Shown piece after piece: positions 1 through 25,106 of a stretch of 25,106 nucleotides of DNA. The notes beneath the pieces were generated by a model that had not been told where the DNA came from, ran no database searches, and worked only from the letters and a program-made list of their open reading frames with translations. The stretch spans positions 1 through 25,106 of IMG/VR virus record IMGVR_UViG_3300046008_000449; one strand, given 5' to 3'. Within the stretch, counting starts at the first letter, position 1; each line of letters starts with the position of its first letter. The DNA comes from a virus. A program made the translations under genes and the position numbers.

Positions 1-155
1 GAGTTACCTGATAATGTTTTGATACCATAATCAGTATCTGAACTTATGTGGAATGTTGGTGTAAATGGAACTGCCTCTGATTTGGCAACACCATCTTCAA
101 TATATCTATGTATAATGTTATTACCATAGACTTTCACTGATGTGTAGAATTTAAT
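1..155 (-). CDS. 43: DNA polymerase gp43, N-terminal fragment (AUU start)
   Basis: Family B replicative DNA polymerase of T4 type; only the first 51 codons are inside the window and the gene runs off the left edge. The translated start reads (I)KFYTSVKVYGNNIIHRYI, which lines up without gaps with the T4 gp43 start as I remember it (MKEFYISIETVGNNI...). No ATG, GTG or TTG lies at the conserved start. Instead an ATT (155-153) stands six bases after a strong SD, GGGAG, and aligns with the T4 initiator Met. The first in-frame GTG is eight codons further in and would remove the first beta strand. A T4-early-like promoter ends about 30 bases upstream. RegA lies just upstream, as next to gene 43 in T4. 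Family call is firm; the AUU start is inference from SD and alignment. Confidence 0.85.
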   Translation of the reverse strand, partial: MKFYTSVKVYGNNIIHRYIEDGVAKSEAVPFTPTFHISSDTDYGIKTLSGN

Positions 156-186
156 TTTAAACTCCCATTGAACTACATAAAATATA

Positions 187-216
187 ATTATAACACAGCA
201 AGTGTTATGTGTAAAC
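187..216 (-). promoter_or_regulatory. T4-early-type promoter for gene 43
   Basis: On the minus strand GTTTAC (216-211) and TATAAT (192-187) are 18 bp apart, the spacing found at all thirteen promoters in the window. The predicted transcript starts near 180, giving a leader of about 25 bases that holds the GGGAG SD of the polymerase gene. Confidence 0.85.
190..208. repeat. Operator-like palindrome inside the gene 43 promoter
   Basis: ATAACAC-AGCAA-GTGTTAT is a perfect 7-bp dyad with a five-base centre. It fills the spacer and touches the -10 box of the polymerase promoter, where a repressor would block RNA polymerase. No other promoter spacer in the window has this dyad. No regulator is known from the sequence. 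Confidence 0.5.
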
Positions 217-268
217 AAAAATTTGACTTAATAGAAGCGTCTACCAGCGAAGTTCTGTTTAATTGAAT

Positions 269-284
269 GGTAACATATGTCACC
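269..284. repeat. Imperfect 16-bp palindrome upstream of gene 43
   Basis: GGTAACAT/ATGTCACC is a dyad with one mismatch per half-site, in the 127-bp non-coding gap between regA and the gene 43 promoter. No open reading frame or terminator is apparent in that gap. It could be a protein-binding site or chance. Confidence 0.25.
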
Positions 285-343
285 TGTGATTTACTGCTGA
301 GAACGATAATTCTATATCTATAAGTTATTGAAGTAGAACGGAA

Positions 344-760
344 TTAGTACCTAGAATTGTTAGTTTGTTCACCAATTATATATTTTGGTATGATTGTCCA
401 CTTATTCTTTTCAGCAAATGGGATTATTTTAATCATTTTAAGATTAACTTCTTGACCATCAGTCACTTCTGGATTTAAAACTGAAATCAACTTCCAATCT
501 TTAAGCAGTTGTACAATAGTAAAATACCTAACCCAATCTTGATCTGTAATACTTGTTTCTTTGCCATCTAAAATAAACATAACTTTATATGGAACTAAAA
601 AGTATTTGCCGCGTTTGTGAAGCAATAAAACAAATGGGTATAGTTTAAAATCACCATCAGTGATACCAATGCGACTTAAAGTTTCTTTGATTTGTAAAAA
701 GCCTGATGTTGGTGTGAAAGAAACTTCAACAACTTCTCTTAGAATGTTTGCTGCATACAT
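344..760 (-). CDS. regA: RegA-like translational repressor
   Basis: Homologue of T4 RegA, which binds AU-rich translation start regions of early phage mRNAs and blocks ribosomes. Shared blocks include FLQIKETLSRIGI (T4 FLKVKETLTRMGI), a GKYFLVPYK-type strand, DGKE..ITDQDWVR, QLLKDWKLI (T4 WLLEDWGLI) and the C-terminal WTIIPKYIIG (T4 WKLVPKYTIG). The product is 138 residues against about 122 in T4. The extra length is nine residues at the N-terminus plus a short C-terminal tail. The ATG at 760 has no visible SD, and the codon matching the T4 start Met is GTT, so the exact start is uncertain. It sits directly upstream of gene 43, while T4 has regA directly after 43's neighbours in the 43-regA-62-44-45 cluster. 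Confidence 0.9.
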   Translation of the reverse strand: MYAANILREVVEVSFTPTSGFLQIKETLSRIGITDGDFKLYPFVLLLHKRGKYFLVPYKVMFILDGKETSITDQDWVRYFTIVQLLKDWKLISVLNPEVTDGQEVNLKMIKIIPFAEKNKWTIIPKYIIGEQTNNSRY

Positions 761-772
761 TGGGTACTACCA

Positions 773-820
773 TAGTGTTATTATTATGGAGAATTTATCT
801 CACGTGTAATAATAACACCA
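773..820. repeat. Large hairpin upstream of regA
   Basis: Arms 773-786 and 807-820 are 14 bases long with one mismatch and enclose a 20-base loop that itself contains a small GAGA/TCTC dyad. On the minus strand it lies 13 bases before the regA ATG. There is no U-run after it on either side, so a simple terminator is unlikely; a control element of the regA leader fits better. The rest of 821-913 shows nothing convincing. Confidence 0.5.
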
Positions 821-913
821 TGGGAATAAGCATTGAAATATGCCAGCCGAGTTTTGAAATGCCGAATGCCGTGATAGTAACTATGACACAATTCATTACA
901 AAACCAAGTTTAC

Positions 914-1072
914 TCACTTATTAGCTTCCAAAATAAGTTGTTCATATAACCTACCAACAAAATTACTAATACCTATTTCAGCATCAGGTTCATTCTGATA
1001 AATCGCCATGAATAACTCATTAGTAATTAAAGCTTTAGTTAACTCGACTAATGTTTCAAATTTGCTAGTCAT
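914..1072 (-). CDS. Small protein of unknown function (52 aa)
   Basis: A short reading frame starting MTSKFETLVELTKAL and predicted to be mostly helical, with an acidic middle and a basic end. The ATG at 1072 overlaps the stop of the preceding gene by eight bases (ATGACTAG), which suggests coupled translation. A longer start at 1096 would lie deep inside the previous gene and is less likely. I do not recognise the family. Confidence 0.55.
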   Translation of the reverse strand: MTSKFETLVELTKALITNELFMAIYQNEPDAEIGISNFVGRLYEQLILEANK

Positions 1073-1313
1073 GTGACGCGTCACGCACTTTGCCAATCTT
1101 TACTTCTTTGGCTTTTGACTTAAGTTGTTTTTGTAATTCGCGGCCAAGTGCTTCGGCCCTGCGAAACTCTTGATCCCACTTTGCCATTGTACTACGCTTG
1201 CCAATAGGTTTGTGTTTCAATTGGCCCTTCTCAGAGCTATCCCACACAAAGGTAGACTTAAGTTCACCTTTTGACTTTTGTTTCTGTACTGTTTGTTTTG
1301 CATCTTCTGCCAT
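1065..1313 (-). CDS. Small charged protein of unknown function (82 aa)
   Basis: Highly charged, lysine-rich protein with many Gln, Glu and Arg, probably helical in its second half (around MAKWDQEFRRAEALGREL). The start is set by GGAGAATAGT-ATG: the apparent upstream ATG at 1325 contains the SD itself (ATGGAG), so the true start is the second Met at 1313. The gene before it uses exactly the same arrangement. Unknown function; basic composition would allow nucleic-acid binding, but that is only a guess. Confidence 0.6.
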   Translation of the reverse strand: MAEDAKQTVQKQKSKGELKSTFVWDSSEKGQLKHKPIGKRSTMAKWDQEFRRAEALGRELQKQLKSKAKEVKIGKVRDASHD

Positions 1314-1338
1314 ACTATTCTCCATTGTGATTGTGGTA

Positions 1339-2382
1339 CTAATAAACTTTCAAGAGTGATAATGCTTCATTAACTCTGCCGTTTGCTCGACTCGGTTTAC
1401 ATTTAATAGCTTCAATATCTTTCAATAATTGAACCTTGGTAAATGTTTTTACTTTGGTTAGGAATTCCTCTGGTTTTCTGATTGTCTTAACATAAGACTT
1501 ATCTGGGTCAAAGTTTAAGAGTGTAGAACCTTTCACCTTAATACCATCATCAGAAACATATAGACGGACCTTCCGTGCAGTCTCATCAAATAGAATAACA
1601 ACTTTACTATTGATGATTTGTTCTTTGTCAATTGGTGACTTAGGATTTAATTTAAGTTTCTCAACTTGTTTTTCTTTTGATTGTGGTTTCTTAATACGAG
1701 CAATTTTAACTGGTGTTGCACCAACTTCTTCAATAATCTTATCAACAAATGTCTTAATTGCATTACGAGTCTTAGCAGGAAGCCCAATCTCTTCATCAGT
1801 ACAAGAGAACATGTTCTCTTTGAACCTATTCACATACAATTTAATTTCATCACGTTGTTTCTTAGAGAAACCTAACAAATGAAGATTAATAGATTTAAGT
1901 GAATTATTACCAATCAATGCATCAATGTGGTCATCAAAGCGTTCAAGATAAGAACTTACCTTAGGGTCAACAATTGCGCCAGGAACAATATAAACTTCTT
2001 TCTTAACTACTGCTGCCTCAGCCTCAACTTTTTTCTTTTGTTGTTCTTTTGCAATAACTGATGCTGCCTTAGCTGCCTTTAATGTCCGTTGAATACGAGT
2101 TTCAAGTTCTTTTGTAAGAGGAAACCCACGTGAAACCATACGACATAAATGACCAATATTTGATACTACCATCACAGGAATATTAGGTGAAATACCTTCT
2201 GATTTGAAGTGATTAATAAAGTACTTAACAGAGTCATCTAATGTCCGTTCGCGAGAATACCAACCAAGAGCTCTCATTAAAAGGATTTTATAATCAGCCT
2301 GAAGTACTTCAGGTTTAATATCCTTCCAAGTGGGTTCGGCACCAGACATAACATCACTAAGATTTAATCTTTCGTCAGCCAT
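1339..2382 (-). CDS. Conserved phage-like protein of unknown function (347 aa)
   Basis: Soluble protein with three visible parts: a helical N-terminal half (about residues 1-115), an Ala/Lys/Glu-rich segment that may be coiled coil (about 105-130), and a lysine-rich linker (about 228-255) before a C-terminal beta-rich region starting near SKVVILFDETARKVRLYVSD. No catalytic motif stands out and I do not recognise the family. GGAGAATATT-ATG places the start at 2382; the ATG at 2394 is part of the SD sequence. It has its own early-type promoter (2442-2413) and probably heads the operon that continues through the two small genes toward regA. Confidence 0.75.
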   Translation of the reverse strand: MADERLNLSDVMSGAEPTWKDIKPEVLQADYKILLMRALGWYSRERTLDDSVKYFINHFKSEGISPNIPVMVVSNIGHLCRMVSRGFPLTKELETRIQRTLKAAKAASVIAKEQQKKKVEAEAAVVKKEVYIVPGAIVDPKVSSYLERFDDHIDALIGNNSLKSINLHLLGFSKKQRDEIKLYVNRFKENMFSCTDEEIGLPAKTRNAIKTFVDKIIEEVGATPVKIARIKKPQSKEKQVEKLKLNPKSPIDKEQIINSKVVILFDETARKVRLYVSDDGIKVKGSTLLNFDPDKSYVKTIRKPEEFLTKVKTFTKVQLLKDIEAIKCKPSRANGRVNEALSLLKVY

Positions 2383-2412
2383 AATATTCTCCATGATTAA
2401 TTAATATAAGAC

Positions 2413-2442
2413 ATTATATAACAAATAATCTTTATTGTAAAC
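2413..2442 (-). promoter_or_regulatory. Early-type promoter
   Basis: GTTTAC (2442-2437), 18 bp, TATAAT (2418-2413). The -35 overlaps the last codons of the preceding gene. Drives the 347-residue gene. Confidence 0.85.
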
Positions 2443-2989
2443 CAATAGATAAGCTTTTACTTATTTTATATTCATTATTATGTTTAAATGGTTCATTCCA
2501 AAACATTGTTTCTTTTCTTTTCTTTTTAATTTTATTATCTATTTTAATATTTTCAATAGTTGCTCGTAGTGCATTTGTTATTTTCTTTTCACATGTATTT
2601 TCTGTTATAACAACTTGAATATAATGCATATATAATTCTGGGTGTGATAACATTACATCTTGTCCATATATTGCAATAGGTAATGCCTGTCCTGTGTCTT
2701 GGACAAAAGAGAATCTAGTTGTACTATAGCGATTTGCACCACCACTAAAAAAATTACCTACCTTAATATAATTTAATGAAGATTGCTTACTTAACTCATG
2801 TAAATATTCAACAATACATTTGTTTTTTGGAATTTTTAAAAACTCTTTAGATTTTGAAAATATTAAAAAAGACACATAACCACCTTCTTTAATATCTTTA
2901 TTAATACCGTTTAAGAAAAATGGATTATAAAGAACAATTTTATCTCTTAAATATAGATGTTGTTCTTCTGTTAACTGTACTATAGGCAT
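2432..2989 (-). CDS. Unknown protein, tandem paralogue A (185 aa)
   Basis: Clearly related to the next gene upstream (3052-3627). Both have a hydrophobic strand pair near the N-terminus (YVSFLIFS here, YVLFYIFS there), a YIKVGNF.SG / FIKIGNF.SG motif near the middle, and a DVMLSHPELYMHYIQVV / EVLLAFPDLYLHFIMVV block, followed by a lysine-rich tail. No known catalytic motif is visible. It is very AT-rich and has its own promoter. Start ATG at 2989 follows TAGAGACATAT, a modest SD. Probably arose by tandem duplication; function unknown. Confidence 0.75.
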   Translation of the reverse strand: MPIVQLTEEQHLYLRDKIVLYNPFFLNGINKDIKEGGYVSFLIFSKSKEFLKIPKNKCIVEYLHELSKQSSLNYIKVGNFFSGGANRYSTTRFSFVQDTGQALPIAIYGQDVMLSHPELYMHYIQVVITENTCEKKITNALRATIENIKIDNKIKKKRKETMFWNEPFKHNNEYKISKSLSIGLQ

Positions 2990-3019
2990 ATATGTCTCTA
3001 TTAGTTAATCAATAAAGAC

Positions 3020-3049
3020 ATTATATTATAACTAATAATTAAAGTAAAC
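3020..3049 (-). promoter_or_regulatory. Early-type promoter
   Basis: GTTTAC (3049-3044), 18 bp, TATAAT (3025-3020), starting just after the TAG stop of the preceding gene. Nine bases of the spacer (TATTAGTTA) are complementary to TAACTAATA next to the SD of the gene it drives, a shorter case of the pattern seen at 9025-9091 and 19170-19230. Confidence 0.85.
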
Positions 3050-3051
3050 AA

Positions 3052-3627
3052 CTATTTTATTGCTTTTGCTAATTCCGGTAAAATAGTTACTTTATTTGTT
3101 AAAAGTTTAATTGGTTGATTCCATTTTCCTGGTGGTGTCTTAATTTTTTCTGCTTTATTATTAATTACTATTGGTGGATTCTTAATATTTTTTAATAAAG
3201 CAGCTTCTAATATAGCTTCGTTAATATTATTTGTTAATACTACCATAATAAAATGAAGATATAAGTCAGGAAATGCCAATAAGACTTCTTGTGAGTGTCT
3301 TGCGGCAGGACTTCTATTTCCATCATTCTGAATAAGATCACCTTTATTTGTGGCATGTCTGCCTTTCGAACCACTTGTAAAATTACCTATCTTAATAAAG
3401 GTGTGTTCTTTAAACTTTACTGTTCTCGCAAACTTATTTAATTTAGTAACAACACATTCTCTATCAGTTACTTTTACATTAAATTTTTCTGGTCTATCTG
3501 AGAAAATATAAAACAATACATAGGAACCTTTTTTTTCAATAGGTTCCATATTATTTGTATAGATTGGCTCATATACAATTGTATTTTTCTGAATTATTGC
3601 TTTTTGAGCAGGAGTGATAATAGCCAT
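3052..3627 (-). CDS. Unknown protein, tandem paralogue B (191 aa)
   Basis: Paralogue of 2432-2989, sharing the YVLFYIFS strand, the FIKIGNFTSG motif and the EVLLAFPDLYLHFIMVVLT block. Its ATG shares a base with the stop of the PARP-like gene (TAATG), so it is translated with that gene and may be its partner, regulator or substrate; this link rests on position only. The C-terminal third is Lys/Pro-rich and probably flexible. I do not recognise the fold. Confidence 0.75.
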   Translation of the reverse strand: MAIITPAQKAIIQKNTIVYEPIYTNNMEPIEKKGSYVLFYIFSDRPEKFNVKVTDRECVVTKLNKFARTVKFKEHTFIKIGNFTSGSKGRHATNKGDLIQNDGNRSPAARHSQEVLLAFPDLYLHFIMVVLTNNINEAILEAALLKNIKNPPIVINNKAEKIKTPPGKWNQPIKLLTNKVTILPELAKAIK

Positions 3628-6600
3628 TACTTACCAATCAATGTTAAGAATTTCTCTAATTCAACACGGTCATCTAAGAACTGCTCTGTTGAACTTACAA
3701 CAAATGCCAATGACTCAGCAGTATCAGAAATTACAACTACAGGACCTTGACCAGATAAGTCAACTCGAACATTCTTAAGGTTCAATTTCTTAAATTCCTC
3801 GAATGGTACCTTCTTATCTTTACCAACCGGTATTGAACCATCAATAAAGACATAAGAGATTGCATGAGTATTTGCCACAGAAGAAGCCTTTTTGAATGCT
3901 TTAAAGTTTTTAATTGGTGTTACTACAGACTCTGTCAAACCTGCTGCTTTTTTCATTTGTCGCATTTGAGCACCAGAAATAATCTCAACTTCAAATGCCT
4001 TCTTAATTCTCAGTTGTGAATTTGGTGTAAAGACACACCATTCAGGAGATCTAGTTCTACCATCATTAACACCAGCAGAACTATAATCTTCTTTTGAACC
4101 TAAGTTAGCATCCATCTCAAAGATATAACCTCTAGTACCAGTACCACGAGAATAGCCAGCATCACCAACATATTGACCTACTTTATCTAGTACATTTGAG
4201 AAGTAAATACCATCACCAAGCATACGACCAACAACAAGACCATCACCTGCATTAATAACCTTGAAGCCATAGCGTAAGATCATTGAAGCACCAATTGAAC
4301 CTGTACCATGGAAAGCAGGTGAAATTACTTCTGCTGTTGGATGTGCTTCGTTCCAAGCCTTAACTGAGTCAATCTGTGTAGGAATTGCAACATCATAAGC
4401 CTTATTAAAAATAAGTGCAATATCACCATGGTTGTATCTATTAAATGCATCATATTCAATTGACATTGCAACTAAATCTTGATGATCCTTAACAATAGGA
4501 GTAACATTCAACTTCTTAATTTCTGGTGGAGGTGGTAAGTTAGAAGTAAGTGATTTTAATGTCTCTGCTTTCTTACTATTATAGCCAGGAAGTGATGCTT
4601 CTGAAACAGGAATATCATTATACTTTAATACTTCAACTAAACGCTTATGGTCCATTTTAGCATAAGGTTTAATTGGTGAATCTGAATTAAAGATTTCATT
4701 CATTGCTATACCGGCAGTTGCAATCTGAGCCAAATGTTTAATAGTTGCTCGTTTAAGTCCAGGTCCCATTAAAGCATAAGCTTTTTCGGCTTTTGTTGGA
4801 TTAACATCATGAATTGTATAGATAGTATCTGTTAGTGCATTTGCTAATTGTTTTCTTGATGAAGCATCTTCTGCTTTAAACTCAAGCACTTCAGAAGCAA
4901 CATGTGTCATTCTCATCAATGTTGATTCAGATATCCATTCATCTAAGTTCTTATTTTTATCATTAATACGTGACAAATAATTAACCATTCTCATTGCAGT
5001 TGGAGTAAAAAGATTATAGCTAATGAACTTCTCAAAGTCTTCTGGAGTACCCACAAGCTCAATAGCAGTAAAAGCAATTGAAGGAGATATGTTACTATCT
5101 ACAAATGAAATTTTATCAACTAAGATTTTAGAAAGAATTTCTTTCATTTTAGGTTTAAAGAATTCCATTCTTGAGCTTTTTTCGTCTGTGCTGCCACTAT
5201 CAACAAAACCAGTCATATTATCTAGAGTTAAACTCTTAAGCATCTCAATAGGCAATGTTAAGACTAATGTTGGATTATAACGTAATAGTTGTCTTGAAAG
5301 TGCTGGGTATGAATCTAATAATGAAGCCTGTTCTTCTAATGTAAATACACCAAAGTATTTTGCAATAAATGCTGCAACTGTAGAATGATGATCAAGATTA
5401 ACTCCATCAGCTCTAGCTTTTGCGAGATAAAGATCTAAGAATTTCTTATCAAAAGGAATATTAAATTTAGTATTTGAAGCTTCAGCAACAATTCTAAGAC
5501 CATCTCTATCATCTAATAATTTAGTAAAGAATGTTGAAAGTGTATTTTCGTCAATACCTACAAGTTTATAGATTTCATTAATGAATGGTACTGTATAATT
5601 TCTATCAACAACAAAACTATTGATATCTGTTTCTCTTAATGCTTGAAATACTACAGTCTTAACTGCAGTACCAAGTGAGCCTGTAAAACCATCTATTTTT
5701 CTAAGTTTGCCAACGCTATTATAATCACCTTGTACTTTTAAAATTTGCTTTTTGATTTCAGGTAGACAACCTTTAACTATTTCAGTAAGTTCTTGTTCTG
5801 ATTTAGGATCAAAGAAGACACTTCTCTCAGTAAAGTCATTATAGTCATAGAAAATCCAAGCAGCAAATAGATCTTTATCTTCTGAATTAGTTTTAAGTAA
5901 CTCTAAGACTCTTGGTAAGATTTGTTTTTGGTGGACATCAGATAATTGTTGAAGTTTATATACAAAGTCTTTATATGAATTTTGATTTTTAAATCTATTT
6001 TCTAATAGTAAATCAAGTACACTGTCTGCTGATGTTGACCAACCTTTAGCTTTTAAGATTGATTCTGCTGATGTAATAACAGCCCAGTCTGCATCTGATG
6101 CAACACCTTTAGTTAAAATTTGTGCTGCTGGAGTACTTTGAACTACAAAACCAAATCTATTAAATGCCCTAGTTGCATTTTCAATCCAGATTGAATTCGC
6201 TGAAATAGAATAGATAATAGATTTAAGAGGAGATGAGTTATCTTGTTCTGCTCTTGAATATGGTGCTTGAACAAGACTAGTTGATTGCATCCATTCAGCT
6301 AATGCATTATTATACTTTTCATATTTTCTCTTAATATCATTAAAAGCAATTAGAGTCATTGGTGCTTTTTCAATATCAAGTCTAAGTTGTTTAGTAAACT
6401 CATTCTGTACAACTTCTCTTGCAGTAGCACCAAATGAATATGAAGCATTCTTAAATGTATTTTTAGTTGGAGGTAATTGTTCAACTATTGCTAATGTCTC
6501 AAGCGGATATACAGCAAGAAGTTTATTAATAATAATTCTAACAAAATTAGTATAAGAACTATTATTCTCCTTAGCTATTTTTAATACAGTTAAACTGTTT

Positions 6601-7487
6601 AGTGTAAGTTTAAAATCACTTACATTTGCCTCAAAGAACTTCATGAACTCTAGAATTGCAAATGATGTATTATATTCTTTACATAGTTTAGTTAGTGCTG
6701 CTTTACCATCTACATTCCAAGCCTTCTTATAGAAGTCAAGGTCGACTACTTTAGCCTGAACTACCGGAGGTGTTGGCGCAACTTTAGCAGCAACTGGATC
6801 TACCGTAGTAGTTTGTTGAGTTACTGGATCAACTTTCTTAGTTGGTTGTGTTGCTCGTTGTAATGCTGCAGGTACAGCTGGTACAGAACCAACATCAGGA
6901 ATATTCTTAAATGCAGAATATGCATGATGACACATATCTCTAAAGATACCAACAGACGGTGCATATTGTTTTAATGCTTTTAGATAAAAGATAACTTTTG
7001 TAAATTGAGCCAGTGTAGACTTACCGGACTCAAAGTCTTCGAATGCTGCCAAGATTGCTGGTGATGGTTTACATGCAGATGTTTTAACTTCTGTTGCCCA
7101 ACCTCGAATGATTTTCTCATCAAAATTAGATGAGTTAATAGATTTGTTCTTTAATAACACTAAGAACTTAGTAAGATTTGTTGCTGTAGTAGTTGTAAGT
7201 CCACCTGCTTCAGTCATCAATTTAACTGATAACGACATATCAGTATTTGTATCTGTAATGTTACTTAATTGATGTTTTTGGTCTGTAGAGAAATAAGCAA
7301 CAATTGGTGATTTACCTTGGAAGAAAGACATAATGCCAATCATACCAAAGAAGTTAAACATGAAGTAATTAGCAATATTAGTTTTATCTTTTAAGAAAGC
7401 ATCTTTTTCTGCCTGAGTTGTATAGACAGTACCTTCATTAAGTGGTAAGTTGTGATAATCATTAAAATTCATAGGGTTTTGATCCAT
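3627..7487 (-). CDS. Giant protein with PARP-like ADP-ribosyltransferase domain (1286 aa)
   Basis: Transfers ADP-ribose from NAD+ if active. The catalytic domain lies at about 990-1170 and shows the H-Y-E triad of PARPs: His in FHGTGSIGASMILRYGF (H1060), Tyr in LGDGIYFSNVLDKVGQY (Y1095) and Glu in SPEWCVF (E1149). The preceding IALIFNKAYDV strand and order match the PARP fold. Residues about 1-195 form an N-terminal domain, about 198-247 a Pro/Thr/Val-rich linker, and about 250-960 a long mostly helical region I do not recognise. A short SAP-like stretch (HKRLVEVLKYNDI) and PPPP precede the catalytic domain; about 115 residues follow it. Two starts are possible: ATG 7487, or ATG 7472, which forms an ATGA overlap with the upstream nucleotidyltransferase stop. 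Neither has a strong SD, so coupling is likely. Targets, and mono- versus poly-ADP-ribosylation, cannot be told. Confidence 0.85.
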   Translation of the reverse strand: MDQNPMNFNDYHNLPLNEGTVYTTQAEKDAFLKDKTNIANYFMFNFFGMIGIMSFFQGKSPIVAYFSTDQKHQLSNITDTNTDMSLSVKLMTEAGGLTTTTATNLTKFLVLLKNKSINSSNFDEKIIRGWATEVKTSACKPSPAILAAFEDFESGKSTLAQFTKVIFYLKALKQYAPSVGIFRDMCHHAYSAFKNIPDVGSVPAVPAALQRATQPTKKVDPVTQQTTTVDPVAAKVAPTPPVVQAKVVDLDFYKKAWNVDGKAALTKLCKEYNTSFAILEFMKFFEANVSDFKLTLNSLTVLKIAKENNSSYTNFVRIIINKLLAVYPLETLAIVEQLPPTKNTFKNASYSFGATAREVVQNEFTKQLRLDIEKAPMTLIAFNDIKRKYEKYNNALAEWMQSTSLVQAPYSRAEQDNSSPLKSIIYSISANSIWIENATRAFNRFGFVVQSTPAAQILTKGVASDADWAVITSAESILKAKGWSTSADSVLDLLLENRFKNQNSYKDFVYKLQQLSDVHQKQILPRVLELLKTNSEDKDLFAAWIFYDYNDFTERSVFFDPKSEQELTEIVKGCLPEIKKQILKVQGDYNSVGKLRKIDGFTGSLGTAVKTVVFQALRETDINSFVVDRNYTVPFINEIYKLVGIDENTLSTFFTKLLDDRDGLRIVAEASNTKFNIPFDKKFLDLYLAKARADGVNLDHHSTVAAFIAKYFGVFTLEEQASLLDSYPALSRQLLRYNPTLVLTLPIEMLKSLTLDNMTGFVDSGSTDEKSSRMEFFKPKMKEILSKILVDKISFVDSNISPSIAFTAIELVGTPEDFEKFISYNLFTPTAMRMVNYLSRINDKNKNLDEWISESTLMRMTHVASEVLEFKAEDASSRKQLANALTDTIYTIHDVNPTKAEKAYALMGPGLKRATIKHLAQIATAGIAMNEIFNSDSPIKPYAKMDHKRLVEVLKYNDIPVSEASLPGYNSKKAETLKSLTSNLPPPPEIKKLNVTPIVKDHQDLVAMSIEYDAFNRYNHGDIALIFNKAYDVAIPTQIDSVKAWNEAHPTAEVISPAFHGTGSIGASMILRYGFKVINAGDGLVVGRMLGDGIYFSNVLDKVGQYVGDAGYSRGTGTRGYIFEMDANLGSKEDYSSAGVNDGRTRSPEWCVFTPNSQLRIKKAFEVEIISGAQMRQMKKAAGLTESVVTPIKNFKAFKKASSVANTHAISYVFIDGSIPVGKDKKVPFEEFKKLNLKNVRVDLSGQGPVVVISDTAESLAFVVSSTEQFLDDRVELEKFLTLIGK

Positions 7488-8041
7488 TGCTTAAAAGATT
7501 CAACTAAAGATAAGCCTGCACGTGTTGCATCAAAGACTTGTTTTGCTTCAGTTGTTGTTATTCTTGTTGGTAAATTCTTACTAAAATTTATAAAGTCATT
7601 TGCTGTGGCATACTCACGCATTTTAGTACCAGAGATACCTTCAGTACGAGCACCAGATGACTTAGTTGTGATTGAATTGAATGTATAATTCTTCTCGTTA
7701 CCATTATATTTCTTGTAGTCAGTGCCTTCTTCGTCTCTATCATCACCAACCATGATTGTCACATCTGTGTAACCACTTAAATAGAGTTTACGAAGAGCAG
7801 AGAACATGTGGATCACTTCTTTGTTTGGATCCAACTTAACAGACTTAGGAAATAGTCTATGGAGAATTTTAGATTTAATGTTATAATCTAGTGGATTCTT
7901 TTTCTTATCTTGAGAGTGAGAAAGAAAAACAAATGGTTCTGCACCAATTCTTTTTGCCTCTATCTCAACCTGTTTAATATTCTCTTCATGACCTACAGTG
8001 AACGGATTCATGCGGCCAAATGTGACAACGGCTTTTTTCAT
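7469..8041 (-). CDS. HxGH-type nucleotidyltransferase (cytidylyltransferase/NMNAT-like)
   Basis: Member of the adenylyl/cytidylyl-transferase superfamily that joins a nucleotide to a phosphorylated substrate. GRMNPFTVGHEENI near the N-terminus (T15-V-G-H18) is the (H/T)xGH signature, and ISGTKMR (137-143) is the second ATP-binding motif. A central GDDRD segment follows a beta strand. Substrate is not certain: NMN or nicotinate mononucleotide, a cytidylyl acceptor or another phosphate ester are all possible. The start is at 8041: GGAAGA precedes it and ATGA overlaps the primase stop; the ATG at 8053 lies in the SD. It overlaps the PARP-like gene downstream, an enzyme that consumes NAD+, so a role in NAD+ supply is attractive but unproven. 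Confidence 0.85.
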   Translation of the reverse strand: MKKAVVTFGRMNPFTVGHEENIKQVEIEAKRIGAEPFVFLSHSQDKKKNPLDYNIKSKILHRLFPKSVKLDPNKEVIHMFSALRKLYLSGYTDVTIMVGDDRDEEGTDYKKYNGNEKNYTFNSITTKSSGARTEGISGTKMREYATANDFINFSKNLPTRITTTEAKQVFDATRAGLSLVESFKQWIKTL

Positions 8042-9045
8042 ATTTTCTTCCATTGAGCTAATTTCATTTTTGCATTGAGTCCTGAATACTGATTTTGATC
8101 AACTAACATTTGAACATCATGTCCAGCTAAGACCATATCATTTAAGTCTTTTTCTTGTATGTAATCAGGAAAGATAACTACTTTATATCCTTTATTTATT
8201 GCATTTGTAATTTTAGAGACTATGACTGGTGATCGTGGTTCATTATCAAACACTAACACTAAATCACAATCATTGAGTTTTATGTTTGCTCTTTCTAGTG
8301 CAGAGTCTGCTGTGGCAACTGCATTACTAATGAAACAACTATCAAATGGACCTTCTGTAACAAATACTTGTTTTGATCTGTCTAATCTATTTACACCAAA
8401 TAGTTTGACATCAGAGTCATCAAAGCCAATAGTTAAGTATCGCCACTTTTTATCTTTAGAGAAAGTTCTTATTTGAATGAAGTTACACGTACCATCAACT
8501 GTAACAAATGGAATAACGATACCTTCAATTTTAGGAATAGACAAGGTATAGTCAAGCCCGTAGAATTCAAAAAGGTCCATAGCCAAACTGCTAGCATCAT
8601 TAGTATAACCAAAGATTGAGACATCAGGGATTTTCCTATCAGTTAAAAATTTAAGAGCGTGTTCTGGAAGCTTCCAGTTAATATGTTGTTCCCACTTAGA
8701 CTTTAGGACTGTCTTAGTTTTCATATAAGACAAATCTTCTTTTGGTTTCTGTGTTGTGTTTAATGCAAATCTTTCAAGGTTGTATTCTTGATATAGACTC
8801 GGAACAAACTTCTTAAGGAAACCACCAAGAGGGAGTGAGATGCCACAGTTGTGGCAGAAGTAGAAAATGTTATTCGATTTCTCAAAGAACCAACCACGAG
8901 CTTTTGTTTCTGATTTTGCAGAGTCATTACAAGCAATACAACGACAGTTAAAAGACTCTGGTCCCTTTTGAGTAAATCTAGGGAGATGAGAACTTAATCT
9001 CTTGACATAATTGATCTGAGCAAATAATGGTAATTCGTTCGACAT
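8038..9045 (-). CDS. 61: DNA primase, gp61-type
   Basis: Makes RNA primers for lagging-strand synthesis with the replicative helicase. The N-terminal zinc-binding part has CIAC (36-39) and CHNC (64-67). A TOPRIM core follows, with FVTEGPFDS (the conserved Glu) and the acidic VFDNEPRS and DYIQEKDLNDM motifs. At 335 residues it is close to T4 gp61. SD AGGAATT precedes ATG 9045. Its own promoter (9099-9070) starts the primase-nucleotidyltransferase-PARP operon. The first codons form an inverted repeat with that promoter's spacer. Confidence 0.9.
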   Translation of the reverse strand: MSNELPLFAQINYVKRLSSHLPRFTQKGPESFNCRCIACNDSAKSETKARGWFFEKSNNIFYFCHNCGISLPLGGFLKKFVPSLYQEYNLERFALNTTQKPKEDLSYMKTKTVLKSKWEQHINWKLPEHALKFLTDRKIPDVSIFGYTNDASSLAMDLFEFYGLDYTLSIPKIEGIVIPFVTVDGTCNFIQIRTFSKDKKWRYLTIGFDDSDVKLFGVNRLDRSKQVFVTEGPFDSCFISNAVATADSALERANIKLNDCDLVLVFDNEPRSPVIVSKITNAINKGYKVVIFPDYIQEKDLNDMVLAGHDVQMLVDQNQYSGLNAKMKLAQWKKI

Positions 9046-9091
9046 AGCAATTCCTATTAATATAGAAACATTATATCACGAATTACCATTA
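9025..9091. repeat. 14-bp inverted repeat: primase start codons versus promoter spacer
   Basis: TAATGGTAATTCGT (9025-9038, inside codons 3-7 of primase) is the exact complement of ACGAATTACCATTA (9078-9091, inside the promoter spacer). The -10 box lies in the loop. A transcript coming from upstream can fold both arms over the primase start region; one starting at the local promoter lacks the upstream arm. Confidence 0.75.
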
Positions 9092-9099
9092 ATGTAAAC
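9070..9099 (-). promoter_or_regulatory. Early-type promoter for primase operon
   Basis: GTTTAC (9099-9094), 18 bp, TATAAT (9075-9070), immediately after the stop of the gp62-like gene. The spacer is one arm of the inverted repeat 9025-9091. Confidence 0.85.
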
Positions 9100-9101
9100 T
9101 A

Positions 9102-9527
9102 TTATCTACCACCATATTTTGCTTTAACTTCATCAACAATTGAAGGTGAAAGACTAATCATTTCTTTTGCTCTAACGAAGTTAACTTTGTAATGGTCAGA
9201 AATAACTTTAACATCATCGGCAACCTCATCTTTCATCCACTTAGTAAACTTATTACCACGTTTCATACTATGGTAGTAATAGTCATATTGCATTTTATTA
9301 TCAAGGCCTGAGAACTCAGTCATGTTTGCTGCATGAATAACAGACTCAGGAAAGAAAGAATAGAACTTATTAATAATCCATGGGGAATAAGAACTTTCAT
9401 CATCATCAGTAAGACGATAACCTTGCTTATTCCCGATGTGTTTCATTATATCAAAAGGAGAGAGTTTGGAAGACTTTATCTTTTCTTCCTTTTCAATCAC
9501 TTTCTCATCAAGACCGAATAGTGCCAT
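9102..9527 (-). CDS. 62: Clamp loader small subunit, gp62-like
   Basis: Partner of gp44 in loading the sliding clamp. The block FPESVIHAANM...FSGLDNKMQYDYYYHSMKRGNKFTKWMK, read in parts, resembles T4 gp62 around FPECMPAVYAMN...[20 protein letters not shown]. It is shorter (141 against about 187 residues), lacking much of the C-terminal part, as in many distant T4-type phages. Position one gene after gp44 supports the call. The ATG overlaps the preceding stop (TAATG). Confidence 0.75.
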   Translation of the reverse strand: MALFGLDEKVIEKEEKIKSSKLSPFDIMKHIGNKQGYRLTDDDESSYSPWIINKFYSFFPESVIHAANMTEFSGLDNKMQYDYYYHSMKRGNKFTKWMKDEVADDVKVISDHYKVNFVRAKEMISLSPSIVDEVKAKYGGR

Positions 9528-9925
9528 TAAGAAATAACCTTTACAGCAGAACAGTGAGCGGCAAACATTTTACCATCTTTAGCAACAACAAGTTTAGCCT
9601 TTGCCTTCATACGAGCACCAACCAAAGTAAATTCTTCACCTTGGAACATTACACGTGAACCTAAGTCACTAGCCTTGAAACCAAGATAAACTGCATTTGT
9701 TGTAAATGCAGCGCGTAAAGCCGGTGAACCTGGAAGTTTATCACCATCGTCATCATGTTTAATACCATTTGCAGATACGGCAGTCAATTTAGTAGTAAAT
9801 GTTTCTGCTGTGTATGAAATTTTACCGATACCTAAATCGATTTTATATTTCTTTGCAACTGCAGCCAAAGCAGCATTGATATCAGTACGGATATTACCTA
9901 AAACAACATTATCAAATTTAGTCAT
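9527..9925 (-). CDS. Conserved phage protein of unknown function (132 aa)
   Basis: Begins MTKFDNVVLGNIRTDINAAL, then KKYKIDLGIGKISYTAETFTTKL, an arrangement I associate with a widespread phage family of unknown function. Predicted alpha/beta, soluble, Ala/Lys-rich. It sits between the clamp-loader genes and has its own promoter (9997-9968) and a strong SD (AGGAGATTAAC-ATG), so high early expression is likely. No catalytic residues can be named. Confidence 0.75.
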   Translation of the reverse strand: MTKFDNVVLGNIRTDINAALAAVAKKYKIDLGIGKISYTAETFTTKLTAVSANGIKHDDDGDKLPGSPALRAAFTTNAVYLGFKASDLGSRVMFQGEEFTLVGARMKAKAKLVVAKDGKMFAAHCSAVKVIS

Positions 9926-9967
9926 GTTAATCTCCTAGTTGGGTTGTGTTATTTGATTTGATAAGAC

Positions 9968-9997
9968 ATTATACCATACACAATATTAAAAGTAAAC
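9968..9997 (-). promoter_or_regulatory. Early-type promoter
   Basis: GTTTAC (9997-9992), 18 bp, TATAAT (9973-9968). Directly follows the AAA-TAG end of gp44 and belongs to the repeated AAATAGTTGTTTAC cassette. Drives the 132-residue gene and gp62. Confidence 0.88.
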
Positions 9998-9999
9998 AA

Positions 10000-10935
10000 C
10001 TATTTAAAATTTAATGACATCATTGCTTCAACAGAAAATGCAGCCATTTGGATCTCTGGGTCAGCAGATGCCATACAACGGTTCTGATAAGTTGCAATTA
10101 ATAGAACTGCATCTGGAATACTCGTTGGTTCAAGAACATCATACATATTATCATACACAGCCCTAAAGATTGTATGTACATCTTGATTAACCATTGTCTC
10201 AACAATCCATTGACGAGCACCCTTAAAGTTCTTTGTCTTTAAGAAACCAACAAAATCATTAACATCAATATCATATGAAACAATGCTAGATTCTGTAATT
10301 TCACCTGCAACCGAAGCAACACGTTGACATTCATTAATAATTCTACGGAAGTCTGGGAAGTGATGTTTTACAATTTCACCAACAACTGCTTGGTCAAACT
10401 TAACATTCTCTGCAGTTAAAATATTAATAATTCTTTTGAATAGTTTCTTAACAACATCTATTTTATCTTCATTTTTAATACTAAAATCAAACACAGCACA
10501 ACGAGAATGAAGTGGACTAATAATCTTATTAGGGAAGTTGCAAGTAAAGACAAAACGTGTGGTTTTTGAGAAGTCCTCCATTGCAGCACGCATACCTTTT
10601 TGTAAGTCCGGTGTTGCATTATCAAACTCATCTAATATGACCATTTTCATATTGCCATCAATAGATGCTGATGTAGCAAATGCTGTAATTTCATTTCTTA
10701 ATACTTCAATACCACGAGAATTTGATGCATTCATAATCATCATATCATAATTCATTGCCTTAGCAAGTGCTTTAGCAATTGTGGTTTTACCAATACCAGC
10801 AGGACCATGTAACATTAGATGAGGCATCTCACCAGAAGCAACAAATGACTCAAATTCTTTTTGAGCAAGTGGTGGCAAAACACAGTCTGCAATTTCTTGT
10901 GGGCGGTATTTTTCAACCCAAAGTGTCTGTGACAT
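10000..10935 (-). CDS. 44: Clamp loader large subunit, gp44-like AAA+ ATPase
   Basis: ATP-driven clamp loader that opens and places the sliding clamp on primed DNA. Shows the RFC/gp44 signature LWVEKYRPQ at the N-terminus, Walker A GPAGIGKTT (44-52), Walker B VILDEFD (99-105), sensor-1 FTCNFPNKI and the arginine finger SRC (144-146). At 311 residues it is close to T4 gp44 (319). SD GGAGATTTAA precedes ATG 10935. Its gp62 partner follows after one unknown gene; no gp45 clamp gene was found in the window. Confidence 0.93.
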   Translation of the reverse strand: MSQTLWVEKYRPQEIADCVLPPLAQKEFESFVASGEMPHLMLHGPAGIGKTTIAKALAKAMNYDMMIMNASNSRGIEVLRNEITAFATSASIDGNMKMVILDEFDNATPDLQKGMRAAMEDFSKTTRFVFTCNFPNKIISPLHSRCAVFDFSIKNEDKIDVVKKLFKRIINILTAENVKFDQAVVGEIVKHHFPDFRRIINECQRVASVAGEITESSIVSYDIDVNDFVGFLKTKNFKGARQWIVETMVNQDVHTIFRAVYDNMYDVLEPTSIPDAVLLIATYQNRCMASADPEIQMAAFSVEAMMSLNFK

Positions 10936-10960
10936 TTAAATCTCCATTGAATAAAATACT

Positions 10961-10990
10961 ATTATATCAAATTTTATATAAGTTGTAAAA
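10961..10990 (-). promoter_or_regulatory. Early-type promoter for gp44 (variant -35)
   Basis: TATAAT (10966-10961) with TTTTAC (10990-10985) 18 bp upstream. The -35 differs from the GTTTAC of the others by one base. It lies inside the last codons of the exonuclease gene. Confidence 0.7.
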
Positions 10991-11644
10991 CATTACACGT
11001 CGTTCTTTGAATTCTTTTTTCCACTCAGTCAAATCAACCACTACAACTTGACAGCCAAAGACAGTCGCTATCAGCAGAACTCCTTGATTGATGTGTAACC
11101 CATAATCTTCTGCCATTAAAGCATAAGCGGCTAATTGAATCTTATAATCAGAGATATACTTATCTTCTTTTACTTTATCGCCGTGATTAGACTTATAGTC
11201 AATAATAGAGTCAACTCCATTCCATTGCCCAATTAAGTCAGTACGACCAGCTAATCTATACTTGTGAGAGAATAAAGCAATCTCTTGTCCATAATAAGCG
11301 GTTAAACCTTTATCAAGTTTCTTCTTAATCTGCTCAAACATTTGCTTAGCTTTAAAGATACTTGTCTCTGAAGGTACACCATCAACATAATGTTCGCAGA
11401 GTAAATGCATTGCTGTGCCGATAGTAGTAGAGGCTTTAGAAATCCTATTGGCTTCTTCTTCACCAACTCTAGCCTTCCATGCATCTATACCACTGTGATC
11501 TGATGTCCCAGTAAGAACGCTTGTAACGGAAGGATATGCAGTATCACCACGGCAATAAGTTCTAAACGCTCCTGCATCGTTTGCTTGAAGGCTTTGATCT
11601 CCAAAATCATGGCTAAGTTTATTGAAACTAATATTGGCCACCAT
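10967..11644 (-). CDS. PD-(D/E)XK exonuclease, MGME1-like
   Basis: DNA exonuclease of the Cas4/RecB-like superfamily. Motifs in order: GTAMHLLCEHYVDG (helix with the conserved His), LAGRTDLIGQWNG (catalytic Asp), SIIDYKSN (the D/E-x-K lysine) and the YKIQLAAYALM helix with QxxxY. This spacing matches the mitochondrial MGME1 type seen in many large phages. I place the start at ATG 11644 (MVANISF), because an ATG at 11704 would be upstream of the promoter's transcription start. Probably acts in recombination or in recycling host DNA; beside gp44 it fits replication. Confidence 0.85.
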   Translation of the reverse strand: MVANISFNKLSHDFGDQSLQANDAGAFRTYCRGDTAYPSVTSVLTGTSDHSGIDAWKARVGEEEANRISKASTTIGTAMHLLCEHYVDGVPSETSIFKAKQMFEQIKKKLDKGLTAYYGQEIALFSHKYRLAGRTDLIGQWNGVDSIIDYKSNHGDKVKEDKYISDYKIQLAAYALMAEDYGLHINQGVLLIATVFGCQVVVVDLTEWKKEFKERRVMFYNLYKI

Positions 11645-11672
11645 TCTTATAATTAACGATTTGTATAAATAC

Positions 11673-11702
11673 ATTATAACAATAATTTTGTTATCTGTAA
11701 AC
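11673..11702 (-). promoter_or_regulatory. Early-type promoter for exonuclease
   Basis: GTTTAC (11702-11697), 18 bp, TATAAT (11678-11673). It faces away from the homing endonuclease gene, which starts 66 bases to the right on the other strand. Confidence 0.85.
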
Positions 11703-11711
11703 AACTAAAAT

Positions 11712-11741
11712 GTCCTTCGCGGAACGCCAATTCCCAAGGAC
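11712..11741 (+). repeat. Hairpin in the homing endonuclease leader
   Basis: GTCCTT (11712-11717) and AAGGAC (11736-11741) can pair around an 18-base loop, just before the GAGGAG SD at 11755-11760. Phage homing endonuclease mRNAs often carry such leader structures; here it does not itself cover the SD. Confidence 0.35.
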
Positions 11742-11767
11742 TTTAATACTTTCGAGGAGTATCAACA

Positions 11768-12325
11768 ATGGAATTTATTCCTACATATCTTTGCATCAAA
11801 CAACATGCCATCACAGGCAAACTATATCTCTGTAAAACAACTAAGAAAGATCCAATAAAATATAAAGGTTCTGGTAAACATTGGAAATCTCATATAAAGA
11901 AGCACGGTAAAGAACATGTGGTTACTTTATGGTATCAATTATATGATAATGTATTTGATCTAGTTGCAGACTCACTTGGTATGTCTATAGCATTTAATAT
12001 TATTAAATCTGATTCATGGTTAAATCTTATTTTTGAATCTGGTTTACACGGTGGTAACAGAGGGAGAAATTCAAATGAAATTAATTCAAAGATAAGAAAT
12101 TCACTTCTTGGTCACAAATTATCAGAAGAAACAAAATTAAAAATAAGTAAAACTTTAACCGGACAACCATCTAAAAATAAAGGTAAACATTTATCAATAG
12201 ATACAAAGAATAAACTTTCTCTTGCATTAAAGGGAAAAATACACCCAAGAATTATCTGCGAAATATGTGGAGATAATATAAGTGAATTTATGAAAACAAG
12301 ACATTTCAATACTTTCCATCTTTAG
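11768..12325 (+). CDS. Homing endonuclease, degenerate GIY-YIG with NUMOD3 repeats
   Basis: Free-standing mobile endonuclease gene, the only convincing plus-strand gene here. The N-terminal part (TYLCIKQHAITGKLYLCKTT.KDP.KYKGSGKHWKSHIKKHG, read in parts) matches the phage GIY-YIG-like group, though the usual YFGKTT is LYLCKTT. LLGHKLSEETKLKISKTLTG and a second copy near 150 are NUMOD3 DNA-binding repeats. The C-terminus has a zinc-finger-like C164-x2-C167...H179-x4-H184. SD GAGGAG precedes ATG 11768. The substituted Gly leaves open whether the nuclease is active. It converges with, and overlaps by 20 bases, the FmdB-like gene on the other strand. Confidence 0.85.
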   Translation: MEFIPTYLCIKQHAITGKLYLCKTTKKDPIKYKGSGKHWKSHIKKHGKEHVVTLWYQLYDNVFDLVADSLGMSIAFNIIKSDSWLNLIFESGLHGGNRGRNSNEINSKIRNSLLGHKLSEETKLKISKTLTGQPSKNKGKHLSIDTKNKLSLALKGKIHPRIICEICGDNISEFMKTRHFNTFHL

Positions 12326-12491
12326 AAAACCACCCACTACCTTTAAGTTCAAAGTTAGGTGCTGAATTATGAACCTGCACTAGCGAGTCATAACCACATT
12401 TAGGACAAATAGTAGGGTGTGGATCGTTAATACTTTTCTTTACTTCTTGTTCATGTCCACATTTTAAACACTGGTAATCATAAAAAGGAAT
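12306..12491 (-). CDS. FmdB-like zinc-ribbon protein (61 aa, AUU start)
   Basis: Small zinc-ribbon protein: (I)PFYDYQCLKCGHEQEV, then ICPKCG, then FELKGSGWF near the end, giving two CxxC pairs (C8/C11 and C29/C32) and the LKGSGWY-type ending of the FmdB family. Family members start MPxYxYxC; here the Met position is ATT (12491-12489), seven bases after AGGAG, and no in-frame ATG, GTG or TTG precedes the conserved PFYDYQC. The SD overlaps the stop of the 2OG oxygenase gene upstream, so it belongs to that operon. Role in phages is unknown, perhaps regulatory. Confidence 0.85.
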   Translation of the reverse strand: MPFYDYQCLKCGHEQEVKKSINDPHPTICPKCGYDSLVQVHNSAPNFELKGSGWFSKDGKY

Positions 12492-12501
12492 TTTAAATCT
12501 C

Positions 12502-13029
12502 CTATAGATAGGTTAATGAAGTCATCATGATGAATTTCTCACCTGATGTTGGAGTTTCACCTGAGTGAGGGAACATCCATGTTGGAGGGAAGACAAGCAT
12601 AGTGCCCATCGTAGGTTTAACTTGTAAATCAAGATTAGTAAATCTAGTATAACCATCATTGTCATTTAAGTACATAATGAATGTGAGAAACCGCTTGGCA
12701 GAAGCATGATCAACAACATCAACATGAGGTTTGAAACCACCATCATTTGCCGAATATCTTTTAATTCTTACTTCTTCAAAGCCATACTCAGGAATGTAAT
12801 CATAAATGTTCAATGACTTAAAGTACTGAATAGCCAATTTGTTACACATCTTTGCAAAGTCTTTAGCCATAAAAGGTAAAACTTTATTAACATTAACTTG
12901 GTCAAACTTATAGCCTGGTGTATCATGATGTTCTATATTAGCTTCATCATTGAATAAGTCAATCAAATGCTTACAATCAAAGTCATTGAAGTAATCTTTT
13001 ACATCATAGACCTTTATGTGACTTTTCAT
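12502..13029 (-). CDS. 2OG-Fe(II) oxygenase, prolyl-4-hydroxylase-like
   Basis: Non-haem iron dioxygenase using 2-oxoglutarate and O2 to hydroxylate a substrate. In the 175-residue product the iron ligands are H102-x-D104 (PHVDVVDH) and H155 (FPHSGETP); K165 stands where the 2-oxoglutarate-binding Arg/Lys is expected (GEKFIMMTSL). The double-stranded beta helix is suggested by FLTFIMYLND and GTMLVFPP. Start ATG 13029 forms an ATGA overlap with the macro-like gene and has GGAAAG upstream; longer in-frame starts lie inside that gene. Such oxygenases are common in large marine phages; the substrate is unknown. Confidence 0.88.
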   Translation of the reverse strand: MKSHIKVYDVKDYFNDFDCKHLIDLFNDEANIEHHDTPGYKFDQVNVNKVLPFMAKDFAKMCNKLAIQYFKSLNIYDYIPEYGFEEVRIKRYSANDGGFKPHVDVVDHASAKRFLTFIMYLNDNDGYTRFTNLDLQVKPTMGTMLVFPPTWMFPHSGETPTSGEKFIMMTSLTYL

Positions 13030-13409
13030 AGATATACTTTCCAGTCTTCGGCAAAAGAACAATTACTATTGCATTCTCTAAAAAGAGGTGCAATCACATC
13101 ATCTGTGTAGCCAGCAAGACCACATCCAATTCTAGTCACCCAGAATTTCATTTTAGGATTAGCATGAGTGAACTCAGCAAAAGCATCAATGTGTGGAATA
13201 ATATCATACAAAGGCATTGTTCTTATATTCTCATCCTTAGTAGGAATAGCATAAGAGTCATGACTTAACCCGATACCTTTACCATATTGAGCACCATAGT
13301 TTAGTGCTGCCTTTGCCGCACCTGCACCATGAATACCAGCCAAGTTAGAACCAAAAACAAAAATTACATCATCTTCTGTTGGTTCAGTTCCGTCTTTATG
13401 AAATTTCAT
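13026..13409 (-). CDS. Macro-like conserved phage protein (127 aa)
   Basis: Belongs, from memory, to the phage family annotated as A1S_2505 non-structural protein. VIFVFGSNLAGIHGAGAAKAA has an Asn and a glycine-rich loop like the ADP-ribose-binding loops of macro domains, followed by SYAIPTKD and WVTRIGCGLAGY, again macro-like in order. That it binds ADP-ribose or a related nucleotide is inference. It overlaps DHFR upstream and the oxygenase downstream (both ATGA), so the three are co-translated. Confidence 0.75.
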   Translation of the reverse strand: MKFHKDGTEPTEDDVIFVFGSNLAGIHGAGAAKAALNYGAQYGKGIGLSHDSYAIPTKDENIRTMPLYDIIPHIDAFAEFTHANPKMKFWVTRIGCGLAGYTDDVIAPLFRECNSNCSFAEDWKVYL

Positions 13410-13912
13410 TTTAGTCTCTTTGCATAAATAACACCAAACTCTGGGTGTGGTTTACCATTGTAAATTGTATATTCTTTTGGTAGATAACTTGAAATTGAAT
13501 CTGTATACATTGAATACCAAGGCCAATAAGTATCACCAAACGCATCAAAGTGCATTACCGAAAGAATGATTTCATCTGCGTACTCAGCAAATAAAGTATA
13601 TAATTCAGAACCACCAATCACAAATAATTTAGTAAGACCTACAGATTTGGCTTTAGAAATACATTCAACTGTCGAATGGCAAACATTAGCACCTTCTGTA
13701 GAATAACCATATTGATTTGACATCACAAAGTTAATTCTGTGTTTCAAAGGCTTCTGTGGAAGTGAGTCCCAAGTCTTTCTACCCATTACGACGCCATGAC
13801 CAAATGTAGTATCTTTGAAGTGTTTAAACTCTTCTTTTGAACGCCATGGGATCTCACCATTAGCACCTATAACACCATTCCTAGAGCAGGCAGCAATGAG
13901 TATGATTTGCAT
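13406..13912 (-). CDS. folA: Dihydrofolate reductase
   Basis: Reduces dihydrofolate to tetrahydrofolate with NADPH, supporting thymidylate synthesis. Typical DHFR order: LIAACSRNGVIGANGEIPW, an acidic catalytic residue (E28, matching Asp27 of E. coli), the NADPH-binding VVMGRKTWDSLP and FVIGGSELY. At 168 residues it has normal length. Its ATG shares a base with the GroES-like stop (TAATG). No thymidylate synthase is in the window. Confidence 0.95.
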   Translation of the reverse strand: MQIILIAACSRNGVIGANGEIPWRSKEEFKHFKDTTFGHGVVMGRKTWDSLPQKPLKHRINFVMSNQYGYSTEGANVCHSTVECISKAKSVGLTKLFVIGGSELYTLFAEYADEIILSVMHFDAFGDTYWPWYSMYTDSISSYLPKEYTIYNGKPHPEFGVIYAKRLK

Positions 13913-14148
13913 TATAACACCATTAAGATATTTTCAACATCAACAACAAGATAATCGCCTGCGGCCTTAACTTTTGTCCAATCAGGGATAATCACATCAT
14001 CGACTGCAACATCTTCCACAGTAGATCCAACAGCAAGAACTTTAGCCTTTGGTGTTTGTGATGAACTTTCTAAAATGATACCAAACGAAGTTGTTTGTTC
14101 AGCATCAACACGTTTAATGATAACATTGTTTTTAAGTGGTTTAATCAT
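13912..14148 (-). CDS. GroES-like co-chaperonin (78 aa)
   Basis: Co-chaperonin that would cap host GroEL during folding of phage proteins. MIKPLKNNVIIKR opens like GroES; AEQTTSFGIIL contains the GIIL version of the GroEL-contacting mobile-loop tripeptide; KVLAVG and the final ENILMVL match the GroES barrel. At 78 residues it is shorter than E. coli GroES (97) and T4 gp31 (111), lacking the roof loop, as in some phage versions. ATGA overlap with the preceding gene. Confidence 0.88.
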   Translation of the reverse strand: MIKPLKNNVIIKRVDAEQTTSFGIILESSSQTPKAKVLAVGSTVEDVAVDDVIIPDWTKVKAAGDYLVVDVENILMVL

Positions 14149-14351
14149 GATGTAAAATCGACCTTTATTGATTGTGGGAATTCTTTTTGTAAATAATAGA
14201 TTGCTAACTTTGCATTAATAAGATAAAAAATATCAGTGTATAACTCACAACTAAAGTCTGGATAACTATCTAACCACTCACCTGATGTTAAAAAGTCATT
14301 TGCAATCCGGCGATGCATCTTATTTACTGGATTAAAAATTAGTTTGCTCAT
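14145..14351 (-). CDS. Small protein of unknown function (68 aa)
   Basis: Mostly helical, with aromatic residues (Tyr, Phe, Trp). Nothing recognisable. SD GGAG lies upstream of ATG 14351, which shares a base with the preceding stop (TAATG), and the gene overlaps GroES downstream. Membership of a tight operon is the main evidence that it is real. Confidence 0.65.
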   Translation of the reverse strand: MSKLIFNPVNKMHRRIANDFLTSGEWLDSYPDFSCELYTDIFYLINAKLAIYYLQKEFPQSIKVDFTS

Positions 14352-14539
14352 TATTTATTCTCCAATAAACGAGCAGACAAAGCCCAACGACGTTCAATTC
14401 CGCGTTGAGTTTTTGATGTTGCAATCTCCATAGCTTCTTCTTCTGAATTAGCCTCAACTGTACAATGACAGATTTTTGAATAGCCGAATTCATCCCATCC
14501 GGCTAGTTCATATTCATATTCAACAAGATATCTTGGCAT
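14351..14539 (-). CDS. Small protein of unknown function (62 aa)
   Basis: Begins MPRYLVEYEYELAGWDEFGY, then an alternating beta-like segment and a helix EANSEEEAMEIA, an arrangement common in short phage proteins of unknown role. TAATG overlaps at both ends show co-translation in the operon headed by 14539-14853. Confidence 0.65.
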   Translation of the reverse strand: MPRYLVEYEYELAGWDEFGYSKICHCTVEANSEEEAMEIATSKTQRGIERRWALSARLLENK

Positions 14540-14853
14540 TATGATTTCGCCTGTGACAAAGATTTAAGATAAGCAACTTTACCAAACTGATTTGGTTCAT
14601 AACCTAAAGATTTAAGAGCTGATTTAAGTTGTGGTGATACATAACCTTTAGCTTCAAGAGCTTGTAAAGGTGTTGATTTTTCCATAGCCATCAAATATTC
14701 TTCAACAGTAAAGTTCTTAATCAAGAAAGATTTAAAAGGAGCCATCCCACCGCGTTTGAAACGAGCAATGAATGTACCTTTGTTTGTTGCATCTTTACCA
14801 TACATTAGGAATAAGCCATCATATGAAAAGAGGTTTTTGTCAAATTGTGTCAT
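14539..14853 (-). CDS. Protein of unknown function (104 aa)
   Basis: Soluble, basic protein. Its second half, with TPLQALEAKGYVSPQLKSALKSLGY, looks helix-turn-helix-like but without a clear match. It is the first gene after the promoter at 14919-14890 and has a strong SD (CGGAGATTAAC-ATG), the same leader module as other first genes in this window. Heads the operon through GroES, DHFR and the oxygenase. Confidence 0.7.
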   Translation of the reverse strand: MTQFDKNLFSYDGLFLMYGKDATNKGTFIARFKRGGMAPFKSFLIKNFTVEEYLMAMEKSTPLQALEAKGYVSPQLKSALKSLGYEPNQFGKVAYLKSLSQAKS

Positions 14854-14889
14854 GTTAATCTCCGTAAGGGTTATTTGATTTGATAAGTC

Positions 14890-14919
14890 ATTATACCATA
14901 GCTTGTATTAAATGTAAAC
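14890..14919 (-). promoter_or_regulatory. Early-type promoter for the GroES/DHFR operon
   Basis: GTTTAC (14919-14914), 18 bp, TATAAT (14895-14890), right after the AAA-TAG end of the preceding gene. No other promoter of this type was found before 11702, so transcription probably runs through about 2.5 kb. Confidence 0.88.
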
Positions 14920-14921
14920 AA

Positions 14922-15338
14922 CTATTTACCTTGATTTTTCTTGTGGACTAAAATTTCAAATTCTAATTTAGAATTCTCAATCTTTAAGTTGAGATTTTCT
15001 TTCATCAGAGTATCAATAACGGAATACAATTCAGTCATACCTTTACTATTTTTAGGTTCTGATTTAAGTGATTTGATAACACTAACAACATCTATTCCAG
15101 CATCTTGAACACCAAGTACATTCTTAATATCAGCTAATACACGTCTAGCACTTTCTAAGTCAGAAAGAGCAGCATCCCTATCATTAGCTCTTAGTTTCAA
15201 CTTACGGATATTCTCCATAATGAAATGTGGGTGATTAGAACTTAAACCAAATTCTTCAGCAATATGACGAAGTGTATTACTATCATTAGAAGCATCGCGC
15301 AACGCTTCGGTCAAATCTTCAATATTAAATCCTCGCAT
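14922..15338 (-). CDS. Coiled-coil protein of unknown function (138 aa)
   Basis: Predicted helical, with two likely coiled-coil stretches: about 45-75 (RANDRDAALSDLESARRVL) and about 105-135 (IDTLMKENLNLKIENSKLEF). Residues 15-35 (NTLRHIAEEFGLSSNH) resemble a short helix-turn-helix. SD AAGGAATTGAT precedes ATG 15338. Follows the membrane protein of the lysis pair. Unknown function. Confidence 0.7.
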   Translation of the reverse strand: MRGFNIEDLTEALRDASNDSNTLRHIAEEFGLSSNHPHFIMENIRKLKLRANDRDAALSDLESARRVLADIKNVLGVQDAGIDVVSVIKSLKSEPKNSKGMTELYSVIDTLMKENLNLKIENSKLEFEILVHKKNQGK

Positions 15339-15347
15339 ATCAATTCC

Positions 15348-15710
15348 TTATTTTAAAAGTACAAGAGCCAAGAGGCCAAGTTGCATTACGAACCCGCACA
15401 TATGAACAAAGATTGCAGTCTTATCGATTTTATGCACAGCTCGAAGCATCATAATAAACAAAGCAATCATTACTAGTAGATATGAATCTAGACTAGGTAG
15501 CCGATCTGTAAGATGGTTTAAGAAAGCTAATACATTAGGTGTAAATACAGAATGGAGAATAGCAATACTAGTGAGAGTAAGTGTTCGCTCTGATAAAGTA
15601 CTTAGCCAATGAACAATCTTATTCTGAATTGTAGCTGAATCTTTTTTCATAGTACCTTGAGTTTCCTTTTCATCAAGTAATTCTGTAGTTCCAGGATGAC
15701 CTAGTGCCAT
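15348..15710 (-). CDS. Small membrane protein, three helices; candidate holin
   Basis: About 35 soluble residues (MALGHPGTTELLDEKETQG...) are followed by three hydrophobic segments near 45-62 (LTLTSIAILHSVF), 75-92 (YLLVMIALFIMML) and 97-118 (FVHMCGFVMQLGLLALVLL). A SleB-type lysin lies just before it. The ATG at 15710, two bases past the lysin stop with SD AAGGAG, is chosen over 15758, which lies inside the lysin gene. Holins often have this size and layout; function is inferred from position and topology only. Confidence 0.6.
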   Translation of the reverse strand: MALGHPGTTELLDEKETQGTMKKDSATIQNKIVHWLSTLSERTLTLTSIAILHSVFTPNVLAFLNHLTDRLPSLDSYLLVMIALFIMMLRAVHKIDKTAIFVHMCGFVMQLGLLALVLLK

Positions 15711-15711
15711 A

Positions 15712-16218
15712 TTATTTCTCCTTATAGAAGATATGATTTCCCAGTCTAGCAACAACAATCATATCTTTATCCCAATTAGTACTAATAGCATTCGTGTGAT
15801 AAAACATAGCGCCTTCAATTGACCTAAGTCTTTCACCTTCTAATAGTACCCGTTTTGCTACTTCTCTTGCTTCATTCCAAGCATTACGATTAATCTTAAC
15901 AAGTGCCTTTGGTTTTTCACGAGTCCATGAGAATTGACTTGGCGCATGAATAACTTTACAGATAGTGTCTTGAAACTTTGGTGACTCAGATCTATTGACC
16001 ATCACTTGAGCCACGGCAAGCATCCCTTCAAGAGGTTCACCAGTAGCTTCGTAATAGATTGACTCTGTAAGGCAGTCGAGTTGACGATACTGCTCAGCCA
16101 CAGATAACTTGTTGTACGAAGTTCTGTAGTAGGTTTGAGAGTACTGGAGGTCAATAATCTTTGACACTCCGAAACAAATCACACCTAGAGCAACTAGATT
16201 TGTGATTAGCTTTCTCAT
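15712..16218 (-). CDS. SleB-family cell wall hydrolase (probable endolysin)
   Basis: Peptidoglycan hydrolase of the SleB/Hydrolase_2 group. Core: CLTESIYYEATGEPLEG (E52 and E57 are candidate catalytic Glu), AQVMVNR, then SQFSWT and a C-terminal AMFYHTN. Residues 1-24 (MRKLITNLVALGVICFGVSK) form a basic-start hydrophobic segment with several Ala and Gly, which fits a signal-anchor-release helix, or a cleaved signal peptide. 168 residues. The ATG shares a base with the preceding stop (TAATG). With the next gene it forms a probable lysis pair. Confidence 0.85.
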   Translation of the reverse strand: MRKLITNLVALGVICFGVSKIIDLQYSQTYYRTSYNKLSVAEQYRQLDCLTESIYYEATGEPLEGMLAVAQVMVNRSESPKFQDTICKVIHAPSQFSWTREKPKALVKINRNAWNEAREVAKRVLLEGERLRSIEGAMFYHTNAISTNWDKDMIVVARLGNHIFYKEK

Positions 16219-16505
16219 TAGTAAGCAATCTCTTGACCAGTGAAAATATCAACTACAGTTTCACCGGCAAAAGCATTTGCCATCTCAATTTTCTCTTCTT
16301 CTGAGTAGCCAAATTGTTGACGTTGAGCAATATAAGCCTCGATGTGTTTAGCATCTTCAATCTTACGAACGCGTAATGACTCAAGAACATCTTCTTGAGA
16401 GATTAGACCTTGCAATAAGAACTCCGTAAGTTTATCTTCAAAAGGAATATTGTTTGATGAATTCCAACGAACTACATTATTCTTAACATAAAATTGATTT
16501 GACAT
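16218..16505 (-). CDS. Protein of unknown function (95 aa)
   Basis: Acidic, helical protein beginning MSNQFYVKNNVVRWNSSNNI and ending with DIFTGQEIAY. GGAGATTAAA-ATG fixes the start at 16505; the ATG at 16517 is part of the SD. First gene after the promoter 16573-16544 and translationally coupled to the lysin. No family recognised. Confidence 0.65.
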   Translation of the reverse strand: MSNQFYVKNNVVRWNSSNNIPFEDKLTEFLLQGLISQEDVLESLRVRKIEDAKHIEAYIAQRQQFGYSEEEKIEMANAFAGETVVDIFTGQEIAY

Positions 16506-16543
16506 TTTAATCTCCATTTTGTGGGTTATTTAATTGATAAGAC

Positions 16544-16573
16544 ATTATAATCTATCTAGTATTAAATGTAAAC
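16544..16573 (-). promoter_or_regulatory. Early-type promoter for the lysis operon
   Basis: GTTTAC (16573-16568), 18 bp, TATAAT (16549-16544). The surrounding ~56 bp are identical to the promoter at 18749-18778. Confidence 0.88.
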
Positions 16574-16588
16574 AACTATTTTAAGAAG

Positions 16589-16709
16589 TGCTAGTCTTTC
16601 CTAGCAGCCAGAGGGTTATGCCTCGTATCACCGTACACTAACACGTCTGTTAGTCTCACCTGTAAATTCAGGTTCCGCAAGTGAGCATCGTAGAGAGGCT
16701 TTGTCGGTG
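16589..16709 (-). ncRNA. Highly structured non-coding segment, possible pseudoknot RNA
   Basis: No reading frame here. Perfect stems: TGCTAG/CTAGCA (16589-16594 with 16601-16606), ACTAACA/TGTTAGT (16637-16643 with 16648-16654), ACCTG/CAGGT (16658-16662 with 16669-16673). Long-range pairs: CACCG (16709-16705) with CGGTG (16633-16629), and GCCTC (16699-16695) with GAGGC (16624-16620). These two interleave, as in a pseudoknot. GAGG can instead pair with CCTC (16614-16611), giving two exclusive states. It lies 3' of thioredoxin and 5' of the next promoter. Not a tRNA that I can fold. Could be an ncRNA, a riboswitch-like element or a 3' UTR stability structure. Confidence 0.4.
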
Positions 16710-16716
16710 TGTTCTT

Positions 16717-16971
16717 TTAAACCATTTCTCTTGCTAGCCAACCTTTAATTTCAGATAGAGATTTTGCACCTGAAATACGAGAAATTTCTTTTGTATCATT
16801 AAATAGAACGAGAGTAGGAACTCCACGAATAGCATACTTGGTTGCTATTTCAGGAAACTCATCAATGTTAACACTTTCAAATTCACATGGGAGTTCTTGG
16901 CCCTCAAGAGTTATCTCCAATTGTTGACATGGATTACACCAAGTTGCACCAAACTTTAGTACCTTATACAT
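16717..16971 (-). CDS. Thioredoxin
   Basis: Small dithiol reductase, likely feeding electrons to ribonucleotide reductase in the phage. FGATWCNPCQQL holds the active-site WCxxC (variant Asn-Pro), and GVPTLVLF has the conserved cis-proline. At 84 residues it is shorter than E. coli TrxA (108), as usual for phage forms. SD AAGGAGAAGTGA precedes ATG 16971. It is isolated: about 145 bases of structured non-coding sequence lie upstream and a structured segment follows. Confidence 0.92.
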   Translation of the reverse strand: MYKVLKFGATWCNPCQQLEITLEGQELPCEFESVNIDEFPEIATKYAIRGVPTLVLFNDTKEISRISGAKSLSEIKGWLAREMV

Positions 16972-17001
16972 TCACTTCTCCTTTTAAAAATATCTACTCC
17001 A

Positions 17002-17091
17002 AATTGTAATCGAACTCTCTCTGTTGGTTTTGGAACAATTACAATTCAGGCTAGACACTATCCACTAATATTAAGTTGGGATTAAACCAAC
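17002..17091 (-). repeat. Inverted repeats in the thioredoxin leader
   Basis: AATTGTAAT (17002-17010) and ATTACAATT (17038-17046) are a perfect 9-bp pair with a 27-base loop. GTTGG (17075-17079) and CCAAC (17087-17091) form a 5-bp stem with a seven-base loop. A second GTTGG (17023-17027) inside the first loop could compete for the same CCAAC. No gene was found in 16972-17116. May be a structured 5' leader controlling thioredoxin. Confidence 0.4.
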
Positions 17092-17116
17092 ATCTAACTA
17101 CCTTGGCCAGGATTCT

Positions 17117-18211
17117 TTAATCTCCTCCACTTAGGAGAAACTTATTACTAATAGCTTTAAAACTGAAGTTGCGACTGTTAGACTTGAAAACTAATCCTTC
17201 GCGTTCATTTCCAGCAGCATTTTTAGCTTCGGCCATTTTAAGCAAATCATTAATATCAGCAGAATTCAAAACAAAGTCATGTGTACCTGGAACATGGTCA
17301 ATATCAGCACCTAGCTCTTTCAGTTTAAAGAACACCTGAGCACGATGTTCTGGTAATAAGTATTCTTGAGTGTCAATATCGAAAATATCAAACACCGCAA
17401 ACTTATGACCTACAATACCTTCATTGTTCCCCTGAATACCTTCACCATACAGTTCACCTTGAACTGCGATGTTACGGTTTAATTTAGTGATGGCCTCTAT
17501 TAAACCTGACGATTTAGCCATATTAACAAATGAATTACCTTCTTGATCAATTTTTAAATCAAGATTACGAGAGCAAACCCCAATTGTAATCTCTTCAACC
17601 ACTGCAGTCTCGTCATATCCAGGAGTTACATACTCGGTATTTCTATAAACTGTCATAGAACTACCATCTAGTTTCTCGGTAACCTCAAACTCTTCACGTT
17701 GTTCATAAGAACTGTTGATTTCATGGAGAATATTCTGAACACGTTCTTGGTTTGTCTTACGTAAGAAACTAGGGAAGTTACCACGGCAGATACCTTGTAA
17801 CTGAGCATTCATTGGTTTTTCCCATTTCTTAATGCCTAAGAAATCTGTTAAATCTGCACCTTCCGTTGATAACGTTCCAAACGGCAATGAATCTAAATCA
17901 TACTCTTTACACACTTCAATGGGCATAATCAAACCTTGACTAATCTGACCACGAAGCCGGATAGTACGTAGACGTTCACCTTTAACACCTTCAAATTCTC
18001 TAGGCTCGTGACCTTTAGATAAGAATGGAGCTAGTTTATGTGGAATCCATGAGTCAATCTCAAAATAGATAACATCGTCACCTACTTTAAAACCATTGTC
18101 GATGGCAGTAACAACCCACCAGCCATTAATCTGTGCCCTAACAATCTTGTTAGCACCTTCAATAGGTTGAATATCTAAAATTCTTTGAATACTTGCTAAT
18201 TTACGTTCCAT
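17117..18211 (-). CDS. RNA ligase, DraRnl (Rnl5) type
   Basis: ATP-dependent ligase that seals nicked or broken RNA. The N-terminal OB-like domain (about 1-125) starts MERKLASIQRILDIQPI and has IRLRGQISQGLIMP, the hallmark of the Deinococcus Rnl group. The nucleotidyltransferase domain carries motif I EKLDGSS with the AMP-accepting K180, motif Ia SRNLDL (214-219), motif III FAVFDIF (271-277), motif IV EGLVFK (338-343) and motif V SFKAIS (350-355). 364 residues. SD AAGGAATTTAAA-ATG. Probably repairs RNA, such as tRNA, cut by host defences; that role is inference. Confidence 0.92.
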   Translation of the reverse strand: MERKLASIQRILDIQPIEGANKIVRAQINGWWVVTAIDNGFKVGDDVIYFEIDSWIPHKLAPFLSKGHEPREFEGVKGERLRTIRLRGQISQGLIMPIEVCKEYDLDSLPFGTLSTEGADLTDFLGIKKWEKPMNAQLQGICRGNFPSFLRKTNQERVQNILHEINSSYEQREEFEVTEKLDGSSMTVYRNTEYVTPGYDETAVVEEITIGVCSRNLDLKIDQEGNSFVNMAKSSGLIEAITKLNRNIAVQGELYGEGIQGNNEGIVGHKFAVFDIFDIDTQEYLLPEHRAQVFFKLKELGADIDHVPGTHDFVLNSADINDLLKMAEAKNAAGNEREGLVFKSNSRNFSFKAISNKFLLSGGD

Positions 18212-18221
18212 TTTAAATTCC

Positions 18222-18407
18222 TTAAACTAAAACAGTTGGCCCACGAAGATTAATCTTCAAGTTGGGATTATTGATGAGCAACTTATCACTGAAACGTGCA
18301 ATAACTTCTTTGCGTTTCTCTTTAAGCCATTCACTTTCTTCTTTAAAGTTAGAATAAAAGTGACTCGAGAGTACGTGTGTGTCATCTTTAATAAAGCGGT
18401 CATTCAT
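18222..18407 (-). CDS. Small protein of unknown function (61 aa)
   Basis: Charged, helical protein (MNDRFIKDDTHVLSSHFYSN...). GGGAG precedes ATG 18407; a longer start at 18455 lies inside the preceding membrane-peptide gene. Directly upstream of the RNA ligase. No family recognised. Confidence 0.6.
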   Translation of the reverse strand: MNDRFIKDDTHVLSSHFYSNFKEESEWLKEKRKEVIARFSDKLLINNPNLKINLRGPTVLV

Positions 18408-18411
18408 AATA

Positions 18412-18507
18412 TTACTCCCATTCCAAGTATTTTGCAAGAACTTCACCGACAACAAAGACTAAACTAACAGCAAACAAACCAAACATCAAAATCAATACAT
18501 TTTCCAT
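18412..18507 (-). CDS. Single-span membrane peptide (31 aa)
   Basis: Starts MENVLILMFGLFAVSLVFVV and ends KYLEWE: one transmembrane helix with a short charged tail. A strong SD (GGAGGAG, eight bases before ATG 18507) and a TAATG overlap with the previous stop argue that it is translated. One of a series of tiny membrane proteins in the right half of the window. Confidence 0.6.
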   Translation of the reverse strand: MENVLILMFGLFAVSLVFVVGEVLAKYLEWE

Positions 18508-18710
18508 TATTGAACTCCTCCGATTAACCAAGTAACATTTGTACAAAATGGTAATCTTACTTTGGTATTCATTGAGATAACTTCGATTGAAAGATTTTTG
18601 AAGTTGTCAATAACTTGATTGACAACTTCAAATGTCTGAGATTTGATGATTTTTCCTTCAGATGAAACATCCATCTTCAAGAAACCTTCTGATAATTTTT
18701 TAACTTCCAT
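18507..18710 (-). CDS. Protein of unknown function (67 aa)
   Basis: Starts MEVKKLSEGFLKMDVSSEGK, predicted alpha/beta and soluble. GGAGATTAAC-ATG sets the start at 18710, as the earlier ATG is part of the SD. First gene behind the promoter 18778-18749 and head of the operon that ends with RNA ligase and perhaps thioredoxin. Confidence 0.65.
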   Translation of the reverse strand: MEVKKLSEGFLKMDVSSEGKIIKSQTFEVVNQVIDNFKNLSIEVISMNTKVRLPFCTNVTWLIGGVQ

Positions 18711-18748
18711 GTTAATCTCCATAAAAGGGTTTATTTAATTGATAAGAC

Positions 18749-18778
18749 ATTATAATCTATCTAGTATTAAATGTAAAC
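18749..18778 (-). promoter_or_regulatory. Early-type promoter for the RNA ligase operon
   Basis: GTTTAC (18778-18773), 18 bp, TATAAT (18754-18749). Identical over ~56 bp to the promoter at 16544-16573, spacer included. Confidence 0.88.
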
Positions 18779-18780
18779 AA

Positions 18781-19170
18781 CTATTTAACTTTCCATGCGA
18801 ATTTAATATGAGAACCCATTTTAACTTTCCATGAGTCATTTACAACACCATCGACTACCGCAAATGCATGACCACGTTTGCAAGCGATGTAAGTACCTTT
18901 AGGATTATTCTTTAAGAATGTGGCAAGAGTGCCGAGTGAAGCTTTACCTTTAGTAGGCTTAAGTTTCTTTTGAGTTTTGATTTTCTTTGCAACAAAACCT
19001 ACAAAGTTGTATGTCGTGCCACGGTCTTTTCTACCATGTGCCTTTAACTTTGCATGAGCTTCTTTGTATGGGATTTCACAGGCGATTGCAACTGCTCTTA
19101 CTGCACAATCATTATGTTCATGATGAAAACCATCTTTAGTTTTACCACCATCCGTTATATTATACATCAT
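18781..19170 (-). CDS. Papain-like fold protein (129 aa), possible cysteine protease
   Basis: NDCAVRAVAIACEIPYKEAH places a Cys (C22) at the start of a helix. KGTYIACKRGHAFAVVDGVV then places a His (H101) in a strand pair, followed by ND (111-112). That Cys-His-Asn/Asp order is what papain-like and C39-like proteins show, and NDCAVRA starts are common in phage proteins of this sort. Activity is unproven. ATGATG gives two possible starts, 19170 or 19167, behind CGGAGATTA. The SD is one arm of the inverted repeat 19170-19230. Confidence 0.65.
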   Translation of the reverse strand: MMYNITDGGKTKDGFHHEHNDCAVRAVAIACEIPYKEAHAKLKAHGRKDRGTTYNFVGFVAKKIKTQKKLKPTKGKASLGTLATFLKNNPKGTYIACKRGHAFAVVDGVVNDSWKVKMGSHIKFAWKVK

Positions 19171-19230
19171 TAATCTCCGTTAAGTTGGGTTATTTGATTT
19201 GATAAGTCATTATAACATAACGGAGATTAA
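19170..19230. repeat. 13-bp inverted repeat: SD region versus promoter spacer
   Basis: TTAATCTCCGTTA (19170-19182, complement of the SD TAACGGAGATTAA) and TAACGGAGATTAA (19218-19230, inside the promoter spacer) are perfect complements. Read-through mRNA could fold the anti-SD onto the SD; mRNA from the local promoter would start downstream of the anti-SD and stay open. Confidence 0.8.
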
Positions 19231-19238
19231 TTGTAAAC
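19209..19238 (-). promoter_or_regulatory. Early-type promoter for the papain-like gene
   Basis: GTTTAC (19238-19233), 18 bp, TATAAT (19214-19209). The spacer contains an anti-SD arm complementary to its own gene's ribosome binding site. Confidence 0.87.
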
Positions 19239-19244
19239 AACTAT

Positions 19245-19475
19245 TTAAGCATAAGTGTCAATAATATTTCCTAAATGTTTTTCTGAGATCTTTTGAGCTC
19301 TCACATTATTCTCGTGTTTAGTTTGTAGTTCTTTAATCTCTTCAACTTTGTTCTGAGCAGCTCTTGCAATTTCTAGTCTCATTTCAATTCGAGCAAGATC
19401 TTTCTTATAATCTTGATTAACTTGATATTGGTGAGTGGTCCAAATCTTCATTGCTTCTTTAGCAAATCCCATCAT
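19245..19475 (-). CDS. Coiled-coil protein of unknown function (76 aa)
   Basis: Almost entirely helical, strongly charged (KDLARIEMRLEIARAAQNKV). A likely coiled coil from about 20 to 65. MM start; the first ATG (19475) overlaps the preceding stop as ATGA and follows AGAGAGGTGG. No family recognised. Confidence 0.65.
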   Translation of the reverse strand: MMGFAKEAMKIWTTHQYQVNQDYKKDLARIEMRLEIARAAQNKVEEIKELQTKHENNVRAQKISEKHLGNIIDTYA

Positions 19476-19591
19476 CCACCTCTCTTCATTTTAATGACAG
19501 CTTCCACCATCATCTCAAATTGCTTAGGAGATAGATTGAGTCCTTCAATCCATTTTATCCAAGCCTCAACGATTTCTTGTTTAGTCTGCAT
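19472..19591 (-). CDS. Small helical protein (39 aa)
   Basis: MQTKQEIVEAWIKWIEGL... ends KMKRGG: amphipathic helix then a basic tail. ATGA overlaps at both ends tie it into the gene chain, which is the main support. Unknown function. Confidence 0.5.
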   Translation of the reverse strand: MQTKQEIVEAWIKWIEGLNLSPKQFEMMVEAVIKMKRGG

Positions 19592-19779
19592 CAGAGTTCC
19601 AACGCTTTTCTAAGTACAGCGAAGATAAGAAAACCTGCTGCAAGTACTAAAGCTCCATCTAAAACCGAGTCAGGAATTCTCCATGGCTCTTTTGGTTTCT
19701 TGCGGTTGCGACGATCTAATCCAGAGAACTTGATTGGTCGATTCTTTCTTCGTTCTTCAAATTTAGGTATTTCGTTCAT
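19591..19779 (-). CDS. Single-span membrane protein (62 aa)
   Basis: A very basic N-terminal half (EERRKNRPIKF, RRNRKKPKEP) precedes one C-terminal transmembrane helix (ALVLAAGFLIFAVL). The positive cytoplasmic part predicts N-in orientation, with possible DNA or membrane-surface contact. ATGA overlaps on both sides. Unknown family. Confidence 0.65.
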   Translation of the reverse strand: MNEIPKFEERRKNRPIKFSGLDRRNRKKPKEPWRIPDSVLDGALVLAAGFLIFAVLRKALEL

Positions 19780-19943
19780 TCATCTTCCTCAGTATCAACC
19801 ACTGCAATAGGGATAACTAATCTCTTTAGAGTATAGTACTCTGTTGTTTTTATAGGGCAACTTGCACACGGCAAAAATATATTCGAACCTTTATTCCGAA
19901 TACAAGCTACCGAACCTTCATTTTTACATTCGTGGTGATCCAT
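19776..19943 (-). CDS. Cys/His-rich small protein (55 aa)
   Basis: Starts MDHHECKNEG and contains C6, C14 and LPCASCP (C26, C29), with His3/4: a plausible small zinc-binding site. The rest is a strand-rich end, LVIPIAVVDTEEDE. ATGA overlap with the next gene. No SD is obvious before ATG 19943, which lowers confidence. Confidence 0.5.
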   Translation of the reverse strand: MDHHECKNEGSVACIRNKGSNIFLPCASCPIKTTEYYTLKRLVIPIAVVDTEEDE

Positions 19944-19956
19944 TATATTATTTATT

Positions 19957-20052
19957 TTATTCTGATAATGTCTTCACTACAATAAAGAATATAATCGTGT
20001 ACACAAAATATTGGAACAATTCTTGCTCAAATAGAAATCTAATTATGTCCAT
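19957..20052 (-). CDS. Single-span membrane peptide (31 aa)
   Basis: MDIIRFLFEQELFQYFVYTI then a hydrophobic run FFIVV before KTLSE. Overlaps the preceding stop by 14 bases. Weak SD (GGACAAGCG), so support comes mainly from gene packing and composition. Confidence 0.4.
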   Translation of the reverse strand: MDIIRFLFEQELFQYFVYTIIFFIVVKTLSE

Positions 20053-20254
20053 CGCTTGTCCAGTTGCGCTCATCTTTAATTGATTCTCGTACACCGCCAA
20101 GTTGACACCTGATAGCATAGATCCTTTGCCTAATAGAGGCTAAGAATGCTTGATTATCATCATGTTGTTCATAGTCATAAGGAAGAGCATGTTCTACTTT
20201 ATCGAGAATATCAGAGGCTTCTTTTAGTTTCTTACAGAGTTCAATCTTATTCAT
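20039..20254 (-). CDS. Protein of unknown function (71 aa)
   Basis: Helical protein starting MNKIELCKKLKEASDILDKV, with QAFLASIRQRIYAIR in the middle. AGAGGAATTGAA precedes ATG 20254, and ATGA overlaps the preceding small gene. Unknown family. Confidence 0.65.
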   Translation of the reverse strand: MNKIELCKKLKEASDILDKVEHALPYDYEQHDDNQAFLASIRQRIYAIRCQLGGVRESIKDERNWTSDGHN

Positions 20255-20421
20255 TTCAATTCCTCTATTAACCAAATATGAATTTCACCATCGTGTTTAG
20301 ATGTACCTGCGCCAATAAACTTATAACCTAACTCTTCAGCAAGTTTATCATCATTCACACTATATGAAATGAAGACGTTACCATCCTCTAAATGTTCTTT
20401 TCTTAGAGATTCATTCATCAT
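20251..20421 (-). CDS. Small protein of unknown function (56 aa)
   Basis: Reads MMNESLRKEHLEDGNVFISY, then KLAEELGYKFIGAGTS and a beta-like EIHIWLIEEL. Compact alpha/beta pattern. AGAGGTGA precedes a double ATG, and the first forms ATGA with the preceding stop. Unknown function. Confidence 0.6.
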   Translation of the reverse strand: MMNESLRKEHLEDGNVFISYSVNDDKLAEELGYKFIGAGTSKHDGEIHIWLIEELK

Positions 20422-20705
20422 TCACCTCTAATCGCTTCGTATATTTCTTTAATCGCATCCATAGTCCACTCACAAGCCAATTCTCCTGCGGAACTATTAC
20501 CAACTGGAACTTTGTATAATCCTACAATCTCAATACAACGTTCTCTTTCTGCTAGAGTTGCAGCTTGCCATGCTTCCCATGCACTTTGGTAATGATTCAA
20601 CATATACTCATTTGGTCTAGAAAAATGTACATCACTATTAAGAGACATTTTCTGTTCTTTATAGAATGATTTAGCCCACACTTCAAACGCTTCGCGGTCT
20701 GTCAT
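20418..20705 (-). CDS. Conserved phage protein of unknown function (95 aa)
   Basis: Starts TDREAFEVWAKSFY and contains AWEAWQAATLAERERCIE, a pattern I recognise from many short phage proteins (DREAFE...AWEAWQA...ERE). Helical and acidic. Function unknown. ATGA-linked to its neighbours. Confidence 0.72.
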   Translation of the reverse strand: MTDREAFEVWAKSFYKEQKMSLNSDVHFSRPNEYMLNHYQSAWEAWQAATLAERERCIEIVGLYKVPVGNSSAGELACEWTMDAIKEIYEAIRGE

Positions 20706-20806
20706 ACAATCTCCGCTTCTAAAAACACTACATAAAGATGACCAATAGCCAGCAACCCATATCCAAAAGCTAATATAGCTAACAACCCTCCATAAAACTC
20801 ATTCAT
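20702..20806 (-). CDS. Single-span membrane peptide (34 aa)
   Basis: MNEFYGGLLAILAFGYGLLA continues IGHLYVVF: one long glycine-rich transmembrane helix, acidic end. ATGA overlaps on both sides. Confidence 0.55.
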   Translation of the reverse strand: MNEFYGGLLAILAFGYGLLAIGHLYVVFLEAEIV

Positions 20807-20970
20807 AAAAATTCCTCAACTTCTAAAGGCACATCAACCCAGAAACCGCAACCTTCATCAAAGTAATCTTTATCCCAATACTGCAAGACTTTAACCTTTC
20901 TTTTAGTGACTGTTAAATCAAAAGTTTCTGTAGGCACAAACTCTTCTCGTTCAATCCATCTTAATTTCAT
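20803..20970 (-). CDS. Small conserved phage protein (55 aa)
   Basis: MKLRWIEREEFVPTETF...KVLQYWDKD...GCGFWVDVPL matches a short phage family (KLRWVERE...VLQY...W.DVP) known only as hypothetical. Beta-rich. The ATG at 20970 overlaps the preceding stop (ATGA); a longer frame from 21060 would overlap a whole upstream gene and is rejected. Confidence 0.65.
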   Translation of the reverse strand: MKLRWIEREEFVPTETFDLTVTKRKVKVLQYWDKDYFDEGCGFWVDVPLEVEEFL

Positions 20971-21113
20971 TTCAGAAACCCCGCTAATGAAATAATACAA
21001 GCCAAAGCTCCATTCATCCAACCAATGAATGATGAAGCCTTTGACTCGGAAGCGAACCAAATATTAGCTACAGTTAAAAAGTAAAATACTGCAATTTGAT
21101 TTTCAATAGTCAT
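20967..21113 (-). CDS. Small membrane protein, two helices (48 aa)
   Basis: Hydrophobic segments IAVFYFLTVANIWFA and WMNGALACIISLAGF are separated by a short Ser/Lys loop. ATGA overlaps at both ends. Found by reading the gap between neighbours; unknown function. Confidence 0.55.
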   Translation of the reverse strand: MTIENQIAVFYFLTVANIWFASESKASSFIGWMNGALACIISLAGFLK

Positions 21114-21421
21114 GCCGTTTTCCAGTCATAGTTTTCTTTAATCATAATAGATTCACTACCATCACACTCATCAATTACAAACTGAGTGCCAACAGGTAAC
21201 CATTCAACTCTCACATCTTCCAGGCCACCTGTGTAAGCATCAGGCCATTTGTTTTTAACATATTCATATATGTCACCTGAACTTCGTTCAACCAAGTCTA
21301 CCAGACCTGGATCAAAGATCAATTCATCGCCGTGAGTGAAATCGTTCCATGTATACCAGCCGGCACCATAACCAGGAGAATATAATACTGCAACCCACCC
21401 ATCTCTAATCACTTTGTTCAT
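21110..21421 (-). CDS. Conserved phage protein of unknown function (103 aa)
   Basis: VAVLYSPGYGAGWYTWN near the start, then ELIFDPGLVDLVE, WLPVGTQFVIDECDGSESI, resemble a widespread phage family of unknown function. Aromatic, acidic, alpha/beta. ATGA-linked chain. Confidence 0.75.
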   Translation of the reverse strand: MNKVIRDGWVAVLYSPGYGAGWYTWNDFTHGDELIFDPGLVDLVERSSGDIYEYVKNKWPDAYTGGLEDVRVEWLPVGTQFVIDECDGSESIMIKENYDWKTA

Positions 21422-21531
21422 ACCATGCCACTCCTATTTCGTTTGTTATATTGAGCTAACCAAGCTTCGCATGCAGATTTACCAAATATATGTGGAAACA
21501 CTGCGATGTAAAGTTTTAACCAAACAATCAT
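21418..21531 (-). CDS. Small protein of unknown function (37 aa)
   Basis: MIVWLKLYIAVFPHIFGKSA has an amphipathic, partly hydrophobic N-terminus and a basic tail (YNKRNRSG). ATGA overlap with the next gene; no clear SD. Low-confidence coding. Confidence 0.4.
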   Translation of the reverse strand: MIVWLKLYIAVFPHIFGKSACEAWLAQYNKRNRSGMV

Positions 21532-21541
21532 TATACATTTT

Positions 21542-22348
21542 CTAATTGACTTCATACAAGCTCACCTCATCAAACAATTTGTTTTCCGCTGGATACCCAT
21601 AAGGGTTAGCAACCACTTTAGTTTCACCTACATTGTATATCATTTTATTATGAATATGTCCATGAGCAATTAATTTAATATGCGGATTATCTAAAATGAA
21701 CTCAGAATAATCAGAAATAAAATACCAATTAGCAATTTTATCATCTTTATACTTCTCGTGAATACTTTGAGTAGTCCATCCATGATGAGTAATGATAACA
21801 ATAGGAATATCCTTATTTCCATTAACGATAGCTTTAATATAATTAAAGTCTTTTCTATTCTGTGTCAACCAGTCTTCAGGTTTAAATTTCTTCTTGAAAT
21901 AATACTCAGAATCTAGACATGTATAGATTTGATTAAAGTCTTGATACATAATCTGTGTTGCTGCATGAACCGTTAATGGATCCTCTTTGCCCATATTAGT
22001 CCAAAGAGTAGCACCAATGAATAGAACACCATCAAACTCAAATGTATCTCTGTCCATTAAGAAACAATTATCCATTCCTTGAATAATAAGTTCCTGTTGG
22101 TAATCTAGATCTAGTTCATGAAAGTAATTACTACCCCAGTAGTCATGATTACCTAGTACAATCAGAACACGTTTAAATCTTTGATTGAAAGTTTTGATTA
22201 CATTAATAGAATCTAAACCATTCCATAAGTCACCAGCAAGAATGAGAGTCGTTTCTTTATCTGTGTCTAATTCTTTAGGAGTCCAGAAGTTGCCACCGGC
22301 TTTAGCAGCAAATTCCCAGTGTGTATCTGAAAAAACGCGAATTAACAT
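21542..22348 (-). CDS. Calcineurin-like metallophosphoesterase (268 aa)
   Basis: Two-metal phosphoesterase. Motifs in order: D8-x-H10 (RVFSDTHWEF), G39-D40 (LAGDLW), GNHDYW (66-71), THHGWT and AHGHIH near the C-terminus, covering all five blocks of the family. Substrate cannot be told; phage members include phosphatases and nucleases. The ATG at 22348 shares a base with the preceding stop (TAATG) behind AGGAATGG; the ATG at 22390 lies within the upstream gene. Confidence 0.9.
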   Translation of the reverse strand: MLIRVFSDTHWEFAAKAGGNFWTPKELDTDKETTLILAGDLWNGLDSINVIKTFNQRFKRVLIVLGNHDYWGSNYFHELDLDYQQELIIQGMDNCFLMDRDTFEFDGVLFIGATLWTNMGKEDPLTVHAATQIMYQDFNQIYTCLDSEYYFKKKFKPEDWLTQNRKDFNYIKAIVNGNKDIPIVIITHHGWTTQSIHEKYKDDKIANWYFISDYSEFILDNPHIKLIAHGHIHNKMIYNVGETKVVANPYGYPAENKLFDEVSLYEVN

Positions 22349-22818
22349 TAGTCCATTCCTATAATATAACCATACGGCAAATCGTGACAATACTCAAAGT
22401 ACCCAAAATCATTATCATTTTCCGTATCAATATCTTGAGAAAAATACCAAGCCTCTAGCAACCAATTGATAGCTTGAGTACGAGTAAGAGTTCCATTTAA
22501 ACCCATAACCATTTCAATCTGCTTCTCAAACTTTTTAATAGCGATAGCTTCATTCTCTTTACGTTCTGCTTCATTACGAGCAAGTTCATCAACAAGGTAA
22601 TCCCACTCAGTTTGTTTTTCTTCAGGAGTAGATAAATTCCACATTTCCATTTGTAATTGGCTAGGACGAAATCCAGTCGTATCTTTATAAAGATCTGAGT
22701 AAAGTTCATCTGAATAATTGTATACAGATTTACCATTTGAACCAACAGCAATAATCTCAACTTCGCCGGCTTTTACACCACCTGTTTTTGAGATATTTTC
22801 ATAAATTGTATAAGCCAT
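22348..22818 (-). CDS. Protein of unknown function (156 aa)
   Basis: Starts MAYTIYENISKTGGV; the central ELYSDLYKDTTGFRP and the charged helix YLVDELARNEAERKENEA are the recognisable parts, followed by TRTQAINWLLEAW. Likely helical and soluble. First gene behind the promoter 22877-22848, SD AGAGGC. No catalytic motif. Confidence 0.75.
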   Translation of the reverse strand: MAYTIYENISKTGGVKAGEVEIIAVGSNGKSVYNYSDELYSDLYKDTTGFRPSQLQMEMWNLSTPEEKQTEWDYLVDELARNEAERKENEAIAIKKFEKQIEMVMGLNGTLTRTQAINWLLEAWYFSQDIDTENDNDFGYFEYCHDLPYGYIIGMD

Positions 22819-22847
22819 ATAATGCCTCTTTATTTAATTGATAAGAC

Positions 22848-22877
22848 ATTATATATTACTTTTGAATTAAAGTAAAC
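22848..22877 (-). promoter_or_regulatory. Early-type promoter for the phosphoesterase operon
   Basis: GTTTAC (22877-22872), 18 bp, TATAAT (22853-22848), next to the stop of the preceding gene. Confidence 0.88.
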
Positions 22878-22884
22878 AACTATT

Positions 22885-23130
22885 TTAGCAAGTGACTTTG
22901 TATGGTTCACCTGGAGTCCAAAAATGTTCTGGCCATGGACGAGGTTGATTGTAGAGTGGATCTAATGGATATGTTTTTGGAACTGGATTAGATGGATATG
23001 TGGGAGTTCTCTTATCAAAGACTAGTTTAAGATGATCTTTAATAATCTGAGTCTGCTGTTCAGAGAATTGTCTAGTCTCTGTAAGTTCAACAAACCCTTG
23101 AAGCCAATATGCGAATTGTTCTGGCGTCAT
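22885..23130 (-). CDS. Conserved phage protein of unknown function (81 aa)
   Basis: MTPEQFAYWLQGFVEL, then QTQIIKDHLKLVFDKRTP is a pattern common in tailed-phage proteins of unknown role. The Pro-rich tail (about 45-81) is probably disordered. AAAGGAAGTAAA sets the start at 23130; the longer frame to 23178 lacks an SD. Confidence 0.75.
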   Translation of the reverse strand: MTPEQFAYWLQGFVELTETRQFSEQQTQIIKDHLKLVFDKRTPTYPSNPVPKTYPLDPLYNQPRPWPEHFWTPGEPYKVTC

Positions 23131-23140
23131 TTTACTTCCT

Positions 23141-23254
23141 TTATAGATGATGCCACGTGTTAAAGATAATGTGACCACATGTAATCATTTCAATTATTCT
23201 GAAACACACTCGCACATAGACATTATCTATAAAATTTTCAGCCTTCTGTTTCAT
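23141..23254 (-). CDS. Small protein of unknown function (37 aa)
   Basis: MKQKAENFIDNVYVRVCFRI then a Cys/His-containing end (CGHIIFNTWHHL). The TAATG overlap with the preceding gene is the main support. Unknown. Confidence 0.45.
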   Translation of the reverse strand: MKQKAENFIDNVYVRVCFRIIEMITCGHIIFNTWHHL

Positions 23255-23397
23255 TATAACTTCCAAATTTTATTCTGTATTCTTTCCATTAGAACACCAG
23301 CATTTTCAGTAAATTTACTAAATAAACCTAATGATTCAAGTATCGCACAGAATATAAGCATGAATATTAAAATTACATTAAAGATAAAATGTTTCAT
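23254..23397 (-). CDS. Single-span membrane protein (47 aa)
   Basis: MKHFIFNVILIFMLIFCAIL is a basic start plus hydrophobic helix, like a signal anchor; a helical soluble part follows (LMERIQNKIWKL). ATGA and TAATG overlaps with both neighbours. Confidence 0.55.
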   Translation of the reverse strand: MKHFIFNVILIFMLIFCAILESLGLFSKFTENAGVLMERIQNKIWKL

Positions 23398-23546
23398 AGA
23401 ATATACTTTATGTCCTCTATAAACTTTCTATGTTGTGCCTCAGTCTCTTTAACTATTTCATAGACTCGTAATCGTTCAATCATGGCATCAATATCGACTT
23501 CAGTATTATTTGCCAATTTAATTAGTTCTTCAATAGTTATTTTCAT
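23394..23546 (-). CDS. Small helical protein (50 aa)
   Basis: Begins MKITIEELIKLANNTEVDID and continues helical and charged. ATGA overlaps at both ends in the chain 23141-23962. Unknown function. Confidence 0.55.
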   Translation of the reverse strand: MKITIEELIKLANNTEVDIDAMIERLRVYEIVKETEAQHRKFIEDIKYIL

Positions 23547-23962
23547 ATCGCAGTGTCCCAAGTAGTTGTGCAGAATTTAACATCCAAATATAAATGTCTA
23601 CCCGCTCCATATTCACCAGCTTCTTTTACTGTACTAGCTTTCTTGTACCAATCAGCAGTGTAATAGAATCCGCCTGTACCAGTTTGGAAAGTATATCGTT
23701 TCTTTCCAGGTTTAACATCAATAGCTGCATCAAGAGCATTGATAATATCAATAAGGTAATTATTTACCAGTTTCTTTAGATAAGCTTTATTTGGAATTCT
23801 ACCACGAGAACAATCACTAGGGGCAATAATAGCATATTCCCAGTTCAAGAACTCCATGACTTTATGGACCTCTTTGAAATCAAACTCATTTAGAACCTCT
23901 TCAATTTGATTAACTGCTTCAATAGGATCTATATGCGTTAATGATAGTTTATATTGTTTCAT
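23543..23962 (-). CDS. Protein of unknown function (139 aa)
   Basis: Alpha/beta protein: MKQYKLSLTHIDPIEAVNQI, then HKVMEFLNWEYAI, and a glycine-rich YTFQTGTGGFYYTADW. Ends with a beta-like HLYLDVKFCTTTWD. SD AAGGATTTAAC; ATGA overlap upstream. No family recognised. Confidence 0.7.
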   Translation of the reverse strand: MKQYKLSLTHIDPIEAVNQIEEVLNEFDFKEVHKVMEFLNWEYAIIAPSDCSRGRIPNKAYLKKLVNNYLIDIINALDAAIDVKPGKKRYTFQTGTGGFYYTADWYKKASTVKEAGEYGAGRHLYLDVKFCTTTWDTAI

Positions 23963-24267
23963 ACTGTTAAATCCTTATACCAAAATGCATCAACTGTAAC
24001 AAATCTGCCACCCCAGCCAATGTCTTTATTGTCGATACCAGGACCTTCACCAGTCATATAAACAGTAAATCCAACCGAACCATCTTTTTGAGTCTCAGGT
24101 TTGCCGAAATGATACATTGGATAATTATCAACATCATTGTATATTTCTACAAAATGAGTAAAGCCAGTCCTCTGGGTATTAGTGAACTTCCAGACAACAT
24201 AATTATAATATGACAAATCAGGACAATGTTCAATCTCATTCATTGCTATTTTAAACTGTACTATCAT
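23959..24267 (-). CDS. Protein of unknown function (102 aa)
   Basis: Beta-rich, aromatic protein (YYNYVVWKF, FTHFVEIYNDVDNYP, GRFVTVDAFWYKD). SD AGGAGTATTAT, identical to that of the preceding gene. Unknown family. Confidence 0.7.
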   Translation of the reverse strand: MIVQFKIAMNEIEHCPDLSYYNYVVWKFTNTQRTGFTHFVEIYNDVDNYPMYHFGKPETQKDGSVGFTVYMTGEGPGIDNKDIGWGGRFVTVDAFWYKDLTV

Positions 24268-24276
24268 ATAATACTC

Positions 24277-24444
24277 CTAAATCACATCATATGAAAATAT
24301 ATGAGACTCTTTGAATTTGTATCTACCTTTTGACATTTCTTCGAATGTCTTTAAGTATTGTACAGCCTTGTCATAATCAGAAAATACTTTATCAATTCCA
24401 GTTATTTCCCAGCCATCCATATCAAATACAACATATACTTTCAT
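24277..24444 (-). CDS. Small protein of unknown function (55 aa)
   Basis: MKVYVVFDMDGWEITGIDKV, then helix YDKAVQYLKTFEEM: a short beta-beta-alpha pattern seen in small phage proteins. SD GAGGAGTATTAT. First gene behind the promoter 24501-24472. Confidence 0.65.
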   Translation of the reverse strand: MKVYVVFDMDGWEITGIDKVFSDYDKAVQYLKTFEEMSKGRYKFKESHIFSYDVI

Positions 24445-24471
24445 ATAATACTCCTCAATTAATATAAGAAC

Positions 24472-24501
24472 ATTATATATTAAGTAACATTAAAGGTAAA
24501 C
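24472..24501 (-). promoter_or_regulatory. Early-type promoter
   Basis: GTTTAC (24501-24496), 18 bp, TATAAT (24477-24472), directly after the AAA-TAG end of the preceding gene. Confidence 0.86.
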
Positions 24502-24503
24502 AA

Positions 24504-24815
24504 CTATTTGTAATTTACCATCTCCAAGAATTCTTGTTCAGTTAGTTCTACTTTATCACTAAAGCCATTAACTTTCATATATTGGTCTACAATATTAGTT
24601 CTTGAGCCACCTTCTTGATAGGCACTAGCCCTATACTTAGATCCATTAATTGTAGTGAATATGAATGAATTTCCTTCTGATTCTATATTTACAATGTCAG
24701 AAGTAATCTTCCACTCATCAAAGCCATTCTCAGCCTCAAGATTATAAGTTACACCATGTTTCTCTGATGCAAGTTTCCAGACACGAAATGTTCTGTATGA
24801 ATTTCTAATTGTCAT
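24504..24815 (-). CDS. Protein of unknown function (103 aa)
   Basis: Beta-rich protein (TYNLEAENGFDEWKITSD, SFIFTTINGSKYRASAY) ending in an acidic helix. The start is ATG 24815, overlapping the preceding stop by 11 bases, with AAGGA upstream; the ATG at 24845 lacks support. Unknown. Confidence 0.65.
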   Translation of the reverse strand: MTIRNSYRTFRVWKLASEKHGVTYNLEAENGFDEWKITSDIVNIESEGNSFIFTTINGSKYRASAYQEGGSRTNIVDQYMKVNGFSDKVELTEQEFLEMVNYK

Positions 24816-25104
24816 TTTTAAATAGTTCCTTTTGCGCGTACTCAAAATAAGTTTCTAAATCATTGATATAATAATCTCTATCCTCAACACTAACATTGGG
24901 ATTTACATTATTATCTTCACACTCATGAATGAACCAAAATACGTCTTCAGCTAAATCACCAAAGACTGCTTCAGTCAATCTATCAATACAACAACCTTGA
25001 GAGTTAGTGTATAAGTTATCAAAGAAAGCATCAGAAATATCTTTAGGTATAGTATCAATATAAGCACTTCGCAATTTGTTTTCAGTGTATAGATACGTTA
25101 CCAT
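24805..25104 (-). CDS. Protein of unknown function (99 aa), at window edge
   Basis: Acidic, Asp/Glu/Tyr-rich (IHECEDNNVNPNVSVEDRD), probably helical. The ATG at 25104 is two bases from the window edge, so its SD cannot be seen and the true start may lie outside. Confidence 0.6.
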   Translation of the reverse strand: MVTYLYTENKLRSAYIDTIPKDISDAFFDNLYTNSQGCCIDRLTEAVFGDLAEDVFWFIHECEDNNVNPNVSVEDRDYYINDLETYFEYAQKELFKNDN

Positions 25105-25106
25105 CT

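What the first reader, a model, noticed from the sequence alone, without database searches (positions are those of the whole stretch)
3627..7487. 1286-residue phage protein with a PARP-like catalytic domain
Seen: H1060, Y1095 and E1149 in the correct contexts for an H-Y-E PARP. Known: T4 uses Alt, ModA and ModB, which are R-S-E type enzymes; an H-Y-E PARP in a replication cluster is different. About 1000 residues of unknown helical protein and a SAP-like motif lie before it. It may modify host or phage replication proteins or nucleic acids.
Basis: partly seen in the sequence, partly recalled or inferred. Interest (0 to 1): 0.75.

Follow-up and report, generated by a model that had tools for sequence, protein, structure and literature searches.

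The report
Head-packaged PARP-type phage effector
A very large protein of a T4-like phage carries a PARP-type enzyme domain and bears, near its start and just after the enzyme, the cut sites of proteins packed into phage heads, so it is probably injected into the bacterium with the DNA, doing with a different enzyme what the Alt protein of phage T4 does.

Summary
ORF 3627-7487 encodes 1286 aa. H1060 and Y1095 are invariant in 50 relatives and E1149 in 49 of 50. The predicted fold matches PARP1 (Z 16.5). The PARP domain of this phage family is already annotated (Aeh1, Moby, Ps15, OC), so that part is not new.

T4 Alt is cut by the head protease gp21 at ITE-6 and LTE-619|SV. This protein has LNE-18|G and LTE-1186|SV at equivalent places, each next to a stretch predicted disordered. 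E18 is one of three invariant columns in residues 1-930 across 30 relatives. An N-terminal [LI]xE is present in 44 of 45 relatives against 28% of control ORFs. In 24 of 40 relatives the gene has a T4 late-promoter-like box, as T4 alt does; the window gene does not. In one phage a true Alt-like R-S-E enzyme gene lies next to the PARP-type gene, and the two share a 66% identical, 200-aa N-terminus that includes the cut site.

Best reading: an Alt-like packaged and injected effector whose catalytic domain is H-Y-E PARP. Packaging is inferred, and the target is unknown. The SAP domain is not supported.

The parts
3627..7487 (-). gene of the 1286-aa PARP-type ADP-ribosyltransferase (stop codon 3627-3629)
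   Evidence: PHROG_18612 E 2e-110
7434..7487 (-). predicted N-terminal propeptide, residues 1-18, ending in head-protease-type site LNE-18|GT
   Evidence: disordered exactly to residue 18; E18 invariant in 30 relatives; [LI]xE in 44/45 relatives vs 28% of control ORFs
6903..7418 (-). N-terminal all-helical domain, residues 24-195, function unknown
   Evidence: pLDDT mostly 80-96; conserved in most of the family
6750..6884 (-). disordered Pro-rich linker, residues 202-246
   Evidence: pLDDT <50
4698..6740 (-). poorly conserved helical region, residues 250-930, low-confidence model
   Evidence: no SAP hit in Pfam; single helix
3975..4505 (-). PARP-type ART domain, residues about 995-1171
4308..4310 (-). 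H1060 of the H-Y-E triad
   Evidence: 50/50 relatives; aligned with the PARP1 HG motif
4203..4205 (-). Y1095 of the H-Y-E triad
   Evidence: 50/50 relatives; aligned with the PARP1 GIYF motif
4041..4043 (-). E1149 of the H-Y-E triad (PEWCVF, like NEYIVY of PARP1)
   Evidence: 49/50 relatives; at the start of a beta strand; correspondence to PARP1 E988 by motif, not by computed alignment
3930..3938 (-). predicted C-terminal head-protease site LTE-1186|SV (T4 Alt: LTE-619|SV)
3630..3929 (-). predicted C-terminal propeptide, residues 1187-1286; linker 1187-1206 disordered, then a small alpha/beta domain
   Evidence: 27/42 relatives have an F..[FYHLW][LIVM].E site in this linker vs 0.8% of random segments
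7469..8053 (-). nucleotidyltransferase-like gene overlapping the ART start by 19 nt; a CTS-tagged homologue directly follows the ART gene in L029-L032
   Evidence: phrog_3041 E 7.5e-48
8038..9045 (-). DNA primase (gp61-like), overlapping the nucleotidyltransferase gene
344..760 (-). RegA translational repressor; the homologue lies directly upstream of the ART gene in L010, L014 and L055
   Evidence: Pfam E 1.6e-24

Best explanation
It is a virion-packaged ADP-ribosyltransferase effector of a T4-like phage, laid out like T4 Alt but with a PARP-type (H-Y-E) catalytic domain. Shown: the PARP-like fold and the conserved triad; head-protease-type sites in the positions where T4 Alt is cut; T4-type late-promoter-like sequences before most relatives' genes; a gp21-type protease and gp23 capsid in the phages that carry it; and one phage in which the PARP-type enzyme shares its N-terminal module with an Alt-like R-S-E enzyme encoded next door. 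Inferred: the precursor is drawn into the prohead core through its N-terminal targeting peptide, is trimmed at E18 and E1186 by the prohead protease (which frees the ART domain from its C-terminal domain), is carried in the head, and is ejected into the cell with the DNA. There it uses host NAD+ to ADP-ribosylate host macromolecules before phage genes are expressed. The target (RNA polymerase by analogy with Alt, or defence factors) and mono- versus poly-ADP-ribosylation are unknown.
For: ART fold and triad. Cut sites: T4 Alt is cleaved at ITE-6 and LTE-619 (PMC5694885); the T4 sequence read here has LTE|SV at 619, and this protein has LNE-18|G and LTE-1186|SV. E18 is one of three invariant columns in residues 1-930 over 30 relatives. 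Model disorder ends exactly at residue 18 and starts at 1187. [LI]xE in the first 32 aa: 44/45 family vs 28% of 562 control ORFs; [LI]xEN 37/45 vs 2%; post-ART F..[FYHLW][LIVM].E 27/42 vs 0.8%. Several N-termini resemble the T4 IPIII targeting peptide MKTYQEFIAE (MTKNFKSFLGE|N, MKFKEFLELQE|N). Peptidase_S77 is found in 16/17 and Gp23 in 17/17 carrier records; their gp23 propeptides mostly end in LxE, like T4 FLTE-65|A. Late-promoter-like box (up to 1 mismatch) at -60..-22: 24/40 family vs 47/549 control starts; T4 alt itself has an exact one. L020: the adjacent Alt-like R-S-E gene (phrog_802 E 1e-30, PF03496 over its cut-off) shares a 66% identical 200-aa N-terminus (E 4e-81) that includes LNE|VFD.
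Against: No virion mass spectrometry was found for any carrier phage in the papers searched. The window gene itself has no late-promoter-like box at the usual distance and overlaps primase-operon genes, which suggests middle or early transcription. In this protein the second CTS-like motif has lost its Glu (FKAFKKA); only LTE-1186 remains. Family members are related, so the counts are not independent events. LxE is a loose motif. The target and the activity are untested.
Confidence: 0.76

Rival explanations
1. An intracellular phage ART made during early or middle infection together with the replication genes, modifying host or phage replication proteins or nucleic acids, and not packaged.
For: In the window it overlaps the nucleotidyltransferase gene, which overlaps primase, and it lies near gp44, gp62 and RegA. 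It lacks its own late-promoter-like box. Relatives are often next to gp32, dexA, regA or gp43.
Against: Invariant E18 and the conserved [LI]xE sites at both ends. Late-promoter-like boxes in 24/40 relatives. Other relatives lie next to tail-tube or late-sigma genes. N-terminal module shared with an Alt-like enzyme in L020. T4 alt is itself next to the DNA ligase gene, not in the head gene cluster.
Confidence: 0.15
2. The toxin of a toxin-antitoxin pair with an ADP-ribosylglycohydrolase, as proposed for certain Aeromonas phages by Iyer et al. 2022 (PMC9503650).
For: In Aeh1 and phiAS5 the upstream neighbour is an ADP-ribosylglycohydrolase.
Against: Only 4 of 17 carrier records have such a gene at all and no window neighbour tested matched it. 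The family is about 930-1500 aa with head-protease sites, unlike small ART toxins.
Confidence: 0.04
3. A structural or scaffold-like virion protein whose ART domain is a catalytically dead relic.
For: Long divergent helical body. Activity is not tested here.
Against: The triad and surrounding motifs are the most conserved part of the protein.
Confidence: 0.04

Closest known systems
PHROG_18612 / phage PARP proteins: Aeromonas phage Aeh1 ORF131c, Stenotrophomonas phage Moby gp067, Ps15 ORF165, Ochrobactrum phage OC p405, pf16 gp92
   Same: Same family: about 1200-1500 aa, C-terminal H-Y-E PARP domain; most share the N-terminal domain and [LI]xE site
   Different: 22-27% identity overall; already annotated as PARP/ADP-ribosyltransferase or hypothetical, but packaging was not proposed for this family in the papers read
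T4 Alt (phrog_802, PF03496)
   Same: Layout: N-terminal head-protease site, long body, ART domain, LTE|SV site, C-terminal propeptide; an N-terminal module is shared with an Alt-like protein in L020
   Different: The catalytic domain is H-Y-E PARP-type, not R-S-E; no overall sequence match to Alt; about twice the size; N-terminal domain differs from T4 Alt
PARP1/2/3 catalytic domain (ARTD, PF00644)
   Same: ART fold with H-Y-E; the conserved His upstream of the domain (H1020) aligns with the His of PARP1
   Different: About 16% identity; no DNA-binding zinc fingers or WGR detected by Pfam; fused to phage-specific domains
T4 internal proteins IPI-IPIII with capsid targeting sequence
   Same: Short N-terminal peptide ending in [LI]xE before the mature protein
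   Different: Small internal proteins without an ART domain

Membership tests
PARP (PF00644, H-Y-E ART clade) | H-Y-E catalytic triad in conserved contexts | tested here: met
   50/50, 50/50 and 49/50 relatives
PARP (PF00644, H-Y-E ART clade) | ART fold similar to solved PARPs | tested here: met
   Foldseek E 4e-10, VIA Z 16.5 over 181 residues
PARP (PF00644, H-Y-E ART clade) | Profile score over the curated cut-off | tested here: inconclusive
   This protein 16-18 bits vs 26.7; 39/41 relatives match, best E 1.4e-9
PARP (PF00644, H-Y-E ART clade) | NAD+-dependent ADP-ribosyl transfer | not testable with these tools
   needs an enzyme assay
T4 Alt-type head-packaged ART | R-S-E catalytic domain / Alt sequence family | tested here: not met
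   H-Y-E triad; no phrog_802 hit. So it works like Alt at most; it is not an Alt family member
T4 Alt-type head-packaged ART | gp21-type cut sites near the N-terminus and after the ART domain | tested here: met
   LNE-18|G and LTE-1186|SV; cleavage itself not shown
T4 Alt-type head-packaged ART | Late promoter before the gene | tested here: inconclusive
   24/40 relatives yes; window gene no
T4 Alt-type head-packaged ART | Present in virions and ejected with the DNA | not testable with these tools
   needs virion mass spectrometry
PHROG_18612 | Profile match | tested here: met
   E 2.3e-110; N-terminal part alone 1.4e-28
SAP domain | SAP profile match or helix-turn-helix fold | tested here: inconclusive
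   No Pfam hit up to E 10; one helix modelled, following block pLDDT about 56
ART-ARG toxin-antitoxin pair | Adjacent ADP-ribosylglycohydrolase gene | tested here: not met
   No window neighbour scanned matched it; present in 4/17 carrier records

The most novel reading that the evidence does not exclude
A phage head injects an active PARP-type enzyme, cut free from its carrier by the head protease, that builds poly- or mono-ADP-ribose on host machinery or defence proteins at the moment of DNA entry. The Alt delivery chassis would then accept interchangeable ART catalytic domains (R-S-E or H-Y-E).
Probability: 0.45. Interest if true: 0.8.

Novelty: new variant of a known kind. Interest (0 to 1): 0.62.

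Why it matters
Phage PARPs have been listed as 'of unknown function'. If this family is packaged and processed like Alt, the unknown becomes a concrete prediction that one virion mass-spectrometry run can test: the protein in the head, cut at two named residues, acting in the first minute of infection. It would show that the T4-type head-delivery chassis has been fitted with two unrelated classes of ART catalytic domain. It would also identify a PARP1-like enzyme that acts on bacteria from outside.

Tried and rejected
SAP domain: no Pfam support up to E 10.

Fold of the N-terminal 930 residues: Foldseek against PDB gave only weak helical-repeat matches (best E 4e-3) and against viral models mainly its own family; no claim is made.

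NAD salvage link: NadV was found in 14/17 carrier records and not in T4, but NadV-like genes match 1890 phage records, so this is suggestive only.

Late promoter for the window gene itself: not found at -60..-22; the 1-mismatch TATAAATT 105 nt upstream is no better than chance.

The single-protein scan of viral contigs found nothing; the alignment-based scan found 53 loci. A search with the N-terminal domain alone could not be run because it is too variable.

Search for virion proteomics of carrier phages: none found.

Toxin-antitoxin reading: rejected for the family as a whole.

Full report
1. What is there. ORF 3627-7487 lies on the minus strand and encodes 1286 residues. The window is a 25,106-base IMG/VR virus record. 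Around the gene are primase, clamp-loader subunits and RegA, so it is a fragment of a T4-like phage. The gene overlaps its upstream nucleotidyltransferase gene by 19 nt and touches the next gene downstream, so it is probably co-transcribed.

2. The enzyme. Pfam PARP is sub-threshold for this protein alone, but 39 of 41 relatives match it, best E 1.4e-9. The family profile finds PARP1 in the PDB (E 4e-8), and hhalign against a PARP1 catalytic sequence aligns H1060, Y1095 and the upstream invariant H1020 with PARP1 (the PARP1 letters were supplied from my own knowledge). The AlphaFold2 model of residues 925-1286 (pLDDT 82.5) matches PARP1, PARP2 and tankyrase catalytic domains with Z about 16. 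Both computed alignments stop before E1149, so its equivalence to PARP1 E988 rests on the motif (PEWCVF...QLRIKK vs NEYIVY...QVNLKY) and its place at the start of a strand. In 50 relatives the three residues are 50/50, 50/50 and 49/50. An H-Y-E PARP-type ART domain is therefore well supported; activity is not shown.

3. The family. tblastn finds 34 phage records (Stenotrophomonas, Xanthomonas, Pseudomonas, Aeromonas, Ochrobactrum) and an alignment-based scan finds 53 IMG/VR loci. The same kind of query found only two loci in 84,980 bacterial and archaeal genomes. All full-length members are about 930-1500 aa with the ART near the C-terminus. The PARP domain has been annotated before, is mentioned for Aeh1 as of unknown function (PMC10789625), and is discussed for Ps15 as a possible fitness factor (PMC9025141). 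Iyer et al. [quoted passage not shown]

4. Head-protease sites. T4 Alt is a 40-copy head protein, ejected with the DNA, and is cleaved by gp21 at ITE-6 and LTE-619 (PMC5694885). I read the T4 sequence here and it has LTE|SV at 619. The window protein has LNE-18|GT and LTE-1186|SV. In the models residues 1-18 are disordered and order begins just after them, and residues 1187-1206 are the only segment under pLDDT 50 in the C-terminal model. E18 is one of three invariant columns in residues 1-930 across 30 relatives. An N-terminal [LI]xE occurs in 44/45 full-length relatives against 28% of 562 other ORFs from the same loci, [LI]xEN in 37/45 against 2%, and a targeting-sequence-like F..[FYHLW][LIVM].E after the ART in 27/42 against 0.8% of random segments. 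Relatives are not independent, so these are descriptive contrasts. Several N-termini look like the T4 IPIII targeting peptide MKTYQEFIAE.

5. The phages have the right machinery. Of 17 carrier records, 16 have Peptidase_S77 (gp21) and 17 have Gp23. The gp23 propeptides that could be read mostly end in LxE sites like the T4 site FLTE-65|A, and the Moby scaffold protein carries 20 [LI]xE sites in 263 residues.

6. Expression. A T4 late-promoter-like TATAAATA (up to one mismatch) lies 22-60 nt before the ART start in 24 of 40 relatives, against 47 of 549 other ORFs. T4 alt has an exact one at -36. The window gene does not. This is the main evidence that does not carry over to the window itself. 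In L040/L054 the ART gene is next to the tail-tube gene and in L043/L046/L048/L060 next to the late sigma gene.

7. A shared chassis. In L020 (a 167.6-kb phage) the gene directly upstream of the PARP-type gene encodes a 1047-aa Alt-like R-S-E enzyme (phrog_802 E 1.3e-30; PF03496 over its cut-off). The two proteins share a 66% identical N-terminal 200 residues starting at LNE|VFDPDSAY (E 4e-81). This is the strongest link between the PARP-type family and Alt: the same N-terminal module carries two unrelated classes of ART catalytic domain. That module differs from the N-terminal domain of the window protein, so the link is at the level of the family. Alt-like genes were found in only 4 of 17 carrier records, so in most carriers the PARP type may be the only Alt-like effector; fragments and divergence limit that statement.

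8. Mechanism. Most likely: late or continuous synthesis, uptake into the prohead core through the N-terminal peptide, trimming at both sites by the prohead protease, ejection with the DNA, and NAD+-dependent ADP-ribosylation of host macromolecules before phage transcription. Shown: fold, triad, sites, promoters in relatives, machinery, shared N-terminal module. Inferred: cleavage, packaging, injection, target, and the reason the ART must be freed from its C-terminal domain. NadV in 14/17 carrier records would fit recycling of released nicotinamide, but NadV is widespread.

9. Verdict. The interpretation as an H-Y-E PARP is supported but already known for this family. The better and newer reading is an Alt-like packaged effector with a PARP catalytic domain.

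Noticed in passing
L020:1942-9260: An Alt-like R-S-E ART gene and the PARP-type ART gene lie side by side and share a 66% identical 200-aa N-terminus: an apparent catalytic-domain swap on one delivery module.
   Followed up: yes
L013:5376-13393: Two PARP-type ART genes in tandem (1322 and 1312 aa).
   Followed up: no
L029:12175-12993, L032:10631-11446: A nucleotidyltransferase with a T4-like targeting peptide (MKSFSQFINE) directly follows the ART gene; the window homologue at 7469-8053 instead ends in LVESFKQWIKTL. Possibly a co-packaged partner.
   Followed up: partly
L025, L029, L032, L038, L043: Many neighbouring genes of different predicted function (kinase-like, unknown) start with a peptide like MKSFKxFIxE, as if these phages package a large set of proteins.
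   Followed up: partly
window 13026-13409 (-): 127-aa protein (phrog_2072) with GSNLAGIHGAGAAKAA, looking like a macro-domain-type ADP-ribose binder; no Pfam hit.
   Followed up: no
window 2432-2989 and 3052-3627 (-): Two apparently related small proteins of unknown family directly downstream of the ART gene; no Pfam hit at E <= 0.1, no PHROG hit at E <= 0.01.
   Followed up: partly
window 11768-12325 (+): The one clear plus-strand gene; NUMOD3 motif (E 2e-9), probably a homing endonuclease.
   Followed up: partly
window 12502-13062 (-): 2OG-Fe(II) oxygenase (PF13640, E 2e-11).
   Followed up: no

Follow-up and report, generated by a model that had tools for sequence, protein, structure and literature searches.

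This locus raises the question of whether a small FmdB-type gene is started at AUU, where its homologues have AUG, and whether such a start belongs to one phage or recurs in the gene family. The window analysed is the entire 25,106-base IMG/VR virus record IMGVR_UViG_3300046008_000449. Judging from its gp44, primase and gp43 N-terminus (Table 1), it is a fragment of a T4-like phage, and 44 of its 49 retained ORFs lie on the minus strand. The clamp loader gp44 was at most 47-48% identical to that of other phages. When FmdB, the polymerase N-terminus and the clamp loader were used as queries, no near relative of the phage was found in viral contigs, the clamp loader giving the best match (48%). 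No tRNA was detected in the window or in ten of the loci, and hence no phage initiator tRNA there. Two further ORFs on the minus strand were noted. A 138-aa ORF just before the polymerase (344-760) presumably resembles the translational repressor RegA, with the gene order of L024 and L026, and the C-terminal part (HGTGSIGASMILRYGF...) of a 1286-aa protein (3627-7487) looks by eye like a PARP-like ADP-ribosyltransferase.

Table 1. Features of the window that bear on the two ATT starts and on the type of phage
Feature	Position	Strand	Details
T4-like DNA polymerase (gp43), N-terminus	1..155	-	start ATT 155-153; truncated by contig end
Shine-Dalgarno GGGAG of polymerase	162..166	-	6 nt ahead of ATT
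Primase	8038-9045
gp44 clamp loader	10000-10935		phrog_168
Homing endonuclease gene (NUMOD3)	11768..12325	+	convergent with FmdB; domain/PHROG matches
FmdB-type zinc-ribbon gene	12306..12491	-	61 codons + TGA; start ATT 12491-12489
Shine-Dalgarno AGGAG of FmdB	12499..12503	-	7 nt ahead of ATT
2OG-Fe(II) oxygenase gene, upstream of FmdB	12502..13062	-	domain/PHROG matches
In-frame TAA upstream of FmdB ATT	12513..12515	-

An earlier note on this DNA had described AGGAG, seven bases and ATT at the head of an FmdB-like zinc-ribbon gene without giving the strand; all three elements were present on the minus strand, with ATTTAAA (12498-12492) as the spacer. The 61 codons encode IPFYDYQCLKCGHEQEVKKSINDPHPTICPKCGYDSLVQVHNSAPNFELKGSGWFSKDGKY and end at TGA (12308-12306). 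The family assignment was confirmed by PF09723 (FmdB / Zn_ribbon_8), matched at 43 bits against a Pfam gathering cut-off of 34.4 (E 4.5e-11), and by phrog_1076 'FmdB-like' (E 8.2e-7). The family signature [M]PxYx[YF]xCxxCG plus a second CxxC was found as [ATT]PFYDYQCLKCG ... CPKC, with ATT encoding the first residue; the frame was intact, and all four predicted zinc cysteines were present. None of the seven sense codons between the upstream TAA and the ATT was ATG, GTG or TTG. The earliest canonical codon downstream was a GTG at codon 38, past the fourth predicted zinc cysteine, and a start there would lose both CxxC pairs. The note was thus right that no in-frame canonical codon precedes the conserved part and that the gene escapes normal gene calling, since a caller that accepts only ATG, GTG and TTG has no start to use here. 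More distant phage FmdB genes carry ATG, TTG or GTG at the exact site of the window's ATT, which bears out the placing of ATT at the Met; relatives with ATG have it at that same position and not at a shifted one. As expected of an AUU-initiated gene, the window FmdB has AUU where its homologues have AUG, no usable canonical start and a proper Shine-Dalgarno sequence.

The TAG of the upstream oxygenase gene (12504-12502) overlaps this Shine-Dalgarno sequence and sits 10 nt ahead of the ATT; for the oxygenase itself, an in-frame ATG at 13029-13027 is a more likely start than the listed TTG. The 3' end of FmdB is overlapped by 20 nt of the NUMOD3 homing endonuclease gene. RNA folding at the FmdB start was no better than that of shuffled sequence. 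In a PDB search with the window FmdB, the top match was an RNA polymerase subunit (E 0.037) and no closely related structure was found; nor was any close relative of the gene found among viral contigs or named phages. L002 was considered as an orthologue and rejected, its aligned Met position being an internal codon. FmdB genes were few in named phages, with canonical starts where examined; Enterobacter phage EspM4VN (L023 601-705) has an FmdB frame that is missing from its annotation and starts at an ordinary ATG.

When 2.9 million IMG/VR viral contigs were scanned for a Shine-Dalgarno sequence, a chosen codon and an FmdB N-terminus, ATT gave 36 stretches, 21 of them distinct (clustered at 85% identity over the first 60 residues); the window was not among these matches, and records very near it may be omitted from the scan. 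The codons scanned were ATT, ATA, ATC, 36 others (BNH) and ATG. Clean cases, in which no ATG, GTG or TTG separates an upstream stop from the codon, made up 15 of the 36 ATT stretches (13 distinct), L112 being excluded because its frame runs to the contig edge; 8 of the 21 distinct cases had some in-frame canonical codon upstream. The ATA and ATC scan yielded 8 stretches, all ATC, of which 5 were clean. The 36 BNH codons yielded four stretches, each within a longer frame with an upstream canonical start, and so none clean. ATG-start FmdB genes were found in at least 120 stretches.

The non-canonical start was retained among relatives at 57-60% identity (L111/L127/L138), 60% (L128/L141), 52% (L108/L116) and 50% (L123/L139), and an identical ATT start occurred in four contigs of different metagenomes (L113, L118, L130 and L137). 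In a tree built from 120 FmdB rows, which was poorly resolved, start class switched 20 times, at least 5 of these switches being forced by starred branches, and was slightly more clustered than in shuffles. Since the start is retained at 50-60% identity and its class switches repeatedly, AUU probably arose many times independently in phage FmdB genes and was kept thereafter. The core claim of the earlier note stands and is broader than stated, the AUU start recurring in unrelated phage FmdB genes.

The recurrence was specific to FmdB. Homology-defined start sites with a Shine-Dalgarno sequence were counted in 279 sequences, from which the window copy (L001) was dropped. Other genes of the same loci had 942 canonical starts (898 ATG, 34 GTG and 10 TTG) and no ATT or ATC; the remainder comprised 11 ATA, 1 ACG and 2 AAA, the last being FmdB genes whose start had been placed one codon too early. 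The 11 ATA sites were rejected as hidden starts, as they look like antisense shadows of other genes. FmdB sites in these sequences were 114 ATG, 1 GTG, 14 ATT and 4 ATC, but the FmdB loci had been chosen by codon, so that of these counts only the absence of ATT and ATC from other genes can be taken at face value. Given the codon and other-gene controls, a Shine-Dalgarno sequence with ATT where a Pfam-confirmed gene should have its Met is far beyond chance. The ATT pattern was matched just four times in 84,980 genomes of bacteria and archaea, two of these matches lying within longer frames. Matches were present in 106 of 398 genomes from one phylum, and among the matches listed all were ATG except the centre genome's own ATT. 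Two scans for hidden AUU genes outside FmdB gave no convincing case; the ATT matches of one scan look like chance frames, except perhaps one in L249. There, on the minus strand at about 2630, AAGGAGG and an ATT or ATA precede a 65-aa frame, possibly of a membrane protein, that lacks a canonical start in the vicinity and may be a non-FmdB case.

Sequence features of the class were compared between 19 distinct clean AUU/AUC cases, comprising the window and loci among L107-L142 and L263-L270, and 92 distinct ATG cases among the matches listed. The Shine-Dalgarno match was longer in the AUU/AUC cases (5.9 vs 5.1 nt, p 0.012), but under a stricter measure, the presence of GGAGG or AGGAG, the difference was not significant (16/19 vs 58/92, p 0.11). 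The base preceding the start was C in 10 of 19 AUU/AUC cases and 7 of 92 ATG cases (p 2e-5); the window ATT is preceded by A. Common to AUU-start FmdB genes was a good Shine-Dalgarno sequence at a distance of 5-9 nt from the AUU or AUC, and the codon was often preceded by C. They usually lay clear of the upstream gene, whereas ATG FmdB genes mostly overlapped it, indicating that translational coupling is not the common factor.

The polymerase start proved to be as the earlier note had described, with GGGAG, TTTAAA and ATT, and the ATT fell in the Met column of an alignment with seven T4-like polymerases, all seven agreeing. An in-frame TTG lies 21 codons upstream, with no Shine-Dalgarno sequence seen before it. 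T4 gp43 regulates its own translation at a hairpin; in the window (1-218, minus strand) a hairpin takes in the Shine-Dalgarno sequence and the ATT of the polymerase, but it was not significant (z -1.06). The TTTAAA flank, cited in the note for an initiation mode common to FmdB and the polymerase, was not supported as part of the signal. In this AT-rich window, 2.68 occurrences of TTTAAAATT are expected and 4 were counted, and GGAGNTTTAAAATT, allowing up to 2 mismatches, likewise had 4 where chance predicts 2.39, so that the common flank is not significant; nor was TTTAAA a common trait of other AUU-start FmdB genes.

The codon itself fared better. Among 34 AUU/AUC-FmdB records searched, a T4-like polymerase was found in one, G416 (the record of L130), which is distant from the window (27-38% identity at three matching genes). 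Its polymerase frame of 920 codons has no canonical start ahead of codon 133 and opens TAG GGA AGG TGT ATT ATT, with ATT aligned to Met; alternatively, translation might begin at an ATG further upstream and reach this frame by a frame-shift, which would add 13 residues absent in relatives. ATT at the polymerase start was rejected as a general T4-like trait, since the aligned codon at 34 loci was ATG in 23, TTG in 2, GTG in 1, another codon in 8 and ATT in none; for those eight (CAA 4, AGT 2, AAT 1, TCA 1), an ATG was visible one or two codons upstream. Three T4-like polymerases in ATG-FmdB records likewise had no ATT start, and a PF09723 search of 50 T4-like records gave no matches. An ATT polymerase start was thus present in 2 of 2 T4-like phages with ATT-FmdB, whereas all 37 other T4-like polymerases examined lacked it (Fisher p 0.001), a small, post hoc association that is suggestive of a link and lends the shared mode some support. 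A general link to polymerases was rejected because polymerase A genes in six AUU/AUC-FmdB records have canonical starts available near the N-terminus.

Several other explanations of the ATT were weighed. An HNH or GIY-YIG endonuclease gene inserted before FmdB could have displaced its ATG, the 3' end of the endonuclease gene supplying the Shine-Dalgarno sequence and the ATT, and the codon being tolerated because FmdB is dispensable or little needed. Among distinct AUU/AUC cases with a scored upstream ORF, 7 of 26 (L108, L110, L116, L128, L140, L141 and L265) had such a gene immediately before FmdB, compared with no more than 4 of 84 ATG cases scored likewise (Fisher p 0.003); the ATG figure is an estimate summed over the first 25 families. 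FmdB adjoins a gene of about 549 aa in L152/L210, but the two are separated by small ORFs and an HNH gene in L128 and L141, and in L128 the Shine-Dalgarno sequence is located within the HNH 3' end. A homing endonuclease also abuts FmdB in the window, but downstream and on the opposite strand. Moreover, 19 of the 26 cases had no such gene upstream, and an insertion scar does not explain the occurrence of ATT and ATC but not ATA, the zero for 36 other codons or the better Shine-Dalgarno sequences. We consider this explanation unlikely; endonuclease insertion may be one route of ATG loss that leaves the AUU/AUC choice and the other 19 cases unexplained. The window is a single contig with no close relative for comparison, which would allow an assembly or sequencing error or a dead gene. 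However, the contig has two such sites, each with a Shine-Dalgarno sequence and each at the homologous Met, the four contigs from different metagenomes and the unrelated phages show the same codon, and the intact frame with its four cysteines speaks against a dead gene, so that an artefact is scarcely credible.

It is also very improbable that FmdB has no start of its own and is reached by frameshift, readthrough or obligatory re-initiation from the oxygenase gene, or from an ATC at 12509-12507. The short distance from the oxygenase stop would suit such a route, and IF3 also limits re-initiation (PMC2268962). However, AUU FmdB genes of other phages often stand 26-108 nt behind the upstream gene while ATG cases mostly overlap it, the ATC precedes the Shine-Dalgarno sequence, and a frameshift would not require a Shine-Dalgarno sequence and ATT at the Met. 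A closer contender, to which we give somewhat less than an even chance, is that AUU simply reduces yield as a weak start, the role proposed for it in pcnB, without regulation by IF3 or infection stage. In S. aureus cvfC1, AUU output was about 10% of that of AUG and the growth medium had no effect (PMC13009471). On the other side, every codon of this kind is reported to be subject to IF3 in E. coli and Streptomyces (PMC5472188), so that some IF3 sensitivity of the FmdB AUU is to be expected.

The reading we favour, and consider likely, is that the window gene is real, is started at AUU by means of a strong Shine-Dalgarno sequence, shares a recurrent trait of phage FmdB genes and yields a scarce product under IF3. 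The AUU is probably used and the yield probably low, with IF3 control suggested by analogy with cellular genes. The strong Shine-Dalgarno sequence would position ribosomes on the FmdB mRNA, and initiator tRNA would read the AUU as formyl-Met. Going by other AUU genes, this start would lower FmdB yield several-fold to ten-fold; discrimination against AUU by IF3 would keep the protein scarce and let its level track the balance of IF3 to ribosomes during infection. Phage FmdB genes of many lineages would have kept or regained AUU, less often AUC. Recurrence in phages and rarity in bacterial chromosomes point to a deliberate start, low or regulated.

A bolder version, which we hold to be improbable, is an AUU/AUC translational regulon, in which FmdB and the T4-like replicative polymerase would be made only when IF3 per ribosome drops in infection. 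It draws on the polymerase starts (2/2 vs 0/37), the specificity for FmdB and one AUC-FmdB phage with an IF3 gene. FmdB might also influence initiation directly and so govern its own start in the manner of IF3. The IF3 gene was seen at 55382-55618 (L317) in G428, the record of L264. This phage record spans 219 kb and its FmdB starts at AUC, but its IF3 gene starts at a normal ATG; IF3 genes occurred in 1 of 33 AUU/AUC records and 0 of 50 ATG records, too few to judge.

Until now, AUU starts were known one at a time, each from an individual cellular gene. If they are family-wide and enriched in phages, gene finders systematically miss or misdate such genes, and start-codon choice may be a phage tool of gene control. 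The same small gene has AUG and AUU versions in relatives, making yield, timing and IF3 dependence comparable. A literature search returned no paper on AUU-start FmdB genes of phages, and the literature searched contained no account of AUU recurring in one phage gene family while being nearly absent from the genomes of bacteria.

Among known systems, phage T4 gene 26 has an internal AUU start giving a shorter product. It resembles the window FmdB in having AUU in a T4-type phage, but its start is internal. FmdB genes of Klebsiella and Enterobacter T4-like phages (L280-L282) belong to the same family and have the same Met position, but start at TTG, ATG and ATG. The AUU start of E. coli pcnB (PMC9410913) is shared with the window FmdB, although pcnB is a cellular gene and a single example, with no family-wide recurrence. 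IF3 represses non-canonical starts (PMC5472188), and its gene infC starts at ATT in E. coli, ATC in Streptomyces and AUA in S. aureus (PMC5472188, PMC9410913, PMC13009471). Like the window FmdB, infC has an isoleucine-codon start with a Shine-Dalgarno sequence, and the AUU and AUC choices are the same; however, IF3 represses its own start, whereas the window gene is a zinc ribbon with no IF3 gene seen alongside. The sigR gene of Streptomyces has an IF3-repressed GTC start (PMC5472188). This non-canonical start is missed by gene finders, as in the window FmdB, and the protein is held low; sigR differs in its codon and in being a single gene. The nearest published parallel is cvfC1 of S. aureus, which encodes 61 aa with a putative zinc finger and has an AUU start identified by ribosome profiling, with a strong extended Shine-Dalgarno sequence, conserved among staphylococci (PMC13009471, Nat Commun 2026). 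It differs in being a bacterial chromosomal gene, and the available text of the paper does not name FmdB; kinship through PF09723 is putative. In length, start codon, strong Shine-Dalgarno sequence and a zinc finger, putative in CvfC1, the two genes are alike.

Follow-up and report, generated by a model that had tools for sequence, protein, structure and literature searches.

Fold-back inhibition of the IS10 transposase depends on the origin of the RNA: RNA started outside hides the ribosome binding site (RBS), and RNA started inside does not. The arrangement described below is similar in that the RBS is hidden only in externally started RNA. It differs in that IS10 silences a mobile element against outside promoters, with its arm near the element end and not in a promoter spacer. 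T4-type phages reportedly carry a further relevant element, the PeSL (promoter-early stem-loop), a composite promoter-terminator cassette in which terminators are said to mediate gene shuffling.

Sequestration of the RBS in read-through RNA is established for late genes of phage T4, and translation of gene e is reduced approximately 100-fold (PMC3014915 section 29; PMC2988022). In these late-gene hairpins (e, soc, 49 and I-TevI, as well as segB and Aeh1 mobE), long RNA started upstream folds so that a stem covers the RBS, and a promoter in or after the 5' arm gives rise to RNA that lacks the arm and is translated (PMC3014915 section 29; PMC2988022). For early genes, GenBank record X04567 labels inverted repeats B, C and D, at the promoters of T4 ipII, denV and regB, 'pot. 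transcription terminator'. These are the same objects as the stems considered here: their arms flank the -10 box, and C' and D' overlap with the sequence annotated as the RBS of denV and of regB. The record gives no RBS-hiding role, however, and generality is not assessed there.

Two promoters in the viral DNA analyzed here have the SD/start region in a stable predicted helix of the longer RNA, and the 5' arm between the -35 and -10 boxes, so that locally started RNA, from its inferred start site, would lack the arm. Because these promoters (TTTACA-N17-TATAAT) are of the early type, they are treated as a variant, not a member, of the T4-type read-through RBS hairpins. The T4 late genes are silenced early; here the promoters are early and sigma70-type and hold the arm between their -35 and -10 boxes. 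The timing would be reversed, with genes on early and off in later read-through RNA. In our best reading, the RBS-hiding logic known from T4 late genes (e, I-TevI) is here built into early promoters. No description of such an early-promoter arrangement was found in the literature searched, a search that did not extend to the PeSL papers, and an earlier description is possible.

Spacer arms at two early promoters

The window, meaning the whole 25.1-kb viral fragment (25,106 nt) that was analyzed, carries nearly every gene on its minus strand. Predicted T4-type proteins (a gp44-like clamp loader, a DNA primase, an RNA ligase and a RegA-like translational regulator encoded at 344-760) identify the source as a distant T4-like phage, and no near relative was found in the phage collection. 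A strong early-type promoter consensus, AGTTG-TTTACW-N17-TATAATG-WCTTATCAA, is common to the family. A scan with this consensus identified a 39-kb contig, G001, which has the same promoters and is almost indistinguishable from the window in tetranucleotide profile (r 0.98-0.99) but shares zero genes with it. G001 may be another portion of the same genome or of a sister genome.

One member of the promoter family precedes a gene for a putative papain-like protein. Its minus-strand layout is TTTACA-ATTAATCTCCGTTATGT-TATAAT-GACTTATCAAATCAAATAACCCAACTTAACGGAGATTAATGATG, with the following features:

19245..19475, minus strand: upstream co-directional gene, the putative source of read-through (open reading frame list and sequence)
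19232..19237, minus strand: -35 box TTTACA, from the consensus scan; same box across the promoter family
19215..19231, minus strand: promoter spacer ATTAATCTCCGTTATGT, 17 nt, from sequence
19218..19231, minus strand: 5' arm (anti-SD) ATTAATCTCCGTTA inside the spacer; perfect 14-nt inverted repeat
19209..19214, minus strand: -10 box TATAAT, from the consensus scan
19169..19182, minus strand: 3' arm TAACGGAGATTAAT, which contains the SD (GGAG) and touches the first start codon; from inverted repeat and fold
18781..19170, minus strand: papain-like gene, 129 aa, PHROG 3754

A preliminary description of this DNA had noted a perfect 13-base complement between spacer and SD region. The complement is real and is actually 14 bases long, ATTAATCTCCGTTA (19231-19218) being the exact reverse complement of TAACGGAGATTAAT (19182-19169); extended, the helix covers 18 nt (94%, a single mismatch). 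Approximately 5 of the 14 paired bases (TTAAT/ATTAA) are supplied by the promoter and SD consensus. With both arms the predicted fold is -18 kcal/mol, and loss of the 5' arm leaves -1.9. The predicted cost of opening the ribosome footprint (-20 to +18) is 18.8 kcal/mol in read-through RNA as compared to 3.7 in local RNA. Read-through RNA is presumably abundant at this promoter: the upstream gene's stop codon precedes the -35 box by 8 nt, and nothing resembling a terminator was seen between the two.

Residues Cys22, His101 and Asp107 of the gene product are conserved and a papain-like fold is possible for this PHROG 3754 protein; the predicted structure has a mean pLDDT of 68 and a best Foldseek E of 0.24, with weak matches that include cysteine proteases. 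Upstream regions of distant homologs, inspected by eye, contained nothing comparable.

The second promoter is that of the DNA primase:

9070..9098, minus strand: primase promoter TTTACA-TTAATGGTAATTCGTGA-TATAAT
9078..9091, minus strand: 5' arm TAATGGTAATTCGT in the spacer; perfect 14-nt inverted repeat
9025..9038, minus strand: 3' arm ACGAATTACCATTA, within the primase coding sequence at nt +8 to +21
8038..9045, minus strand: DNA primase gene (PHROG 47, E 2.5e-64)

This locus had been named as a second case of SD complementarity. Here 14 bases match perfectly (9091-9078 with 9038-9025), yet they pair with codons 3-7 and not with the SD. The predicted fold is -27.1 kcal/mol with both arms (z -6.2) and -5.2 without the 5' arm, and the footprint opening cost is 25.8 kcal/mol in read-through RNA as compared to 2.9 in local RNA. 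One consideration argues against a regulatory role at this gene: primase, unlike RegB, should be needed throughout replication, and the benefit of silencing it in read-through RNA is harder to see.

A third case had been claimed at another promoter:

2999..3048, minus strand: 9-mer TATTAGTTA / TAACTAATA at promoter 3020-3049, unsupported

This 9-base match is weak and near chance (0.018 by column resampling, described below), so that two of the three proposed cases, at the papain-like and primase genes, stand. The 3020-3049 spacer helix was rejected as a candidate: it is absent from the minimum-energy fold, and the leader self-folds in both transcripts.

Complementarity against swapped and resampled spacers

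Promoters and leaders recur as repeated cassettes in this phage, which include TTAAT behind the -35 box and, at the SD, GGAGATTAA. This is important to note because plain shuffling overstates the case when these elements belong to repeated cassettes; spacer swaps and column resampling were therefore used as nulls. The promoter-to-start cassettes are scattered over the window and G001, are approximately 77–88% identical across 80–95 nt, and resemble shuffling cassettes. Two window promoters, at 16544-16572 and 18749-18777, have identical spacers, TTTAATACTAGATAGAT.

Shuffled spacers never reproduced the match at the papain-like gene promoter (0/2,000). For column resampling, spacers were drawn column-wise from the family's other promoters with the shared TTTAAT prefix retained. 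Neither 14-mer was equaled (0/60,000 each). Three perfect inverted repeats of at least 14 nt (loop up to 70) are present in the window and two of them are these promoter-to-start pairs; four Markov simulations of 64 kb contained zero perfect inverted repeats of at least 14 nt.

For the swap null, spacers were exchanged among 26 promoters of the window, G001 and a further contig, L054. Summed complementarity was 185 as compared to 147 expected (0/20,000), and the excess persisted without the two best promoters (0/20,000). A direct-repeat control on the 26 promoters gave p 0.76. Reversed and complemented non-complementary controls gave p of approximately 0.01–0.02, and a small share of the swap excess may be a composition effect. 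Spacer-to-RBS helices were likewise in excess over spacer swaps in the window phage (p 0.0025; direct controls null). The count of spacer-to-start complementarity that had been proposed for all early promoters thus yielded an excess over swaps, but the effect belongs to a minority, about 4 of the 26 promoters. The mean cost of opening the RBS across the window phage family did not differ significantly from that with swapped spacers (p 0.34), and a systematic effect across all of these promoters was rejected on mean accessibility.

A 10-mer at G001 35281 was equaled in 58 of 60,000 column-resampled spacers; its spacer places TCTCC opposite the SD, as at the papain-like gene promoter. A blind scan of viral contigs for TCTCC in promoter-like spacers gave no further long match among the 80 loci listed, and the matches listed were mostly intragenic. 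Also in G001, at 10299-10345, the spacer, -10 box and leader form a single stem of approximately 22 bp with a tiny loop; this stem contains the SD (GAGG) yet ends GGCTTTT and is therefore terminator-like too.

A search of the window against Rfam returned zero matches. No closely related contigs were found for the papain-like, primase, clamp-loader or RNA-ligase proteins, and no orthologous promoters close enough for a covariation test of the two window cases.

Several other features of the window were observed. The strongest tight hairpin (18592-18637; a 20-nt inverted repeat with 15 perfect pairs and a 6-nt loop) is within a 71-aa open reading frame, 18507-18722, and has no U-tract after it. 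A perfect 12-nt inverted repeat at 775-818, a promoter-linked dyad, spans a weak promoter-like site preceding the RegA-like gene. In mid-window just one gene, 11768-12325, is clearly on the plus strand; it has a NUMOD3 motif, as do homing endonucleases. Near residues 1058-1107, a 1286-aa protein (3627-7487) weakly matches the PARP catalytic domain, below the cutoff (E 0.0086), and it is possibly an injected phage ADP-ribosyltransferase.

Early promoters of T4 and its relatives

Spacer-to-RBS helices exceeded those of swapped spacers in T4 (p<1e-4) and RB69 (p<1e-4), and direct-repeat controls were null. In both phages the excess was on the RBS and leader, with none on the coding sequence. Four genomes added later, with regB removed, gave p<1e-4 (Moon), 0.0019 (UTK0003), 0.02 (JS10) and a marginal 0.06 (Q7622); these p-values assume independent promoters within a genome, and the genomes are mutually related and not independent replicates. 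RB49 showed no genome-wide spacer-to-RBS excess; its best matches are terminator-like, e.g. AAACGGGG...CCCCGTTTT. Acinetobacter phage 133 was left out of the count: a looser promoter set gave p of approximately 0.01, but the stricter set consists of one promoter.

Of 29 T4 early promoters, 11 add more than 8 kcal/mol to the predicted cost of opening the RBS, a result seen in 0/5,000 swaps. Strong SD-type cases in T4 include regB (CAGTTAAGAGGAGA against TTTCCTCTTGACTG), alc, alt.-3 and the promoter at 65412 preceding denV, and ipII has a leader-type stem at its own promoter. The SD-type helices are mostly 10–14 bp long.

These stems could instead be transcription terminators that overlap the promoter and stop upstream RNA, with SD pairing as a by-product. 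The X04567 labels agree with this, as do the terminator-like RB49 matches and the GGCTTTT end of the G001 10299 stem. However, a U-tract (at least 5 T in the next 8 nt) follows only 1 of 32 SD-type helices, and the tails of the two window cases, GATGTATA and TTTGCTCA, have none. Because U-tracts do not follow, the SD-type helices are unlikely to be intrinsic terminators. An SD fit is not required of terminators, yet the excess sits on the RBS. We consider termination an unlikely explanation overall. The comparison with PeSLs is similar. In PeSLs, as here, a stem-loop overlaps or adjoins a strong early promoter of sigma70 type, and the unit recurs in the genome, as the window's promoter-to-start cassettes do; but PeSLs are said to be terminators and the SD-type stems here lack U-tracts.

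Processing by nuclease was also weighed, with the stem as an RNase III-type site or as a shield of GGAG against the RegB endonuclease. Some stems are long, approximately 22 bp at G001 10299 and 14+6 bp at the primase promoter. Helices of 10–14 bp, as in most SD-type cases, are short for an RNase III substrate. RegB targets GGAG in SDs, and structure in the RNA inhibits its cleavage (PMC3014915), but shielding of GGAG leaves codon pairing at primase and at regB of phage TG1 unexplained. A nuclease signal is accordingly quite improbable. Least credible is a DNA operator, in which the dyad would bind a promoter regulator. The arms do flank the -10 box, and a few promoters have shorter dyads inside the spacer; however, arm sequence is promoter-specific and follows the local RBS, and arm spacing is variable. 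A common operator was rejected, the arms being different at each promoter.

regB orthologs were inspected in 17 phages. The spacer pairs with the SD in T4, RB69, mar005P1, Moon, JS10, Q7622 and UTK0003. In Pet-CM3-4, Ent31 and PKO111 just 5–7 SD pairs are present, plus a leader stem. Occlusion occurs by other pairings in TG1, where the spacer pairs with the first codons, and in SP18 and SP1, where it pairs with the start codon. Four of the 17 loci (avDM5, UP87, Potts1 and RB49) have no clear case. Among six SD-type sequences, 93% of helix cells are paired as compared to 47–57% when the arms are slid, although the 93% is biased, as these sequences were picked for possessing the helix; the informative part is the double changes, on both sides, at 5 of 12 pairs. 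MAFFT alignment of whole regB promoters lost the SD register; for the count of pairs the arms were trimmed and connected through an artificial A10 linker. From one genus to another, the regB helix is re-formed from different bases.

These data also bear on a mutational origin, in which replication by template switching (quasi-palindrome correction) copies the leader into the unconstrained spacer as its reverse complement and leaves functionless perfect repeats. No other part of the promoter is as free in sequence as the spacer, correction would also yield matched changes in both arms, and the papain-like gene promoter differs from related cassettes at just 4–5 bases or so. Such a process does not readily account for an excess in T4 and RB69 that is on the RBS and leader and absent from coding sequence, for occlusion of the regB start via differing pairings per genus, or for the rarity of perfect repeats of at least 14 nt elsewhere in the window. 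Template switching is therefore also held to be unlikely.

A possible read-through lock within the promoter

The reading that we consider probable is a cis-acting read-through lock within the early promoter, which would tie translation to the gene's own promoter. The -35/-10 spacer, sequence-free for RNA polymerase, would bear the reverse complement of the RBS or first codons. RNA entering from upstream would have both arms and fold into a stem that hides these sites, whereas RNA started locally, approximately 6–7 nt past the -10 box, would lack the 5' arm and be translated. Translation of the gene would then track its own early promoter and stop at promoter shut-off, although later transcripts cross the gene. 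The sequences, the statistics, the regB compensatory changes across genera and the predicted fold energies are established here; that the promoters fire as drawn, with starts 6–7 nt past the -10 box, and that read-through RNA is abundant and poorly translated, we infer.

The preliminary description had proposed that a read-through transcript hides the SD and that a local one lacks the anti-SD. This fits the fold energies and is strongly supported by the genome-wide excess in T4, RB69, Moon, UTK0003 and JS10 and by the regB changes. It needs amendment in that the primase case would block first codons, that a minority of window promoters is involved and that the effect on translation is a prediction. 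Whether spacer anti-RBS arms at a sizeable minority of early promoters let transcript origin decide translation in T4-type phages generally is, in our estimate, an even question.

T4 early promoters are shut off within minutes by a process described as 'not completely understood', and regB requires tight control (PMC3014915). T4 early transcripts run on into downstream genes (PMC2988021). How early T4 protein synthesis halts even as later transcripts cross the early genes is only partly understood, and RegB explains part of the early mRNA loss. If true, the lock would help account for early phage genes remaining off later, and in a general form it would make the closing of an early promoter end protein production as well for genes under tight control (regB, alc). 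It would tie translation to transcript origin without a protein or extra DNA. It would also be a second, RNA-level constraint on a supposedly free spacer, which bears on promoter prediction and on the design of insulated expression cassettes.

Other structures were observed in early-promoter spacers. Leader-type stems, in which the spacer pairs with the leader near the -10 box, are present at many early promoters of T4 and RB69 (for example GATAGGACT-ATGTTATAGT-AGTCCTATC in RB69) and are significant in T4 (p<1e-4) and Q7622. At AF158101 7185-7214 and its counterparts in RB69, JS10 and Q7622, the spacer is itself a dyad that enters the -10 box (for example ACTCTTGGGACCAGAGT-ATAAT), a form that recurs in several T4-type genomes.
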